NCBI GenBank assembly: GCA_025060195.1
Contig: JANXCQ010000022.1
Location: 1 to 64,000, forward strand
DNA: 64,000 nt
Direction: 5' to 3'
DNA from: Gemmatales bacterium
GTDB taxonomy: Bacteria; Planctomycetota; Planctomycetia; Gemmatales; HRBIN36
Position 1 is the first letter of the stretch. The number at the start of each line of letters is the position of its first letter. The translations under genes were made by a program, and so were the position numbers. Shown here piece by piece: positions 1 to 64,000 of the stretch. The notes under the pieces were generated by a model. It was not told the origin of the DNA. It searched no databases and saw only the letters and a program-made list of their open reading frames with translations.

Positions 1-627
1 ACAACCGATCGAAAACCCCGGCGAGATCGACAATTTTGGTATGTGATGGCCGCCCTAGCCATTGCCTTGATTCTTATTCTCGAAATTGTTGGGCTATGGT
101 ATTTGCTGGAAACTATGCATCCTTTACGACGGGCTAACTTTGAAGGGTTCGTTCCGCTTCTATATGTCCTAATACTAACGCAGGTGCTATATTTCGGTGC
201 TAGTGTTATTACAGGGTCGGCAGTACTTCGCATAGCGATCCTTGTCCATAAGAAGTTGTGGTCCGCCTCCGCCGAGCCGCAAAAAGAGGCCGTCCCGGAA
301 CCGAAGTTTACCGAGGGGATGTTGGTGACGGGCATTGTTCATCTGGTAGTAATCACCTTGGTTTTAGTGGTTGCGATCATATGCTTTGGCTTTCTGGGGG
401 CCACACTCGCTTCCGGAATGTTCGTGTTCTTACCTGTTGTATTTGCCCTACTTGCTTACACGCCGATTGCCATCGTCTTTATCACTGGACACATTTTCGC
501 GGATTTCTTGCCTACGAGAAAAAACCAAGGATGTTGGCTCGCGTTTTTGTATTGGATCTTTTTGCTCTTCGTTTACCTGGTAGCGGGATCGCCCTTTATT
601 TTCATGTCGAGAGCTGGTTTCAAATAG
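1..627 (+). CDS. multi-pass membrane protein, unknown function (5' end open)
   Basis: The reading frame is open from the left edge of the window to a TAG at 627, so the gene may begin outside it. The first possible in-window starts are GTG 43 and ATG 46, and neither has a recognisable ribosome binding site. The part before position 43 encodes a short, very basic stretch suggesting a cytoplasmic N-terminus. At least five hydrophobic segments follow (roughly residues 17-37, 46-70, 105-130, 132-158 and 175-195 counted from the edge), with a charged loop rich in Glu, Pro and Lys between the second and third. I recognise no family. No neighbour on the same strand suggests a role. Confidence 0.6.
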   Translation, partial: TTDRKPRRDRQFWYVMAALAIALILILEIVGLWYLLETMHPLRRANFEGFVPLLYVLILTQVLYFGASVITGSAVLRIAILVHKKLWSASAEPQKEAVPEPKFTEGMLVTGIVHLVVITLVLVVAIICFGFLGATLASGMFVFLPVVFALLAYTPIAIVFITGHIFADFLPTRKNQGCWLAFLYWIFLLFVYLVAGSPFIFMSRAGFK

Positions 628-997
628 GTTAATTCGCGCGGCATCTGTCGAGCATTGAAATTAATCGCACTTTGCAGAAGCTGACCAAGTGGCCATAACG
701 CCCTTGCCAAGTCAAGATGGTGAGTTACAATAGCATGGAGCGAAGGTATCCTCTACTTTGAGATGTTCAACTTAACAAAGAAAACATGAAAAATTTGGCG
801 ATGGTCTTGACGAAGTCAATAACGGTCGTTAGTGTGAATACTCAGAAAGTGAGAGCGTAAGCAAACGCGCTGTGTGATTGACTTCAGGACGCGTCTGAAG
901 CATAAACAATAAGAACATTGGTTCACGTTCTCTGAAGATCTGTGGCAAGTTTGCGGGCAGTGCCGAAACGGTCGAGGAACTGCCCGACGACGATCAA
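628..997. other. gene-free stretch before tRNA-Sec
   Basis: This stretch is AT-richer than its surroundings. I see no credible coding region, hairpin terminator or repeat in it. It probably contains the promoter of the tRNA-Sec gene, but no convincing -35/-10 pair stands out. Confidence 0.4.
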
Positions 998-1095
998 GGG
1001 AGCGTTTGCACCTCTGGTGAGGGCCCTGGTCTTCAAAACCAGTGGGCGTACTGAAGAAGTACGCCAGTGGGTTCGATTCCCATACGCTCCCGCCA
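998..1095 (+). tRNA. selC: tRNA-Sec (anticodon TCA)
   Basis: A 98-nt tRNA gene. The 5' acceptor strand (998-1005) pairs over 8 bp with 1084-1091, followed by discriminator G 1092 and an encoded CCA (1093-1095). The anticodon stem CTGGT/ACCAG encloses the 7-nt loop CTTCAAA, giving anticodon TCA, which reads UGA. A long variable arm has an 8-bp stem (GGCGTACT with AGTACGCC). The T arm (1067-1083) is a 5-bp stem with loop TTCGATT. The 8-bp acceptor, long extra arm and TCA anticodon together are diagnostic of bacterial selenocysteine tRNA. The organism therefore probably inserts selenocysteine at UGA codons, although selA, selB and selD are not in this window. Confidence 0.95.
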
Positions 1096-1245
1096 TGTCC
1101 GGCGTAGTAGCCTAGGTGGAATCGTCTCGCAGTCGCCTGCTGACGCTGCCCAAGCAGCGCTGCTTCCTTGAAAATTTGTCCCTGTGAATTGAATTCTCTG
1201 CGCGCCGCCTTGCATGTGCGGCCGAGAGTCCCTAGCAGCCTAAGC

Positions 1246-2079
1246 ATGACCTTAGCACAACAAGCACCTGGCTTGCCGCGTGTTGGCGATGCCGAGGCCG
1301 CTCCCGTACGTATTTTCCACGAGCCACGTGTTTACCTGCTTGCCCGTCAGACCTTGGCCGAGCAGGAGTTGGAGCGCTTCCTGACGGAGCACGGCATCAG
1401 CTGGGAAAGCGATTCAGAAATCGCTGCGGAGCGCTTGGTGGAAACCGCCGGCCGAATTTGTTACATGAGCTTTGCCCGGCCGCGACCGGGCGGGAACGCC
1501 GCTTATGTGCGGCATATTCTCGAAGCCGGGCATGGCTCGGTGCTGGAACATGCGGTGTGGACCTTCCTTTTCGCCGGAGTCAGTCGCTCCTTGACGCACG
1601 AACTGGTGCGGCACCGCGCGGGCTTCAGTTATTCGCAGCTGAGTCAACGCTACGTGGACGAATCAGTTGCCGAATATGTCGAGCCGAGAGTCATCGCCGA
1701 AGACCCAGAACTGCACCAACTGTGGGTCGAGACTATTGCCAAGATGCACCAGGCGTATGTACAATTGGCGGAAAAACTGCTGGAAAAATTCCGCCATGAA
1801 CCCGACCGCACGCTGCGACGTAAATTAGCTAGGCAGGCAGCCCGCAGCGTGTTACCAAATGCCACCGAGACCAAGATTGTAGTTACCGCGAATGCCCGCG
1901 CCTGGCGGCATTTTATAGAAATGCGAGCCAGTCGCTGGGCCGACGTCGAAATTCGGCAATTAGCCGTCAAGGTGTTGCGCATCTTACAGCAGGAAGCGCC
2001 GCACCTGTTCGGCGATTATGAACTGCGAGCTTTGCCGGATGGCACTTACGAAGCCATCACACCGTATCGCAAAGTGTAA
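1246..2079 (+). CDS. thyX: flavin-dependent thymidylate synthase ThyX
   Basis: ThyX makes dTMP from dUMP using methylene-tetrahydrofolate as carbon donor and reduced FAD as hydride carrier, replacing ThyA. The 277-residue protein carries the family signature as RHRAGFSYSQLSQRY (about residues 122-136), the RHR-x7-S type motif that binds FAD and dUMP. A C-terminal RASRWADVEIR segment is also typical. The chosen ATG at 1246 gives a length near the family norm. A TTG at 1168 would add 26 residues of unlikely sequence. No thyA is visible in the window. rho begins 75 bp downstream on the same strand, so co-transcription is possible. Confidence 0.93.
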   Translation: MTLAQQAPGLPRVGDAEAAPVRIFHEPRVYLLARQTLAEQELERFLTEHGISWESDSEIAAERLVETAGRICYMSFARPRPGGNAAYVRHILEAGHGSVLEHAVWTFLFAGVSRSLTHELVRHRAGFSYSQLSQRYVDESVAEYVEPRVIAEDPELHQLWVETIAKMHQAYVQLAEKLLEKFRHEPDRTLRRKLARQAARSVLPNATETKIVVTANARAWRHFIEMRASRWADVEIRQLAVKVLRILQQEAPHLFGDYELRALPDGTYEAITPYRKV

Positions 2080-2153
2080 CCCTGGAAAGTTGCGGATCAG
2101 ACTGGCATGCTTCCAGCCGGTTTGATCCCACCAGTCAAGAGGTGAGGAGTCCT

Positions 2154-3302
2154 ATGAGCAGTGCAATGCCGGAAGTTATGGAGCAGCAAATTCAAGAGGG
2201 GATTCTCGAAATGCACCCCAAGGGCTTCGGCTTCCTGCGCCAGCCGGGTCGGCGTTTGGAAGGAAGCACGGGGGATGTCTATGTGCCCGCCCCGCTGATC
2301 ATCAAATACGGCCTGCGCGAAGGCATGTGGGTGGCGGGCAAACTCATGGAAGGCAACGGCGTGGGGCCGCGCTTGGCCACCGTCGAAGCCATTGAAGGAC
2401 AACCCCCCGAGTTACTCCGGCGTCGGGATTTCGACAAACTTACGCCCATCGACCCCAATTTCTGGCTGCGGCTGGAAACCGGGCCCCAACCGTTAACCAC
2501 GCGCGTGATCGACTTGCTCTGCCCCATCGGCAAAGGACAGCGCGGCCTAATCGTTGCCCCGCCCCGTTCGGGCAAGACGATTCTTTTGCAGCATATTGCC
2601 CAGGCCGTCGCGAAAAACTATCCGGATGTCAAGGTTATGGTGTTGCTCGTGGACGAGCGGCCTGAAGAAGTGACGGAAATGAAACGTTCCATCCCAGGCG
2701 ATGTCTTTGCCTCGAGCAACGATAACCGTTCGGCCGAACACATTCGCCTGGCCGAAATGGTCTTCGAGCGGGCCAAGCGTTTGGCCGAAATGGGACATGA
2801 TGTCTTCCTGCTCCTGGACAGCCTAACCCGATTGTCCCGCGCCTATAACAAGCAGCTGGACTCGGGCGGCAAGATCATGACGGGCGGGCTGGACGTGCGT
2901 GCTCTGGAAGTACCGCGTCGGCTCTTCGGTACGGCGCGTGCCTTCGAAGAAGGCGGCTCGCTTACGGTCATCGCCACCTGCTTGGTCGAGACCGGTTCCC
3001 GCATGGACGACATCATTTTCGAGGAATTCAAGGGCACGGGGAACCTGGAAATCGTGCTCGACCGCAAGTTGGCGGAGCGCCGCGTCTTCCCAGCTATCAG
3101 TATTCCGCAATCCGGGACGCGCAAGGAAGAGCGGCTCTTCCCGCCGCAAATGTACCAGCAAATTGTCCTGCTGCGGCGCGCTTTGTCGGTGATGAAACCT
3201 GTCGAAGCCATGGAAATGCTCGTGCAAATGTTGCCTAAGTATCAAACCAACGCCGAATTCTTAGCCCGCGTCGGCGAGTTTACCGCCTTAGCGAGCGAAT
3301 AA
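2154..3302 (+). CDS. rho: transcription termination factor Rho
   Basis: Rho is the hexameric RNA-dependent ATPase that ends transcription at unstructured C-rich RNA. The 382-residue protein has an N-terminal cold-shock-like RNA-binding fold (about residues 14-80, containing GFGFLRQ), then the RecA-like ATPase. Its P-loop APPRSGKT lies near residue 141, followed by a LVDERPEE segment, a Walker B-type VFLLLDSLTRL and the RNA-gripping region around SGGKIMTGGLD. The start is ATG 2154 because an AGGAG sits about five bases upstream. A GTG at 2142 lies within that same purine-rich stretch. The protein is short at the N-terminus, lacking the long basic extension found in some bacterial Rho proteins. 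A strong intrinsic terminator follows at 3360. Confidence 0.95.
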   Translation: MSSAMPEVMEQQIQEGILEMHPKGFGFLRQPGRRLEGSTGDVYVPAPLIIKYGLREGMWVAGKLMEGNGVGPRLATVEAIEGQPPELLRRRDFDKLTPIDPNFWLRLETGPQPLTTRVIDLLCPIGKGQRGLIVAPPRSGKTILLQHIAQAVAKNYPDVKVMVLLVDERPEEVTEMKRSIPGDVFASSNDNRSAEHIRLAEMVFERAKRLAEMGHDVFLLLDSLTRLSRAYNKQLDSGGKIMTGGLDVRALEVPRRLFGTARAFEEGGSLTVIATCLVETGSRMDDIIFEEFKGTGNLEIVLDRKLAERRVFPAISIPQSGTRKEERLFPPQMYQQIVLLRRALSVMKPVEAMEMLVQMLPKYQTNAEFLARVGEFTALASE

Positions 3303-3359
3303 GGGTTGATCGGCCACGCGAACCGAGCCTGACGTACCAGAAACTTCGTGACTTTACCT

Positions 3360-3387
3360 GGGCAGGCCTCCTAGGCCTGCCCTTTTT
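3360..3387 (+). terminator. intrinsic terminator after rho
   Basis: A perfect 10-bp GC-rich hairpin (GGGCAGGCCT paired with AGGCCTGCCC, 3-nt loop) is followed directly by five T residues. It lies between rho and ndk and ends the thyX-rho transcript. Confidence 0.9.
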
Positions 3388-3409
3388 CGCGACTGTCTCG
3401 GAGCCGCTG

Positions 3410-3868
3410 ATGCAACGAACGCTGGTGCTTTGCAAACCCGATGCACTCCATCGCCGTTTGCTCGGAACGATTCTTCAGCGTTTGGAACAGAAAGGTCTGC
3501 GACTCGTGGCGGCTAAGTTGCTGCGTGCAGACCGCAGCTTGGCCGAACGCCACTACGCCGTGCATCGCGGTAAACCGTTCTACGAAGCGCTATTGCAATT
3601 CATCACCAGTGGGCCGACTTTGGCTATGGTCTGGGAGGGTCGCGAAGCGGTGTCAGTGGTGCGAACCCTGCTCGGCCCCACGGACGGAGCCCAGGCCCCT
3701 CCCGGCACGATTCGGGGCGACTTCGCCTTGAGTGTGCAGAATAACCTTGTCCATGCCAGCGATAGTGTCGCCACGGCCGAACAGGAGATTGCCCTGTGGT
3801 TTCGCCCTGAAGAAATCGTGCCTTGGGAGTCTTGCGATGACCGCTGGGTCGGTGCCACCCCAGGATAA
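3410..3868 (+). CDS. ndk: nucleoside diphosphate kinase
   Basis: Ndk transfers the gamma-phosphate from ATP to other nucleoside diphosphates through a phospho-histidine. The 152 residues begin with the family's RTLVLCKPDAL nucleotide-binding strand. The active site is NNLVHASDS with His115 as the phosphate carrier; Ala replaces the usual Gly after His. The IRGDFA segment is also present. Length fits the family (about 140-155). The 3' end overlaps the next gene by 32 bp. It starts just after the rho terminator, so it needs its own promoter or read-through. Confidence 0.95.
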   Translation: MQRTLVLCKPDALHRRLLGTILQRLEQKGLRLVAAKLLRADRSLAERHYAVHRGKPFYEALLQFITSGPTLAMVWEGREAVSVVRTLLGPTDGAQAPPGTIRGDFALSVQNNLVHASDSVATAEQEIALWFRPEEIVPWESCDDRWVGATPG

Positions 3869-4187
3869 TACTTCTGCCAGCCAAGCTACATCCGCGCCTT
3901 CCCTCGCTGCCAGCGATGGCCAGCTCCCAACTCAGGGCGCTTCGCAACCAACTTCTTCGCGCGAACCGTCCAATCCGTTTTATGTCATGTTATTGTTGTT
4001 TAGCGTGGCCTTCGTGCTCACCGGTTTGGTGCTATCCCTGGTACCCTGGCCTGAACTGCCTCTCTGGCTGCGCCGTCATGGCTGGAAGATTTTGCTGGTG
4101 GAAATGGCGTTAGTGATCATAACAGGCCTAGCGAGTATGGCACTGGATCGCTGGCGGAGCGTTCGACCTGGTCGCCCCGAAGGCTAG
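3837..4187 (+). CDS. small membrane protein, two predicted TM helices
   Basis: A 116-residue protein starting at ATG 3837 inside the end of ndk, in another frame. The first 45 residues are rich in Ser, Ala, Gln and Thr, with no recognisable domain. Two hydrophobic helices follow (about residues 48-68 and 84-104), joined by a short Trp- and Arg-containing loop. I do not recognise the family. The overlap suggests translational coupling to ndk. An in-frame start further upstream (3732) would read entirely through ndk and is less likely. Confidence 0.6.
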   Translation: MTAGSVPPQDNTSASQATSAPSLAASDGQLPTQGASQPTSSREPSNPFYVMLLLFSVAFVLTGLVLSLVPWPELPLWLRRHGWKILLVEMALVIITGLASMALDRWRSVRPGRPEG

Positions 4188-4572
4188 CGGCGAACTCGGT
4201 GTCTCTTGCGCTCCGTCATGGCGCGAGGATTCCAGGGCTCACGAGTCACGAGCAATCACGAGGCGTGGCAAGTCGTAGGCTGGTCGCTCACACTGGTTTT
4301 TTTCGTGCCCCCACTCGAGACTCTCGCCTCTCCCAACGCGCCGAAGATATTCCCCAAGGAAAAATAACATTTTCCGTGTAATCCGAGAAACAATTACCAA
4401 CGGAGCGATGGAATAGCAAAGGCAGACTGGCACTTGAATTGATAGTACACATACCCTCGTCAGGGCGACGATAACGGCCAAGAAGACGCCCGCGCTGTCA
4501 GCCGCGCTTTTGGGGGCGTTTGCGCGAAAGACTTGGCATCACCAGTCGTGTGCCGCACCAGGAGTGAGCTTC
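4188..4572. other. gene-free stretch before the MCE transporter
   Basis: No convincing coding sequence. A 60-codon frame here looks random. The stretch separates ndk from the lipid transporter and must carry that operon's promoter. I could not assign one with confidence. Confidence 0.4.
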
Positions 4573-5424
4573 ATGGCCGCACAAGCAGCACCTGCAATCC
4601 CATCTGCTTCGAAAGCGCCGGCCACGGGCTTTTGGGCAGAAGTTTGGGCCAACGTGTCGGCGTTTATCACTCTCTGGGGAGATATGGCAGATTTCACCTG
4701 GCGCATGTTGCATTGGATGATGACACGCCGACCATGTCGTGGCACGCTGTTACCCAACTTTTACCAAATCGGCGTGCGCAGCGTGCCGGTGATTGGCACG
4801 ACCGGGTTGTTTATCGGCATGGTGCTGGCAGTGCAAACCTACGCCGAGTTCATTCGTTTTCCCGGCATGAAGAGTTGGTTAGGCGCGGCGATCAACGCCA
4901 GTATTGTCCGCGAACTGGGACCGGTATTAGCAGCGACCATGCTAGCGGGCCGCGTGGGCAGCGCTTTAGCCGCGGAACTGGGCACGATGCGCATTACCGA
5001 GCAAATTGACGCCCTGTGGTGCCTTGGCGTCAATCCCATTCATTACCTCGTCGTGCCGCGTTTTTTGGCCTGTGTCGTGCTCATCCCACTACTGACTGTC
5101 TTAGCGGACTTCATGGGCGTCTTAGGCGGTGCTGCGATCACCACTCAATACTTCGGGATGGAACCTTACGAATATTGGCGTATTTCCCAGGAAAAAATAG
5201 GATTATGGGACATCTTCTGCGGTTTGATGAAAAGCACGGCATTCGGGGCCGCCATTGCCATCATCAGTTGCCATCGCGGTTTCAGCTCAACCGGTGGGGC
5301 CCAAGGCGTGGGACGCGCTGCCACCGATGCCTTCGTCTTATCCTTCGTTGCCATTCTGGTGCTGGATTTCTTCCTGGGCTTGCTCTTCACCGGCCTATCG
5401 GAAATGCTGTGGCCCCGCGGCTAA
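4573..5424 (+). CDS. mlaE: MlaE/YrbE-type ABC permease
   Basis: Inner-membrane permease of an MCE-type lipid transporter, moving phospholipid or other hydrophobic molecules between the inner membrane and the periplasm. The 283-residue protein has the family's GTTGLFIGMVLAVQ membrane segment, the conserved ELGPVLAATMLAGRVGSALAA-type region and the following TEQIDAL coupling element. Several further hydrophobic helices extend to the C-terminus. ATG 4573 is preceded by AGGAG at 8 nt; an upstream TTG at 4510 lacks this support. It is the first gene of a compact operon with the ATPase 13 bp downstream and the MCE protein after that. Confidence 0.92.
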   Translation: MAAQAAPAIPSASKAPATGFWAEVWANVSAFITLWGDMADFTWRMLHWMMTRRPCRGTLLPNFYQIGVRSVPVIGTTGLFIGMVLAVQTYAEFIRFPGMKSWLGAAINASIVRELGPVLAATMLAGRVGSALAAELGTMRITEQIDALWCLGVNPIHYLVVPRFLACVVLIPLLTVLADFMGVLGGAAITTQYFGMEPYEYWRISQEKIGLWDIFCGLMKSTAFGAAIAIISCHRGFSSTGGAQGVGRAATDAFVLSFVAILVLDFFLGLLFTGLSEMLWPRG

Positions 5425-5437
5425 AGCGAATGCGATA

Positions 5438-6328
5438 ATGTATTCCACTGAGAACACAACTAGGACGAGTGCCAACATTCCCCCGCCCGCCGGGAATGCT
5501 GAGCACAGCGTATCCGCAGCGCAACCACAGCCCTCGACGGAAAGCTCGCCGATCCTTCGGCTGGAACACGTTACCGTGCGTTTCGGCGAGCAAACCGTGC
5601 TGGACGACATCTGCCTGGAGATCCCCCGGGGTCAGAGCTTGGCCGTCATCGGCGAGAGCGGGTGCGGTAAGACAGTGTTCCTGAAAGTTCTGGTCGGATT
5701 GATCCGTCCTACTCAGGGCCACGTTTATCTCGACGGCTTGGATTTGCATGGGCTGTCGGAAGAGCAGCTGGTTCGTCAGCGCTTGCGGTTTGGTTTCGTG
5801 TTTCAATCAGCCGCGCTTTTCGATAGCATGACCGTCTATGAGAATGTAGCGTTTCCCTTGCGCCAACATACGGACTGGGACGAGCCGACCATTCGACAGC
5901 GCGTTACGCAACAGTTGGCAGAAATCGGACTAGGTGAGGAAGTGTTAGCAAAATATCCAGCGGAGTTGTCGGGAGGTATGCGCAAACGGGTGGGTCTGGC
6001 GCGGGCGCTGATGCTACAGCCACAAATTATGCTCTACGATGAACCAACTGCCGGATTGGACCCCATCATGGCCGACGTGATCAACAGTCTGATTCGCCTG
6101 ACCCACGAACGCCATCACATGACCAGCATTGTGGTCACCCACGACCTCAAAACGGTGCGCCAGGTCGCCCAGCGCGTAGTCCTGCTCTATCCCTATCACC
6201 GCTTGGCACCTGGAGAAGCGCAAATCCTTTTTGATGGCACTGTGTCCGACCTGGAAAACGCCACGGATAGCCGCATTCGCCAATTTGTCCTGGGCCAAAG
6301 CAGTGAACTGCTTCAGCTCGCTCCCTGA
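5438..6328 (+). CDS. mlaF: MlaF-type ABC transporter ATPase
   Basis: Cytoplasmic ATPase that powers the MCE lipid transporter. The 296 residues open with a low-complexity segment of about 38 residues, followed by a complete ABC domain: Walker A GESGCGKT (residues 72-79), Q-loop FVFQSAALFDS, signature LSGGMRKR, Walker B IMLYDEPTAGLD and switch His in VVTHD. The MRKR after the signature is typical of the Mla/Ttg2A group. ATG 5438 is chosen because the frame before it runs through the permease gene and has no homology-like content. Confidence 0.93.
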   Translation: MYSTENTTRTSANIPPPAGNAEHSVSAAQPQPSTESSPILRLEHVTVRFGEQTVLDDICLEIPRGQSLAVIGESGCGKTVFLKVLVGLIRPTQGHVYLDGLDLHGLSEEQLVRQRLRFGFVFQSAALFDSMTVYENVAFPLRQHTDWDEPTIRQRVTQQLAEIGLGEEVLAKYPAELSGGMRKRVGLARALMLQPQIMLYDEPTAGLDPIMADVINSLIRLTHERHHMTSIVVTHDLKTVRQVAQRVVLLYPYHRLAPGEAQILFDGTVSDLENATDSRIRQFVLGQSSELLQLAP

Positions 6329-6340
6329 GGAGGCTGCCCC

Positions 6341-7585
6341 ATGAACGATACCGCTTTCAAGTTTCGCCTGGGCCTTTTCGTGCTGATCGCCCTGATTCTC
6401 TTAGGAGCACTGATTGTGCTTTTCGAGCGCGTGCCGGAGTATTTCGCACGCTACATTACCTACGAGGTACGCTTTCGCGAAGCGCCGGGCTTGGAAAAAG
6501 GCATGCCCGTGCGCAAATCGGGGGTGAAAATAGGCGAAGTAGCCGATTACGACCTCGACCCCGACACGGGCATTGTCCGCGTGCACATCCAAGTGGATCG
6601 GCGTTATCAGCTGCGTATGGGCGACCAAGCGTTCATGAGCCGAGGGTTGGTGCTAGGAGAAACGGCCATTAATTTCATGATGGGGGAAGATAGACGTCCG
6701 GCTCCTCCAGGCCACGTTTTCGAAGGGAAGGAACCGCCAGACCTTGGTCGCGCCTTGGGGCAAGCTCGCACCTTGGCCGATTTGGCAGGCCAAACTCTGC
6801 AGGAAGTTCTAGTCGCCGCCAACAATTTGAGTAAGGCCGCTGAAAGTGCTGACACTTTCCTGCGCGCCAATCGTGCCCAACTGGATCAAACGATCCAGCG
6901 GGTCCATGACTTGGTGGGACGCGCTAACGACTTGCTTCGGGAAGAAAACCGGCATAACCTAACGGCAACGTTGCGCAACTTTCGACAAGCCAGCGAGCAA
7001 TTCGACCAGCTAACCCGCCGCACAGACCCCCTCCTTACTGACACCCATAAGGCGGTGCAGCAACTGACTACCCGACTCGACCAACTCAGCACCAGCGCTG
7101 AGGCAACCTTGAACGAGATCCGTCGCACCGTCGAACGCCTCGATAAACAAATTGCCAGCAGCGGTCCCAAAGCGGATGAATTGCTGCTGGAGGGTCGAAC
7201 GACTCTGAAACGCTTGCAAGCGAGTCTCGATCGTGCCGACGAATTGCTCACCAGCCTGCAGCAAACAGGCAAGTTGCTCCAGGAACGAGCTCCGAACATT
7301 CTGAGGAACCTGGACGAGGGAACTGCCCGCGTGAATGCCTTAGCGCAGGAACTTGGCGCGTTCGCTAAAGCTTTAAACGAAGCCGACGGCACGGTGCGCC
7401 GTCTCATGAACGATCCGTCCCTGTATAGTAACCTGAACGCGGCGGCTGCCCAGCTGAGTCGCTCCATGCCCCAGCTGCAGCAGATTCTTCGCGACTTGTC
7501 CCTCTTTGCCGACCGGATTGCCCGCCATCCGGAACTGTTAGGGGTGGGCGGCGTGGTCAATCCGTCGAGCGGTATCAAACGTTAG
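6341..7585 (+). CDS. mlaD: MCE-domain (MlaD-like) substrate-binding protein
   Basis: Membrane-anchored MCE protein, the periplasmic part of the lipid transporter. The 414 residues begin with a short cytoplasmic tail and a hydrophobic anchor (about residues 10-28). One MCE domain follows (about 40-125: YEVRFREAPGLEKGMPVRKSG and IGEVADY). The remainder is a long helical, Gln-, Leu- and Arg-rich region, probably coiled coil, like the extended barrels of longer MCE proteins. An AGGAGG ribosome binding site lies 6 bases before the ATG. Only 12 bp separate it from the ATPase gene. No mlaC or mlaB follows. Confidence 0.9.
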   Translation: MNDTAFKFRLGLFVLIALILLGALIVLFERVPEYFARYITYEVRFREAPGLEKGMPVRKSGVKIGEVADYDLDPDTGIVRVHIQVDRRYQLRMGDQAFMSRGLVLGETAINFMMGEDRRPAPPGHVFEGKEPPDLGRALGQARTLADLAGQTLQEVLVAANNLSKAAESADTFLRANRAQLDQTIQRVHDLVGRANDLLREENRHNLTATLRNFRQASEQFDQLTRRTDPLLTDTHKAVQQLTTRLDQLSTSAEATLNEIRRTVERLDKQIASSGPKADELLLEGRTTLKRLQASLDRADELLTSLQQTGKLLQERAPNILRNLDEGTARVNALAQELGAFAKALNEADGTVRRLMNDPSLYSNLNAAAAQLSRSMPQLQQILRDLSLFADRIARHPELLGVGGVVNPSSGIKR

Positions 7586-7588
7586 CCA

Positions 7589-7618
7589 TTGGCGATACGC
7601 CAGTTGGGCAGATATAAT
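7589..7618 (+). promoter_or_regulatory. sigma-70-type promoter for rpsA
   Basis: A perfect -10 hexamer TATAAT (7613-7618) lies 18 bp after a -35-like TTGGCG (7589-7594, four of six consensus bases). It would start a leader of about 230 nt before rpsA, long enough for control by S1 itself, which is known for rpsA in other bacteria. Confidence 0.6.
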
Positions 7619-7853
7619 GACAAACCCGTCGTGGCAGGAGGAACTCCGACCGGCGGTCGGTCGGCTGCGCAGACGGGATAGGCACAGTCCGACGGAACTG
7701 GGGCGTTAGCCGCGCTTCGCCGCAAGGGTGGTTCGGCTGGCGAGGTGCCCGGCTTCGGCCGCATCGTAGGCGGACACAGGTAGTCGCACGCCCGTCAGCC
7801 GCTTGCGGGGATCGGCGCAGCCACCAGCTGAGGCAATCGCCAGAAAGGATCTT

Positions 7854-9662
7854 ATGGTCAATAGGAATTTGCTGCGTGAGTTCGACGTCGACGACAGGGA
7901 AATCCTTGAGCAGATCGAGGCTTCCCTCGGAGGCCCGGTGGAAGAGAAGTTGCCAGCGGCTTACTTGGAAAAGGACCAGGGATTCGAACCGGGGCAGGTC
8001 GTAATCGGCACGGTCCGTCGCGTTACCGACCAAGAGGTTATCGTGGATATCGGTTACAAAAGCGAGGGAGTCATCCCCATTGAAGAATGGCGCGACGAGG
8101 CTCAGGGGAAAATTGTTCCTCCCAAAGAGGGGGATCAAATCAACGTAATGATCGAGGCTATCGAAGAACCCGCGGGCGTGATTAGCTTGAGTTACCGCCG
8201 TGCCCGGCGCATCCAGGAATGGAAGAACTTCCTCGAAGTGCACAAGCCGGGCGACGTAGTCGGCGGCAAGGTGGTCCGGAAGGTCAAGGGTGGATTACTG
8301 GTCAATGTAGGAGTGCCCGCATTTTTGCCTGCGTCCCAGGTAGATATTCGCCGACCCGCCGACGTCGCAGATTACATCGGTCAGGAAATCCGTTGCAAGA
8401 TCCTGAAGATTGATGAGTCCCGTCGCAACATCGTGGTGAGCCGCCGACAGCTTCTCGAGGAAGAACGGGAAGAACGACGCCGCCGACTTCTGGAAGAACT
8501 CCAACCGGGGCAGATTCGCAAAGGTGTCGTCAAGAGTATCACCGATTTCGGTGCCTTTATCGATTTGGGCGGCATGGACGGTCTGTTGCATATTACGGAT
8601 ATGAGTTGGGGGCGCGTACAAGACCCCCGCGAGATCGTTCAGGAAGGCCAGGAATTAGAGGTCGTTGTGCTCAGCGTGGACAAGGACAAACAACGCATTG
8701 CCGTCGGCCTGAAACAAAAAACTCCCAGCCCGTGGACCAACATCGAGGAAAAGTATCCGGTTGGCAGCAAACATGTTGGCGAAGTCGTCAACATCACGCC
8801 CTACGGCGCCTTCGTGAAATTGGAGCCCGGGGTCGAAGGCCTGGTGCACATTAGTGAAATGAGTTGGACTCGACGCATCAATCATCCGAGCGAAATCCTG
8901 TCCGTGGGTGACAAGGTGCAAGTGGCGGTGTTGGGTATCAACAAGGAAAAGCAGGAAATTTCCCTGGGCATGCGCCAATGCCAGCCGAATCCTTGGGATG
9001 CCGTACCGGAGAAATATCCCGTCGGGGCCGTCGTTACTGGGACGGTTCGCTCCTTGACGAACAGCGGGGCTTTTGTGGAACTAGAAGAAGGCATTGATGG
9101 ATTTGTACACATAAACGACATTAGTTGGGTCAAAAAAATTACGCACCCCAGTGAGGTGCTTCAGAAAGGAGATAAGGTAACTTGCGTCGTGTTGGGTGTG
9201 GATTACGAACGGAAACGCATTCAGTTGGGCATGAAGCAATTGGCTACGGATCCTTGGGAAACGGATATTCCCAGCCGCTACCAGCCGGGCACCATCATTG
9301 TGGGACGTGTCACCAAGCTCACCAATTTCGGAGCCTTCGTTGAGCTCGAACCCGGCTTGGAAGGCCTGCTTCATGTTACCGAACTGGCGGATCACCGGGT
9401 CGAAAGCCCCGAAGAGGTGGTACGCGTGGGCGACATCGTGGAGGTCAAAGTGCTCAGCGTCGATCCCACCGAACGCAAGATCCGCCTGAGTAAGAAACGC
9501 GCTCAATGGGGCAAAGGCGAAGAGGAAGGCTTGGGCGAGCCGCCCGCGCGTTCTCGGCGCGAATTGAAAGGAGGTACGGGCGAATCGGCCAGCAGCCAAC
9601 TCTTCAATCTTCCGTCGCAGAAACGCGCCGAGAAGTCCTCCGAAAGCCCGAAAGGCTCCTAA
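7854..9662 (+). CDS. rpsA: 30S ribosomal protein S1
   Basis: S1 binds mRNA and helps load it on the 30S subunit. The 602-residue protein contains six S1 (OB-fold) repeats, at approximately residues 43-110, 128-190, 215-285, 300-370, 387-458 and 474-545. Each has the GxV..I...GAFV-type core; repeats 3-6 are the most canonical (GAFIDL, GAFVKL, GAFVEL twice). A basic, Ser- and Glu-rich tail of about 55 residues follows. ATG 7854 is preceded by AAAGGA at about 5 nt. The upstream in-frame codons from 7803 have no such signal. Confidence 0.95.
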   Translation: MVNRNLLREFDVDDREILEQIEASLGGPVEEKLPAAYLEKDQGFEPGQVVIGTVRRVTDQEVIVDIGYKSEGVIPIEEWRDEAQGKIVPPKEGDQINVMIEAIEEPAGVISLSYRRARRIQEWKNFLEVHKPGDVVGGKVVRKVKGGLLVNVGVPAFLPASQVDIRRPADVADYIGQEIRCKILKIDESRRNIVVSRRQLLEEEREERRRRLLEELQPGQIRKGVVKSITDFGAFIDLGGMDGLLHITDMSWGRVQDPREIVQEGQELEVVVLSVDKDKQRIAVGLKQKTPSPWTNIEEKYPVGSKHVGEVVNITPYGAFVKLEPGVEGLVHISEMSWTRRINHPSEILSVGDKVQVAVLGINKEKQEISLGMRQCQPNPWDAVPEKYPVGAVVTGTVRSLTNSGAFVELEEGIDGFVHINDISWVKKITHPSEVLQKGDKVTCVVLGVDYERKRIQLGMKQLATDPWETDIPSRYQPGTIIVGRVTKLTNFGAFVELEPGLEGLLHVTELADHRVESPEEVVRVGDIVEVKVLSVDPTERKIRLSKKRAQWGKGEEEGLGEPPARSRRELKGGTGESASSQLFNLPSQKRAEKSSESPKGS

Positions 9663-9726
9663 ACTCCATCGCCCCCTCCCCCTACCGTGCACTTCGAGGA
9701 ACTGTACACGTCCCCGCCTGCGGGAA

Positions 9727-10014
9727 GTGTATGACAAGATCAAGCCGAAGTTGGGCGAGGAAGAAGCTCGGGTTTTGCTCAATTACATCGAATCTAGCGT
9801 CGAAGGTCGCGCTGCCCCCCAAAATGACCTGCACCGTCTCGAACTTCACTTACGGGGCGAAACTCTTACCACTAAATCCGACCTATTGAAACGGATGGTC
9901 GGCATCGTGTTCGCATTCTGGGTCGGGAACACGGGAGGCGTGGCCGTAATTTTCTACTTTTCTGCTCGGCGGTGGCGGGAAGCTGGCATGGCACCCATCG
10001 TTGTGAGATATTAG
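9727..10014 (+). CDS. small coiled-coil protein with one C-terminal TM helix
   Basis: A 95-residue protein starting at GTG 9727; no clear ribosome binding site, so a nearby alternative start is possible. The N-terminal part (GEEEARVLLNYIES) and the central LRGETLTTKSDLLKRMVG are helical, followed by a hydrophobic helix containing FAFWVGNTGGVAVIFYF. The layout resembles the widespread DUF1640/CCDC90-like small membrane proteins. Their function is unknown. It lies 65 bp after rpsA on the same strand. The assignment is by pattern only. Confidence 0.55.
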   Translation: MYDKIKPKLGEEEARVLLNYIESSVEGRAAPQNDLHRLELHLRGETLTTKSDLLKRMVGIVFAFWVGNTGGVAVIFYFSARRWREAGMAPIVVRY

Positions 10015-10553
10015 CGCGGTGGTTAGACGAGGTGTCTTACCGTTCATCCCATGTTGGGCGGTCGTTTCGCGGCCAGGTCGAGCCAGACAGACGTTGAACC
10101 TGGAAAGTTGTAAGAGAGTCGGGGCTCCAGCAGGCCAGTTTTGACAGAGGTTCCCAGGTTAGCGGGGAAAGGAATGCCGCCACGGTTATGCATTTCGCCA
10201 ATAGCTCATGGCCTGTCAAGCACGCGAAACTGATCAGCTCAGGGGCCGCGGATTGAGCCACTTGCAGTTCAAGAGGAGTGCGCTTTCTCGGTGCGCCAGC
10301 CGATGTTAGGCAAGGCAGAAGCTGGTGCGTACCGACCCGCACGCGATGCTGCCCGTCGTTTCCCGAACTTGCCGCAGAATCCCAGGATAGCAAATGCGCT
10401 CAACCTGCCACCAGCGCGGGGAGTAAGCTTGGCAGCGAAGATAGCGGTGGGAAACGGCGATTATTTGCCGCGCGGGTTCTGCGAGCACGCCAAAAGGCGC
10501 CAGCCCCTTCGATAAAGCTCACAAAGATTCCCGCAACTCAGGAGCTTCGCCCC
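10015..10553. other. gene-free stretch before the sigma factor
   Basis: About 540 bp with only random-looking frames on both strands. It should hold the promoter and leader of the sigma factor gene. I saw no convincing hairpin terminator or known RNA element. Confidence 0.4.
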
Positions 10554-11390
10554 ATGGCCCGTAAGAAACGTCGCCGCGAGGAACCGGTACAATCCCCCTT
10601 GGAAACTTATCTTCGTGAAATTAACGAAACCCCCTTGCTGACGCCTGAAGAAGAAAAAGAACTGGCGCAACGAATTGCCCAGGGCGACAGCGAGGCCCGC
10701 GATAAGATGATCCGTGCCAACCTAAGGCTCGTGGTCAACATCGCCCGCAATTACACAGGCAAGGGACTATCTTTGCAGGACTTAATCGAGGAAGGGAATC
10801 TCGGTTTGCTACGGGCCGTGGAAGGTTTCGATCCCAAAATGAACACGCGCTTCAGTACTTATGCCAGTTATTGGATTAAGCAGTCGATCAAACGGGCCCT
10901 GGTCAATTGCGGTAAAACCATCCGCATCCCCGCATACATGGTCGAGTTGCTCAATAAGTGGCGCCGGATGGCCCATCAGTTACAGGACGAACTCGGACGC
11001 ACGCCTACTCAAGAAGAAATCGCACGCGCCCTGAACTTGCCTAAGAAAAAACTCAATATCATCAAGAAGGCCATTCGCATCTACAACTCCTTACCTCAGA
11101 CAGAACAACTGGAGAGCAATTGGACGTTAGGAGAACTGATCACCGATGAGCGGACAAAGACACCAGACCTGGAATTGGTGGAACATGACGACCTGGTTCA
11201 GGTCCTGCGCCTCTTAGAACGCATGGACGAACGCGAGGCGACCATTCTGCGGATGCGCTTCGGTCTGGACAACGAGGAGCCCAAGACCCTGAAGGAAATT
11301 GGGGAACGGTTAGGTCTAACGCGGGAGCGAGTGCGCCAGATCGAGACCGAAGCGCTCAATAAACTCGCCGAGGCGCTGCAAGCCAATTAA
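10554..11390 (+). CDS. RNA polymerase sigma factor, sigma-70 family (RpoD/SigA-like)
   Basis: Promoter-recognition subunit of RNA polymerase. The 278 residues lack region 1.1. They hold region 1.2 (PLETYLREINETPLL), region 2 (RANLRLVVNIARNYTGKGL, then DLIEEGNLGLLRAVEGFD and FSTYASYWIKQSIKRAL), region 3 (ELGRTPTQEEIARALNL) and region 4 with a helix-turn-helix ending in LTRERVRQIETEAL. This is the layout of group 2 or short group 1 factors. ATG 10554 has an AGGAG 9 bases upstream. The basic start MARKKRRR is conserved-looking. It ends 3 bp from the end of the convergent ABC permease gene, with no terminator between. Confidence 0.92.
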   Translation: MARKKRRREEPVQSPLETYLREINETPLLTPEEEKELAQRIAQGDSEARDKMIRANLRLVVNIARNYTGKGLSLQDLIEEGNLGLLRAVEGFDPKMNTRFSTYASYWIKQSIKRALVNCGKTIRIPAYMVELLNKWRRMAHQLQDELGRTPTQEEIARALNLPKKKLNIIKKAIRIYNSLPQTEQLESNWTLGELITDERTKTPDLELVEHDDLVQVLRLLERMDEREATILRMRFGLDNEEPKTLKEIGERLGLTRERVRQIETEALNKLAEALQAN

Positions 11391-11393
11391 GTT

Positions 11394-12797
11394 TCACTCA
11401 TGACGCAATGCTTCGATGGGATCGAGATAGGCAGCGCGGCGCGCCGGGTACCAACCGAATAACACCCCGACCGCCACGGCAAAGAAAAACGCCAGAAAGA
11501 TGGAGGGGACATGAATTTTCGCCGGCAAATGGGTGGCGAAGAATCGCTCCGCCACGAAGGGCGCAATGACGACCATCAGCAAACCTAGAATCACGCCGAC
11601 GATTCCCCCCACAGTAGTTTGCGCAATCGCCTCGGTGAGAAATTGTAAGGAGATGTCGCTGCGTTTCGCCCCCAAGGCGCGACGGATGCCAATCTCTCGG
11701 GTGCGTTCGGTAACGCTGGCGAGCATGATGTTCATGATGCCGATGCCCCCGACCAGCAGAGAGATCCCGGCAATGGCCGCCAGGAGTATCCGTGCCCGCA
11801 TGCGCGTGCGCTCGGCCTGTTCCAGGCGATCGAGGGGGATTTTGATGTCCCAATCGGCTTTCAGGTGGTAGCGGCTCAGCTGTTCGCGGATCATCTCCGC
11901 CGTGGGCCGCACTTGCGACATTTCCCGCACGGTGACGATGATCTGATGCAGTTGCACCTGTTCTGCACTGCGCGCTCCTGTTGCGCGAATGAACTGGGTC
12001 TCGCCTAACAAGGCCCGCGAGGCTTCCAGGGGGATATAGACGTCGTTATTGAATTGTTCGATAATCGCACCACTGGTGCTGGGATGACGCGACTTCAGAA
12101 CCCCAACCACTACGAAGGCACGGTCCTTGCCACTGAATTTGATACTCTTCCCCAGGGGCGATTCCCCAGGAAAGAGCGTTTGCGCTATATCCGAGCCAAT
12201 GACGGCCACATTGGCAGGGATGGGAAACTCATCTGCTTCGGTGAGGAAACGTCCCTCGGCCAGAGCGTTTTCCAAGCCGAAGGCAACAGCATAGTGAGGT
12301 CGCGTGCCGATCACACGTCCCTGGACCATACGGTTTCCCGCCAACACCGGTCGCACTTCTGCGGGCATGATGCGGAGCGGCAGAATGGAGACGACTTGGT
12401 CGCCCAGTGCTTCCTGATAATAACGCAGGTCGTCATAGGTCAGACCATAACGAGCGACAAAGGCACGGCGGGTCGTGCTCGCTTCTTCGGGCGGCTTGAC
12501 ACTGGTAATGATGATGTTCGTAGCCCCCTGCTTCTTGATCTCTTCCAGGGCTTCGTGCATGCTCCCTTCCCCGAAGGCCATGAGCACGATCACCGACAAC
12601 GTGCCGATAATAATGCCCAATACCGATAAGAACGAGCGCATCTTGTGCAGCCAGAGACTGCGTACCGCCGCAGTCACGCAACGTCGCCCCTTGACTCCCA
12701 GCAGGAACGGCGCAGCCAGGACTAATATCGAAGCTGCCGCCAGCCCGGCGTAGAAAACATAGCTCAGGATACCTAAGATGGTTTGCCGATCCCACAT
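11394..12797 (-). CDS. MacB-like ABC transporter permease (FtsX fold)
   Basis: Inner-membrane permease of a tripartite exporter. The 467 residues have an extra N-terminal hydrophobic segment (about 8-32), then the usual MacB permease: first TM helix around FLSVLGIIIGTLSVIVLMAFGEG, a large periplasmic domain, and three C-terminal TM helices, with RTREIGIRRALGAK between the first two. The C-terminal GWYPARRAAYLDPIEALRHE is the family ending. The ATPase is a separate gene 29 bp upstream, unlike fused MacB of E. coli. It is the last gene of the exporter operon. Confidence 0.9.
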   Translation of the reverse strand: MWDRQTILGILSYVFYAGLAAASILVLAAPFLLGVKGRRCVTAAVRSLWLHKMRSFLSVLGIIIGTLSVIVLMAFGEGSMHEALEEIKKQGATNIIITSVKPPEEASTTRRAFVARYGLTYDDLRYYQEALGDQVVSILPLRIMPAEVRPVLAGNRMVQGRVIGTRPHYAVAFGLENALAEGRFLTEADEFPIPANVAVIGSDIAQTLFPGESPLGKSIKFSGKDRAFVVVGVLKSRHPSTSGAIIEQFNNDVYIPLEASRALLGETQFIRATGARSAEQVQLHQIIVTVREMSQVRPTAEMIREQLSRYHLKADWDIKIPLDRLEQAERTRMRARILLAAIAGISLLVGGIGIMNIMLASVTERTREIGIRRALGAKRSDISLQFLTEAIAQTTVGGIVGVILGLLMVVIAPFVAERFFATHLPAKIHVPSIFLAFFFAVAVGVLFGWYPARRAAYLDPIEALRHE

Positions 12798-12826
12798 GGC
12801 TCCTTGCCCTTAGGAACTCGCGGGCC

Positions 12827-13522
12827 TCACGCGGCCCGATCCATGCGGTAGTCGGCCTCGACCCGGCCATCGCGGAGTCGCACGACGCGCCGCGCCCAAG
12901 CTGCTATGTCGTTTTCATGAGTCACCATAATGATCGTTCTGCCGGCGTCATTCAGGGCACAAAGCAGTTGCATAATTTCGTCGCTGGTTTTGCTATCGAG
13001 GTTACCCGTCGGTTCGTCGGCGAGGATAATTTCTGGATCGTTCACTAAAGCGCGGGCAATGGCAACACGCTGCTGTTGGCCTCCCGATAACTGAGTCGGA
13101 CGATGGTCCAAACGGTCTCCCAACCCCACCAGGCAAGCGAGCTCGATGCAACGGCGTCGCGTCTGCCGGTTGAGCCGACCCTGATACAGCAACGGCACCT
13201 CGATATTTTCCACTACCGTGTACTGCGGAATGAGATTATACGACTGGAAAATGAACCCAATATAGCGCCCGCGCACTTCTGAGAGCGCGTCATCGGAGAG
13301 TTGGGAAACATCCCGGCCGGCTAGGATGTATGTGCCTGCGGTGGGCCGATCCAGGCACCCCAAAATGTTGAGCAACGTGGATTTTCCCGACCCGGAGGGT
13401 CCCATTAAAGCAATAAAGTCGCCACGCTCGAATGCCAGCGTTACCCCGCGCAGTGCTGGCACCGTAACCGATTCCATCTGGTAATTCTTGACTAGATCAA
13501 TCACCTGGGCTACCACAGCCAT
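12827..13522 (-). CDS. MacB/LolD-type ABC transporter ATPase
   Basis: Cytoplasmic ATPase of the MacAB-like exporter. In 231 residues it has Walker [11 protein letters not shown]-loop [22 protein letters not shown], signature [15 protein letters not shown], Walker [20 protein letters not shown] and switch His in VTHEND. The ATG at 13522 gives the standard length. The frame stays open upstream to 13726, but that part overlaps the adaptor gene and looks non-coding. It lies 7 bp after the adaptor gene. Confidence 0.93.
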
Positions 13523-13529
13523 GGGCGTG

Positions 13530-15764
13530 TCACCTCGTTGACGGAGAAGACACACCGATCCCGGCGGGAGGTTTAACAAACTGCGGCGGCAGGTTCGGAG
13601 GCGAACCCCCACTACCAGGCTTGCGATACTTGCCGCCGAAACCGGGCTTGCGCCCGGGCGCGGTACCAGACCCTGGGACGGGTTTGTCACCCGCACCGTC
13701 CGCGGCTGGCGGTGTCCCAGGAGCATCGGGATTAGTTAATGGCGGACTCGCGGGTTTCTCATGGGCGGGAGAACGCGGTACACTTCGTTCTCCAGATTCG
13801 GCCAAGTCGCCACGACGTTCCGCCAAGGTCCGCGGATTGAGCACGACGATTTCCCCTTCCTTTAGCTCGGAGTCGGGTAAAATTTCCACCCAACGGTTGT
13901 TACTAACCCCTGTGCGGATAATCCGCTTTTCGACCTCGCCCGTCTGTTCATTCTTGACATAACAGAATTTCTGCCCAGCCACTTCTAAGACCGCATGGAG
14001 GGGTAAGCGCAAAACGTTCTCACGTGCGCCGTCGAGAAAAATGGTCACCTCCGCACTCATGCCTGGTCGAAGATGAGGCACTTCCTCATCCACGCTGACA
14101 ATGGTCTGATAGACCTTCACGTCGCTGGACATGAAGTCCGTAGAGGAAGCTACCGCCGCGACAGCTTTGACGTGTCCCTGGATCGGCCTGGGATAGTCCG
14201 CAACACGAATCTGCGCCCGTAATCCCGGGCGAACGACCTCTTCCTCGGCATCAGCAAATTCTTCGCGCAAGCGCGGCGCCAGCATCAATGTGGTAATCTT
14301 ACTCCAATCATTAGGCAGGGCGGCTAACGCGGCCACCCAGCGCTCCCCAAAGCCGGTGCGCCGCACTACATCCCCACGAATGCGGCTGACCAGCGACTCA
14401 TGCACTTTGACGCGCACCTGCATTCGCTTGAGATCGGGAATACGCATGAGCCGCTGACCCTCACGCACGGGTTCGTTTTCTTGAATGACGACCTGTTGGC
14501 TCCCGATGCCCCAACGGCTGGTCTCCGGCACATAATAAATGACTAGGCCGTCATTAGGCGCGTAAATGACGCAGTTACGAATATCCTCGGCCAACTCCTC
14601 GAGTTTGCGCAATTCCTGTTCATAGATGGACAAACGCGACTTATACGTGGCTTCCGCCTGAGCGGCTCGGGCCTCGGTTTGCGTTTTGACCATCGCCAAC
14701 GTGGCTTTCGCCTGGGCGAGCTTATTCTGATAATCAATTAGGCCCCGCCGATATTCATATTCATCCAGGACCCGTTTCTCTTCGAGAAGTTTTTCCAGAT
14801 TGATTTGCGCACTGCGTAAACGTGCTTCGTCCGCCTGAGCCTGACTGACGCTGACGTAGCCCAGCTTGACCATCCGCATCGTCCAACTATAGCGGTCGCG
14901 CCATTGGGCCAATTCCGACTCCGCGATCGAGATGCGTCCCAGCACGTCCTTGCGTTTTTGTTCGATGTCCCCTTCCAGGAACTTCTTGAGGTCGATTTCG
15001 GCAAGCCGAACATTGTTTTCGGCATTTTCCAGATCACTTTTATTCTGACTCAGGATGATCTCGCGATCTTTCTCTGCCTGTACCAGTAGGGCCAGTTTCT
15101 CGGCAACGACGATCTCCTGATCCTTGTATTGCTCCTTGAGTGCGGAGTCGTCGAGCAAACAGATGAGGTCGCCTTTGCGCACTTGAGAACCATCGGGAAT
15201 GACCCATTTGATGGTAGTGGCAATGTTATTACCGCGACCGCTGCTCCGCACTCGACAAACGATTTCAGTATTGCGTGCCGATTCCAATTCTCCCCATTGC
15301 ACCGCAGTCAAGATGATGTCGCCTCGATCCACGCGGTGAAATTCCAAGTCGCGGTAAGGGTTGTCGAACGCGCCGAACCAGGAAGCGACCAGCATACCCG
15401 CGCCCGCGAACAACCCAAGCAGGACTATGCCTCCTAACCATGTCGTGGGTTTGAACCAACGTCGGCGCGGCAGGTCCCAGGCGACCTCGAACGCTGCCTC
15501 GCCATTGGTGAGCGGCGCCCACGCCATGCTACTATTTTCTTGCCGTGGCCGACGCGACAAAACGCTCGACGGATTCTGCGTCTCGATCGCGGGTGGTGCG
15601 GGGAGCGGATTTTGGGAAAAGTCGTGACCGGTTTTTTCTTCCAAGCTCTGGCTGGAAGAAGCAGGCTCCTGCGCGTCAAGGTTCCGGGAGGCGGGTTGGG
15701 GGCGGGAGGAGAGTGTCGTCGAAGGGGGAGGTGTCGCGCTCATCGCTCCAGACTCCTCGCTCAT
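13530..15764 (-). CDS. HlyD/MacA-type periplasmic adaptor protein, unusually long
   Basis: Adaptor linking the inner-membrane ABC transporter to the outer-membrane channel. At 744 residues it is far longer than usual MacA (about 370). It has about 100 cytoplasmic residues, an anchor helix (IVLLGLFAGAGMLVASWFG), a lipoyl/barrel region, a long hairpin of coiled coil (about residues 200-400, rich in Lys, Glu and Leu), beta-barrel and membrane-proximal segments, then a tail of about 80 residues rich in Pro and Gly. The start at 15764 overlaps the channel gene by 89 bp; a second ATG at 15743 is equally possible. The operon is channel, adaptor, ATPase, permease. Confidence 0.85.
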   Translation of the reverse strand: MSEESGAMSATPPPSTTLSSRPQPASRNLDAQEPASSSQSLEEKTGHDFSQNPLPAPPAIETQNPSSVLSRRPRQENSSMAWAPLTNGEAAFEVAWDLPRRRWFKPTTWLGGIVLLGLFAGAGMLVASWFGAFDNPYRDLEFHRVDRGDIILTAVQWGELESARNTEIVCRVRSSGRGNNIATTIKWVIPDGSQVRKGDLICLLDDSALKEQYKDQEIVVAEKLALLVQAEKDREIILSQNKSDLENAENNVRLAEIDLKKFLEGDIEQKRKDVLGRISIAESELAQWRDRYSWTMRMVKLGYVSVSQAQADEARLRSAQINLEKLLEEKRVLDEYEYRRGLIDYQNKLAQAKATLAMVKTQTEARAAQAEATYKSRLSIYEQELRKLEELAEDIRNCVIYAPNDGLVIYYVPETSRWGIGSQQVVIQENEPVREGQRLMRIPDLKRMQVRVKVHESLVSRIRGDVVRRTGFGERWVAALAALPNDWSKITTLMLAPRLREEFADAEEEVVRPGLRAQIRVADYPRPIQGHVKAVAAVASSTDFMSSDVKVYQTIVSVDEEVPHLRPGMSAEVTIFLDGARENVLRLPLHAVLEVAGQKFCYVKNEQTGEVEKRIIRTGVSNNRWVEILPDSELKEGEIVVLNPRTLAERRGDLAESGERSVPRSPAHEKPASPPLTNPDAPGTPPAADGAGDKPVPGSGTAPGRKPGFGGKYRKPGSGGSPPNLPPQFVKPPAGIGVSSPSTR

Positions 15765-18459
15765 CTATGGTCATCATTTCCAGGTCGCGGAACAAGATCA
15801 TGCGGGTGGTGAGGTAGCTGGTCCAGGTGTCCATCAGAGCGTTTTCCGTGGCGGGCAAGGAGCGCAGGGCACCTAAGAGTTGCTGCGTGAGCGCTGCGGC
15901 CGCGGTGGCGACATCCCGTTGCACTCCAGGCTCCGGCGGCGCCGCTAACACCTCGCGCGCTTGGTTGACCTGAAGATAGGTCAGTACCAAGGCGCGCTGC
16001 CTCAGCAAGTAATCCTGCTGCAATTGCCGCAACCGTCGCACCGTTTGGCGAATTTGCAAGACCAACGCGTCTTCCTGAGCCATCAATGCGCGTCGCTGTC
16101 GTTGAAAGGCGATTAGCGCGGCGCGATAGCGATTGCGTTCCAGACGGCGCACCAAAGGCAGCTCCGTGTTCAGGCTCAGCTCGTGCTGGGCGCGGGTACC
16201 TTCAAAGTCCAGGGGACGTGCCAAAATCGCAGGCGTTGCCACGTCCACGAAATAGCGCAAATCCACCACGCCCAGCAATGCGTTGGCCGTGACCGCAATC
16301 TGCCGCCAGGCATCCACCAGTTGGGCCCGACGGTTCATCAAATCCAGCCGCCTACGGAGCGCAGTATTCCCAGCTACTAAAAGAGCAGTTTCCTCGTCCG
16401 TCTCTAATAAGTCTATCCCCTCCACTATGATGCGGGGAAGGGGTGGCCAGGACTTTTCCAGTCTCATCAATTTCTCATCTCGAGCCTCCAGTAAGACCTG
16501 GGCGAAGTTGTCGAAAACGGATTGAAACGCGCGGCTCCGTTGCAATTGGCGGATTTCCAACACTCGCAGACCACGGAAGGGCTCCATTTGCAACACCGTA
16601 GGCGCCGCGAACGCGCCAAGTAACGCCTCCACTTCCACCGCCACCTGCCAAGTTCGTTGTTCCAGGCGACGCAACGATAATTCCAATTGTCCTAGATAGA
16701 GCTGCCGCGTGATGTCGCGTAGGCGTTGCTGCAACTCCCGCGGAAACTCCCGATCCTGCAATTGATATTCAACTCGTAAATCTTCCAGATACCGCTGCTC
16801 GGAGCGCAACGCTTCTAGCAAAAGTTCGATGGCTGGACGTCGGCAAGTCCAGTAAGCCCCGGGCGAGAAACCAGGCACCAACGGCGCCACGGAGAGCACC
16901 GCGGCCATTTCCGCCACGGCAAAAGCCCCCTGATCGCTTTGTCCGCTCAGACCTTGCCAGAAGCGCCAGCGCTCGGAAATGGTGGTTTGCAATTCCGTGC
17001 CCTGGACGTAATCCGACTCGCCCAGAGCTCGTTCAATTTCTCGGCGAATTGTGCCAGCCGCGTCGGGGCGGATTTCCCATTCGCGTATGGCATTGACGAG
17101 CTGAGTATAACCGTTGATCGCCTGGTCGAGCGCATCCATTTGCCGACGCAGGGGCATCATGACACTGGGGTCGAGTTGCAGCGGGAACTCAGTGGGCAGA
17201 CCCAGCTGGAGCTTGAACTGATCCAAAGTGTTCGCATAAATGACGCGACTTTGCAACACCACCGACTGCGCTTCGCGATACGCCTGTTCCACCTGGTTGA
17301 CCTGCAATTCGGAAATGCCACTAAAGCCACCCGCCAAATTGCGAAAACGCTCCAGCTCCCGCTCCAACTCAACAACGATGCGCTCATTGTTATAAAGCTG
17401 CTGCTGACGTAGCAATGTCGGCAGATAACCGACGGGCGCTACAGGCGTGTCCGCAGGGCCAACGGCAATAGCCCCCCCTGCCGCGATGCTCACGTAAAAT
17501 TCGCGATGAAACCGTGCATAGCGTCGCAATTCATAGACCAAGTCGCGTTCCGCTTGCGTCAATGGCTCGAGAGTAACAGCACGCCCGCCGCCCGCCAAAA
17601 ATGGTTGCGCCAAACTGAAGGTCAGGCGCGATTGGCTCAGTGTATGCTTGGCCGTGCCCGTCAGGTTGATCACGGTCTGGTTGGCCAGTCGCAACAATAA
17701 CAGCGCTCCCGTGGGAAGCAATTGCCGCACCCCCACCGTGGGATTCACGCGCCAGCGATTGGCTGGGCCTCCAGGCACCTCCTCCCCCCACCATTGGCGA
17801 ATGGCCAACATCGTCGCCTCGAACTGGGGCAGAAAGGCAAAACGCTCCAAACTCACGGGCAGGGCTGCCAAATATAGATCCTCACGTCGGCTCTGAAACT
17901 CGCGACTATTGAGCATGCCCAACTCGACTGCCTGCTCCAGGGTAATGATGTAACCTTCGTCCGCCTGTGAACTGCCAGGCGAAGCGCCTGAGTCAGGGGG
18001 AGTTATGGGGGCATAACGCGGCAACACCCAGCGGCGCGTCCGTAGCGGTAAGCCGAGGCGTTGGCGATTTTCCCGATCCCACTGCTCCAACAGTTGCAGA
18101 TAGCCGTCCCCTTCTATGTAGGCCACTGCTTTGGGCCGCTGGGGACGTGGCGCTAAACTCCAAGCCGCGGGGTCGTCAGGCGGCATCGGAGGGAAATTCG
18201 GATCCGTCGGGTCAGCAAATCGGGCCAACGGATGAGGATAAACGAAGTAATTGGCCAAGCGACCCTCGGATACCGCCTCTTTTTCCTGGAGGATTTCCCG
18301 CACATCATGATCGGCACGTCGGCGGAAAAACTCCCGCGTGCAGCCCGACACCATCATCACAACTACCGCCACAAGACCACACCACCGACCCGGCCACCAG
18401 GAGCTACTCCAAGACCGACTGGGACTTCGACTGCCCGCTTGTTCAGCACTGTTTCGCAT
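15676..18459 (-). CDS. TolC-like outer-membrane efflux lipoprotein
   Basis: Outer-membrane channel of the exporter. From ATG 18459 the protein has 927 residues, about twice TolC. A basic N-terminus is followed by a hydrophobic stretch ending in MMVSGC, a lipobox, so the mature protein is probably lipid-anchored through Cys. Two regions carry the TolC-type pattern of long amphipathic helices: about 170-480, starting at ITLEQAVELGMLNSREFQSRREDLYLAAL, and about 600-890. Alternative ATG starts lie at 18498 and 18525 but only lengthen the pre-lipobox part. Large TolC-like lipoproteins are common in planctomycetes by my recollection. The substrate is unknown. Confidence 0.8.
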   Translation of the reverse strand: MRNSAEQAGSRSPSRSWSSSWWPGRWCGLVAVVVMMVSGCTREFFRRRADHDVREILQEKEAVSEGRLANYFVYPHPLARFADPTDPNFPPMPPDDPAAWSLAPRPQRPKAVAYIEGDGYLQLLEQWDRENRQRLGLPLRTRRWVLPRYAPITPPDSGASPGSSQADEGYIITLEQAVELGMLNSREFQSRREDLYLAALPVSLERFAFLPQFEATMLAIRQWWGEEVPGGPANRWRVNPTVGVRQLLPTGALLLLRLANQTVINLTGTAKHTLSQSRLTFSLAQPFLAGGGRAVTLEPLTQAERDLVYELRRYARFHREFYVSIAAGGAIAVGPADTPVAPVGYLPTLLRQQQLYNNERIVVELERELERFRNLAGGFSGISELQVNQVEQAYREAQSVVLQSRVIYANTLDQFKLQLGLPTEFPLQLDPSVMMPLRRQMDALDQAINGYTQLVNAIREWEIRPDAAGTIRREIERALGESDYVQGTELQTTISERWRFWQGLSGQSDQGAFAVAEMAAVLSVAPLVPGFSPGAYWTCRRPAIELLLEALRSEQRYLEDLRVEYQLQDREFPRELQQRLRDITRQLYLGQLELSLRRLEQRTWQVAVEVEALLGAFAAPTVLQMEPFRGLRVLEIRQLQRSRAFQSVFDNFAQVLLEARDEKLMRLEKSWPPLPRIIVEGIDLLETDEETALLVAGNTALRRRLDLMNRRAQLVDAWRQIAVTANALLGVVDLRYFVDVATPAILARPLDFEGTRAQHELSLNTELPLVRRLERNRYRAALIAFQRQRRALMAQEDALVLQIRQTVRRLRQLQQDYLLRQRALVLTYLQVNQAREVLAAPPEPGVQRDVATAAAALTQQLLGALRSLPATENALMDTWTSYLTTRMILFRDLEMMTIDERGVWSDERDTSPFDDTLLPPPTRLPEP

Positions 18460-18575
18460 AGGATGCCAATCCGGTCTCGGACGATGAGCGGAAGTCATGA
18501 CCCCGAGGCTGCCTTCAGTAGGCATCGGCGGAAGGAATCCGAGGAAGGATCAGGAAGTGGGTGAGCTAGGGACGA

Positions 18576-19355
18576 TTACAGACCTTCTGCGTCAGGGCAC
18601 TCCGCCAGCAGGCGCAACAATTGTTCTCCTACCTGGGCCTGTTCCGGGTGCTGCCGCATCAGTTTTTGGACTTGCTCCCTCGCCCACTGCGGATGCTCCG
18701 TCACGTACCATGCCATGCCCGCGAAGAAAAGTTGCACCTGCTCCAAACACTGTCGCGCAAACTCCTGGGCAGCTTGCTGACCGAAACGGAGAATCACCTG
18801 CCAACCCCGCGCATCGACTTGGGCAGCCAGCTCAGCTTGATGCCGAATGCCTGTTTGCCCTTGTGGCGCACGCAGGCCACGGTAACGCAACAATAGCAAA
18901 GCCCGCACGTGCGCAGGTTGACTAAGGAGCTTGCCACGCCCAGTCGCCTCGACATACCACAAACGCAGACCTGGCTCGTGATAAATCGTGTGCCAATTCA
19001 TCCGATTCCCGTGCTCATCCTCCCCAACAAACTCACCGTTGCCCACTGCACGCACCTGCACTCCCCGCGCTCCTAACTGCTGCCACAGCCAATAACCCCA
19101 ATCGGGATGTTCTAGTAACCACACATACAACTCCCGCCGACAGGGAAATGTCTCGGCTCGGCCCGTCGAACGGATCTGCGGCGCCTGTGCCACATGCAGG
19201 GCGTGACTTCGCCAGGGCTCGGCGAGACGCTGGAGCAATTCTGCGTTCCAAACTTCCGACGCCCCACGTTCGCCCTGCGCGGGAACCGGCTCCCAACTCG
19301 CCCAGGCCAAGACCACGTTCACGAGCACCCCTTGCCAACCTCGTCGCACTTGCAT
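18576..19355 (-). CDS. secreted hypothetical protein
   Basis: A 259-residue protein with a signal-like start (MQVRRGWQGVLVNVVLAWASWEPVPAQG, cleavage probably after PAQ). The rest is rich in Gln, Glu, Trp and Arg, with charged helices and no catalytic motif I recognise. It contains EDEHGNRMNWHTIYHEPGL and a C-terminal helical part. It ends about 50-115 bp before the TolC-like gene on the same strand, so it may be the first gene of the exporter operon. The function is unknown. Confidence 0.6.
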   Translation of the reverse strand: MQVRRGWQGVLVNVVLAWASWEPVPAQGERGASEVWNAELLQRLAEPWRSHALHVAQAPQIRSTGRAETFPCRRELYVWLLEHPDWGYWLWQQLGARGVQVRAVGNGEFVGEDEHGNRMNWHTIYHEPGLRLWYVEATGRGKLLSQPAHVRALLLLRYRGLRAPQGQTGIRHQAELAAQVDARGWQVILRFGQQAAQEFARQCLEQVQLFFAGMAWYVTEHPQWAREQVQKLMRQHPEQAQVGEQLLRLLAECPDAEGL

Positions 19356-19694
19356 GGTGTTTCCGTCCCTCCTGAGTGCCGACGGCTCGGTGCTTGGGTC
19401 GGAGTCTGCCGTCGGCGTCTTTGGCGTTAATCGAACATAGGCCTAACGAAAATAGAGACTTTTTCTGTCCTAGGGACTTTACCAAGCAGTGCGACTAGGC
19501 AAACTTTACCGACGCCGTCGCCGCGCTACTGACTTTTCACCTCGCGACAGAATCTGCCACTTTGGAATAGTCGCCAAAATCGCTAGCCAAGAAAAACTCG
19601 CTCTCCTCAGCAAAATTTGTGCTATACTTGGGCAGCAGGGCTGTAAGCATCAACGCAACTTGCTCGCCTCGTTGTGCTGGCCCAGGAGGCAACT
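19356..19694. other. divergent intergenic region
   Basis: The space between two divergent genes, presumably holding both promoters. It is AT-rich near 19430-19480 and 19590-19640. I see no repeats or hairpins of note. Confidence 0.4.
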
Positions 19695-20621
19695 ATGGCC
19701 GCCCCTTTACCAGTGTATCGCAACCCTAACTACCTGGATGAATCTTCAAGTTCGCGGAACCCCGCGGAGCTCGATTTGCAGCCTACGTTGTCGGCACAGG
19801 CCGCACCGGATTCCGTTGCGGAGGACGACGCAGACGTGCGCTCAGGAATGATTATTTCCCTGATGCCAAAAAAGTCTTCAGGGGGCGGCGACCCCAATGG
19901 CGATTTGGCCAGCTTACACGAAGAAAATCGCCGATTACGGGCATCGTTAGAACAAGCCCGGGAACGACTCGCCCTCATGGAACGAGAAGCCGCTCGCTGG
20001 CGCCAACGCGAACAGGAATACGAGGCTCTTCTGGAAGAGAAAAGCGAACTGATTCGCCAACTCCACCAGGAACTACAGCTGGCCAAACAACGCCCCGCCG
20101 TCGAACGCCGCGTGCCCCGCGAGGAAGAACTCCTCGCGCTAGAACAGGAACTATTGCGCGAACGCGAACAACTCAAGCGGGACGAAGAACAACTCATGGC
20201 CGAAATTCGCCAAATGGAAGTAACGTTATCCCGCGAACGCGCCGACTTAGCCCGCCAACGCAACGAACTGCAACGCCTGCATCAGCAAATTCAAATGGAA
20301 CTGGAGATGGCCGCCCGCGAAGCCACCTTACGCGAACGCCTCGCCCCCTTATACGAACTACATGCCGAGTTACAACGTCGCTACTTCGGCGAGACACGCC
20401 ACTCCCTTCGGCCGCCGTCGAATTCCCAAACTGCTACCGCCCCGGCGAAGAGACCTAGTTCTTCGTCGCCTGACATGAGCACCGCCAAACCCTCCACGCC
20501 GCTCCTGTCCGCAAACCCTGGGAACCAGGCTCCCGCCTCCGCACCTCCCGCAGGGCCTGAACCCATTCACGAAGACAGCTCCAAGCCGGGCTTCTTCCGA
20601 CGCCTGTTCGGCCTCGGCTAA
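19695..20621 (+). CDS. long coiled-coil protein of unknown function
   Basis: A 308-residue protein whose centre (about residues 75-235) is an almost continuous Glu/Arg/Leu/Gln heptad region predicted to form coiled coil. The first 75 residues and the stretch from 245 to 295 are Ser/Pro/Ala-rich linkers. The last dozen residues (KPGFFRRLFGLG) form a short basic-hydrophobic tail that could touch a membrane or partner. ATG 19695 is preceded by CAGGAGG at 5-6 nt, which decides the start. No family recognised; a structural or scaffolding role is only a guess. Confidence 0.7.
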   Translation: MAAPLPVYRNPNYLDESSSSRNPAELDLQPTLSAQAAPDSVAEDDADVRSGMIISLMPKKSSGGGDPNGDLASLHEENRRLRASLEQARERLALMEREAARWRQREQEYEALLEEKSELIRQLHQELQLAKQRPAVERRVPREEELLALEQELLREREQLKRDEEQLMAEIRQMEVTLSRERADLARQRNELQRLHQQIQMELEMAAREATLRERLAPLYELHAELQRRYFGETRHSLRPPSNSQTATAPAKRPSSSSPDMSTAKPSTPLLSANPGNQAPASAPPAGPEPIHEDSSKPGFFRRLFGLG

Positions 20622-20766
20622 CCTGCGTGCTCATCACGGCACCTAATTTCGACATATTCCCTATCCTCGGTAAAAAAGTTTAGAGCGTTACGACTCCGAG
20701 CCGAAACTTATATGGGATGATTTTCTCGGTTCCTGCGGGCGAGCACGAGTCCACGCGAGATAGCGT

Positions 20767-21831
20767 ATGCCTCGACTCCATGCCTATCGACTAAGCTGCT
20801 ACCTTGTCATCCTGCCAGGATTAGGCTATGCTCTGCTTGCTGATAGTGTAGCCTTAGCTCAACCGCCACTTTCCCCATACCCCGCACCTTATTATCAGCC
20901 CCTATCTCTCGATAAGCCGACCTTCTCAGAACTAAGTGCCCCCTCTGCAACGAACATGCACCGAGCGCCAGCAAATTCCACCGGGCAAAAGTCGGCGGCG
21001 CCAACGCCACCTATCTCAACTTCGATACCATCGCGAATGCCGAGCGATAACCCTCCCCACGAAGGTGGCCAGGAACGGGGCTGTATCCACTGCGATGCAC
21101 TTGGCAGTTCCTGCCTGGATAAAATCCGTTCTCTATTCCACCGCCGTGCTGCCCCTAATTCACACGACTTAGAAGCAGACACTTACCTCTATAGTCCCAC
21201 AGAAAGTCGTTGGCACCTATGGAAGAAACACGAAAAACCGTGCAAGCATCCCCTTTGCGCTTACCCCCATATATTTCTGCCATTCGAACTGTATGGCCGC
21301 ATGAGCGTAGTGTGGCTTGTGGGCGGCGGGAAGTTAGATCGCACGCTTGACCCCGGCATCGGCGCCGAGATCGGCATACGTCAGTTCCTTTACGATGATA
21401 CCAAGCCCGCTGCCTGGTTTGGCGAGTTGGGCTTCGAATTTACCTATCACAATGGCGGCGAAGACCCGGATTTACCTATATTCACGATCCGTGAATGGAA
21501 CGTTTACTGGGTGCGCGTCGCCCTTGGACGCGAATGGTATTTCGGCAGCGGCGAACCCGGCGCTTGGACTTTCTTAGTGGGTGCCTTTACGGGTGGTCGC
21601 TTCGGCAGCGCTAACACGAAGTTCCTCGACGAACCGTATCGCACCGATAACATTGGCGGTCTCTTCGCCGGCGGACATGCAGGCATACTCATACCCCGTT
21701 GCGGCTACGATCTCATGGCCGAAATCTTCACCGAATACGGCCACGACTGGACCAGTTGGTCCGATCTCATTAACTCCGACCGCCATATTGATCATATCAA
21801 GCTCGGCGGCGCCATCGGTATTAGGTACTAA
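20767..21831 (+). CDS. secreted, probably outer-membrane-type hypothetical protein
   Basis: A 354-residue protein with an N-terminal signal peptide (hydrophobic to about residue 30, probable cleavage after ALA before QPP). A Pro/Ser-rich linker follows to about residue 95. Then comes a Cys cluster (GCIHCDALGSSC, later PCKHPLCAYPH). The C-terminal 190 residues are rich in Gly, Tyr, Trp and alternating hydrophobics (FGELGFEFTYHNGG, GREWYFGSG, FAGGHAGILIP), typical of beta strands. It resembles planctomycete surface or outer-membrane barrel-like proteins, but no family is certain. Confidence 0.65.
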   Translation: MPRLHAYRLSCYLVILPGLGYALLADSVALAQPPLSPYPAPYYQPLSLDKPTFSELSAPSATNMHRAPANSTGQKSAAPTPPISTSIPSRMPSDNPPHEGGQERGCIHCDALGSSCLDKIRSLFHRRAAPNSHDLEADTYLYSPTESRWHLWKKHEKPCKHPLCAYPHIFLPFELYGRMSVVWLVGGGKLDRTLDPGIGAEIGIRQFLYDDTKPAAWFGELGFEFTYHNGGEDPDLPIFTIREWNVYWVRVALGREWYFGSGEPGAWTFLVGAFTGGRFGSANTKFLDEPYRTDNIGGLFAGGHAGILIPRCGYDLMAEIFTEYGHDWTSWSDLINSDRHIDHIKLGGAIGIRY

Positions 21832-22040
21832 ACTAAATCGCAAGTCAGGGACTATAATCTAAACTGCCACTATCCAACTTTCTATGATTTGACCCCTACG
21901 GTAACACTACTAATATCTGTTAGTCAACAGTCTCATCTACTTAGTCCTTATGGGCGATTAGAAACTCAGGCCCTTTATAAGTTAGGCATTATATGCTGCC
22001 TTATTCGGCCGAAACTTAGATACTAAAGTCTAATAAACAA

Positions 22041-23624
22041 TCACCATAGCCCTAAGAGTTTCCACCAGACTAAGCCCATAGCTAACCAGATACCTAAGTT
22101 CACGAAGGATAAACGGAGGCCTAACCTCCACCATTCTCCTGTGCTGGCATAACCGACACTAAACAAAATCGGCCCGTGTGTTGTCCCGTAATGGGTCAAA
22201 CCCGCTGACAGATTGGTAAGAAACGCTAAACATGCTACGGCCAGCGGCGCTGGGATCCCCGCGACTATGAGAATGCCCGCAAACGCCCCGTACAGGGCCA
22301 CGATATGCGACGTGATGCTGGCAAACATATAATGAGCATAAAAGTAAACCAGCACGATTAGCAGGAATAGGAGCACTAATGGCAGCGGGCCGAAATAATC
22401 AGCTAAGCCGCGCGCCACGGCCTGCGGAATCGAAGTTTCCCGCAGTAAGTTGCCTAATTGCACTAGCCCGCCATACCACAGAAAAACGTTCCACGCGCCC
22501 CTCTCTTCCACCACATCCCGCCATTCTAAGACCCCGGTAAGCATTAGTAATGCGACACTCATCAGGGCCACTATCGTGATGCTTTTCGGCCCCAAGAGAA
22601 ACCCCCCTAGCATCCAACTGAGACAGGTGGTACCGAAAATTATGAGCACTATACTTTCCTTGAGCGACATAGGCCCCATAGTTTGCAAAAGGTCTCGAGC
22701 CAGTTGCGGGGCATCGGGAGTATGACGCACTCTCGGCGGGCACCATCTATAAGTCAGGGCGGGCACTACTACCAGCGACACCAACGCGGGTAAGCAGGTG
22801 TAAAGCAGCCAGTTACCATAATGCAGCACGACTGGCCGATGTACGTGAGCGCTACCCGTGCTGCCCAGCAATGCAACATGCTGCGGTGCAGGCGAAGCGG
22901 TTACCCGCGCCGCCTCTAACGCTGCCAGGGGATTACTGGCCTGGCCCGTATAAAACATGGCACAAGCCACGATGTCGCTTTGATAGATGGCCAACATTAA
23001 AAACGTCCCTAACAATGCCGCGGATGGCCCCGGATAGGATCGATAATGCTCGGCCAAGGCCCGGGCGATAGGCAAAATCACGCCCCCCACACGCGCCGCA
23101 TTCGACGGAATGACGCCCGCCAACAAGGTATCGGTGGCCACCAGTGCATAGGCCAAGCCCAACGTGCGGGCTCCCAGCGCACGAATGAAATAGAGAGCGA
23201 TGCGCCGCGCTAAGCCCGTCTTGATAACGGCCCGCGCAATCATGTACGCGGCCAACACGAGCCAAACCGTCGGCTCAGCGTAGCCCGCCAACGCTTGTTC
23301 GACGCTCAGCGTGGCAGTGACCAGAGTCGTGACGATGGCTAGGAGCACGATCGCCCCATCAGGCAACGGCCGCAAAATGAACGCCAGTATCGTGGCCAGG
23401 AAGATGGCCAACAAGCGCCAACCCGCAGGCGAAACGTTCGTCGGCCGCCAACCGAACACCCCATCCACCGCCCACACGCTCACGCCCAAACCCACCGCGA
23501 GTAACCATCCTAGCCAGGGGGCTACTAAGGGCTTTTCTAGCGCGGAAAGATGAGTCGTGTCTGCGGCTGGGAGCGTCTCGCCCCCACCAGTTGGCTTACT
23601 CGCTGGCGTTTCCCCATGCATCAT
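22041..23624 (-). CDS. DASS (SLC13/CitT) family sodium:anion symporter
   Basis: Inner-membrane symporter for dicarboxylates, tricarboxylates or sulfate. The 527-residue protein has about eleven hydrophobic segments and the two internally related substrate-binding hairpins of the family: the first around QSDIVACAMFYTGQASNPL, the second around FLTNLSAGLTHYGTTHGPI. The classic SNT is changed to ASN/GTT-like forms, as in the CitT/TtdT branch. ATG 23624 is chosen; a start at 23654 would add ten residues. The substrate cannot be read from sequence. It is a single gene. Confidence 0.88.
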   Translation of the reverse strand: MMHGETPASKPTGGGETLPAADTTHLSALEKPLVAPWLGWLLAVGLGVSVWAVDGVFGWRPTNVSPAGWRLLAIFLATILAFILRPLPDGAIVLLAIVTTLVTATLSVEQALAGYAEPTVWLVLAAYMIARAVIKTGLARRIALYFIRALGARTLGLAYALVATDTLLAGVIPSNAARVGGVILPIARALAEHYRSYPGPSAALLGTFLMLAIYQSDIVACAMFYTGQASNPLAALEAARVTASPAPQHVALLGSTGSAHVHRPVVLHYGNWLLYTCLPALVSLVVVPALTYRWCPPRVRHTPDAPQLARDLLQTMGPMSLKESIVLIIFGTTCLSWMLGGFLLGPKSITIVALMSVALLMLTGVLEWRDVVEERGAWNVFLWYGGLVQLGNLLRETSIPQAVARGLADYFGPLPLVLLFLLIVLVYFYAHYMFASITSHIVALYGAFAGILIVAGIPAPLAVACLAFLTNLSAGLTHYGTTHGPILFSVGYASTGEWWRLGLRLSFVNLGIWLAMGLVWWKLLGLW

Positions 23625-24048
23625 GGCCGAACCCGCGCATTGCCAGCGCCGCAATCTAAATCAGCGGTAGCTTTCGACTAATCGTTCGTTCTTGGGTAAG
23701 TCGTCGGATTCGCGCAAGCCCACGCTGTCCTCACGAAAGGAAAATTCGCCCCACGGGAAGCTAAGCTGGCGAAATTTTCACGAATTTTTCTTTGACTCCC
23801 GCGGCTCCTGTTGCGTAGACTAGAAGCGAAATCGAGAAATGAGAAGCATTTCGGCGCCGGCATCGACGATTGCCGGGCACAGCCCCGAAGGATGGCACGC
23901 ACGCGAGCATCGGCAGGAGGCACGCAGTTTCCAAAGCGTTCTGTCGCTTCACTCATCGGTAACGCGGCGGAAATATACGGTCGCCCACTCAGCACGAGTG
24001 AGCGCAGGTAGAGATATTCTCGGCATATCGCCCAACGGGAGGAGCCTT
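23625..24048. other. divergent intergenic region
   Basis: About 420 bp between the symporter and the BON protein. Random frames only. An AGGAGG-type signal at its right end belongs to the BON gene. Confidence 0.4.
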
Positions 24049-24315
24049 ATGCGGTCAGAAACGCTCAGCTACCAGGTCGCTATTCCAGCCCCTGAAAAGG
24101 GTTGGTTGGAAACTCAAGAAGTTGGCGACGAATTGTTGGAAGCGACGGTGCAGAAACGCCTTGGCAACCGTATTCGCGACCTACGCATTGTGCGGAGCGA
24201 GCGGGGCGTGATCTTGCAAGGCCGCGTACCAACTTATTACGCCAAACAATTGGCCCAGCACGCTATCTTAGAATTGGGCCAACCCGTGGCCGCTAACCAA
24301 ATCGAAGTGCAATAA
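24049..24315 (+). CDS. small BON-domain protein
   Basis: An 88-residue protein almost entirely made of one BON-like fold (about residues 25-85: RLGNRIRDLRIVRSERGVILQGRVPTYY followed by a helix and NQIEVQ). BON domains bind phospholipid or other hydrophobic surfaces and often occur in stress or envelope proteins. It has no signal peptide, so it is probably cytoplasmic. ATG 24049 has a GGGAGGAG just upstream. It converges on the phage-like cluster, with 5 bp between the stops. Confidence 0.75.
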   Translation: MRSETLSYQVAIPAPEKGWLETQEVGDELLEATVQKRLGNRIRDLRIVRSERGVILQGRVPTYYAKQLAQHAILELGQPVAANQIEVQ

Positions 24316-24320
24316 ACGCC

Positions 24321-24698
24321 TTACGAGCCGTAACGAATCGGTGGTTCTGTCGGCGTTACGCATTGTCCTTGTACGGTAAGTTGCACCGTTTTCAGTTCCC
24401 GCCGGCGATCCAGGCGACGTAATACTGTTTCCGGCACTGTCGTGAAAGCCGCGGCAATGGTGAGCACCCAGTAGAGCGTGAGATCGCGCAAAAACTCGGC
24501 ACAGTTGTCCCACTGTTCGATTTGTTGTCGGGAGTAACCTCGTGCGGTCAACTGGCCCACAATATCTTGCCAAGCGGTGAACCGTGCATGGTCGATGAGA
24601 AGGTTCCACGCCTGGGGCCAATCGTCCGGATCACGGTGTACGACGATGGCCGCGATTTGGCGAATCTGTTCCCGCTGCTCGGGGAAAGGTACGGACAT
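24321..24698 (-). CDS. small protein at the gp36-like position of the phage head module
   Basis: A 125-residue protein. ATG 24698 has a GGGAGA-type ribosome binding site 7 bases upstream. The frame extends up to 24857, but that part overlaps the capsid gene. The content is mainly helical (QREQIRQIAAIVV, FLRDLTLYWVLTIAAAFTTVPETVLRRLDRR) with a short beta-like C-terminus. It occupies the place after the major capsid gene where Mu-type phages encode small head-completion proteins (gp35/gp36, DUF1320). I cannot show sequence similarity, so this role is from position only. Confidence 0.5.
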   Translation of the reverse strand: MSVPFPEQREQIRQIAAIVVHRDPDDWPQAWNLLIDHARFTAWQDIVGQLTARGYSRQQIEQWDNCAEFLRDLTLYWVLTIAAAFTTVPETVLRRLDRRRELKTVQLTVQGQCVTPTEPPIRYGS

Positions 24699-24837
24699 GT
24701 TCAGTCTCCCGCAGAGGCGGGATGTCGGCGGCGCATGATCGGTTTGAGCGAACCAGCACCAACCGACACCCCGCCCAATTCGCTTGGTATGGTGGCTAAG
24801 CCGATAAGCATGCGGAGGCCTGCCGAGGGACGGGCTC

Positions 24838-25788
24838 TTACTCGTTGAGGAAGGCACTCACGAGTAGTTCAGCGGCGCCGCGATACGGATTGCCTACGAG
24901 TTGGCCCTGATGATCGGGCACGGCATCCTGTACCAGGATTTGCCGCAGCCGCGGCGCTAGTCCGGTCGAGCATACGAAAGTGCAGGTAGCAGGGGACAGC
25001 GTCAGTTGCTCATGGATGTATTCCGGTTCGTCGCCCGGTCCCGTAGCCGGAAGGCGGAACGATCGCAGCTCGCTCTCGGCCTGCATGAGCATTTGGACTA
25101 ATTCGGCGACGGAAGGTGTGTGGAGAATGCGTACACAGATCGCATCCCACCAGTAGCCGAAAGCGGCGGCGCCTTCCCCATCGACCCAGAAACTGACAAC
25201 CTTTTGCAGCAGCGCCTCGCGACTATCCGCGTTATCGCGCAAGACAAACGGTTTGCGATTCTGCCAGATCATCGGCAGCACAGGGCCCCGGTGGATCAGC
25301 AAGATCATCTGATGCCGCTGATTGTCCCCACTTGAGGCAGTGAATTCCAGGAGATTGCGGCCCACTCCCAGTTGGTGCGATGTGGCGAAGAAAGGTGAAC
25401 CGTCGAAGCAGGTCAGCGTACGTCCTTGGGCCAGGGTCCGCAACACCGCTCGGCCGGGAAACTGACGGGCTTTCTCCCCGAGTTGTCGGGCCTTGAGCAG
25501 GTAGCCGCCCGTTTGATCATCCTCGATGTCGCGCAACGGTACCTGAAAGGCGCCATCGAATTCGCGGTTTTCTACGCGATAGTCCACCACGTCAATCCGC
25601 GCGAAACGGCGATGGCCCGCATAAGCCTGAATGCCCGGAGGCGGGGCGAGCCAAGCATAATGCTCGATCCGCGCCCGCGAGTCCAGGATGGTCGTGAAGC
25701 GTTGCCAGGAAGGGGTCGCCGACTCAGGCGGGTTATACCCGGCCACAAATTCCGCACGCATCGCTGTGGTAAAGAGATCCACTTGCAT
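24838..25788 (-). CDS. Mu-like major capsid protein (gpT family)
   Basis: Shell-forming head subunit. The 316 residues follow the Mu gpT pattern: an N-terminal FTTAMRAEFVAGYN helix; GAFQVPLRDIEDDQTGGY, matching the region where gpT has its conserved GTVGISRDDFEDD-type segment; CFDGSPFFATSHQLG, matching the CYDGQNFFDKEHP element; VLPMIWQNRKPFVLRDN with a later AAAFGYWWDAICV, matching KPFIFQERRKP and GYGFWQLAV; and a C-terminal PATCTFVCSTGLAPRLRQIL. ATG 25788 has an AAGGAG about 6 bases upstream; the earlier in-frame ATG at 25836 does not. The frame is intact, arguing against recent decay. Confidence 0.8.
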   Translation of the reverse strand: MQVDLFTTAMRAEFVAGYNPPESATPSWQRFTTILDSRARIEHYAWLAPPPGIQAYAGHRRFARIDVVDYRVENREFDGAFQVPLRDIEDDQTGGYLLKARQLGEKARQFPGRAVLRTLAQGRTLTCFDGSPFFATSHQLGVGRNLLEFTASSGDNQRHQMILLIHRGPVLPMIWQNRKPFVLRDNADSREALLQKVVSFWVDGEGAAAFGYWWDAICVRILHTPSVAELVQMLMQAESELRSFRLPATGPGDEPEYIHEQLTLSPATCTFVCSTGLAPRLRQILVQDAVPDHQGQLVGNPYRGAAELLVSAFLNE

Positions 25789-25870
25789 GGTAAGCTCCTT
25801 TGATTCGAACCTGAAGGGAAGAATAGTTGCTCCCATGTGGCCTTGGGATTCGAGGGAGACAACCGAGTGC

Positions 25871-26593
25871 TCAATTCGCCCGGGTCGTTAGAATCAGCCA
25901 GGTATTGCCAGCCGAGATCAGGCAGACATGACTCGCGAAGGAAGCGAGCGTCAACTCCGATTGCCCTTCGATACTGTCGCCCGGAGCAGCCGATATGGTA
26001 ACCGCCTGGCTGTTATTACTCGACTTGATGAAGCGAATGACATCGCCCACCTGTGTGACGCTCAGCGGTGGCAAGGTTACGGTCATGGGGGCAGTATTGG
26101 CTAAGAAAATCGTCTGGTACACCGCGAAGCGTCCTAAAACGTGATTACTTCCCTCCACGAGTACCCGCACGCCGGCGGTATCCGCACGACTACGCTGGGG
26201 CGGCGCCAGCAGCACCTCCATCGGGTTGAACACCGCGACGATCACGCCAGCGAAATTGCCAAACGGTCCGGGTTGCAGCTGCACCTGATTGCGGCTCTGG
26301 GCATACGCTTTGTAGCCGACATGCTGCGGACTGGCGTTACTCAGACGCACCGATAACAGCATCGGCCGATCGATGCACAGCCGATACTGTCCTGGCCAGC
26401 TACCGGCAGGAACCTCGACGTTTTCCTCACTGATACCGAGAAACCGCAGGGGCTGACGCTGATCGAAAATGGTCGCGTAGCCTGTCTCGGTCAGCCCCAT
26501 CAGGTCGCCGACATGGTAAATCTGGGGCTCCGCCGATAAAGGCCACAGCCGACGCGTTTCCGTGTACGGTACGGTGGTGATGCGACTTGGCAT
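25871..26593 (-). CDS. unknown protein between protease and capsid genes of the phage head module
   Basis: A 240-residue protein, mostly beta-like with many Val, Thr, Gln and Leu residues and no membrane segment. Seen: VPAGSWPGQYRLCIDRPMLL, then SVTQVGDVIRFIKSSNNSQ, and a C-terminal part ending ICLISAGNTWLILTT-like, similar in feel to phage decoration or spike proteins whose last strands report unlabelled Ser/Gly/Thr repeats. An AGGAGGTAC ribosome binding site precedes the ATG. In Mu the position between protease and capsid has no such gene, so it may be a decoration or head-stabilising protein. That is a guess. Confidence 0.5.
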   Translation of the reverse strand: MPSRITTVPYTETRRLWPLSAEPQIYHVGDLMGLTETGYATIFDQRQPLRFLGISEENVEVPAGSWPGQYRLCIDRPMLLSVRLSNASPQHVGYKAYAQSRNQVQLQPGPFGNFAGVIVAVFNPMEVLLAPPQRSRADTAGVRVLVEGSNHVLGRFAVYQTIFLANTAPMTVTLPPLSVTQVGDVIRFIKSSNNSQAVTISAAPGDSIEGQSELTLASFASHVCLISAGNTWLILTTRAN

Positions 26594-26677
26594 GATGTAC
26601 CTCCTCTCTGCAGACGGCCCCGCTAGAGCATGGGGAATTCGCGGCGCATAGCGCGTGGCCGCGGGTTGGTTCCCAGG

Positions 26678-27589
26678 TTAGCGTCGTTGTCCGAGAAACT
26701 CCTCCGCCGACAGGCCCGAGCGTTGAAATGCTTGCACGAACCGTTCACGATTCAGCCCGAGCCGCGTCAGCTCCGGTGCATGCTGCTCGAAATAATCCAG
26801 AACCCGCTGGAGCTGCGGATCTGCCACTGTGCTGGTGGGCATCAGACGCTCGGCAAAACGAACCAACGGCGGCAACGATTCCAGCCAATGCAGAAATGCC
26901 TCCAACTGATTAGCTTCGGTGTCGCCGAAGCGATAGACCCGCTCGTTGTCTAAGGAGCAAGCGAATTCGACCAACCAACCATCCTGGAGCATAGCCGGCA
27001 GGAGCTTACCTTGCTCGAGTAAGCGTTCACAACAGGCCAAGACCCGCTGCCGGCGAGCTGCAGTGTCTAGGATGGCCTGGGACAGCGCCGGACGCGTGAT
27101 GGTCACAGAAGGAGTTTCCGGCTCGCTAAACTCGGCCAAGGGCAAATCGGCCAAGCCTCGCACGGCAGGTAACTCGCCCCCTAACAGGGCCACGCGTCGC
27201 AGTGTCCAGCCATAATGTTGACCCTCATGGACAAAGTCGCGATACAGCTCGACCGAAACCTGCCGATAGGCCCGTTGATTAATCAGTTGCGCGACCAGAG
27301 GCGGGACTTCGCTGAAATGGGCGAGCAGTCGTCGGCCGTCGCGCCAAACGTCCTGCACCCATCCCGCCGCGGGCCAACCGCTTTGCCGCAACCACGATTG
27401 ATCTTCGTCATGGCCGATGACTACCGGGGGACGGACAATCGGCGGATTGCGCATACTTAACCGCTCGAAATTCTCCACGATCTGATCCAGCTCCGCCAAG
27501 CCGAAGGTTTGCCCGTGCCAAGTTCCCGCTGCGAAGATTTCCACATTGCGGACACGGGCCCATTGAGGTGTATTTCCCGCAGTCGTCAT
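26678..27589 (-). CDS. Mu-like phage protease/scaffold (gpI family)
   Basis: Head maturation protease with a scaffold-like C-terminus. The 303 residues begin with WARVRNVEIFAAGTWHGQTFGLAELDQIVENF, matching the 'I protein' opening in which a short peptide becomes the DLDEIVRNF-like segment. PPVVIGHDEDQS carries the conserved His, and RAYRQVSVELYRDF resembles the conserved Ser-containing YxxxSxE strand of these serine proteases. The C-terminal helical part (about 190-303) resembles a scaffold and ends AFQRSGLSAEEFLGQRR. Portal and capsid genes flank it in the Mu order. Confidence 0.75.
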   Translation of the reverse strand: MTTAGNTPQWARVRNVEIFAAGTWHGQTFGLAELDQIVENFERLSMRNPPIVRPPVVIGHDEDQSWLRQSGWPAAGWVQDVWRDGRRLLAHFSEVPPLVAQLINQRAYRQVSVELYRDFVHEGQHYGWTLRRVALLGGELPAVRGLADLPLAEFSEPETPSVTITRPALSQAILDTAARRQRVLACCERLLEQGKLLPAMLQDGWLVEFACSLDNERVYRFGDTEANQLEAFLHWLESLPPLVRFAERLMPTSTVADPQLQRVLDYFEQHAPELTRLGLNRERFVQAFQRSGLSAEEFLGQRR

Positions 27590-27610
27590 GGTGCTCCTCC
27601 TCCGTTGCCT

Positions 27611-28963
27611 TTAGCGCCAATCAGGCCTGGTGCGAGGAATTGACAACCCATGGTCAGCGATATGGGCACAAGGACAAGGTCGGATCTCGGCAGCGCGGTG
27701 CCCCTGGGCGGGTTGCGGGGCCAGCTGATCGTGCGGCTCCAACGGCGCTTGTCGGCCATACCGCAGATACAACGCCGAACGCGCGAGCGGTAAGCCCATG
27801 GCCCTCAGCCCGCGATCCACCTTGAGCGACGCCCATAGCTCACGATCATTGACCCCCACGAGCTGCACACGAGGCACGTCGGCATAGGCGAAATTCAGTT
27901 GCACCAAGTCGGGGAGCAACTGGCTATTGAGCGCGTCGGACACCAGTTGTGCCAAATGCCAGACGAACAACTCCGCCGTACTGCGGTGGACTTCCCCTAA
28001 GCACCGTGCGCCCGTGCGCAATCCTTCCAGACCGTGTAATAACGCCCCTGTGATACCGAGATAGATTTCATGGCGCAGGTCGCGCACCGCTTGAGCGAAG
28101 TCCTCTGCGTTGCGTCCGGCTAAAGTCAACGGAAGAATCTCCACGCCCTCCGGAAGGGTGATATATCCTGCCTGCCGGGCCTCTCGCAGTGCCTGCTCCA
28201 GAGCGCTCTGCCAATCACTGCGATGGGCGGGATAGCGCCCGATGAGTAAGGGATGACTGAACCGTTCCAAGGCGAGCATGCGCAGCTTCCAGGCCGTGTC
28301 TAACGTCCACCACGCCCGATACGCCGCCAACAAGTCCGACATGCCGTAGGGATGTTCATAGAGCGACAGGTAGCGCACGATGACGAAATCCCGCGGGTCA
28401 TACCGCTGCTTACCGTCAGCACTGACCACGGCCGTGATGTTGTAAAACGCATCCGTTTCCAAGCGGAACCAAGCCGGATCCTTGGCCTTGAGATCACGGA
28501 GCACAATCTTTCCCGCCCATGGGCCATGCCGTTGCACCATCCAAACCTTTTCCGCCACGCTATAGCCGTCTAACAGAGCGGGCAGCAAAAGCGCCTCGCA
28601 AATCTTGCGCAAACCGCCGGCACATTGCGTGAGCACGTCAAACACGAACCGTGCCGCGCGGCGATCCTGCCGTTGAGCGGGATGGGCAGGATGAACGTGT
28701 AAATCGAGACTGGCCACAGCCACCACCTTCTGCAACAAAGCGGCCTTGACCGTCGGCTCGGCCAACATCTTGCGCACTATCTGCCGCCATTGCACCGGAT
28801 CTTTGGGCCAATCGTCATACCAGGGTGCCAAGCGATACGGTTCCCGCCGAAACGCCTCGGCCAACTTCTCCGCAAAGAATCGGGTCGGTCGCGCGACACT
28901 GGAAGCCCGATGTCGCTCCCGCCACCAATTCCGAAGCCGTTGCCACCATCTCATCGTTGTCAT
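27611..28963 (-). CDS. Mu-like phage portal protein (DUF935, gp29 family)
   Basis: The portal forms the dodecameric ring through which DNA enters and leaves the head. The 450 residues show the DUF935 layout: WRQIVRKMLAEPTVKAALLQKVVAVASLDLHV, LLPALLDGYSVAEKVW, LRDLKAKDPAWFRLETD, DFVIVRYLSLYEHPYGMSDLLAAYRAWW and LALERFSHPLLIGRYPA. A later domain has EIYLGITGALLHGLEGLRTGARCLGEVH and LVSDALNSQLLPDLVQLNF. The last 60 residues are Pro/His-rich and look variable. The GTG/ATG choices near 28963-28954 differ by three residues. No terminase gene lies upstream. Confidence 0.82.
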   Translation of the reverse strand: MTTMRWWQRLRNWWRERHRASSVARPTRFFAEKLAEAFRREPYRLAPWYDDWPKDPVQWRQIVRKMLAEPTVKAALLQKVVAVASLDLHVHPAHPAQRQDRRAARFVFDVLTQCAGGLRKICEALLLPALLDGYSVAEKVWMVQRHGPWAGKIVLRDLKAKDPAWFRLETDAFYNITAVVSADGKQRYDPRDFVIVRYLSLYEHPYGMSDLLAAYRAWWTLDTAWKLRMLALERFSHPLLIGRYPAHRSDWQSALEQALREARQAGYITLPEGVEILPLTLAGRNAEDFAQAVRDLRHEIYLGITGALLHGLEGLRTGARCLGEVHRSTAELFVWHLAQLVSDALNSQLLPDLVQLNFAYADVPRVQLVGVNDRELWASLKVDRGLRAMGLPLARSALYLRYGRQAPLEPHDQLAPQPAQGHRAAEIRPCPCAHIADHGLSIPRTRPDWR

Positions 28964-29560
28964 CCCACTGGTGCAGCGATCCGCCTCATGGGATCAGCAT
29001 AAGTGTACTTATGTTCAGTTGACGGGATTAAAGCAGAACCTCGGGAGCTAAGTCAAGATCAATTTCACCAAAAATTGCCATTTGCTAAAAACAGAAACGC
29101 GGCGTAGTAGGAACTGCATCATTGTCTGCGATGGTTATCCCAACTCATCCACGCTGACTCTAAACCGCAGATTATTAGGATAAGCGCGGATGCCTAGTAA
29201 AGGTCTCGTATCCGACTTTAGGTACAAACCGGAGTGACAACAAGGCACTGATAATCGTCAACGCTTGGAACCTACTAACATGGTTGTCGCCGGCTCGAAT
29301 CCCGTGATCTAAGAGCAAGACGCTAATAAACGTCCGCGCTTGAAACCGTTGCCAAATAATGCCGACGAGTGCTAGGTTCGCTGCGAATGGATGTAGCAGC
29401 TTGGTTGCGTGAGAGTAAATTTGTGCGCAGAGTTAGGTAATGCCCTTTATTAGATGCATAACCGCATTATTTAAGGCTTAGGTGGGATGCTAAGTTCGCA
29501 TCTTATCAGCTTATCGCTTATCTCTGGGAGCTATGAAACTATGCTTTCCCAGCGCTAAGG
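28964..29560. repeat. gene-free stretch with decayed repeats
   Basis: About 600 AT-richer bases without a credible gene. Two related segments 75 bp apart contain ACGCTTGGAACC (29261-29272) and CGCTTGAAACC (29337-29347), both followed by CTAACA/ATAATG-like sequence. They resemble, on the opposite strand, parts of the 125-bp repeats at 39.0-39.5 kb. A further TAAACCGCAGAT near 29161 followed by GCGCGGATGCC recalls the CTAACCGCGGATGG element at 38475. It appears to be a decayed dispersed repeat. Confidence 0.45.
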
Positions 29561-30058
29561 TTATGAGAATATTGCCGTAAGAAACTTCAACGTGTCGGCA
29601 TAAATTCCTGGATCCTCCGACTCACGCGGGCCAGCTATGTTGATCACGAGTTCGTCGTCGGGCCAGAGGTGGGCTACTTGTGTCAACCAACTTCGCCCTG
29701 CTTCGATGGCATGGGGCTCGGTCAGATTGACAATCCGATATGGGCGCAAGAAGACCAACTCGGCCAGCTGCTTGGTCAACTGGGTACCCGGGGAACGGTG
29801 GAGCGCCTCGCCGCGAACCACGATAAGCGTAGCGTGCGAATCGCGGACATTCCAGGCCGTGCGCTGTTCGGGCGCGCGGGAAGGTGTCTCAAGGAGGCGA
29901 GGATATATAGCTAATAAGCCTGGGGGTGTAGTTAGATCCTCGGCCCATCCTCCGCGTGGACACCATCCGCCATACGGCCTATCGGTGTGTATGGCGAAAT
30001 CGAGCGCGGCTCGGTCGACGCCCGTTTGGCCGCCCGACCAAATCACCAAGCGAAGCAC
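29561..30058 (-). CDS. YpsA-like putative molybdenum carrier protein
   Basis: A 165-residue protein of the SLOG/Rossmann group annotated as putative molybdenum carriers (PF12694). It begins with the family strand-loop RLVIWSGGQTGVDRAALDFA, followed by YGGWCPRGGWAEDLTTPPGL, the conserved substrate-site segment. A later strand HATLIVVRGE and a C-terminal LVINIAGPRESEDPGIYADTLKFL complete the fold. Family members bind molybdenum cofactor or nucleotide-like ligands; the physiological role is not settled. The neighbouring MOT1-type transporter (36987-38237) and xdhC/MobA-like pair make a molybdenum link plausible. Confidence 0.8.
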   Translation of the reverse strand: MLRLVIWSGGQTGVDRAALDFAIHTDRPYGGWCPRGGWAEDLTTPPGLLAIYPRLLETPSRAPEQRTAWNVRDSHATLIVVRGEALHRSPGTQLTKQLAELVFLRPYRIVNLTEPHAIEAGRSWLTQVAHLWPDDELVINIAGPRESEDPGIYADTLKFLTAIFS

Positions 30059-30303
30059 GGGGCGTCCTCCTTCGTCGTCGTGCTCAGGGGCAGCACCTCG
30101 GAGTAAGCGGCTCCATCATGGCCGAGGCTCAGTGCCATAGCCGGGCCTTGCATGTATACGGCTAAGGTTCTTCCCTCGCTTGCGAGACGGCGAGTCGTCG
30201 TGTCCTGCTCGAAATCGCAGCGCCTGGCCAAGGCCGAGCGGACATTTCTGGACGCTCGGCTTTCAGTGAAGTTTGGACTATCGTCGTCGCTCCCAGCTCC
30301 CAT
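30043..30303 (-). CDS. possible small protein upstream of the molybdenum-carrier gene
   Basis: An 86-codon frame on the same strand as the molybdenum-carrier gene, overlapping its start by 16 bp as coupled genes often do. The sequence is polar, with a central GRTLAVYMQGPAMALSLGHDGAAYSEVL that looks protein-like. No family recognised, no clear ribosome binding site, and the frame could be fortuitous. Confidence 0.3.
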   Translation of the reverse strand: MGAGSDDDSPNFTESRASRNVRSALARRCDFEQDTTTRRLASEGRTLAVYMQGPAMALSLGHDGAAYSEVLPLSTTTKEDAPCFAW

Positions 30304-30593
30304 GGTGCAATATATGGTGAAAGATTAGCGTCAGGACGACGAAGTAAAGTCTGTGGTCGTCCCCTCTAAGTCGCGCCCTACAACGGGGCTATAGCGTTCC
30401 ACCCCCGTTCGTGCTGCTGGGCATAAGTGCTCTTGGCCAAAATGAGCTTTCTTGGTTAGCATAATGATAGGTGCGCCGCGGTCGGCCAGAGCGTGGCTTT
30501 CGAGCACGTAGACCGATGCATAAAGAGCTATTAGGCAGGGACAGCAACTGCTACCCTGAGACATCGAGGTTTCCCATAGCACGGGAGGTAACC

Positions 30594-31790
30594 ATGTACC
30601 GAACTACTTGGCTAAGCCTGGCTGCGCTCCATCTCCTCGGGTCGCTGAGCTGGCAGGCTGTTTTGGCGGTTCCTAATCCTGCGCCGCGAAGCGACCGAGA
30701 ACTGGAGGTGCTGAAGTTAGACGAGATCACCGGCACCGACCTAATAGCCGCTACTATCCAGCGCCTGAGTCGTGAGCGCAATCGCCAACAACTTCAGGAG
30801 CTAGTCCAAGCGGGCGTAGCCTTGGCCAAGCAGAAGGATAGTCCGCTCGGTTATAATGCCGCCTATATTTTGTTCAATTTGTGCGACGAAATTTATGATG
30901 CGCAGAATGGCGAGATTTTGTATCGTTTTTTGATGGAAAAAGCCAAGTTGCTTCAGAGCCCCATCCGCCAATTTGAGCTGCGCCAGGTGATGATGGGGTT
31001 AGCCATGCGTACCAGGCAGTTTCAGGTAGCGGAGCGTCTGGGCAAGGAACTCTTGGAAATGACCACTGGCGTGGAGCATTTGGAATCCCGGAAGCCTCTG
31101 ATCGCGCTCCAGATGGTCATCGTGTATGCCTATCTCAATCGGCTCGAAGATGCGCAGAAGATAATCGCAGATCTGAAGAGTATTCGAGGCCTCGATGACC
31201 ACCCACTCATCCTGCAAAGGGAGGCCTGGTTGCTCCGTTTCATGGGACAATATAAGAGAGCGGCCGCCATCTACGAAAATATCCTGCCCCAGGTTAACGA
31301 CAACAATTTTGCCGACTTCCTTCGCTATCAACTGGGCAGCCTCTATGCGGAAATGAACGAGATTGACAAGGCGACGGAGCAATTTCAGATTTTGCTCAAA
31401 AAAGACCCGGATAATCCGTCTTACAATAACGACCTGGGGTATATCTGGGTCGATCATGACCGCAATCTGGAACAGGCCGAGAAAATGATCCGCAAAGCGT
31501 TGGAAAAAGAGCCAGAAAATGCCGCCTATATTGATAGCCTCGCCTGGGTTTATTACAAGAAAAAACAGTTTGCGGAGGCGAAAAAGCTGTTATTGCAGGC
31601 GGTTTCCTTGCCCGATGGCCAACATCCTGAGCTTTACGATCACCTCGGTGACGTGCACATGGCTTTGGGAGAACGGGACGAGGCCATTGCTGCCTGGAAG
31701 AAAGCTATTGAAACTGCCAGCCCCAGCTATCGCGATCAACAGCTCAAGCGCGAAGTGGAACGCAAAATCCAGAAGGCTCAGGCGCCGTAG
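30594..31790 (+). CDS. secreted TPR-repeat protein
   Basis: A 398-residue protein with a signal peptide (MYRTTWLSLAALHLLGSLSWQAVLA, cleavage before VPNPAP). The mature part is nearly all paired helices. Clear TPR units occur in the last 200 residues (LRYQLGSLYAEMNEIDKATEQF, YNNDLGYIWVDHDRNLEQAEKM, YIDSLAWVYYKKKQFAEAKKL, LYDHLGDVHMALGERDEAIAAW), where the W/Y-x-G-A-x pattern is typical. A protein-binding scaffold in the periplasm is likely; the partner is unknown. ATG 30594 is decided by GGGAGG 5 bases before it. Confidence 0.85.
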   Translation: MYRTTWLSLAALHLLGSLSWQAVLAVPNPAPRSDRELEVLKLDEITGTDLIAATIQRLSRERNRQQLQELVQAGVALAKQKDSPLGYNAAYILFNLCDEIYDAQNGEILYRFLMEKAKLLQSPIRQFELRQVMMGLAMRTRQFQVAERLGKELLEMTTGVEHLESRKPLIALQMVIVYAYLNRLEDAQKIIADLKSIRGLDDHPLILQREAWLLRFMGQYKRAAAIYENILPQVNDNNFADFLRYQLGSLYAEMNEIDKATEQFQILLKKDPDNPSYNNDLGYIWVDHDRNLEQAEKMIRKALEKEPENAAYIDSLAWVYYKKKQFAEAKKLLLQAVSLPDGQHPELYDHLGDVHMALGERDEAIAAWKKAIETASPSYRDQQLKREVERKIQKAQAP

Positions 31791-31838
31791 GCCATCGTCT
31801 TGATCCTGCCTGGTGGCGATGGATAACACGATAGTTAG

Positions 31839-32609
31839 CTAACGCGCGGTGAAGCCGCCGTCCACCAGCAGGACTTGTCCCGTAATGTAACTACCCGCGT
31901 CGCTGGCTAGCAATAAGACGGGGCCGATCAGTTCTTCGGGTTCGCCCCAGCGGCCCAGGTTGGTGCGTTCGCTAAAACGCTTGCGTTGTTCTTCGGTGAG
32001 TAGCCGGGCAGGAAGTTCGGTCAGGAATGGCCCTGGCGCGATGCAGTTCACGGTGATCCCATAGGCACCTAACTCCGCGGATTGCGCTCGGCACAATCCG
32101 TGTAAGGCCGCTTTGGTCGCGGAGTAGGCACTACGGCCGGGAATCGAGATCACCCCCATGATACTGGAAATGTGGATGATACGACCCCAGCGCCGTTCTT
32201 TCATTTGTGGTACCAGGGCACGTGTCAAACGCATGATCGAGGTCAGGTTCAGTTCGAGTAGATAATCCCAGTCCGCGTCGCGGATTTCTTCGGTGATTTG
32301 CGGGATGTTGGAACCGGCGTTATTGATGAGGATGTCCACGCGGCCCATTTCTTCGAGGGCGCGGCGTGCGAGACGGTCCACATCGTCGCGGCGGGTCATA
32401 TCGGCCACGATGGCCAAGCCGCGGTTCGGTTTCCCGGCGAGAATTTCGTCTAAGGCGCGATGCAGTTCGTCTTCATGTCGGCTGCTAATGACAATGTCGG
32501 CGCCTGCGTCGGCCAGGCCCTTGGCCATCGCTTTGCCTAATCCTTTGCTGCCACCGGTCACCAAGGCGACCTTGCCCCGCAAGTTGAACAGCGAATTGAT
32601 CAGGTTCAT
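31839..32609 (-). CDS. short-chain dehydrogenase/reductase (FabG-like)
   Basis: NAD(P)-dependent oxidoreductase of 256 residues with classical SDR features: cofactor loop TGGSKGLGKAMA, NNAGSN, catalytic Ser in HISSIMG, and YSATK with catalytic Tyr and Lys. The C-terminal LLLASDAGSYITGQVLLVDGGF is standard for FabG and gluconate-5-dehydrogenase-like members. The substrate is unknown. Its start overlaps the end of purL by 4 bp (ATGA), so it is translated from the tyrA-purL message; the metabolic link is not obvious. Confidence 0.88.
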   Translation of the reverse strand: MNLINSLFNLRGKVALVTGGSKGLGKAMAKGLADAGADIVISSRHEDELHRALDEILAGKPNRGLAIVADMTRRDDVDRLARRALEEMGRVDILINNAGSNIPQITEEIRDADWDYLLELNLTSIMRLTRALVPQMKERRWGRIIHISSIMGVISIPGRSAYSATKAALHGLCRAQSAELGAYGITVNCIAPGPFLTELPARLLTEEQRKRFSERTNLGRWGEPEELIGPVLLLASDAGSYITGQVLLVDGGFTAR

Positions 32610-35600
32610 GTCAGTTGCTCCGTGAGTGCGGTTTGCCAGGCGGCTTTGAGTTCGTCAAGGGAGGCATCTATGAGCCGATGGCGGCGCTGGCTGTCGAAAA
32701 TGGTCAGTTGTGGCGCGTCGCTTACTGTGCCGAGGATGCACCAAGGCAGACCCGTAAAAAGTTCGCGGAAGTCGGCCTCGGCCTCGGGTGGAATTTCCAA
32801 AAGAAAGCGAGTGTTACTCTCGGAAAATAATATCACGTCGTCCGGCAAGTTTCCTTCGAGTACGGAAACTGACAGTCGCATGTCAGAGCCGTTGTCGCCC
32901 CTTGGCGGCGCCGTGCCATAGCTGGGAAGCGCAATATCGGCGCCGAAACCGCCCGCGAAACACATCTCGGCCAGGGCAACCGCCAAGCCACCTTCGCTCA
33001 GGTCGTGACAGGCACGGACATAGCCGCGTTGGATGGCCTGATGAATTGCGGCGACGATCCTCGGTGCCAGCGAGAAATCCACAGTAGGCACGCGCTGCCA
33101 AGCCGAGAGTTGATCGTTCCCAGTGGTCTGTATCGGCATGCGGCCGGCATTGTTCAGGATCAGTTGATAATGGGAACCGGCTAACTCGGCACGGGTAACG
33201 CCGACCAACACGATCAAGTTCCACGGTCGCTTGAAGTCCATGCTCACACATCGTCGCACATCTGTGACTATTCCCAGAGCACTGATGAGCAACGTGGGCG
33301 GAATGACATAGTGGATGTCACCACTGTGAAATTCGTTGTTGAGGCTATCCTTACCACTGATGAAAGGTGTGTTGAAGGCCAAGGCCGCGTCTCGGCATCC
33401 TTCGGCCGCGCGGACTAGAGCGCCGAGGAGGTCAGCGCGATCAGTGTTACCCCAGCAGAAATTGTCCAGGAGAGCAATGCGCTGGGGATCGGCTCCCACA
33501 GCGACGACGTTACGAACAGCTTCATCCACGGCGCTGGCAGCCATCCAGTAGGGGTCGTAATCGCCGTAGCACGGATTGATGCCGCAACCGAGAGCCAAGC
33601 CGCGAAACGAACCGCGAACAGGCGCTATGACGGCAGCATCGCCGGGCCCATCATGAGCTACACCGACCAGCGGCTTGAGCACACTCGTGCCTTGCACCTC
33701 GTGGTCGTATTGTCGAATAATCCATTCTTTACTGGCTACATTATAACTCCGCAAAATCCCTAACAGCACGAGTGTCCAATCTTGGGGCGCTGAACGCGAC
33801 TCAGTTTTGCTGTGGCTCGACGGCACTAACTCGACGGTTGGCGATTCCCCAGGCAACAAAGACTCTGCTTGAGTCCCGCAAACGTCGTTTTGCTCGGAGG
33901 AGCCAGTTTGGTGCGTCGGGCACATCGTCTGCATTTGGCCCGGTGGCGATGATGCTGGGAACCAAGTGGCGTGGCGAACGATTTTCGGTCGGCCTTCGTG
34001 GAGAAAGTGGAGGTCTAATTCGCCGACGAGTTGGCCTTCGTAGTAGAGCCGTAAGTAACCTGTCGCCTCGAACTGGCCCAGCACAGCAGCCTCGACGTCC
34101 TCCGCGACGCAAAGCGCCTGCAATTCGGGCCAAGCTGAGGGCGGAACGGCCAAGATCATCCGCTCCTGCGATTCGGAAATCCAGATTTCTGTGTAGGACA
34201 ATCCCTGATATTTCAACGGTGCTCGGTCGAGATGGACGCTGGCCCCTAGTTCCGCAGCCATTTCGCCGATGGCACTGGAGAAACCGCCCGCGCCGCAATC
34301 GGTGATGGCGTGATATAGACCGCGGTCACGAGCGGCCAATAACACGTCGAGCATTTTCTTTTCCGTGATGGCATTACCGATTTGCACGGCGCTGGATGAG
34401 ATGGTCTCGGATTGCTCTGTCAGTTCCAGGGAGGAAAAAGTGGCGCCGTGAATACCGTCGCGTCCCGTGCGTCCGCCGAGCACGATGATGAGGTCGCCGG
34501 GCTTCGGACGTTTGTGTTCCAGGCCAACGGGAATCAGCCCCACGGTACCGCAGAAGACCAAAGGATTGGCCAGATACCGCGGGTCAAAACACACGGCTCC
34601 CGCCACGGTGGGGATGCCCATGCGGTTTCCGTAATCGCGTACCCCTGCCACCACGCCCCGCAAGGTTCGGCGTGGATGCAGCACACCCGCGGGGATCTCC
34701 GCTTCGGGCCAATCCGGTGGAGCAAAGCAGAACACGTCGATATTCGCGATGGGTTTTCCCCCCAGGCCTGTGCCGAGCACATCGCGAATCACTCCGCCGA
34801 GACCCGTGTTAGCGCCACCGTAGGGTTCGATGGCCGAGGGATGATTGTGCGTTTCCACTTTGAAACAAACGTGGTAGCGTTCATCGAAACGGACAATCCC
34901 CGCATTATCGCGAAACACACTAACGCACCAATCATCGGGTCCTAAGCGTTGGCGGATCGTCTCCGTAGCCGCGAAGATAGTGTCCCGAAGCAAGTTCTCA
35001 TAACGTCGGGAGCCATCGGCCCCCACGTAATGGATGGCGCTTTTGAACGTCTTATGCGAACAGTGTTCCGACCAGGTTTGGGCCAAGGTCTCCAGCTCAA
35101 TATCCGTCGGCTCGCGGCCGAGTTGACGATAATACTGTTGAATCGTCCGCATCTCTTCCAAACTGAGCGCCAGTTGGCCCTCGCGACTGATGCGAAGCAA
35201 TTCTTCGTCGCTGGCCTGGCGTAACGGCACTTCCACACGTTGTAACCGATACACACGTCCCAAGGCGCGCCAAACCGATTCCGGCAGCGGACCAAGGTAC
35301 CATTCTTCGATAACCTCGTTAGCCAGAATTTTCCGCGCGATACGGTCGAGTAGCGACTGCTCGAGCCTTTCGGCAAAGATGTAACGACGGCCCGTGCGTA
35401 ACACGCGAATGTGAGATAACCCCAAGTCCCGCGCCGCCAGCGTCACGCTCTCAACCACGGGATCCATGACGTCAGGCCGCGGCAAGACCGTGACAATTGT
35501 CGCCTCTTGTGAAGGTGCTCGTTGTCGCTCATTCTCCTCGGCGCCCGCTCGCTTCAGGATCCCGTCCAAAGGTAATCGCGCACCCGCAGGTACGATGGCA

Positions 35601-35800
35601 TAACGCTCTAACACGGCGTCGGTGAGCAGCGCCATCGCCAACATTCCCACGCTACAGGGAGACGATTCCTCACTAATCGCAAGATAAACCCGCCCCGTGC
35701 ACAGCAACGTGGCCTGGACGTTCCCTTCACGCAATTCCTGGCTAATGCGGCGATGTTCCGCGTCGGGTTCGACAGGATAAATCGCGATTTCCCACAGCAT
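32606..35800 (-). CDS. purL: phosphoribosylformylglycinamidine synthase PurL with N-terminal PurS-like extension
   Basis: This enzyme converts FGAR to FGAM in purine synthesis, using ammonia from PurQ. The 1064 residues are about 300 longer than ordinary small PurL. Residues 1-180 hold two PurS-like ferredoxin-type halves (for example [20 protein letters not shown]). The synthase core follows: [50 protein letters not shown]; then a variable Ser/Pro linker near 640-690, the second half with [16 protein letters not shown] and [11 protein letters not shown], and [15 protein letters not shown]. PurQ must be separate. It lies 24 bp after tyrA. Confidence 0.92.
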   Translation of the reverse strand: [1064 protein letters not shown]

Positions 35801-35824
35801 GGACTGACGTCTGATCGAGCGGTT

Positions 35825-36709
35825 TCAGGTGGTGTTCAGAGAATCGCGGCGCGCTTTTCCCTCCGCCAATAAACGAAAGAGCTTTTCCCTGTCCTCGTGT
35901 TGTAGAGCCTGACGGAATTGTTCTAAGCGGTTTTCCAGTTGTTGCAGTGCGTCGAGCACCGCTTCGCGGTTGTGCAAAAATATAGGCGTCCAAATTTCTG
36001 GCAAGCCAGAGGCAATCCGCGTAGTATCGCGGAACCCCGAAGCAGCAAAGTCGGCCCATTTGCCGGGCAAAATTCCCGCCAAGGCGGACGCCAATAGATG
36101 CGGCAAATGACTGGTCAGGGCTAAGGCTTGATCATGGTCTTCGGGGGCCATCAGCTGAACGCGGGCACCCAGGCCTTCCCAGAACTCCACCAGACGTTCC
36201 GTCGCTTCAGGACAACTCCGAGGCGTCGGCGTAACAATCACCCAACGTCCGACAAAGAGCTGCGCCTGAGCATGTTCGTAGCCGCTCTTTTCAGAGCCGG
36301 CCAAGGGATGACTCCCGACAAAGCGACACTCGGCCGCCGAGAAGGCTTCCGCGCCGCCACTGCTGCGCATCTGCAACCACGACGCTTCCACTTCGGCAAC
36401 GAGACGCGCCTTCGTGCTTCCTACGTCGGTGAGGACGGCATGGGATGGAGCATATCGAAACGCCTGGCACACGTGCTTCGCGATACAATCCACAGGCGTA
36501 CACACGAGCACCAAGTCGGCCTGGCGCACCGCCTCCGCTATTTCCACCGTGGCCTCCGTTACAATTCCCTGCTTCAATACGTCCGATATGGCCTCGGCCC
36601 GACGCACGACGCCAACGACCCGTCGGGCCAAGCCGCGTTGACGCACTGCCAGCCCGAGCGAGCCCCCCAATAACCCCACGCCGATGATCGCCACCGTCTC
36701 GCAGAACAT
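35825..36709 (-). CDS. tyrA: prephenate (or arogenate) dehydrogenase
   Basis: Tyrosine biosynthesis enzyme that oxidatively decarboxylates prephenate or arogenate. The 294 residues begin with the Rossmann loop VAIIGVGLLGGSLGLAVRQ. The catalytic His lies in VGSHPLAGSEKSGYEHA. The C-terminal helical domain (LTSHLPHLLASALAG, ASGFRDTTRIASG) is the family dimerisation part. No ACT or chorismate mutase domain is attached. It is the first gene of tyrA-purL-SDR. Cofactor and substrate preference cannot be read here. Confidence 0.9.
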   Translation of the reverse strand: MFCETVAIIGVGLLGGSLGLAVRQRGLARRVVGVVRRAEAISDVLKQGIVTEATVEIAEAVRQADLVLVCTPVDCIAKHVCQAFRYAPSHAVLTDVGSTKARLVAEVEASWLQMRSSGGAEAFSAAECRFVGSHPLAGSEKSGYEHAQAQLFVGRWVIVTPTPRSCPEATERLVEFWEGLGARVQLMAPEDHDQALALTSHLPHLLASALAGILPGKWADFAASGFRDTTRIASGLPEIWTPIFLHNREAVLDALQQLENRLEQFRQALQHEDREKLFRLLAEGKARRDSLNTT

Positions 36710-36929
36710 ATGCCCCCATTATATTGCCCACAAGGCCCATCGCTCATCGGAGCACCGCCCACCGTGCCTGATAATTCCCCAACCCAAGCAAGCAAGCGCC
36801 TTTGGTTTTCCAATATTCCGCTGCCCTGTTTTGAGACGAAATTACCCGGCCGAGGTGCATTGACAGTTGGCGCCCACACGCTACGATTATTCAGGCCCTG
36901 TATGTGCCGAGAGGCGGACAGCTGGCTGA

Positions 36930-37005
36930 CGGGGTGTAGCTCAGCTTGGTTTAGAGCGCTTGGTTCGGGACCAAGAGGTCGCCGGTTCAAATCCGGCCAC
37001 CCCGA
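36930..37005 (+). tRNA. tRNA-Pro (anticodon CGG)
   Basis: A 76-nt cloverleaf with 7-bp acceptor CGGGGTG/CACCCCG and discriminator A, no encoded CCA. The D arm has TAGCTCAGCTTGGTTTAGAGC. The anticodon stem CTTGG/CCAAG encloses loop TTCGGGA, giving anticodon CGG (Pro). T arm GCCGG-TTCAAAT-CCGGC. The first pair is C-G, as expected of bacterial proline tRNA. Its 3' end overlaps the stop codon region of the transporter gene on the other strand (36987). Confidence 0.95.
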
Positions 37006-38237
37006 TTTTGCTCGCTGGGGTCGTGCTCGATTGGGAACAGGCCCAAACGCCAGCCTGCGGCCAAGAGTAAGCCGACGATCAGCCCCACGGCCACGTTTAG
37101 TGCCAAACAGACAGCGGCCGTAATGAGCATAATGAAGGCGTTGACCCGCTGAGTTTGATCCCGAAAAACCAGAGCCAGTTCCGCCCCCGCAAACGCCAGC
37201 ATCACGCCTAACACACTCTGCGGAAACGCCTGGCACAACGCCATCAGGGAACTGCCAAACGCCACGGCCAGCACCAGCTTCACCGCCCCGAGAAACAGAA
37301 TCGAGCCATTGGTTCGCGCCCCAAAGCGATATTGCCCCGCCAACCCCCCTGCCCCATGACACATAGGCATGCCGCCAAACCAGCACGCCACCAGGTTCAT
37401 CAGCCCCACCGAAACAGCTACTTTCCGCATCGAGATCGGACGATCGGGAAACAAATCTGCTGCTAACACGCATACGGCCAACACCGAGTTGAGCGCCGTC
37501 AAAGGAATCTGCGGCAGCGCTGCTTTCGGAAACGCGGTGACAAAATCTTGCCAAGCGGGCGGCGACCACCTCGGCAAGCTCCCACTCAGCCCAAGCGACC
37601 TCACGAGATCGGGCCGACTGATCAGCGTAAGCACTAGCCCCAAACCAAACAGGAACAATGCCGCCGGCAGCACGCGAGAATGAATCAGTATCAAAGCGAA
37701 GCAGCAGGCAACTATTCCCACCAACCAACCATCCATTGACCCCGCCCAACCGGAACCGCTCACCATACCTATCCCCTTGAGCAGCAAAGAAAGCCCCAAG
37801 GCCAGTTGCAAACCACGCACTACGCTTTTCGGCACGAGCCGATTCAGCCATTCAATCCACCCGCTCAGGCCGAGGAGCAGGATGACAAAACTGACGGTAG
37901 CGCCCGCGGCCAGGATCTGCGGTACAGTGAGACCCTCCGTGAGAGCCACCGCCGCGATCGCTTTCATCGGCTGCACAGCCATCGGAATCGTGAACGTCAA
38001 CCCTGTCAAGACGTTGAAAAGACCCGCGAAAAACAAGGCCGAGGCAAAGTCCAGGCCGTTTTGAGCCGACATGCCGACCAACAAAGGTAAAAACGTTCCC
38101 AAGTCACCTAAGGAACCCGCAATTTCTTGGCGATTAAGCCGGGCATAGCGCAACGCCCCCCACAGCGGCCAACTACTCGGCGCGGTTTCCGTTGGAGTAA
38201 TGGGCTGGTTCGTCTCTATCGTGCGATTCATCCCCAA
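36987..38237 (-). CDS. MOT1-family molybdate/sulfate transporter
   Basis: A 416-residue membrane protein of about ten helices in the SulP-related MOT1 group, known for high-affinity molybdate uptake in plants and algae and also found in bacteria. Two family signatures are visible: AGSLGDLGTFLPLLVGM in the first half and GGMPMCHGAGGLAGQYRFGART in the second, with AVQPMKAIAAVALTEGL between. There is no STAS domain. The last residues (NRGGRI) are coded antisense to the tRNA-Pro acceptor and T arms. Molybdate is the likely substrate, supported by the carrier-like and xdhC genes in the window; sulfate is possible. Confidence 0.85.
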   Translation of the reverse strand: MGMNRTIETNQPITPTETAPSSWPLWGALRYARLNRQEIAGSLGDLGTFLPLLVGMSAQNGLDFASALFFAGLFNVLTGLTFTIPMAVQPMKAIAAVALTEGLTVPQILAAGATVSFVILLLGLSGWIEWLNRLVPKSVVRGLQLALGLSLLLKGIGMVSGSGWAGSMDGWLVGIVACCFALILIHSRVLPAALFLFGLGLVLTLISRPDLVRSLGLSGSLPRWSPPAWQDFVTAFPKAALPQIPLTALNSVLAVCVLAADLFPDRPISMRKVAVSVGLMNLVACWFGGMPMCHGAGGLAGQYRFGARTNGSILFLGAVKLVLAVAFGSSLMALCQAFPQSVLGVMLAFAGAELALVFRDQTQRVNAFIMLITAAVCLALNVAVGLIVGLLLAAGWRLGLFPIEHDPSEQNRGGRI

Positions 38238-38852
38238 CTCACCACTTTTCTAGTAGCGTATTCCCCGTACTCCGCAGTTTCGATGCGTCCACCTAAATGG
38301 AGGTTCGGTATTACCGAGATAAAGGATGCTCTCCGTTTATGTACGCTATCTGCAGCCCGAGTACCAAAATACCTGCACCTGCCCGAAAGCAAGTTGTACT
38401 ACCTCGAGCCAACGCAGAAACCCCATCATCTTCGAACCGTTACCTTTCCCGATGACAACGATAGGACGCAAAAACTAACCGCGGATGGAGCACATGGCCG
38501 CTAATAGATGCAAAGGAATCTAAAGAGGCTTAGGTTCTAAAGTGGCTCAGGCCCTTGGATCGCCTTGCCAATCGCTATAGCTTAGCGCCGCACAGCAGAA
38601 CATAACATCCCTAGGTCTCAGTCATCCGCCTATAAAAACGCATGATGTTAAGAATAAATACGTCTAAATCCAAACCGGCGATAGCCCTTCTCATAAACTG
38701 CCGTACATCATCAGTTCACTTATGATCGGCCATGCATTCATATTCACATTGTAGGCTGCCGCTCCGTTCCCTAGTTACACGCAAGCTACATCCCGCGAAG
38801 CCCCCAGATGTACAATTAATGCCAATTGGAAACTATGATCGGATTTAGGCCC

Positions 38853-39002
38853 GCGATCCTTCCATACTAACCTAGCAACAGATTACAAGAACGGTGGTGT
38901 GCCGCTGCCCTGTGCTATTCCTCCCGCGCGATCCTTCCATACTAACTTAACCACCGATGGCAAGATTGTTCTGGACAAGTCTAGCGAGGCTCAATATAAG
39001 CC
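38853..39002 (+). repeat. two-copy 75-bp direct repeat
   Basis: Two copies, the first at 38853 and the second at 38928, start with the identical 19-mer GCGATCCTTCCATACTAAC and then diverge (CTAGCAACAGATTAC versus TTAACCACCGATGGC). The period is 75 bp. It leads directly into the 125-bp repeat array. Confidence 0.7.
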
Positions 39003-39007
39003 AGCGA

Positions 39008-39505
39008 GACTTAGTACGTTACCAAGGTGAACGTTTGCCCCGTATCCGGATTCGAGTTTGTCCCATACCAACGAAAGCCACATTTGGTGTATAGACGCAG
39101 AAAGATACACATCGGCTCAGGACAACCGCCAAGATTTAGTATGATACCGTCGGAATGCTCGCTCCCATCCTGTCACGAACCTATGCGACGCTAAGCAAAT
39201 CAGAGGTTATGCAAGTAGACCCAGAAAAATAGAGACCGGATTAAGAAAAGCTTCCTAGATTCATTATGATACTGATTCAAGCGTTTGTTCACATCTTAGC
39301 ACAAGCCTAGGCAACACTAACTAAACCGCAGAGCAGGCACATGGATGCGGAAAAAATATAGAGCGGCTTAGAACAAGCCTTTCCGATTTAGCATAACACC
39401 GATCAGAATGTTTGCTTCCATCTTAGCGCGGGCCTAGGCCATATGACCTAAATCGGACCTTACACTGAGGAATGCGGATTATTCGGAGGCTGTTGTGTGT
39501 TCTCT
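39008..39505 (+). repeat. degenerate tandem array, about four units of 125 bp
   Basis: Units begin at about 39008, 39133, 39258 and 39385 (spacing 125, 125, 127). Each opens with GA(C/T)T-TAGTAT/CATTAT-type sequence (TTAGTACGTTACC, TTAGTATGATACC, TCATTATGATACTG, TTAGCATAACACC). Each then has GTTTG or GCTCG plus CCCATCC/CACATCTTAGC, AACCTATGC/AGCCTAGGC, and, in units 1-3, a GACGCAGAAA/GATGCGGAAA stretch before GGCTTAG/GGATTAAG. Copies are strongly diverged and the fourth decays after 80 bp. There is no coding frame across units. Confidence 0.75.
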
Positions 39506-39722
39506 TCATGCGGCAGAGCAATGCGCCTGCTGAACTAAGAAAAGCAGCGACTAACCTAGGCAACTTAGTTAATGACTTCATTATTTGTGTGGAACGGCTT
39601 GAGCTATAGTGTCTTCGGATGGCAATTAAAGTATCGCGGCCGAAATTATGACAGTCATGAACTATTGACCTAACAGCTACGTCCTTGAGTCATATAAGTG
39701 AAACTTAGTACCTGGATTTACA

Positions 39723-40277
39723 TTAGTGAATTACACGCCGTACGGGTGCTAATAATCCTTCGCGTTCGCTTTGCTCCAGTTCCTTACGGACTTCGCTCAG
39801 GCCGTAGGCGCATAATTCAAACATGGCGCTGAGCCGACGCAATACAGCCGATTCCTGACGATAAGGTTCTTCGTCGAAGGTGCTGGCAATGTAATAGGAG
39901 CGCTTACCTTGTTCGCAGTAATCCACAAAGAAATCTTTGCTATATACGGAGCGGAGACGTTGCAGGGCTTCGGGGAATAGCCCTGTCCAGAAGAGCGTGA
40001 AGTCGCCGATGTGGCGATGAATTTCCCGTCGTGTTAGGCCTTCGGGAGGCAGGTCCTCGGCTAACATGACCATTTCTGCGACTTCCTCGATGGGCCGGCC
40101 GCTGGGCTTGCGTAACCGATAAATGGCGTCCATGCGTAAGAACCGCGTGAGCATGGTGGCGATGTAATCGATCAGCGCGAAATCACCTATGCCGAGCCGC
40201 GCTACAAACGCCTGCTCGGTTACTGCCGTCAGGAACCGCCGTAACGGATGCGCGGGTGGCAAGGGACTACGATACAT
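39723..40277 (-). CDS. conserved-looking hypothetical protein
   Basis: A 184-residue soluble protein, mainly helical, with no signal or membrane segment. It holds LTRREIHRHIGDFTLFWTGLFPEAL and YCEQGKRSYYIAS, which look like structured and probably conserved stretches. Family not recognised. It is the last gene of a long minus-strand run. The ATG at 40277 has no strong ribosome binding site, so the start is not certain. Confidence 0.65.
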   Translation of the reverse strand: MYRSPLPPAHPLRRFLTAVTEQAFVARLGIGDFALIDYIATMLTRFLRMDAIYRLRKPSGRPIEEVAEMVMLAEDLPPEGLTRREIHRHIGDFTLFWTGLFPEALQRLRSVYSKDFFVDYCEQGKRSYYIASTFDEEPYRQESAVLRRLSAMFELCAYGLSEVRKELEQSEREGLLAPVRRVIH

Positions 40278-40550
40278 GGCGACGCCCCGTTCGGACTTTA
40301 CGATTCCCCAGTGTTGGCCATCGTCTTGGCGCTGGGAAAAATGTGGCCAAACATTTGTGCGTTTTTCTGCGTGTCCATGCCATTATTCGCATAATCGTTA
40401 CCAGCGTCAAACTCGCTTCGCGGCTGCTGCGAGCTTCCCAGTGATTTGCGGGCAATTAAGGGCGCCGGCGAACCTAGCGTTGTCTCTTGGGGAAAGCCCG
40501 TTCCTCCTTTGCAGTATGGTTCGAGTTGTGTGGTAGTGCGGTCCATGGCA

Positions 40551-41534
40551 CTAGGGGATGAGCACTTCCACTTTCGCTTTCTTACGCTCTTCGAGTAATA
40601 CGCGGGCCTTGACTTCTTCGACATACACATCGAGTACGATGTCGCGGACCTGCTCGAAGGTGGTTGGTTTGCCGGGCTTGCGGTCGGTTACGGTAATCAG
40701 GTGGCAGCCGAATTCCGTGTGCACGACTTCGCTGATTTCGCCGACCTTGAGTCGGCTGGCTGTGCGAATGAACGGGTCAGTGTCGTTAGTGCGTGGCGGA
40801 AAGTAACCTAGGTCGCCTCCGAGGGCGCTACTGGGGTCTTGGGAGTATTTCTTGGCGGCCTCGGCAAAGGGTAGCCCGTTGGCGATTTCCTGCCGGATCG
40901 CTTGGAGTTGGGTGGCAATTTTCTGCCGGGTCGCATCGTCGGCATTAGGTGGCACGCGCAAGGCGATGTGGCTGGCGCGGATCACCACGCCGTCGAACAT
41001 TTCTTTGTTCGCTTCGTAATATGCCCGCAGATGTTCCTCTTTGATTTGCTGTCGGAGCCATTGGTCCCAGGCCCGCACACGTTCTAAGGCTGCGATTTCC
41101 TGCTTGAGTTTTTCGGGCGAGATACCCGATTCTTTCAGGAAGCCTTCGAGGGTTTGTCCGCGGGCCTGCAAGGCGGTTTGCAGATCGGCCAAGCGTTTCT
41201 GCAAGGTGGCTTCGTCGGGCGCGGGGAAATGCCGGGCGGCGTATTGTTTGATGAGGGCTTCGTCAATCAGCAAGGCGAGCACTTCGCGTTCGAGCAATTT
41301 ACGACGTTCTTCTGTCCAGTTTTGAGGCGGTGGTGGTAACCTCTGAAGCGCTGCTTGTAGGTCGCGCCAGAGGATGGCTTCTCCGTTCACGATGGCTACG
41401 GGTTTATCGCCCGGCGTGGTGCTCGGCTGCTGCGCGACCATTTCTCCCGTAGCGTAGCTGATCAGGGTAAGCAGCGCCAGGAACAGTCTTGCGAGCCCCG
41501 GATTGCTAGATTCCAGTTTTGATAATCGGATCAT
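40551..41534 (-). CDS. peptidyl-prolyl cis-trans isomerase, parvulin type (SurA/PpiC-like)
   Basis: Periplasmic folding factor. The 327 residues have an N-terminal membrane/signal segment (ARLFLALLTLISYATGEMVAQQ) and a SurA-like helical chaperone part (about 40-190, starting VAIVNGEAILWRDL). The parvulin domain follows (about 185-290: IRASHIALRV, FAEAAKKYSQDPSSALGGDLGYFPP, VGEISEVVHTEFGCHLITVTDRKPG). The C-terminal helix is DIVLDVYVEEVKARVLLEERKK. Length and order match PpiC/SurA-like proteins. It follows the E1-like gene by 254 bp and may be transcribed separately. Confidence 0.88.
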   Translation of the reverse strand: MIRLSKLESSNPGLARLFLALLTLISYATGEMVAQQPSTTPGDKPVAIVNGEAILWRDLQAALQRLPPPPQNWTEERRKLLEREVLALLIDEALIKQYAARHFPAPDEATLQKRLADLQTALQARGQTLEGFLKESGISPEKLKQEIAALERVRAWDQWLRQQIKEEHLRAYYEANKEMFDGVVIRASHIALRVPPNADDATRQKIATQLQAIRQEIANGLPFAEAAKKYSQDPSSALGGDLGYFPPRTNDTDPFIRTASRLKVGEISEVVHTEFGCHLITVTDRKPGKPTTFEQVRDIVLDVYVEEVKARVLLEERKKAKVEVLIP

Positions 41535-41788
41535 ACCTGGCCCCTTTTGCCCATGCCTGCGAGCAAGTTCCCCGTTTTTCCTTTTACGATGTGGGCAGTC
41601 TCATGCGACAGTCGGTCGGTGACATAGCCTGTATGTGGCGAAACGCTAGTCCAGTTTTGCGTACGTCGGCGAGGCTTCGTGGTTGTGGTGTAACTGTGTC
41701 AGGACTTGGTCTGCGTGGGCAGCGGCTTGGAATTTGCGGCCCCTTGGGTGACAGGGGTGGTGCTGTGTTACTGCGGGAACTGATGATT

Positions 41789-42895
41789 TCAGTGGCCGAT
41801 GTATTTAGCGTAGAGGGTGCGGGCGCGTTCTACGTCGCTGGTGCCTTTGATGATGGCGCGGCCGTCGGGAAATACTGTGAACTCGTAGCCTTCGACATGG
41901 AACTTGAGCAAGAATTGATTGTATGTGACCTCGCCTAGGCCGCGTAATCGTTGGGCTAATTCGGCGAAGTCGAGGCGAGTGGCGCTGCGCTGGGCCACTT
42001 GTACTGCATTGCGTCCGCACAGGGCCGTGGTGTGTGAACCCATTTTCCCTTCGAGCCAGTCGAACTGCCGACGTTTACAGCAAGGGCAATCCACTTTGTC
42101 TTTGAGTCGGCTGATTTTGAATTGGCGGAGTACGTTGTCCCAAACGTCCACGTAAATGAGATCGCGATTGACGGCTTCGAGGTGGCCTGTGAGGAGTTTG
42201 AGTGCTTCCGCGGCCTGGAAACTGGCGACGATGTGGACTGCCGGTGCGAGTACCCCGGCGGTTTCGCAGGTTGGGGCCATGCCTGGAGGCGGCGCTGATT
42301 CGATGACGCAGCGTAGACAGGGCGTCTCTCCCGGCAGGATTACCATCACTTGGCCATGACTGCCGATACAGCCGCCATAGATCCAAGGTTTGCCGGTATA
42401 GATGGCCGCGTCGTTGATCAGGTAGCGTACTTCAAAGTTGTCTGTGCCATCGAGGATCAGGTCCACGTCGCGGATCAGGTCGAGGATGTTGGTGTGGTCA
42501 ATGTCGGCGACCACGGGTTCGATCTGCACGGTCGAATTGACGCGACGGAGAATGCGGGCTGCGGCTACCGCTTTGGGGAGATTCTCGGCTACGTCTTGCT
42601 CGTCGAAGAGGACTTGCCGTTGGAGATTGTGCAGTTCGATGAAATCGCGGTCGACGATGCGGACGAAACCGACGCCTGCCCGCACCAGGAGGTTAGCCAA
42701 CACCGTTCCCAGCGCCCCGCAACCGCATAAGGTAACGCGGCTGGCCAGCAATTTTCGCTGTCCTGCCTCGCCGATGCCCGGAAACTTCATCTGCCGACTA
42801 TAGCGCTCCAGGCTTATCGGCGTCGCACTCTCGTGGGCAGTCGCAAGGCCGCTGGATGGCTCGTGAGAATGTTCGCTTTGCATAGTTCCGTGCAT
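41789..42895 (-). CDS. ThiF/MoeB-type E1-like adenylyltransferase with C-terminal extension
   Basis: This enzyme adenylates the C-terminal Gly of ubiquitin-like sulfur carriers so sulfur can be added. The 368 residues open with RYSRQMKFPGIGEAGQRKL, then the ATP-binding VTLCGCGALGTVLANLL and DRDFIELHNLQRQVLF. DGTDNFEVRYLINDAA and APTCETAGVLAP (the catalytic-loop Cys) follow. A CPCC metal-site pair lies before residue 280. The last 80 residues form an extra alpha/beta domain ending FTVFPDGRAIIKGTSD and YAKYIG. The likely partner is the MoaD-like carrier at 45161-45433, 2.3 kb upstream on the same strand. Confidence 0.87.
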   Translation of the reverse strand: MHGTMQSEHSHEPSSGLATAHESATPISLERYSRQMKFPGIGEAGQRKLLASRVTLCGCGALGTVLANLLVRAGVGFVRIVDRDFIELHNLQRQVLFDEQDVAENLPKAVAAARILRRVNSTVQIEPVVADIDHTNILDLIRDVDLILDGTDNFEVRYLINDAAIYTGKPWIYGGCIGSHGQVMVILPGETPCLRCVIESAPPPGMAPTCETAGVLAPAVHIVASFQAAEALKLLTGHLEAVNRDLIYVDVWDNVLRQFKISRLKDKVDCPCCKRRQFDWLEGKMGSHTTALCGRNAVQVAQRSATRLDFAELAQRLRGLGEVTYNQFLLKFHVEGYEFTVFPDGRAIIKGTSDVERARTLYAKYIGH

Positions 42896-42975
42896 ACGCC
42901 TCCCGCTGCGGGATTGACACGCATTTATTTTCCCTAATCATACGAACACCCTGACCTGAGTGCCTAGTAAATTGT

Positions 42976-44712
42976 CTAACAACCGCTCGTTATTCTGGCT
43001 GAGCGGGAGGGCTCTTGCAGATCGCCGATGTAAAAGACGTAGATTTGATCCCACTTGTTAGACTCGATACCTGCAAGGATCAGAAATTGGCCATCCGAGG
43101 TGAGTTGGATGATCGTGTCAGTCACTCTGTCTCTTGCAGGGAGCCGAATTATGCCGACACGCCGCTCATGGGCCAAGGACCATATTTCCATCTCTCTTTC
43201 GTTGTGTCGCCCTAAAATCACATGCTCGCCGTCTGGTAGCGCGATGAAAATCTGGGGCATATGCACCGGCAGAGCGCATAACTCTTTGCCATTGGGGATG
43301 GTAAATATGCGCGGGCCCTGAGTCGGCAGGCCAACAGCGACATACCGGCCCGACGGGTCTACGACCAAGTGGCGCCGGAGGATGTGCTCTCGAGGCTCGT
43401 TTGCTTCGATGCGGATACGTTTGTGCTCCCGGAATCGGTCTATGTCCCATAAAACGATTTCGTTTCGAGGCCCGTTGAGAAATATGGCCCACCTTCCGTC
43501 CCTGCTTAGCCCAGCGGTTTCCCCATAATACACCATGCATCGGACGATGCGGACTTCCTGCAGTTTTTTACCCGCTGTAAGGTCATAAGTGGCCAGCCAA
43601 GCATCGCGATGTCCGCCCGGCACCGGAGGTTCATCGGGCCGTGCTTCGGCGGCTGGAATGGAAGCTAAGATTACCGCTAACTTCTTGTTCTGATTCACGG
43701 CCACAAGGGGGTATTGAAGGTTTTCGGGTAACTGAGTTGGCCACAATAGTTTACCAGTGGCTAATTCCCGTTGGACTAACCAAAACGTGGACGGGAACAC
43801 TAAACCCGGCTTGAGTTCTCCGCCGGGGAAGCCTTCGATGGTGAGGACGGTAGTTCCTGCAGGTCCGATAACAGCCTGCATCACGTCAGCACGGGGGCCA
43901 AATTGGTTTGCAGGCCCAAGGTCAAAAGGCCAGCTGACGAGAGGCCTCCCTGTCACGAGGTGGCGCACTTCCAACTGGCGGCGGGTAATGCTGAGCCCTT
44001 CAACCCTCCCCGGCATGTCCGCCCTGATAACCAGGGCCACCTGATCTTGTTGCGCTACGACGCACCCTATCAGTATAGACGACTTTAAGTGGCTCTTGGC
44101 CTCGAGAGGGGCAGCCCTGCGAATCACGCGCACTAACCGCTGGTTTTCTCGGGCGAGCTGACGCCAGACATGGTGCACTTCGTGGTTGTGGCTGTCGAGG
44201 GTCAGGTAGATACCAGCGAGCGTACGTCGGCGTTCAGGATCGTTCACTTGGTTCAGTTGGGGCCAACGCTGCCAGAGCGGTTGCAGAATTTTGTGCCGAA
44301 ATTCCCGCCAACGTGGCCGCAAATCGGGCGCCTCTTCCGCAAGTTCCTCTGCGGCCGACCACGCCAGAAACAGACCCGCCAAATCGTCTTCACGCACAGC
44401 CTGGACATCCCAGCACTTGAGCAGGCTCTCCGCCACATGGTGCGCGACAAACTGGCTTAGGATCGGCTGCCAGCGCCGACGTTCGCGCACCTCTGTGTAC
44501 TTTTTGAACCAGTCCAGCCTCTGAGATAGACGATAACCTATCTCACCAACATTACGCCAGCTAAAATTGGGTGCCGAGCCGAAGTACTCAGTAAATTCTG
44601 TAAGCCCCTTCACCCCGGCGGTTATGCCGTTCAAGAGAGTCTTAATTATCTGGCGCCGATACCATTCATTCTCGGCAGCCGTGGCAACTTGGGCCAGACG
44701 CTCATAGTCCAT
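42976..44712 (-). CDS. hypothetical protein with C-terminal beta-propeller-like half
   Basis: A 578-residue protein without signal or membrane segment. Residues 1-200 are helical with many Trp and Arg (RRWQPILSQFVAHHVAESLL). Residues 205-570 show repeated short beta-sheet units resembling a WD40/YVTN-like propeller, for example GETAGLSRDGRWAIFLNG, IVLWDID and HLVVDPSGRYVAVGLP, then MEIWSLAHERRVGII and QLTSDGQFLILAGI. It could be a scaffold or sensor. It lies 54 bp after the small anchored protein and 80 bp before the E1-like gene, so it may share their transcript. Confidence 0.7.
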   Translation of the reverse strand: MDYERLAQVATAAENEWYRRQIIKTLLNGITAGVKGLTEFTEYFGSAPNFSWRNVGEIGYRLSQRLDWFKKYTEVRERRRWQPILSQFVAHHVAESLLKCWDVQAVREDDLAGLFLAWSAAEELAEEAPDLRPRWREFRHKILQPLWQRWPQLNQVNDPERRRTLAGIYLTLDSHNHEVHHVWRQLARENQRLVRVIRRAAPLEAKSHLKSSILIGCVVAQQDQVALVIRADMPGRVEGLSITRRQLEVRHLVTGRPLVSWPFDLGPANQFGPRADVMQAVIGPAGTTVLTIEGFPGGELKPGLVFPSTFWLVQRELATGKLLWPTQLPENLQYPLVAVNQNKKLAVILASIPAAEARPDEPPVPGGHRDAWLATYDLTAGKKLQEVRIVRCMVYYGETAGLSRDGRWAIFLNGPRNEIVLWDIDRFREHKRIRIEANEPREHILRRHLVVDPSGRYVAVGLPTQGPRIFTIPNGKELCALPVHMPQIFIALPDGEHVILGRHNEREMEIWSLAHERRVGIIRLPARDRVTDTIIQLTSDGQFLILAGIESNKWDQIYVFYIGDLQEPSRSARITSGC

Positions 44713-44766
44713 CTCGAAACAAGGGTCGTAACGCGTTAGGTTTTCTAACAGGTCTAAACCAATTTT

Positions 44767-45030
44767 TTACACAGTGATACGGCGGTCTAGTTCTTTCCGG
44801 GGCAAGCCTGGCTCATTCAGCTTGGGTAGTGGAGGGGCCTCAGCTAGCCAATGGTCGGTGACGACCGAGATATGCGAGCGCCAATTTTCAAGGTCGCTGG
44901 TGCCTGCGTTGGGCTGGTTCGGTACTTGCGCTAAGGATTGGCTTGGCCCAGTCAGGCGCACGCCGATGAGCCAAAAGACAAATAACACGGCGAGCCCTAA
45001 CCCCGTCAGCGCCACACCTGTCCGCAACAT
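44767..45030 (-). CDS. small membrane-anchored protein
   Basis: An 87-residue protein starting at ATG 45030 with one N-terminal hydrophobic helix (about residues 5-27, VALTGLGLAVLFVFWLIGV). About 60 periplasmic residues follow without cysteine, rich in Pro, Asn and Leu. A second reading frame covering the MoaD gene continues upstream of this start and is spurious. No family recognised. It sits between the sulfur carrier and the propeller-like gene. Confidence 0.6.
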   Translation of the reverse strand: MLRTGVALTGLGLAVLFVFWLIGVRLTGPSQSLAQVPNQPNAGTSDLENWRSHISVVTDHWLAEAPPLPKLNEPGLPRKELDRRITV

Positions 45031-45160
45031 GATCGTCGCTCCGAATAGTGGGAGATGGTCTGCATGGAGACCGGCGCGATGTCCCCGGCGCCGACTTGAA
45101 ATAGTCCGCGCCTTGGCGCTGCTTGTACCCGCGAAGGGGTCGGTCGCAAGGTACGTGCGG

Positions 45161-45433
45161 TTAGCCGCCGGCGACTGCGGGAATGATGCTGATCTGATCG
45201 CCGTCTTTAACGGGCGTGTCGAGATTGTCCAGGAAGCGAATATCTTCGTCGTTGAGATAGACGTTAACAAATCGGCGAATCTGGTTCCCGTCGAAGAGCC
45301 GTTGGCGCAGCTCGGGAAATTGGCGGGTAACGTCGTCGAGGACTTGGCCAACGGTTTGGCCTTGACCGAGAACCGTCTCGTGGCCTTGAGTATGAATCCG
45401 CAGCGGAGAAGGAATCTGCACCGCAATCGCCAT
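45161..45433 (-). CDS. MoaD/ThiS-family ubiquitin-like sulfur carrier
   Basis: A 90-residue beta-grasp protein ending SIIPAVAGG. The terminal Gly-Gly is where E1-like enzymes attach AMP and then sulfur to make a thiocarboxylate. The core includes VQIPSPLRIHTQGHE, VGQVLDDVTRQFPELRQRLFDG, FVNVYLNDEDIRFLDNLDTPVKDGDQ, all typical of MoaD-type 'ubiquitin-like small archaeal modifier' relatives. ATG 45433 gives a normal length; the frame further upstream overlaps the preceding gene. It follows the membrane protein gene by 2 bp and the threonine-synthase-like gene by 410 bp on the same strand. It most likely delivers sulfur to that PLP enzyme, but MoaD for molybdopterin is possible. Confidence 0.9.
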   Translation of the reverse strand: MAIAVQIPSPLRIHTQGHETVLGQGQTVGQVLDDVTRQFPELRQRLFDGNQIRRFVNVYLNDEDIRFLDNLDTPVKDGDQISIIPAVAGG

Positions 45434-45435
45434 GA

Positions 45436-45792
45436 TTATCCTCGCAGTGCCAGCATGTGGACAATAATGCCGCAGGCCCAGAAGGTGGTGACAAAGCTGA
45501 GACAGTCGCCAACGGTCAGCCACCAGGGTCGTGCGCGTCCCGCTTCCCAGACCAAGCGCTCAATCCGACGCCATTGGACGTGCAAAATCAGGCCCAGGAG
45601 CAGCAGATAAGTTTCCAGGGTCAGCTTCAGTTCCAGCCAGCGTCCTTGTAACAATGCTATGCTGAGCAACACTTGTGCGGTCATGTAAAAAATGAGCACT
45701 CCCCAACCGACTATCCCCAGCACACGGGCTTCCTGCGGTAATGGGGGCGGTTCTACAGAGGCGTCGGGCCAATCAAATTCCGAGGCAGACAT
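45436..45792 (-). CDS. small membrane protein between the PLP enzyme and sulfur carrier
   Basis: A 118-residue protein with about three hydrophobic helices (ILGIVGWGVLIFYMTAQVLLSIALL-like start at residue 24, YLLLLGLILHVQW, and a C-terminal LTVGDCLSFVTTFWACGIIVHMLAL). No known domain. It lies 51 bp after the PLP enzyme and 2 bp before the carrier gene, so it is in the same unit. Two Cys residues in the last helix are notable but of unknown use. Confidence 0.65.
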   Translation of the reverse strand: MSASEFDWPDASVEPPPLPQEARVLGIVGWGVLIFYMTAQVLLSIALLQGRWLELKLTLETYLLLLGLILHVQWRRIERLVWEAGRARPWWLTVGDCLSFVTTFWACGIIVHMLALRG

Positions 45793-45843
45793 CGCCAGTT
45801 TCCTGGGGTCGCTCCGGGACAGGACGAGCTTCGTTCGCTAACT

Positions 45844-47139
45844 TTATTGTACCAAGGCCAGTTGCTTATCTGCGAGGCGTACGGGAGCAACTGTGCTTTG
45901 GCCCGCCTCGAGAAGCTGCTCGAATTCCTCCAGACGTGGGGCGATGCTGGGCGCCTCTTTTAACACTCCGTAAAGCGCTTCCTGAGTTTTCAGGCCGTTG
46001 CCTGTGATGCACAGAACGATTTCTTCGTCGCGTGAAATGTGCCCCTGATCGATGAGCTTTCGCGCCACGGCCAAAGTTACGCCACCTGCGGTCTCCGCGA
46101 ACACGCCTTCGGTTTCGGCTAGAAGAGTCATGGCCTCGGCGATTTCTTCATCGGAGGCATCCTCGGCCCAGCCACCTGTTTCGCGGATGACGCGAATGGC
46201 GAAGTAACCGTCAGCTGGGTCGCCGATGGCCAGCGAGCGGGCGATGGTCTGAGGCGATTTCACCGGCCGATGCGTGTCCCAGCCGTTTTTCACTGCCGTG
46301 CTAATCGGGGCGCAGCCGCTGGCTTGGGCACCATGCACGCGATAGCGCTGCGGCGCCACCCAGCCGAGTTGCTGCAGTTCCTGGAACGCCTTGTGGATTT
46401 TGCCGATCAGACTTCCGCCTGCCATGGGGACGACCACATGCTGCGGCAACCGCCAACCGAGTTGCTCGGCAATCTCGAAGCCCATGGATTTGGAACCTTC
46501 CGCATAAAACGGCCGTAAGTTGATGTTCACCAGTCCCCAACCGTATTTGAAGGCGATCTGGGTGCACAGCCGATTCACCTGATCGTAGGTGCCCCGCACG
46601 CGAATCAGGTGCGCACCATATACCTGCGTGCCGATGATTTTGGCCAACTCGATTTCCGCAGGCACCAAGATATAGGCGCGCAGTCCCGCCGCGGCCGCGT
46701 TAGCAGCTACGCTGTTGGCTAGGTTCCCCGTGCTGGCGCATCCCACGGTATCAAAGCCGAATTCGCGAGCCTTGCTCAAGGCCACGGCCACGACCCGGTC
46801 TTTGAAGGATAATGTGGGAAAGTTCACCGCGTCGTTTTTGATCCACAGTCGCCGCACACCGAGCGCTTCAGCCAGGCGTGGCGCTGGGAGCAACGGCGTC
46901 CCGCCTACGTGGAGGCCGACGGTCGGCTCACCGTCCAACGGTAACAGTTCGCGGTAACGCCACATGGTGAACGGTCTTTTTTCGACGTCCTGTCGGCGAA
47001 CCTGCTGAGCGATCGCCGCATAATCATAGTCCACTTCCAGCGGGCCAAAATCGTCCGAACAGAAATTGATCGGTTCCTGCGCATAGCTTTTGCCACACAA
47101 CCGACATTTCAAGCCGCGTACCAAGGTGGTCTTCACCAT
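45844..47139 (-). CDS. thrC: divergent threonine-synthase-like PLP enzyme under a SAM riboswitch
   Basis: Fold type II PLP enzyme of 431 residues. The PLP lysine is Lys113 in PTLSFKDRVVAV, where normal threonine synthases have PTGSFKDRG; a Leu replaces the Gly. It keeps the phosphate-binding loop CASTGNLANSVA and a PMAGGSLIGKIHKAF segment. An N-terminal partial metal knuckle has Cys12, Cys15 and Cys27, with Asp at the usual fourth place. The gene follows a SAM-I riboswitch and terminator and precedes a MoaD-type carrier. Known family activity is O-phosphohomoserine to threonine. The context suggests homocysteine formation from the same substrate. The ATG is preceded by GAGGAGGC. Confidence 0.85.
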   Translation of the reverse strand: MVKTTLVRGLKCRLCGKSYAQEPINFCSDDFGPLEVDYDYAAIAQQVRRQDVEKRPFTMWRYRELLPLDGEPTVGLHVGGTPLLPAPRLAEALGVRRLWIKNDAVNFPTLSFKDRVVAVALSKAREFGFDTVGCASTGNLANSVAANAAAAGLRAYILVPAEIELAKIIGTQVYGAHLIRVRGTYDQVNRLCTQIAFKYGWGLVNINLRPFYAEGSKSMGFEIAEQLGWRLPQHVVVPMAGGSLIGKIHKAFQELQQLGWVAPQRYRVHGAQASGCAPISTAVKNGWDTHRPVKSPQTIARSLAIGDPADGYFAIRVIRETGGWAEDASDEEIAEAMTLLAETEGVFAETAGGVTLAVARKLIDQGHISRDEEIVLCITGNGLKTQEALYGVLKEAPSIAPRLEEFEQLLEAGQSTVAPVRLADKQLALVQ

Positions 47140-47314
47140 AAGCCTCCTCGATGCCTACTGGGAAAAGGGTCGTATCATGCGGACACAGTGACATTGCGTT
47201 GTCCGAGCGGAGTTAGCGTAAGCCTGAACCACCGCTGGTCCGAACGCTCGCTACGCTTCAGAGTGCCCCAACCCGACCAGCGAACAGGCTCGACGTCCGA
47301 CCGCTCCTGGGATC

Positions 47315-47347
47315 AAAAACGCCTCTCCCCGGGGTCGAGAAGAGGCG
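47315..47347 (-). terminator. intrinsic terminator of the SAM riboswitch
   Basis: On the minus strand a 7-bp stem CGCCTCT/AGAGGCG (47347-47341 with 47326-47320) closes a 14-nt loop and is followed directly by TTTTT (47319-47315). It lies 16 nt after the riboswitch core and 175 nt before the coding start, as expected for transcription attenuation when SAM is bound. Confidence 0.85.
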
Positions 47348-47362
47348 CAAGAATCGTGCTTA

Positions 47363-47481
47363 CGCATCTCATCTCTCCCGGTTCGCTGGCCGGGCGGGAA
47401 TTAGCACCTGACGCCGAGTCGCTCGGCCGGTTGCTGTGGCTTCACCGGGCCCGTTCCCTCCGCCACTCTGGATAAGACGCG
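47363..47481 (-). promoter_or_regulatory. SAM-I (S-box) riboswitch
   Basis: On the minus strand an 11-bp outer stem (P1) joins CGCGTCTTATC (47481-47471) to GATGAGATGCG (47373-47363). Inside are the S-box landmarks in order: AGAGTGGCGGAGGGAACGG, GCCCGGTGAAGCC, GCAACC, then AGGTGCTAATTCC and a final GAGAGATGAGA. This order is specific for the SAM-I class, which represses sulfur and methionine genes when S-adenosylmethionine is plentiful. It lies 224 nt before the threonine-synthase-like gene, and the intrinsic terminator separates them. Confidence 0.93.
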
Positions 47482-47675
47482 TTGGCTAAGCTCGTTCCCA
47501 GAGCGCGCACACGCGACTGTTGCGACAATTTCCCTCGATTCTAGAATCGCCGCGCACCCCAGGCAAGGGCCGCCTCTAATTTTTCCTGCCCCACCCCTTG
47601 ACACGTCGAACCGCCCAACAGTTTTTCTGCCCCGCCTCAGCCGAGTCACGCCGACCGTTGCACGACCCTTGCCGC

Positions 47676-48164
47676 TTACGCCCAACCATTGAGTCGAAGG
47701 AAAGTCTCACGCCAATGATATTGTTCTAATAATCCCTCAGTCGGTCGCCCCAGAATTTTGCATGCCACGTACAACGCCTCGACACTGGCCAACCCATTGG
47801 CAGGATCGGGAAACCATTTCGACACCCGCGGATAAGCCGTGCGGTAACCACGCAACGAACGCGGCGGCACATGGGCAAAGTCGCGCACCATTCGCTGGGC
47901 CCAACGCCAACTGCCATCGAGAATCAACAGCCCGTACGACGCATCCGATTCGGTCAAGGGCGGCCCTTCCGGATCGAGTCGAACATAACGGGCCAAGTCC
48001 AGAAACCGGCGCACGGGCCATGTTACCAATATCACATCGGCTCGATGCCGTAATGGCCACACAGTACACTTTTGCACCCGCTCTTTCGGATGCCGTACAA
48101 TAATCGTCGGCGGATACTCGAGCGTGATCCTCGGTTCCTGCATCATGATTCGCAACGTTTTCAT
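47676..48164 (-). CDS. DTW/Tsr3-like aminocarboxypropyltransferase
   Basis: A 162-residue protein with DTW-superfamily features: IIVRHPKERVQKCTVW (the QHPxER-like strand), LLILDGSWRWAQRMV (the DxxW segment), AYPRVSKWF and GLASVEALYVACKIL. Family members move an aminocarboxypropyl group from SAM to uridine in tRNA (TapT) or to rRNA (Tsr3). The enzyme lacks the N-terminal zinc knuckles of TapT. Starts at ATG 48164 or GTG 48191 are possible. It ends 195 bp before the riboswitch on the same strand, so it is not controlled by it. The target RNA is unknown. Confidence 0.7.
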   Translation of the reverse strand: MKTLRIMMQEPRITLEYPPTIIVRHPKERVQKCTVWPLRHRADVILVTWPVRRFLDLARYVRLDPEGPPLTESDASYGLLILDGSWRWAQRMVRDFAHVPPRSLRGYRTAYPRVSKWFPDPANGLASVEALYVACKILGRPTEGLLEQYHWRETFLRLNGWA

Positions 48165-48231
48165 CCCTTGACTAAACTTGTTCAAAGACACGCGAATCCT
48201 GCGGTGCTCTCTGAACTATTATTCGCCAATA

Positions 48232-49896
48232 TTACTCGCCACGAACGTCCAGCACCCAGTCCTGGTCGTCCGGCGCGTGGAACCGAACTTCGTGCTCTGC
48301 GTCCTGATACTTCGCCGGTTGCGTCTTCCCGCTACGCGGATCGAACCATGATACGCTTTGAAGCGTTTTCGGCAGTGCGTCGCGCCGCAATCGCACTGTG
48401 CCCCCTCGAGGCAAATAGGCCACCACCCAGCGGTTCTTAGCAGTCGCCGATACCGTAACGAACCGCGTCACATCTCTCGCCCCCGGTTGTTCCATCAATA
48501 ATTGCGGAGCGGGGCGCAACTCGTGCCAAGGATTCGCCGTGAAATACTTTTTGGCCACGCTCACGCCACGTATCCCCTCGGTTTCCAACCCCTCCGTCCA
48601 GACGGGTATGATCCCTAAGCGTTCGTGGCGTTCGGCGGGACCCGGCTTATCGAGCCAGGGCCAGATCGCATGATGGCCGTAGCTTACGCCCGCCGTCGGC
48701 GTAACCAGTAACGACCAGTAAGTCGCCCGACGAATGTGATACGGCGCAAACGGTTTACCGCTGTGATACGAAGGGTGGTCCTCATAGTTCGGCTCCAGGT
48801 TGATCACTGGCTTAATGGGCGAACGCGACCAATGCTGCGCGGGCGGCCCCTCGACCAGCCAACGCAAGTGCGCCTCGTTATCACCGTGGCCCGATTGATA
48901 ACCCAGAAAATCAACCCAGGCCTCCCCGCGAAACTGCTCCCAGACCCAATTCTGCCCCGAGGGATGCAAACTCACCAACCGATCCCGCCGTCTTTGGGTG
49001 AACAACCGACGGCCCAACCGCTTCCATCGCTCTGTATCCCGATAATGACTATCCCCGCCGAGCAACCATACGACCTGATAAGCGCCCCAACGAGCGATCA
49101 GATACTCGCATAACCGCTGTGCCTCTTCTTCCGGAAGCGCCAGCCCCGGATCACTTCCGATGAGCGCCCACAGCAACACCGGCGCTGCTATCATATGGTA
49201 CTCGTTGATCAGGGCCACTTTACCATCCATTCGGCCCAGCACCTCGGGATGCACCCGCAGCCGACCCGCGCGGGAAAAGACATGTTCTTTGAGCGTCTGC
49301 TCCCCACCCCGCCATTGAGTGGAAACGAACTGAATGGCCGTGAACCCCTGCCGCTGCCGTGTCGCCAAATAACGCCGCCATTCCTCCGATGTCGCCTTAA
49401 GCACCCCGTTCCACGCTGTGTCCGCCAACCAGAAAAACGGCGTGCCATCCTGGTGCTCGATATAGGTTCCCGCCGACGCAATCCGCAACGCCCCATGTCG
49501 GTAAAGCGGATTCTTACCGCGATAGGGTCCCACGCGAAATTTCCCCCGTTGACCGTGTAAGCCGCGGTCAGCATCGGGCCTAGCCTGACTTTGCCACGAC
49601 CACTCCCCTTCCTCATCAGGGCTGAACCGCACCCGCCAGGTACGGCCACCATCCCAGAATGCTTCCCGCACTTGCATCTGGCCCGAAGGACTCATAAAAG
49701 CAACCTCGACCCGCACATCCCAGAGCGGCTCTTGATAATCCTGCTGCGCGGTAAACGTTACCTCATAAACCCCCCAACGGTGCACATCAAACGATGCACC
49801 TTGTCCGCCCACGCCAACTAACTGACCCAGCGCCACAATCGCCGCTACCACCGATGTCGCCGCCAAAACCAGCGTCCTCCTTGTGCACACTTGCAT
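48232..49896 (-). CDS. secreted DUF4038/DUF5060-type glycoside hydrolase
   Basis: A 554-residue protein with signal peptide (MQVCTRRTLVLAATSVVAAIVALG...). It has a beta-sandwich DUF5060-like domain (about 40-135: EVTFTAQQDYQEP, WRVRFSPDEEGEWSW) and a TIM-barrel DUF4038-type domain starting PFFWLADTAWNG, with WLLGGDS and FLGYQSGHG. A small C-terminal beta domain ends DDQDWVLDVRG. This combination is found in apiosidase-like (GH140-related) enzymes, acting on plant pectin or other polysaccharides. ATG 49896 lies 10 nt after AGGAGGCG; the ATG at 49905 is too close to it. The exact substrate is unknown. Confidence 0.82.
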   Translation of the reverse strand: MQVCTRRTLVLAATSVVAAIVALGQLVGVGGQGASFDVHRWGVYEVTFTAQQDYQEPLWDVRVEVAFMSPSGQMQVREAFWDGGRTWRVRFSPDEEGEWSWQSQARPDADRGLHGQRGKFRVGPYRGKNPLYRHGALRIASAGTYIEHQDGTPFFWLADTAWNGVLKATSEEWRRYLATRQRQGFTAIQFVSTQWRGGEQTLKEHVFSRAGRLRVHPEVLGRMDGKVALINEYHMIAAPVLLWALIGSDPGLALPEEEAQRLCEYLIARWGAYQVVWLLGGDSHYRDTERWKRLGRRLFTQRRRDRLVSLHPSGQNWVWEQFRGEAWVDFLGYQSGHGDNEAHLRWLVEGPPAQHWSRSPIKPVINLEPNYEDHPSYHSGKPFAPYHIRRATYWSLLVTPTAGVSYGHHAIWPWLDKPGPAERHERLGIIPVWTEGLETEGIRGVSVAKKYFTANPWHELRPAPQLLMEQPGARDVTRFVTVSATAKNRWVVAYLPRGGTVRLRRDALPKTLQSVSWFDPRSGKTQPAKYQDAEHEVRFHAPDDQDWVLDVRGE

Positions 49897-50121
49897 GGTG
49901 CCCATTCGCCTCCTGATACGCCCCTTCGTCACTCGACAAGCTTTTGATGATCGGGCCATCAACCTATCCACAAAGTCATCACGAGACTAATGTAGAATTC
50001 CAGATGCGCCAGGCAAAACCCCTCTGCCCGCAAAATTACGCTTGCGGCCCCTGCTTGTTGAGTTTGCTGTCCATTCGCAACACGACCGCGAGGGAACGAA
50101 CCTGCCAGAACGACAAACGCT

Positions 50122-50901
50122 GTGCTAGCCGTGCGTGTCATTCTTTTCGATGCCGTTGGTACGCTCATCGAGCCCCAGCCGAGCGTGGCCGAGGTGTACG
50201 GACGCCTCGGTCGTCGTTACGGCAGCTGTCTAAGTGCCGACGAGATCGTCTTGCGTTTTCGGGCAGCGTTTCGCCGTCAGCAGGAGTACGACCGTCAACG
50301 TCATTGGCGCACCGATGAGAACCGCGAGCGGCAACGCTGGCGCGACATCGTCCGCGACGTGTTTGCCGAGCTGCCCCATACCGAAGGACTTTTCGATGAC
50401 CTTTGGCACCATTTCGCCCGCGCCGACGCCTGGAGCTGTTTCCCCGAAGTAGCAGACGTATTATCCCGCTTGGCCGCGCACGGCTTCCAACTGGGGATCG
50501 CTTCCAACTTCGACCAACGCCTGCGTGCCGTCGCCCACGGCCTGCCAGCGCTGTTACCGTGTCGCTGGATCTTCATCAGCAGCGAACTAGGCTGGCTCAA
50601 ACCCGCCGCGGCCTTCTTCGACCGCATTACTGAGATTATCGGAGTCGAAAAGTCGGAAATACTTTACGTCGGTGATGATTATGACACCGATTGTTACTCG
50701 GCGCTGCGAGCGGGTTGGCACGCCGTGTGGCTCAATCGTACGCCCAACCATGCTGCAACCGAATCAAACGCGGCTCCGCCCAAGCCCGATCTTACCATCC
50801 CACGCACCGGCGAACACGCTTCGATCCCGCCACGGGCCCCACCCTGTCCCACCGTCACTTCGTTGAACGAGTTGCTAACACTTCTAGTGCCCCGTCCCTG
50901 A
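50122..50901 (+). CDS. HAD-superfamily hydrolase
   Basis: Phosphatase-like protein of 259 residues with HAD motif I ILFDAVGTL (the second Asp replaced by Val, as in HDHD3-like members), motif II IASNFDQRL, motif III Lys in WLKPAAAFF and motif IV VGDDYDTDCYSALRAGW. The C1-type helical cap lies at about residues 20-90. The last 55 residues are Pro/Thr-rich and look non-essential. Start is GTG 50122 or GTG 50131; there is no clear ribosome binding site. The substrate is unknown. Confidence 0.82.
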   Translation: MLAVRVILFDAVGTLIEPQPSVAEVYGRLGRRYGSCLSADEIVLRFRAAFRRQQEYDRQRHWRTDENRERQRWRDIVRDVFAELPHTEGLFDDLWHHFARADAWSCFPEVADVLSRLAAHGFQLGIASNFDQRLRAVAHGLPALLPCRWIFISSELGWLKPAAAFFDRITEIIGVEKSEILYVGDDYDTDCYSALRAGWHAVWLNRTPNHAATESNAAPPKPDLTIPRTGEHASIPPRAPPCPTVTSLNELLTLLVPRP

Positions 50902-50994
50902 CCCCGTGATCCGTTCCTGGGTTGATACAATGGAATCCGCGAACGTCTGGGAACAATCGCAAGCTACCCGCACAAGAAACGGACGAGTCTCACT

Positions 50995-52404
50995 ATGCCC
51001 ATCCGCAGTTACGAAGACGCCCTGGCCTTCTGGTTTGGTCGCATCAATTACGAACAAACTGGAATGCCCAGCGACTTACGGGCTTTGAAACTTGAACGGA
51101 TGCAAGCCCTGCTGGCCCGGCTGGGACAACCGCAACAACGACTCCGGATTGTGCACATTGCAGGCAGCAAGGGCAAAGGCTCCACGGCCGCCATGCTGGC
51201 CTCCGTGTTGCAAGCGGCAGGCTACCGTACTGGGCTATTCACCTCCCCCCATCTTTGCCGCGTCGAGGAGCGCGTCCAAATCAATGGTCAAGCCATCACG
51301 CCCAGCGAACTGACGCACCTGATGCGCGAAATCGAGAACGCGTGTACTTCCGTCGAAGCCGCGGGACACGGGCCGCCTACCTTCTTCGAGATTATCACCG
51401 CTCTAGGCTGGCTCCACTTTGAGCGTCGCCGCGTCGAGTGGGCCGTGATTGAAGTCGGCCTGGGCGGGCGCTTCGATTCGACCAATGTCTGCCGACCTCG
51501 CGTCGCCGTCATCACCAGTATCAGCCTCGACCACGTGCAACAACTCGGGCCGACTCTGGCACACATCGCTCGCGAAAAGGCCGGCATCATCAAGCCCGGC
51601 ATCCCCGTGATTAGCGGGGTGACTGAACCGGAACCCGCCCAGGTCATCCGCCACATCGCCCACCAACACCACGCGCCGCTCCGTGAGTTGGGCACCCACT
51701 TTGACTACGAGTATTTCCCAGGCCGCTACACGCCTGAGACGTGGTACTGGCCTCGCTTACGCTACACGACCCGCAAAGCGCCCATGGCTTCCTATAACGG
51801 AAGCTGGGCCGCCGCCCGCGACTACACACTCAACTTGTGGGGCCGACATCAGGCCGCCAACGCCGCCGTCGCTCTCGCCGTCGTGGATTGCCTGCGCGAA
51901 CAAGGCGTCGTTATTCCCGAAACCGCATTAGTCGAAGGCTTGCGCAGCGTTCGTTGGCCCGCTCGCATAGAAGTGGTGCGAAACCGACCCGTAACCATCC
52001 TTGACTGCGCCCACAATCGCGCCTCCATGGCCGCCTTAGTGCAAACGCTACGCGACAGTTTTACCTGGCGTCGGCTCCTGGTCATTCTCGGTTGCTCCCG
52101 CGACAAGGACATCCCCGGTATGCTCGCGGAATTGGCCCCAGTTGTTGATGCCATCTACCTCACTCGCTACTCCGCCAGCCCGCGCGCCGCCGACCCTCAC
52201 GAACTCGCTCAACACTGGCCCGGCCACGCCCCTTGCTACGTTTATCCAAGTCCCGAGCAAGCCTGGAAGGCTGCTTGCTCGGCGGCAGAAGCAAACGATC
52301 TCATCTGCATCACCGGCTCCGTCTTCCTTGCAGGCGAACTCCGCCCCATCATTACAACAGCACCCCTCGCCACACGCCCCGCCACGGAACCCGCACAAAC
52401 CTGA
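50995..52404 (+). CDS. folC: folylpolyglutamate synthase / dihydrofolate synthase
   Basis: Adds glutamate to folates. The 469-residue ligase has the P-loop HIAGSKGKGSTAAMLA, TGLFTSPHLCRVEERVQING, EVGLGGRFDSTNV and ITSISLDHVQQLGPTLAHIAREKAGII. The LNLWGRHQAANAAVALAVVDCLREQG segment starts the domain that binds the C-terminal half, which includes ILDCAHNRASMAAL. FolC also makes dihydrofolate from dihydropteroate in many bacteria. It starts about 90 bp after the HAD gene on the same strand. ThyX in this window depends on the folate pool. Confidence 0.93.
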   Translation: MPIRSYEDALAFWFGRINYEQTGMPSDLRALKLERMQALLARLGQPQQRLRIVHIAGSKGKGSTAAMLASVLQAAGYRTGLFTSPHLCRVEERVQINGQAITPSELTHLMREIENACTSVEAAGHGPPTFFEIITALGWLHFERRRVEWAVIEVGLGGRFDSTNVCRPRVAVITSISLDHVQQLGPTLAHIAREKAGIIKPGIPVISGVTEPEPAQVIRHIAHQHHAPLRELGTHFDYEYFPGRYTPETWYWPRLRYTTRKAPMASYNGSWAAARDYTLNLWGRHQAANAAVALAVVDCLREQGVVIPETALVEGLRSVRWPARIEVVRNRPVTILDCAHNRASMAALVQTLRDSFTWRRLLVILGCSRDKDIPGMLAELAPVVDAIYLTRYSASPRAADPHELAQHWPGHAPCYVYPSPEQAWKAACSAAEANDLICITGSVFLAGELRPIITTAPLATRPATEPAQT

Positions 52405-52588
52405 CCCTGGCGGAATCCCGACTCCCTGGTCGGAATGGCGCGCTAATCCGACGGCACATCCACTCCGTTATAGGCTAAACTTGTTTACGGCCAAGATAAC
52501 AGTGAGGCGCAGCCTGGGCCAATTCCCAACCGCAGACTGCTTTGGCAAGCACGCCTAATTCTCAACCGCCGAGCACCGGGAACTGTAT

Positions 52589-53041
52589 ATGTGGCACACG
52601 CTCCTCGAAAAAATCCAGCATGAGGACCTGAGCAGCCTGACGCTTAGTCTCGACAACGGCAGCGCAGTATCCGTGCAACAAATCCTGAGGGTTAGCGAAT
52701 CCTTTGTGATTGTGCGGGGACGATGGGCTGGCTCCTCAGAATCCGGCTGGACATTCGTGCTGCCCCTGACACGCATCGTAGCCGTGTGCTTCCCCCGAGA
52801 TACTCCCGCTTGGCTCACCGACCGCCCGCCCCCAGAAGCAGTTCCATCCGAACAAGCTCCCCAGCCCAGATTGCCCCCGCAAGCACCGACCGACGAATCT
52901 CCAGCGCCACCTCCCCAAGAAGCAGCCGAGGCCTTGCCACCGCCGCCTTCCCTCGATCCCGCCGCAGCGCAACCTTCCTTAGCGGAACGACTCCACGCGC
53001 TCCGTCAACGCCTCCGCCAACGTCTGCAGCCATCTTCGTAG
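52589..53041 (+). CDS. hypothetical protein with Pro-rich tail
   Basis: A 150-residue protein. Residues 1-75 form a compact beta-like domain (LTLSLDNGSAVSVQQILRVSESFVIVRG, RIVAVCFPRD), which has the look of a small Sm- or PH-like barrel. Residues 76-125 are Pro/Ala/Gln-rich and disordered, and the last 25 are a basic helix (LHALRQRLRQRLQ). No signal. It may be soluble and bind a partner by its tail. No family recognised. Confidence 0.65.
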   Translation: MWHTLLEKIQHEDLSSLTLSLDNGSAVSVQQILRVSESFVIVRGRWAGSSESGWTFVLPLTRIVAVCFPRDTPAWLTDRPPPEAVPSEQAPQPRLPPQAPTDESPAPPPQEAAEALPPPPSLDPAAAQPSLAERLHALRQRLRQRLQPSS

Positions 53042-53356
53042 GAATCTCAGTAACCAGCCTTATCCGCTCTGAGCAACTCCCGCCCGTTCCTTATGCAACA
53101 ATAAGGGTACCAGGCGAATGCTAATCCCTCCTCTCTGGCGATGGTAGGTCAATGGACGCGGCTGTTGATCTGCAAACGGGTTCCTGGGCGCAGGCTAATC
53201 GCTTATTAAGCAAGCATCACTGACTAAGCAATCATTCGTTATTAGCTTGCTAGCCCCACGAATAAATAATCTCGACTACGCCCTCTACGCAAACTGATCG
53301 CTATACTCCCTATAATTCCCTATGCCCTTCCAATCTTAGTCGGCTGGTAACCCCTT
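53042..53356. other. gene-free stretch with a possible -10 element
   Basis: No coding frame. A perfect TATAAT at 53311-53316 lies 41 bp before the DUF72 gene start but has no good -35. GCTTATTAAGCAAGC at about 53199 is an imperfect palindrome of unknown meaning. Confidence 0.35.
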
Positions 53357-54172
53357 ATGATCGAAACCTGGATCGGTACCTCAGGATATTCGTATCCCGA
53401 TTGGGTGGGACCATTTTATCCGCCTGGAACCCCCTCCAGCCGCATGTTCGCCTATTACAGCCAGCATTTCCCCCTCACTGAGCTGAACTATACTTTTTAT
53501 CGTGTGCCCACGCCACGGGAGTTAGTGCACTTAGTCGAAAAAGCGCCGACCGGCTTTCGCTTTATCGTTAAGCTCTATCAATCGGTCACGCACGAACAAA
53601 AGCAGGACGATGTCCCCGCTTTGCAGGAAGCACTGACTGCCATGCAGCAAACCGGCGCCCTCTTAGCCGTCCTCGCCCAATTCCCCGAACGCTTTCATAA
53701 CACCCAGCCCAACCGCGCCTGGCTGGAACAGTTAGCTCAGTGGTTCGGGGCTTACACCTTAGCTATTGAATTTCGCCACCGCTCCTGGGATCGCTCCAGC
53801 ATTCGCCGCTGGCTACGGGAACTTAGTATCTTACAAGTCTCCGTGGATGTTCCCGCTTTACCCACTATATTCCCCACTAAGCTCGTGCTGACTGATTCAA
53901 CCCTCTATATTCGGCTCCATTCCCGCCGGGCTGAAACCTGGTATGCGGATGACAAGGCCCGTTACGATTATCTCTATAATGATGAAGAATTGGCGGAATG
54001 GATCGAAGCGATGCGTCAGGCACGTCCTCGCAGAGCTTGGATTCTTTTCAATAACTGCCAACGCGGTCAAGCCGCCATCAACGCCCGACGCATGGAGGAA
54101 CTCCTACGTCATTTCCCTAAAGACTTCCACCTGATCACCCCGCCCGTTTCAAAAACCGGCCTCTTTGATTGA
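53357..54172 (+). CDS. DUF72 (YecE-like) protein
   Basis: A 271-residue TIM-barrel-like protein. WIGTSGYSYPDWVGPFYPPGTPSSRMFAYYSQHFPLTELNYTF... carries the family opening, with FRFIVKLYQSVTHE and LAIEFRHRSWDRSS following. The C-terminal WILFNNCQRGQAAINARRMEEL matches the FNNxxxGxAxxNA end motif. DUF72 proteins are conserved in bacteria and archaea but the reaction is unknown; a link with nucleic-acid metabolism has been proposed. It has a TATAAT 41 bp upstream and a DNA-repair-like gene 63 bp downstream. Confidence 0.9.
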   Translation: MIETWIGTSGYSYPDWVGPFYPPGTPSSRMFAYYSQHFPLTELNYTFYRVPTPRELVHLVEKAPTGFRFIVKLYQSVTHEQKQDDVPALQEALTAMQQTGALLAVLAQFPERFHNTQPNRAWLEQLAQWFGAYTLAIEFRHRSWDRSSIRRWLRELSILQVSVDVPALPTIFPTKLVLTDSTLYIRLHSRRAETWYADDKARYDYLYNDEELAEWIEAMRQARPRRAWILFNNCQRGQAAINARRMEELLRHFPKDFHLITPPVSKTGLFD

Positions 54173-54235
54173 GCTATTAACCTATCCCCAATATGAAGTA
54201 GTATCTTCCTTATATCTAAGCGAATTAGGCATCCT

Positions 54236-54616
54236 ATGCTGCGCCACCAGGAAGAACACCAGCCGAAACGCTTCGTTTTATTACATCATGATTGGCCTCA
54301 TCCCCATTATGATCTGATGCTGGAATGGCAAGGTGTCCTTAAGACATGGCGCACTGCCGAAATTCCTAAACCGGGCCTAAGTCTAACTATGGAAGCTATT
54401 GGCGACCATCGCCTGGCATATTTAGATTATGAGGGGCCCGTCGCGGGCAATCGCGGCACCGTCCGCGCTATCGATCGCGGCACTTATTATGGTGATCTCG
54501 GCGACTTATCTAAGCCAATCCTTATTGATTTCCGAGGAGACTTAGTCCAGGGCCGCTATGAATTGCGCCTAATCCAGGCCCCTTGGTGGCAACTGAACTT
54601 TCTGGCTAAGGAATAG
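54236..54616 (+). CDS. stand-alone LigD-type 3'-phosphoesterase domain protein
   Basis: A 126-residue protein consisting only of the LigD N-terminal-type phosphoesterase (PF13298) fold. RFVLLHHDWPHPHYDLMLE contains the metal-binding His pair and Asp. LAYLDYEGPV and YELRLIQAPWWQLNFLAK complete it. In LigD it removes 3'-phosphates and ribonucleotides at ends during non-homologous end joining. A stand-alone version suggests repair of DNA ends by a separate ligase. No Ku or ligase lies in the window; the DUF72 gene is adjacent. Confidence 0.85.
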   Translation: MLRHQEEHQPKRFVLLHHDWPHPHYDLMLEWQGVLKTWRTAEIPKPGLSLTMEAIGDHRLAYLDYEGPVAGNRGTVRAIDRGTYYGDLGDLSKPILIDFRGDLVQGRYELRLIQAPWWQLNFLAKE

Positions 54617-54765
54617 TAAAGATAACGCAGGGCAACCCTCGAAAACGACATTTAGAACCTCGGTAATGACTTAGTTGTATAGATAATGAATCACAATAAC
54701 CTCCCGCTTCCCATGGTAACATTTTCCCTTTGGCCTACCTGCTAAGGGAGCCAATACCAAAAAAC

Positions 54766-56358
54766 TTAGTCGGTGCGGGAAATCTGGTGCCGCAGCGGTT
54801 TGCCGGGTAACTTTTCCTGATATTTTCCCTCTGCAATAACAGGTTGGCCATTTATAAAAAGATAGATTACTCCCGTAGCGTACTGATGCGGTTTATCAAA
54901 AGTTGCACGGTCGCGAAACTGGGTGGGGTCGAACACCACGATATCGGCGTAATAACCGACCCGCAGATAACCCCGTTGTGGTAATCGAAGTATATCGGCG
55001 GGCAGACCAGTGGCCGACCGTATCGCCTGCTCTAAAGTGATGAGTTTGTCCTCCAGGGCATAGCGGCCGATCTTTCGCGGAAAGGTTCCATAATGGCGAG
55101 GATGAATCACGGCCGGCGACGGCGCCATGGCGCTCCCGTCGCTCGCGGTCGCCACCCATTCCTGACGCATAAACAGTCGAACGTCCTCTTCGTTCATACC
55201 GAAATTCACCACGGAGGCGCCACCGTTACGCTCGATTTCCAGCACAATATCTAACACCGGACGCTTCTGCTCGCGGGCTAGCTGCGCTAATGATTTGCCA
55301 TTCCATTCGGGCCGTTTACTATAGCTGGCGATGCGGATACTTTCCCCATGCTGATGTCTGCGGATGCTTTCTTCGATAGCCTTACGCATTTTGGGCCCGT
55401 GCTCCGCGTCCTCTAAGCGTTGGAGCATTTCCTTCTGGCTTCCCTCACGATAAATGGCAGGTATCAAGGTGGCTGCTAACGAGGTGCTGCTGGCTATATA
55501 GGGGTATTGATCGGCAGTAACGCGCAGACCCAGTTCGCGTGCCCGGCGAATTAAGTCAATCGCCTCGGCCGATTTCCCCCACGCCGCCCGGCCCGAGCAT
55601 TTGATATGAGATATATGCACGGGCAAGCCTGCTTTTTGACCAATAGTGATCGCTTCCTGCAGGGCCTCTAATAAGCCCGCCCCCTCATCCCGGATATGGC
55701 TGACATAAATACCTTGATAGCGCGCGACTACACGAGCCAAGGCGATAATTTCGTCGGTCTTAGCATAGCAACCCGGATTATAGATGAGACCCGTAGATAA
55801 TCCCCAAGCGCCTTCCTGCATGCCCCGCTCGACCAGTTCTTGCATGCGCTGCAACTCCTCGGCCGAGGGAGGGCGGTTCACGTTGCCCATGACGTGAGCA
55901 CGCAGGCTATTATGCGGAATCAGATGACAGACGTTCGTGCCCGCACCGTGTTTCTCAATTTCCGCATAATATGCAGCCACCTGGATAGGCCCGGATCCGC
56001 AATTACCTGTGACGATCGTGGTGACACCTTGATATAAATAATTGAGATTCGCGCGGGTGTTTTTCTGGCGGATGGAATTGTCACTATGAGTATGCAAGTC
56101 GATGAAGCCGGGAGCCACGACTAGGTTCCGCCCCTGGATTCTCTTAGTTCCTGCCTTCGCGGTGAGCTGGCCCATCGCCACGATGCGGTCTCCTTTGACG
56201 GCAACATCTTGCACTGTGGGCGGAGCCCCACTACCGTCATACACGGTTCCGCCGACGAGCACATAATCGGCTTCCACGTCGGCAACATTTTGTCCTAAGC
56301 TCCCGGTGCCTGCGAGCAGGCAGCCTAAGGCTATGCTCAGTGCGAGGCGAAGTTTCAT
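54766..56358 (-). CDS. secreted N-acyl-D-amino-acid deacylase-type amidohydrolase
   Basis: A 530-residue protein with a signal peptide (MKLRLALSIALGCLLAGTGSLGQ) and an amidohydrolase fold. It has the metal motif FIDLHTHSDNS, later His in LPVHISHIKCSG and ASDGSAMAPSP. The C-terminal beta part is GYYADIVVFDPTQFRD. Length and motifs match the D-aminoacylase (dan/yliM-type) family, which cleaves N-acyl-D-amino acids. It probably acts in the periplasm, feeding on D-amino acid derivatives such as cell wall debris. ATG 56358 is preceded by AAAGGAGC. It converges with the gene before it. Confidence 0.9.
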   Translation of the reverse strand: MKLRLALSIALGCLLAGTGSLGQNVADVEADYVLVGGTVYDGSGAPPTVQDVAVKGDRIVAMGQLTAKAGTKRIQGRNLVVAPGFIDLHTHSDNSIRQKNTRANLNYLYQGVTTIVTGNCGSGPIQVAAYYAEIEKHGAGTNVCHLIPHNSLRAHVMGNVNRPPSAEELQRMQELVERGMQEGAWGLSTGLIYNPGCYAKTDEIIALARVVARYQGIYVSHIRDEGAGLLEALQEAITIGQKAGLPVHISHIKCSGRAAWGKSAEAIDLIRRARELGLRVTADQYPYIASSTSLAATLIPAIYREGSQKEMLQRLEDAEHGPKMRKAIEESIRRHQHGESIRIASYSKRPEWNGKSLAQLAREQKRPVLDIVLEIERNGGASVVNFGMNEEDVRLFMRQEWVATASDGSAMAPSPAVIHPRHYGTFPRKIGRYALEDKLITLEQAIRSATGLPADILRLPQRGYLRVGYYADIVVFDPTQFRDRATFDKPHQYATGVIYLFINGQPVIAEGKYQEKLPGKPLRHQISRTD

Positions 56359-56559
56359 GGCCGGCTCCTTTGTTAGTCTTTGGAATGAAACCTCGTATTT
56401 CGTGGGATGCGCTTGACCCCGACGGGCGCATCGAGGGTTTTAGGTTTATCCTAATAGTGTGCGAGACGAAAACGAGAGAGGTGCCAGGCGGTAACGGGAT
56501 AGTTACAATGATGTCCTAGACAATTCTGCTCTAAGCTGTGAGCAGGAAGGAGGAAGCAC

Positions 56560-57429
56560 ATGTATCGTCGTCCAGCCGTAGCGCTTCTTGGGCTGATCTA
56601 CCTGGTTTCAGGCGTGTGGGGACAAGGGGCGGGCCGAGCGCCGGAGAGTAAGTCGGACGCCGCACCAAAGTCGGAAGAGCGACGCAAGACCAGTGCGACT
56701 GTTGAAGTCCAGGGGGTAGGTGTGGTACGGCTGCCTGCCGAGGGGGTACGTATTGTGATCACGTCGCACTTGCGGATGCCCCGAATCAAGGAAGCGCTGG
56801 AGGAGGACGCGCGTCTGGCTGCAAAACTGGAACAGGCGTGGCGCCAGCTCGGACTGGGCAATATGCAGATACGTACGATAGACCAGCAGTTCCAAGCCGT
56901 GCGAACGCCGGATCCGAATCAGCCCGCCCTGGATCTGCACGATTTGCCTGTGGTGGGTTACTCAGTGTGTCGGTCGTATATCGTCGAAATCAGCGATGTG
57001 CCGGCCGAGCAACTGCCCGAGGCGGCCGCTAAAGTGCAAAAGGTAGCCTTAGAGCATGGTGCAGTGCTAGGCACGTTGGTGTTGAATCATCCGCTCGGGA
57101 ACGTTATGCCGGGGCCGGGCGCTGGGGATTCGCCGGCGCCGTCGCCGATTACTTACTTTCGGCGCAACCCGGAGGAGGCCTATCAGCAAGCCTTGAAGCA
57201 AGCGAAAGACAACGCGTGGAAGAAGGTTCAGGCTTTGTATGGGGACGCAGTCCCGTTGCGCATGACTATCCAGGAGGTCAACTTGACGTCGCCCGATGCT
57301 CCAATTAGCTCGGCGGTGCCCCAGTTCGCTCTTCGAGCACCCTTGCCTGCGGGGCAGTTCTCACGCTTTGCCTCGGCAGCGCCAGAAGTCGAAATCGTTG
57401 CGGTGGTTCGTCTGATATGTGAATACTAA
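56560..57429 (+). CDS. secreted SIMPL (DUF541) domain protein
   Basis: A 289-residue protein with a signal peptide (ALLGLIYLVSGVWGQGAG). A Lys/Ser-rich linker to about residue 42 precedes the SIMPL domain (about 45-285): VEVQGVGVVRLPAEGVRIVI, VVGYSVCRSYIVEISD, YQQALKQAKDNAWKKVQALYG and VEIVAVVRLICEY. SIMPL proteins form rings in other bacteria; their function in envelopes is unclear. AGGAGG precedes the ATG by 8 bases. Divergent from the deacylase. Confidence 0.85.
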   Translation: MYRRPAVALLGLIYLVSGVWGQGAGRAPESKSDAAPKSEERRKTSATVEVQGVGVVRLPAEGVRIVITSHLRMPRIKEALEEDARLAAKLEQAWRQLGLGNMQIRTIDQQFQAVRTPDPNQPALDLHDLPVVGYSVCRSYIVEISDVPAEQLPEAAAKVQKVALEHGAVLGTLVLNHPLGNVMPGPGAGDSPAPSPITYFRRNPEEAYQQALKQAKDNAWKKVQALYGDAVPLRMTIQEVNLTSPDAPISSAVPQFALRAPLPAGQFSRFASAAPEVEIVAVVRLICEY

Positions 57430-57659
57430 GAACCATAATCATGCTTGCTCCGAGCCGGCCGTTATTCCGGTGAACCGCAGCTTACCTAGATGAAGCGCCG
57501 AGCTAAGGGCGCATGGGGTTAACCTATCGTCATAACACGGTTTAATCCCTGCCCTTGGAAATGTTGGCAAGCCAAAGCGCACAATCTATCAGCAGCCGCA
57601 TGACCGGCCCAGGAATATCAAATTTTGTCAACGGTTTGGCTGCACCTGAAGGCTCGAGT

Positions 57660-58343
57660 TTAATTGCGGCTGCGTAGGAGCATGAGGTGTCGGGAAAAGC
57701 GCTCTTTGAGATGGCGATGCACTTTCCGAAGCAGTTCGATATCGGAGTCGGTGATTTCGCGTTGCTGAATGATTAGGCCGTGCTTAGTGGCCAGTTCCTG
57801 CGCGGTATCGAGGAGCTTTTCGACAGCCTGGAGTTTGCGGTCTACCGCTTCGCCAGTGGTTTGCTCACCGAGGTCCCAGAATTTGCAGGCATCGGCAAAG
57901 GTCAGGTCAAAGGTTTGGCCGGTAACGAATTTATCCACTGCGGCAGCATCGAGCATATGGAGTAGCAATTTTTGTTGCTCGCGGGGCAGGCGTGACGACG
58001 CGGGTGTTTCCTCTTCAGGTTCTTGGCCTTCGAGAATGCGTTTGGCGATGCGCTGGCCGTCGCGGGAGAGGGAGTAAAGTTTTTGTCCGACCTTGGCCAG
58101 CCAACCGCGTTTGGCCAAGCCACGTTCTCCCATAATGGCCGAGAGCACACGGTTGGCGTCGGGGTATTGCTCGGCATATCCGCGCAAACCGAAAGCTTTG
58201 GGAAACTCTTTCCAGGCGGCCACGATGAGGTCTTCGGCGCTGAACGGCGAGTGGCCCTGTTGTTCGAGCTTCCAAGCCGCTAAGAGGATCATCTCCGGTA
58301 AGGTCAGGTTAGTGCGGTTGGAGTTGGGGACGGTGCGGATCAA
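57660..58343 (-). CDS. hypothetical protein, helical, possibly DNA-associated
   Basis: A 227-residue protein from TTG 58343, chosen because AAGGAAGGG lies 6-8 bases upstream. A GTG at 58424 in the same frame would overlap the MerR gene by 65 bp. It holds LTLPEMILLAAWKLEQQGHSPFSAEDLIVAAWKEFP (a winged-helix-like start), YPDANRVLSAIMGERGLAKRGWLAKVGQKLYSL, then a helical second half with LLHMLDAAAVDKFVTG and LRKVHRHLKERFSRHLMLLR. The first half resembles a DNA-binding or restriction-specificity helper fold, but no family is certain. It is downstream of MerR on the same strand. Confidence 0.6.
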   Translation of the reverse strand: MIRTVPNSNRTNLTLPEMILLAAWKLEQQGHSPFSAEDLIVAAWKEFPKAFGLRGYAEQYPDANRVLSAIMGERGLAKRGWLAKVGQKLYSLSRDGQRIAKRILEGQEPEEETPASSRLPREQQKLLLHMLDAAAVDKFVTGQTFDLTFADACKFWDLGEQTTGEAVDRKLQAVEKLLDTAQELATKHGLIIQQREITDSDIELLRKVHRHLKERFSRHLMLLRSRN

Positions 58344-58359
58344 GGCGAGGCCCTTCCTT

Positions 58360-58926
58360 TTAGGAGGCTGCCCTCCCGACAGCCGCGGAACCTTCCCGAA
58401 GTCCCTCCCGGGATGTGCGCACACGCTGGGCTGGGTCAGCGCTTTGTTTGCCAGTATCGCCTGCGTAGAACAGATTAGACACCTCTTCCGGATGTAGCCG
58501 CGCTACTTCACGCTGCACTTCACACGCTAAGCGACCAATGGGTACCAGGAATAACATCTGCCCACCTGCCAGAGTATCGACTACCTTGCGATCGCGACAG
58601 GCGCTGGTGGGATCGCTTGTCAATAGAAATACACTGTGGCCGTCGGTCAACAAGTTGAGGTTCGCCAATGGTTGTTCACATTGCGGATATACTTCCCGCA
58701 AATAGCGTAAGCATTGACGTATCTTTTGCAGACTGATCCCTTCGCGGCGTAACATGACCGCCGTTTTGATCGCCAGGATGTCCAAGAAGGAATAAACTCG
58801 GCGTGTCCCTTTACCGCGGGCTCGTGCGATCGAGGGGCGAATGAGATTGGTTCGGTCCCAGTGAATCAGTTGCTTGACCGTCGCCCCCGTGACCCGTGCC
58901 ACAGTATCTAACAGAAAGCCAGCCAT
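58360..58926 (-). CDS. MerR-family transcription regulator
   Basis: A 188-residue regulator. The N-terminal helix-turn-helix is MerR-type: FLLDTVARVTGATVKQLIHWDRTNLIRPS followed by RRVYSFLDILAIKTAVMLRREGISLQKIRQCL. The remaining part has no metal-binding Cys and an effector region of unknown ligand (SVFLLTSDPT and LFLVPIGRLACEV). ATG 58926 is supported by AAGGAA about six bases before it; an upstream ATG at 58989 would add 21 residues. It is divergent from xdhC, which it may control. Confidence 0.83.
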   Translation of the reverse strand: MAGFLLDTVARVTGATVKQLIHWDRTNLIRPSIARARGKGTRRVYSFLDILAIKTAVMLRREGISLQKIRQCLRYLREVYPQCEQPLANLNLLTDGHSVFLLTSDPTSACRDRKVVDTLAGGQMLFLVPIGRLACEVQREVARLHPEEVSNLFYAGDTGKQSADPAQRVRTSREGLREGSAAVGRAAS

Positions 58927-59138
58927 AATTTCCTTAAGGACATCCAAATGGCACTGATGGCATTTTAACGACCCACGTTGCTTCGGCAAGATAGCTTCGG
59001 CGATTTTATGGCTTGGAGTAGAAGTTGGCCACCAGGATTTTGCCCTTACGGGCTGGTTTTTCGGAGGGGACCGACGGTTTGCCGGGCCAGCGCACTAACT
59101 GTATGATGTAGTGTAAAACATTCGCTGAGGCTGAGGTG

Positions 59139-60254
59139 ATGCTGCGTGACGTGCTAGCTGCGACGGTGCGCGCCTTAGAAAGCGGCACGCCCGCAGTATT
59201 ATGTACCTTAGTGGAGACGCGTGGCTCGACGCCGCAGAAACCTGGCGCGGCCATGCTCGTGTTTCCCGATGGGCGGCAAGTAGGCACATTAGGAGGCGGG
59301 TGTGTCGAGGCGGAGGTCAAACAACGTGCCTGCCGGTGCACGGATCCGCATCGGCCCGAGTTGTTGGTCTTCCATCTGGATCATGATTACGGTTGGGACG
59401 ACGGACTGATTTGTGGTGGCCGCATGACCATCGCTGTCCAACCGTTGGTGGGCGACGGGTTCGGCTCGTCAGCGCTGCATGACTATTTCCGTCGCGTCCA
59501 GGAACATTTGGGCCAAGGGTTCGGAGGGTTGGAAGTGATCGCGCTGCAAGGACGAGACGGTTTTTCCGCAGGGGCGCGTTGGTTGTTGGATGCAGAACAC
59601 CGTGTGCTGGCGCAGCTTCATGCCCAGACCTTACCGGCAGCGCTGCTGCCCCTGCTGCCACGTTTGGAACCGCTGCCGCGGCCGCAAAGTCGGGACGGTT
59701 TCGCGATCTTACCCATCGCGCCGCGGATTCGCTTACTTATCGTTGGTGCGGGACACGTAGGCCAGGCCGTGGCACGTCTGGCCCACGAAGCGGACTTTGC
59801 CGTCTGGGTGCTGGACGACCGCGAGGCTTACGCGAACCGCGAGCGTTTCCCGAATGCCGAGCGGATTCTCGTCGGGCCGTTAGATCAGGTGCTAGAGCAA
59901 TTGCTGCCCCAGGACATTACGCCGCATACCTACTGTCTGATCGTCACGCGTGGGCATCAGCACGACGAGCAAGCCCTTTACTATCTGGCGCCCAGCCGTG
60001 CTGCCTACGTGGGCATGATCGGCAGCCGACGCAAGATTCGTCTGATTTTCGAGGACTTGCTCGCGCGGGGCGTGGCCGAGCCAGCGTTACGCCGTGTCAA
60101 GGCACCGATTGGCATAAACATCGGCTCGCAGACGGTCGTGGAGATCGCCATCAGCGTCGTGGCCGAACTCATTGCCTTTCGCAATCTGGGACCCGCGGAA
60201 GCGGAGAAACTACGCCACTTCGAGCCTGTTTGGCCCATGGGGACATCCTCATGA
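59139..60254 (+). CDS. xdhC: XdhC/CoxI-family molybdenum-enzyme maturation factor
   Basis: XdhC proteins bind molybdenum cofactor, protect it and pass it, after sulfuration, to xanthine dehydrogenase-type enzymes. The 371 residues have the XdhC_CoxI domain (about 10-80: VLCTLVETRGSTPQKPGAAMLVF, VGTLGGGCVEAEVKQ) and a Rossmann C-domain (about 190-330: IRLLIVGAGHVGQAVARLAHEADF, YCLIVTRGHQHDEQAL, YVGMIGSRRKIRLIF). GTG 59136 and ATG 59139 are both possible; ATG is preferred. It overlaps the MobA-like gene by 4 bp. No hydrolase subunits lie in the window. Confidence 0.9.
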   Translation: MLRDVLAATVRALESGTPAVLCTLVETRGSTPQKPGAAMLVFPDGRQVGTLGGGCVEAEVKQRACRCTDPHRPELLVFHLDHDYGWDDGLICGGRMTIAVQPLVGDGFGSSALHDYFRRVQEHLGQGFGGLEVIALQGRDGFSAGARWLLDAEHRVLAQLHAQTLPAALLPLLPRLEPLPRPQSRDGFAILPIAPRIRLLIVGAGHVGQAVARLAHEADFAVWVLDDREAYANRERFPNAERILVGPLDQVLEQLLPQDITPHTYCLIVTRGHQHDEQALYYLAPSRAAYVGMIGSRRKIRLIFEDLLARGVAEPALRRVKAPIGINIGSQTVVEIAISVVAELIAFRNLGPAEAEKLRHFEPVWPMGTSS

Positions 60255-60886
60255 TTGTTGGTTTAGTGCCCGCAGCTGGGAAAAGTGTTCGTTTCGGCAG
60301 GAATAAACTCCTCGAGCTGATTGACAATCGGACAGTGTTAGAGCACGTTATGAGCGCCCTGCGAGCAGGGGGAGCGTCGGCGGTGGTGGTCGTTGCCCGC
60401 GAAGATGCGACGCTGCCGAAGGTTCTCGAGCGGGCAGGTGCCTGGCCTGTCGTGTTGGAGTACGAGACCGCTGACATGCGTGAGACGGTCGAGGCCGGTC
60501 TGCAATGGTTAGCGCGACAACGTAAGACGGTGGAAGCCTGGCTGCTGTGTCCGGCCGACTATCCGGCCATTGGCGCTGACGTGGTGAGGCAGCTGATCAT
60601 GTCGTATCGGACCGGTATCCGCGAGGCGGTTTACGTCCCCACTTATCAGGGTCGTCGCGGCCATCCGGTGTTGTTGGCTTGGTCGCACGCCGAGCGATTG
60701 TGGCGATTTCCCAAAACTGCGGGAATCAACGCGTATATCCGCCAGCAGCCCGTGGTGGAAGTGGCCGTCGCATGCCCGGGGATTCTTTACGACTTAGATA
60801 CGGTCGAGGACTTAGCTCGCCTCCGTGCTTTTTGGGAATCATCGTTGCAAAGCGCGACAGGGCTGTGCGATAATGCTACACCGTAA
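60251..60886 (+). CDS. MobA-like molybdenum cofactor nucleotidyltransferase
   Basis: A 211-residue NTP transferase, MocA-like: VGLVPAAGKSVRFGRNKLLELID (the nucleotide loop, with GxAxRxG-type spacing), VVVVAREDATLPKVL, AWLLCPADYPAIGADVV, YQGRRGHPVLL. These enzymes add CMP or GMP to molybdopterin. ATG 60251 is translationally coupled to xdhC (ATGA overlap). The pairing with xdhC argues for a cytidylyltransferase serving a xanthine-dehydrogenase-type enzyme. The specific nucleotide cannot be read. Confidence 0.87.
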   Translation: MIVGLVPAAGKSVRFGRNKLLELIDNRTVLEHVMSALRAGGASAVVVVAREDATLPKVLERAGAWPVVLEYETADMRETVEAGLQWLARQRKTVEAWLLCPADYPAIGADVVRQLIMSYRTGIREAVYVPTYQGRRGHPVLLAWSHAERLWRFPKTAGINAYIRQQPVVEVAVACPGILYDLDTVEDLARLRAFWESSLQSATGLCDNATP

Positions 60887-61321
60887 TCGTCCCGCGCTGT
60901 GTCAGCGTCGAAGTTGTCTATGCCCCTGAGATGCCAAGCAACCACGAGATTCTTCGCTAAACAGTTCACGAGGCACGTTAGATGCAAAGATTTGGCGCGC
61001 ACGTTGCTAATTAGGTGAGCTAGAATGGGACTTGGAAGCGAGTCGCGAGTCCCACGGAGAGGCTGTACTCTCCCGACCCTCCCCACACCATAGGGCGCGA
61101 GGAGCCTACCGCAAGCGAGTCCCGGTGCACGGCCCTCGCGCTCGACTTTTTAAATTCTACGCAGCTTGTTGGTTGTTGTCGGGCCACTCGACCTTGGAAG
61201 TTGCACTTGCTCAAATCCGGCGGTGTGCTGTATTGGCACTGCGTTGCCCTGAGCGGCATCGATAGGGCTGTCCCTCAAAGTGCCAAGGGATGTCAAGCAA
61301 CGCCAGGAGGGAGAATCGCGC
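60887..61321 (+). other. gene-free stretch with two neighbouring hairpins
   Basis: Two perfect stems follow each other: TGGGACT/AGTCCCA (61026-61032 with 61048-61054, 15-nt loop) and GGAGAG/CTCTCC (61056-61061 with 61068-61073, 6-nt loop). No T-run follows. They could be part of a structured leader of the next gene, which begins at 61322, or a small RNA. I recognise no known class. Confidence 0.4.
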
Positions 61322-61948
61322 ATGGAGGCTTGGCAGTCCGCAGCATGGACCCTTGTTGTGTTCGTGGCGGAAACATGTGTCGTGACCTTGAGCACCATCC
61401 GCACCATTCTGATCGCGCGGCACCAGCGCGTGCTGGCGCCGCTGCTCGGCTTAGTGGAAATCACTCTCTGGCTACTGGCCATTACCCAGGTGATAAGCAA
61501 CCTGAAGCGACCTAGTTACTTTGTCGCCTTCGTTGCGGGATTCGGTGTCGGTAATTATTTGGGCGTGTGCCTGGAAGAGTGGATGGCTTTAGGCTATGCG
61601 GTGGTGCAGATCGTAACGCGGAAAGATCCGAGGGCTATGGTTCAGGCCTTCAGCGAAGCCCGTTTTGGTGTTACCCGACTGGATGGCCATGGCGTTATGG
61701 GGCCTGTGCATTTGCTCTTCAGCGTGGTTCCGCGCGCGAAGCTGGCGGAGGTTAGCCAGTTGATCGAAGCCACCGATCCCGAAGCGTTCTACACCGTGGA
61801 GGAACTGCGCAGCATTCGTCGGGGCTTTTTACCGCCGGCGATGGTATTTCCCTTGTGGTCGACTCGACGAGGCATGCCTGTCGCAAACCTGGGGGGTAGC
61901 GAGGCTCGTGCCCCTAGTTGCGAGAAAATTTTGCGAAAATCCTGTTGA
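61322..61948 (+). CDS. DUF2179/UPF0316-type membrane protein
   Basis: A 208-residue protein with three membrane helices (WTLVVFVAETCVVTLSTIRTI, LAPLLGLVEITLWLLAITQVI, YFVAFVAGFGVGNYLGVCLEEW) and a soluble C-terminal domain (FGVTRLDGHGVMGPVHLLFSVVPRAKLAEVSQLIEATDPEAFYTVEE) typical of the UPF0316/DUF2179 family. DUF2179 domains may bind small molecules. ATG 61322 lies 10-12 bp after AGGAGGGAG, a slightly long spacing. The upstream structured leader may belong to it. Function unknown. Confidence 0.85.
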   Translation: MEAWQSAAWTLVVFVAETCVVTLSTIRTILIARHQRVLAPLLGLVEITLWLLAITQVISNLKRPSYFVAFVAGFGVGNYLGVCLEEWMALGYAVVQIVTRKDPRAMVQAFSEARFGVTRLDGHGVMGPVHLLFSVVPRAKLAEVSQLIEATDPEAFYTVEELRSIRRGFLPPAMVFPLWSTRRGMPVANLGGSEARAPSCEKILRKSC

Positions 61949-61973
61949 CCGACTTACTTACTTGGAGTATTTG
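61945..61973 (+). promoter_or_regulatory. putative promoter for infC
   Basis: TTGACC (61945-61950), five of six bases of the -35 consensus, is followed after exactly 17 bp by TATTTG (61968-61973), a weaker -10. It overlaps the end of the DUF2179-type gene and lies 37 bp before the proposed infC start. Confidence 0.45.
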
Positions 61974-62009
61974 ATTAACAGAGAAGCAAGATTCCGAGGA
62001 GGCTAGCGT

Positions 62010-62540
62010 ATTCCTTTACCACGTATGTCGCGACCGGTGCCAGAACGAGGGTTGCGGGTCAACGAACAGATTCGCGTTAGTCCAGTTCGCCTGATCGGGG
62101 TTAATGGCGAGCAATTGGGCATCGTTCCAACTTCGGAAGCGCTGAAGCGCGCACGCGAGGCGGGCCTGGACTTAGTGGAAGTGGCACCGATGGAGCGGCC
62201 GCCCGTTTGTCGCATCATGGACTACGGCAAGTATAAGTATGAACTCTCGCGGAAGCAGTCCAAAGCGCGCCAACATCAGCCGAAGTTGAAGGAAATCCGC
62301 CTGCGGCCAAAAACGGGCGAGCATGACATCGAAGTTAAGGTCAATCAGATTCGCCGTTTCCTCGAGCATCAGGACAAGGTGCAGGTCACCGTTCAATTCC
62401 GCGGCCGCGAAATGCAGCATGTCGAAGAAGGACAACGCGTGATGGCACACGTGTTGGAAAAGGTGCAGGATCTGTGCAAACTGGAGCGGCCCCCCGTCTT
62501 GGAGGGAAAACGCTTGGTCGCCATGTTGGCCCCGAAATAG
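62010..62540 (+). CDS. infC: translation initiation factor IF-3, AUU start
   Basis: IF-3 dissociates ribosomal subunits and checks the start codon. The 176 residues from ATT 62010 include the N-domain ([60 protein letters not shown]) and the C-domain ([42 protein letters not shown]). The ribosome binding site AGGAGG (61997-62002) is 7 bp before the ATT but 22 bp before the first ATG (62025), so the ATT is the likely start. AUU is the known infC start in E. coli, where IF-3 rejects it and so limits its own synthesis. rpmI, rplT and pheS follow. Confidence 0.92.
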
Positions 62541-62637
62541 CTGAGCGTCGGATTCAGGAGCCAGCCATTCCCTTTCGTTAGCGAACTAAAGCTGACCGCG
62601 GTTCTCACGACGCTGGTGCCGATGAGCTAGTACCGTA

Positions 62638-62733
62638 TATAATATTTACCTATTCACTACGCTGGCCTGGCGGAGAAGCACCAGGTCTTAGCGTGCAAAA
62701 ACGCTAAGTTGCCCATGCTCGCCGAGGATTGCT
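62638..62733 (+). promoter_or_regulatory. promoter -10 and structured leader of rpmI-rplT
   Basis: A perfect TATAAT lies at 62638-62643 without a clear -35. After it come two stems: CCTGG/CCAGG (62666-62670 with 62681-62685) and CTTAGCGT/ACGCTAAG (62687-62694 with 62701-62708, loop GCAAAA). Ribosomal protein L20 controls rpmI-rplT through structured leaders in other bacteria. This leader fits that role but the class is unconfirmed. Confidence 0.5.
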
Positions 62734-62928
62734 ATGCCTAAACAAAAAACCCACAAAGGCGCCAAAAAGCGCTTCAAAGTGACCGCCCACGGGAAAGTGA
62801 TGCGGCAAAAATGTGGTCGGCGCCACTTGCTCAGCCACAAACGCGCGAAGCGGAAACGGCAACTGCGTCGGCCCCTGGTACCTGTGGAAGGCGCCATCGC
62901 GCGTAAGATTGCGGTAGTAATCAGCTAA
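62734..62928 (+). CDS. rpmI: 50S ribosomal protein L35
   Basis: L35, a 64-residue basic ribosomal protein. [23 protein letters not shown] is the family N-terminus and [17 protein letters not shown] is the core. The start is ATG 62734, with GAGGA seven bases before. The end, [11 protein letters not shown], is slightly longer than usual. It lies 12 bp before rplT. Confidence 0.95.
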
Positions 62929-62940
62929 GGAGTCCGGCTC

Positions 62941-63324
62941 ATGGTGCGAGCTCGCTCAGGGAAGAATACGACGGCCTTTCGCCGCAGGTTACGTAAGCGC
63001 ACGAAAGGGTTCTTCCTGGGTCGCAAAAATTTGTTCAAGCAGGCCCTGATTACGGCGATCCGCGCGGGCGTGTATGCCTACCGCGATCGTCGGCAGCGGA
63101 AACGGTGGTTTCGACGGCTGTGGATTTTGCGGATTAACGCGGCATGTCGTGCCCGCGGCTTGAAGTATTCGACCTTCATCGCCGGGCTGCAGCGAGCTCG
63201 CGTGGACTTGGACCGCAAGGCGCTGGCAGAGATTGCCGTTCACGATCCGGCCGCTTTCGACGAACTGGTTCGGTTAGCCAAACAACATTTGCCTCCGCCG
63301 TTAGCCGCGGCGAGTTCGCCGTGA
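62941..63324 (+). CDS. rplT: 50S ribosomal protein L20
   Basis: L20 is an early 23S rRNA-binding assembly protein and, in other bacteria, a repressor of its own operon. The 127 residues include RRRLRKRTKGFFLGRKNLFKQA, AYRDRRQRKRWFRRLWILRINAACRARGLKYSTFIAGLQ and the DRKALAEIAVHDPAAFDELV end, all standard. An AAGGAG lies 7 bases before the ATG. Its stop overlaps a possible GTG start of pheS. Confidence 0.95.
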   Translation: MVRARSGKNTTAFRRRLRKRTKGFFLGRKNLFKQALITAIRAGVYAYRDRRQRKRWFRRLWILRINAACRARGLKYSTFIAGLQRARVDLDRKALAEIAVHDPAAFDELVRLAKQHLPPPLAAASSP

Positions 63325-63341
63325 GCCAACCGGAGGACGAT

Positions 63342-64000
63342 ATGGAACTGGAGCAACTCCGGCAGCAAGCGCTAGCGCAACTGGAGGCAGTTGCCGACGA
63401 GACAGCCTTGTCTTCGTGGAACAGCCAGTATCTGGGTAAAAACGGGTTGTTGACCCAAGCGCTCAAGCGTATCGCTCAACTGCCTCCCCAAGAGCGTCCT
63501 TCTTACGGCCAGCAAGTCAACGCGTTGAAAGAAGCGCTCTTAGCTGCTTTTGAGCGGAAAAAAAGTGAACTGCATCAGCAGGAAATCGCGCGGAGCCTCG
63601 CGGCCGAAGCCTTGGATGTTACCCTGCCTGGCCGACCAGTGCTTCGCGGCCGCCTGCATCCTGCGACTCAGGTGATGCGCGATATCCTCGCGATTTTTGC
63701 CGAACTCGGCTTCCAAGTGTATCGCAGTCGGGAAGTCGAAGACGACCTGACGAATTTTGAGTTACTCAACATGCCGCCTCATCATCCCGCGCGCGATCTT
63801 TGGGACACGTTCCATACCACCGTGCCCGGAGTGTTGCTCCGTACCCATACGTCGCCCGGTCAGATTCACGTCATGCGGCAATACTGCCCGCGACCGATTC
63901 GCGTGGTGCTGCCGGGTATGTGTTACCGCTATGAGCAGATCACCGCCCGTAGCGAAATCCAATTTCAGCAGGTCGAAGGCCTAGCTATCGGAGAGTCAAT
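63342..64000 (+). CDS. pheS: phenylalanyl-tRNA synthetase alpha subunit (partial)
   Basis: Catalytic subunit of PheRS. 219 codons are visible, open to the right edge. The N-terminal coiled-coil tRNA-binding part occupies about residues 1-85. The catalytic domain begins with LPGRPVLRGRLHPATQVMRDILAIF and contains NFELLNMPPHHPARDLWDTFH and LLRTHTSPGQIHVM (class II motif 2 region), VLPGMCYRYEQITARSEIQFQQVEG (motif 2). ATG 63342 is preceded by GGAGG at 5 bases. A GTG at 63321 would overlap rplT by 4 bp. Confidence 0.93.
   Translation, partial: MELEQLRQQALAQLEAVADETALSSWNSQYLGKNGLLTQALKRIAQLPPQERPSYGQQVNALKEALLAAFERKKSELHQQEIARSLAAEALDVTLPGRPVLRGRLHPATQVMRDILAIFAELGFQVYRSREVEDDLTNFELLNMPPHHPARDLWDTFHTTVPGVLLRTHTSPGQIHVMRQYCPRPIRVVLPGMCYRYEQITARSEIQFQQVEGLAIGES

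Follow-up and report, generated by a model that had tools for sequence, protein, structure and literature searches.

A decaying 125-bp minisatellite in a Gemmatales genome and probable off-target CRISPR spacer integration

Overview

An old minisatellite with a period of 125 bp was identified in the genome of a Gemmatales bacterium, and one of its units (U0) was probably split later by off-target integration of a CRISPR spacer, a process ("neo-CRISPR") that appears to have recurred genus-wide. The array lies in a window of 64,000 bp, the whole stretch of DNA analysed (contig JANXCQ010000022.1, positions 1 to 64,000). The window's own genome is referred to as G000; the same-genus metagenome-assembled genome used for comparison, G001, corresponds to Gemmatales bacterium SKYG129 (JANWVZ01).

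Extent and divergence of the array

The array occupies a gene desert of 1,488 bp (GC 0.47) that contains no open reading frame (ORF) with coding signal. The desert is upstream of a MOT1-type transporter gene (36990–38237, minus strand, PF16983) and downstream of a conserved 184-aa ORF (39726–40277). This ORF matched no Pfam family and had relatives in 51 of the 61 genomes searched, its own genome counted. Elsewhere in the window, a selenocysteine tRNA was predicted at 998–1095. The features of the desert and the array were as follows.

38238..39725, no strand: gene desert, GC 0.47, flanked by the MOT1-type transporter gene and the 184-aa conserved ORF
38490..38534, plus strand: what may be left of an earlier unit (unit positions 72–115)
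38807..39006 (approximate), plus strand: U0, fifth unit, split by a 75-bp insertion, strongly diverged
39007..39131, plus strand: array unit U1 (unit alignment)
39132..39256, plus strand: array unit U2 (unit alignment)
39257..39383, plus strand: array unit U3 (unit alignment)
39384..39509, plus strand: array unit U4, beyond which no unit is recognisable (unit alignment)

The initial annotation had described a four-unit tandem array in a desert of about 1.5 kb, and this was borne out. Four units of 125–128 bp each span 39007–39509; they are arranged head to tail and resemble one another over the full unit, as is characteristic of minisatellites, though diverged throughout. Their pairwise identity was 46–65% over the whole unit length, with 33 of 129 columns invariant. 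The possibility that the units align no better than shuffled sequence was examined with dinucleotide shuffles (200 for the desert). The array survived this test, since the best diagonal scored 55 at an offset of 127, far above the shuffle maxima of 22.4 (desert) and 20.6 (array). The possible remnant at 38490–38534 scored better than all of 500 shuffles; it was one of six segments tested, and the adjacent expected units were not recognisable.

No ORF longer than 55 aa overlapped the array and no Pfam family matched its six read-through frames, in line with the earlier statement that the array lacks coding capacity. The lack of Pfam matches led us to reject a decayed repeat-protein gene and left the initial suggestion of a gene remnant unsupported. 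A gene with 42-aa repeats, for example, would have a period of 126 bp, near the 125–127 bp of the units, but the unit lengths are out of frame, and we regard this origin as scarcely credible. The 125-bp unit had no copy elsewhere in its own 3.94-Mb genome, none in 100 relatives and none in a profile search across the sampled sequence, which left the suggestion of a dispersed transposon (or MITE) without support. Neither relatives sharing the desert nor plasmid relatives were found. An array of similar period (125/126) in genome G005 did not match the unit profile of the window, nor did two desert tandem arrays of G000 (L116 11945–12289, period 99/48; L098 12068–12351, period 37/74).

A local change in skew was noted, and a replication origin was considered. 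It was rejected on the window-wide skew profile, in which the cumulative GC-skew minimum lies at 56.3 kb, away from the desert, and on the scan for DnaA boxes, which found none within one mismatch inside the desert; the earlier proposal of a replication or chromosome-organisation site was thus not upheld. Four to five similar units at near-constant spacing could also reflect function, as regulatory, partition or structural DNA or as repeated small RNA genes. We consider this unlikely: the units retain only 46–65% identity and no conserved block, and the unit is absent elsewhere in the genome and from relatives. The desert contains no Rfam match and no DnaA boxes, and its promoter and terminator matches do not exceed chance. 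We see no function for the array.

The simplest reading is that the array is an old, now decaying minisatellite, which arose by tandem duplication in unconstrained non-coding DNA and is ordinary in kind. It resembles bacterial minisatellites in its head-to-tail units in non-coding DNA and differs from them in its strong decay, with otherwise nothing special about it. The initial suggestion of an old repeat expansion fits these properties, as the units are head to tail, diverged over their full length and not dispersed.

A direct repeat that splits the fifth unit

Immediately before U1, and in register with it, lies a fifth unit, U0, which is about 200 bp long instead of 125 bp. It contains a direct repeat, D1.

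38852..38890, plus strand: D1 copy 1, duplicated target (about 37–39 nt; repeat comparison)
38891..38926, plus strand: D1 insert, 36 nt, interpreted as a probable decayed spacer
38927..38965, plus strand: D1 copy 2, second copy of the duplicated target (85% identity with the first)
29235..29347, plus strand: second decayed direct repeat, 38 nt, 75-bp spacing, with a D1-like signature

The initial annotation had reported a 75-bp direct repeat with an identical 19-mer. The direct repeat is real, but it is 39 nt long at a spacing of 75 bp, with 85% identity and the first 20 nt identical. The boundaries of D1 are blurred because its copies are only 85% identical. When 75 bp were removed at D1, U0 aligned to positions 2–121 of the unit consensus with a score of 27.0, whereas shuffles averaged 10.2 and none of 500 was as good. 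In a scan of deletion lengths, 75 bp was the best among those tried (score 30.4, cuts at 38844–38845; uncut 22.7), within a plateau at 73–77 bp. The left half of U0 alone is a weak match, its score being equalled in 2 of 200 shuffled left flanks. Because removal of 75 bp restores U0, this array unit seems to have been in place already when one target copy and about 36 nt were inserted at D1. The second decayed repeat (29235–29347) sits in another desert of the window (28964–29563).

The earlier interpretation was thus partly supported: one of its options fits the array, but it missed both the apparently separate origin of the 75-bp repeat and the genome-wide signature described below.

Repeats spaced by about 74 bp in two genomes

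G000 is rich in deserts of lower GC (122 in the 1.1 Mb sampled). In up to 18 of these 122 deserts, degenerate direct repeats fell within a 5-bp band around a spacing of 75–76 bp, compared with 1.6 for a typical 5-bp band. A stricter scan used a near-exact criterion with N masked and canonical CRISPR excluded. At spacings of 71–78 bp, it found 24 non-coding pairs in 0.35 Mb of G001 (0.16 expected, P about 6e-44). Over 1.62 Mb of G000 there were 14 such pairs where 0.38 would be expected (P about 9e-18). There were no 71–78-bp pairs in coding sequence, which makes up 81% of the G001 sample. All non-coding pairs of G001 outside 68–82 bp were at 142–152 bp, i.e. two steps. Five other genomes of the family had no pairs in 0.38 Mb, a weak control because these genomes contain few deserts.

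Outside the canonical CRISPR array, the sequences of these ectopic repeats differed between loci, even where the copies within a locus were near-identical. Their lengths peaked at 37–38 nt, equal to the CRISPR repeat of the genomes (37 nt). The inserts at pairs of at least 90% identity were 31–47 nt long, mostly 34–39 nt; canonical spacers were 36–39 nt. The geometry of the signature therefore agrees with that of CRISPR. A comparison of about 35 inserts revealed no common sequence, and no insert matched the sampled genome sequence over more than 17 nt. Since the inserts resemble neither each other nor the sampled genomes beyond that length, they do not represent a mobile element with conserved sequence. 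Twelve inserts searched against 50,697 phage records gave no match, hot-spring viruses being poorly sampled there. Hairpin-guided target choice was also considered and rejected, as the target copies showed no hairpin preference and did not differ from the local background.

Some loci were more complex. L053 (7843–8220) contained four to five degenerate units of 74–76 bp, some with a changing short palindrome; these may represent an ectopic array of several inserts or a duplication of one. A T-loop-like TTCAAATTC in L053 prompted us to consider tandem decayed tRNAs, which we rejected. At L179 (1535–1722) and L139 (400–591) of G001, repeat–insert units were seemingly duplicated whole, with matches of 112 and 115 bp at 75–76 bp spacing. 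Between orthologous gaps of L171 (G001) and contig C44 (G000), G001 exceeded G000 by about 69 and 294 bp at the positions of the pairs; as a general measure, quantised length differences across orthologous gaps were too noisy.

Comparison of filled and empty sites

At L180 (9629–9806) of G001, three copies of a stretch of about 36 nt surround two inserts, 33 and 37 nt long, that are unrelated to each other. This filled site lies in a pseudogene, whose orthologue in G000 (L168, 7662–8951) is an intact open gene in which the target occurs once and both inserts are missing. The left flank of L180, within a 4.4-kb stretch of 93% identity, aligns through copy 1 and the right flank resumes at copy 3, the two alignments overlapping by about 37–42 bp in L168. 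The insert was therefore gained jointly with one target copy, the outcome of spacer integration but not of simple slippage. For L183 compared with L101, only the right side agrees, a 96%-identical match starting at copy 2. The evidence from filled and empty sites thus comprises one full pair (L180/L168) and one half case (L183/L101).

The CRISPR module of both genomes

A canonical repeat of 37 nt, GTTTCAATCCCCTAGTGGTTGGGGTCTAAGTTGAGAT, is common to G000 and G001 at a spacing of 74–76 bp. Each genome has three copies, all beside cas1 at a contig end; the array may be longer because the contigs break there. The ectopic pairs are not canonical CRISPR arrays, as the canonical repeat is confined to the neighbourhood of cas1.

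L138 367..3732 (G001:C17); L126/L130 (G000:C115): module of cas2, group-II-type reverse transcriptase (RT) and cas1 with the CRISPR array

Of this module, cas1 was found in both genomes, and cas2 and the RT were identified in G001. The cas1 contig of G001 is 11,137 bp long (100% identity to the Cas1 query in JANWVZ01) and contains two more unrelated 37-nt repeats at a spacing of 72–75 bp. Visual inspection of the ORFs listed for this contig revealed no further cas genes. One Cas10 and one Cas6 family were also searched for; neither matched in G000, and all matches in G001 fell below the curated cut-off. The E/H/E motifs of Cas1 and the YADD motif of the RT are intact in both genomes, and judging from these sequences Cas1–Cas2 is plausibly active. 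The ectopic sites share repeat and spacer lengths with the canonical array of the genus and differ from it in that their repeats are unrelated, they usually have one or two inserts, and they are located elsewhere.

Alternative explanations and proposed mechanism

The repeats spaced by about 74 bp could be ordinary tandem duplications, or slippage of a preferred length, without involvement of a CRISPR enzyme. Duplication of whole units over 77–115 bp, as seen at L179, L139 and L184, is in its favour. At most loci, however, the match covers only about 37 nt with an unrelated insert in between, the lengths equal the CRISPR repeat and spacing of the genomes, and at L180/L168 the insert and the target copy are new together; we regard this explanation as improbable. 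Remnants of old canonical CRISPR arrays, with repeats that diverged or came from lost systems, would match in repeat and spacer length, and at L053 and L138 there are at least three copies. Such remnants are nevertheless very unlikely to explain the pairs, as repeats from different loci are unrelated even where those within a locus are near-identical; they usually occur in two copies only and, at L180, are the orthologous gene's own sequence. Equally improbable is a small mobile element that makes target duplications of about 37 bp: transposition would yield the same filled/empty geometry, but the roughly 35 inserts, at 31–47 nt, are too short for an element and have no common sequence.

We therefore favour off-target spacer integration, with Cas1–Cas2 as the probable agent and inserts that are presumably foreign; D1 in the window would belong to the same class of ectopic insertion. 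The Cas1–Cas2 integrase, encoded beside the RT, would join a prespacer of about 36 nt to both strands of an arbitrary target of about 37 bp. Repair of the gaps would then duplicate the target and result in the order target–spacer–target. The same integrase appears to have acted at many other non-CRISPR sites of G000 and G001. That the scars are found in deserts would be due to selection, which would remove insertions in genes and leave the others to survive and decay. By extension, such insertions may be what lengthens the deserts.

Relation to known systems and significance

CRISPR adaptation is usually taken as specific, and off-target integration is thought to be rare in nature.

Off-target ("neo-CRISPR") integration has been described under overexpression of Cas1–Cas2 (Nivala, Shipman and Church 2018, as cited in PMC11788318 and PMC9456107). 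As presented in these two papers, it resembles the sites found here in that a spacer-sized insert lies between repeat-sized duplications of a non-CRISPR target. Where the events outlined in PMC11788318 were obtained under overexpression, the present sites appear to form a natural record of many events, from fresh to decayed, in two related genomes. Cas1–Cas2 of S. thermophilus integrates off-target in vitro, the events being likely half-site (PMC6895254), and off-target events of Cas6-RT-Cas1-Cas2, an RT-associated integrase, were mostly abortive in vitro (PMC8102632). In both systems the integrase attacks non-CRISPR DNA, as proposed here, and that of PMC8102632 is likewise RT-associated; in contrast to their half-site or abortive events, full target duplications are fixed in the genomes studied here. 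The literature searched contained no account of off-target integration recorded genome-wide in nature, which is weak evidence as most subscription journals lay outside the search. Off-target integration is known from overexpression and in vitro work; a natural record on the scale of a genome is surprising.

A broader proposal, to which we give about an even chance, is that the RT-associated Cas1–Cas2 of this genus writes spacers promiscuously across the chromosome. Off-target adaptation would then be a major mutational force that breaks genes and makes deserts grow in steps of about 74 bp, and past nucleic acids would be recorded in datable form at scattered sites outside the arrays.

If off-target integration is the correct explanation, some twenty sites in a tenth of a natural genome would mean that a CRISPR integrase can be a genome-wide mutator. 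The sites would provide natural material for questions of target specificity (leader, host factors, RT) and would constitute a store of inserts outside arrays. Off-target integration would also account for one type of repeat, spaced by 74 bp, that is seen in gene deserts.
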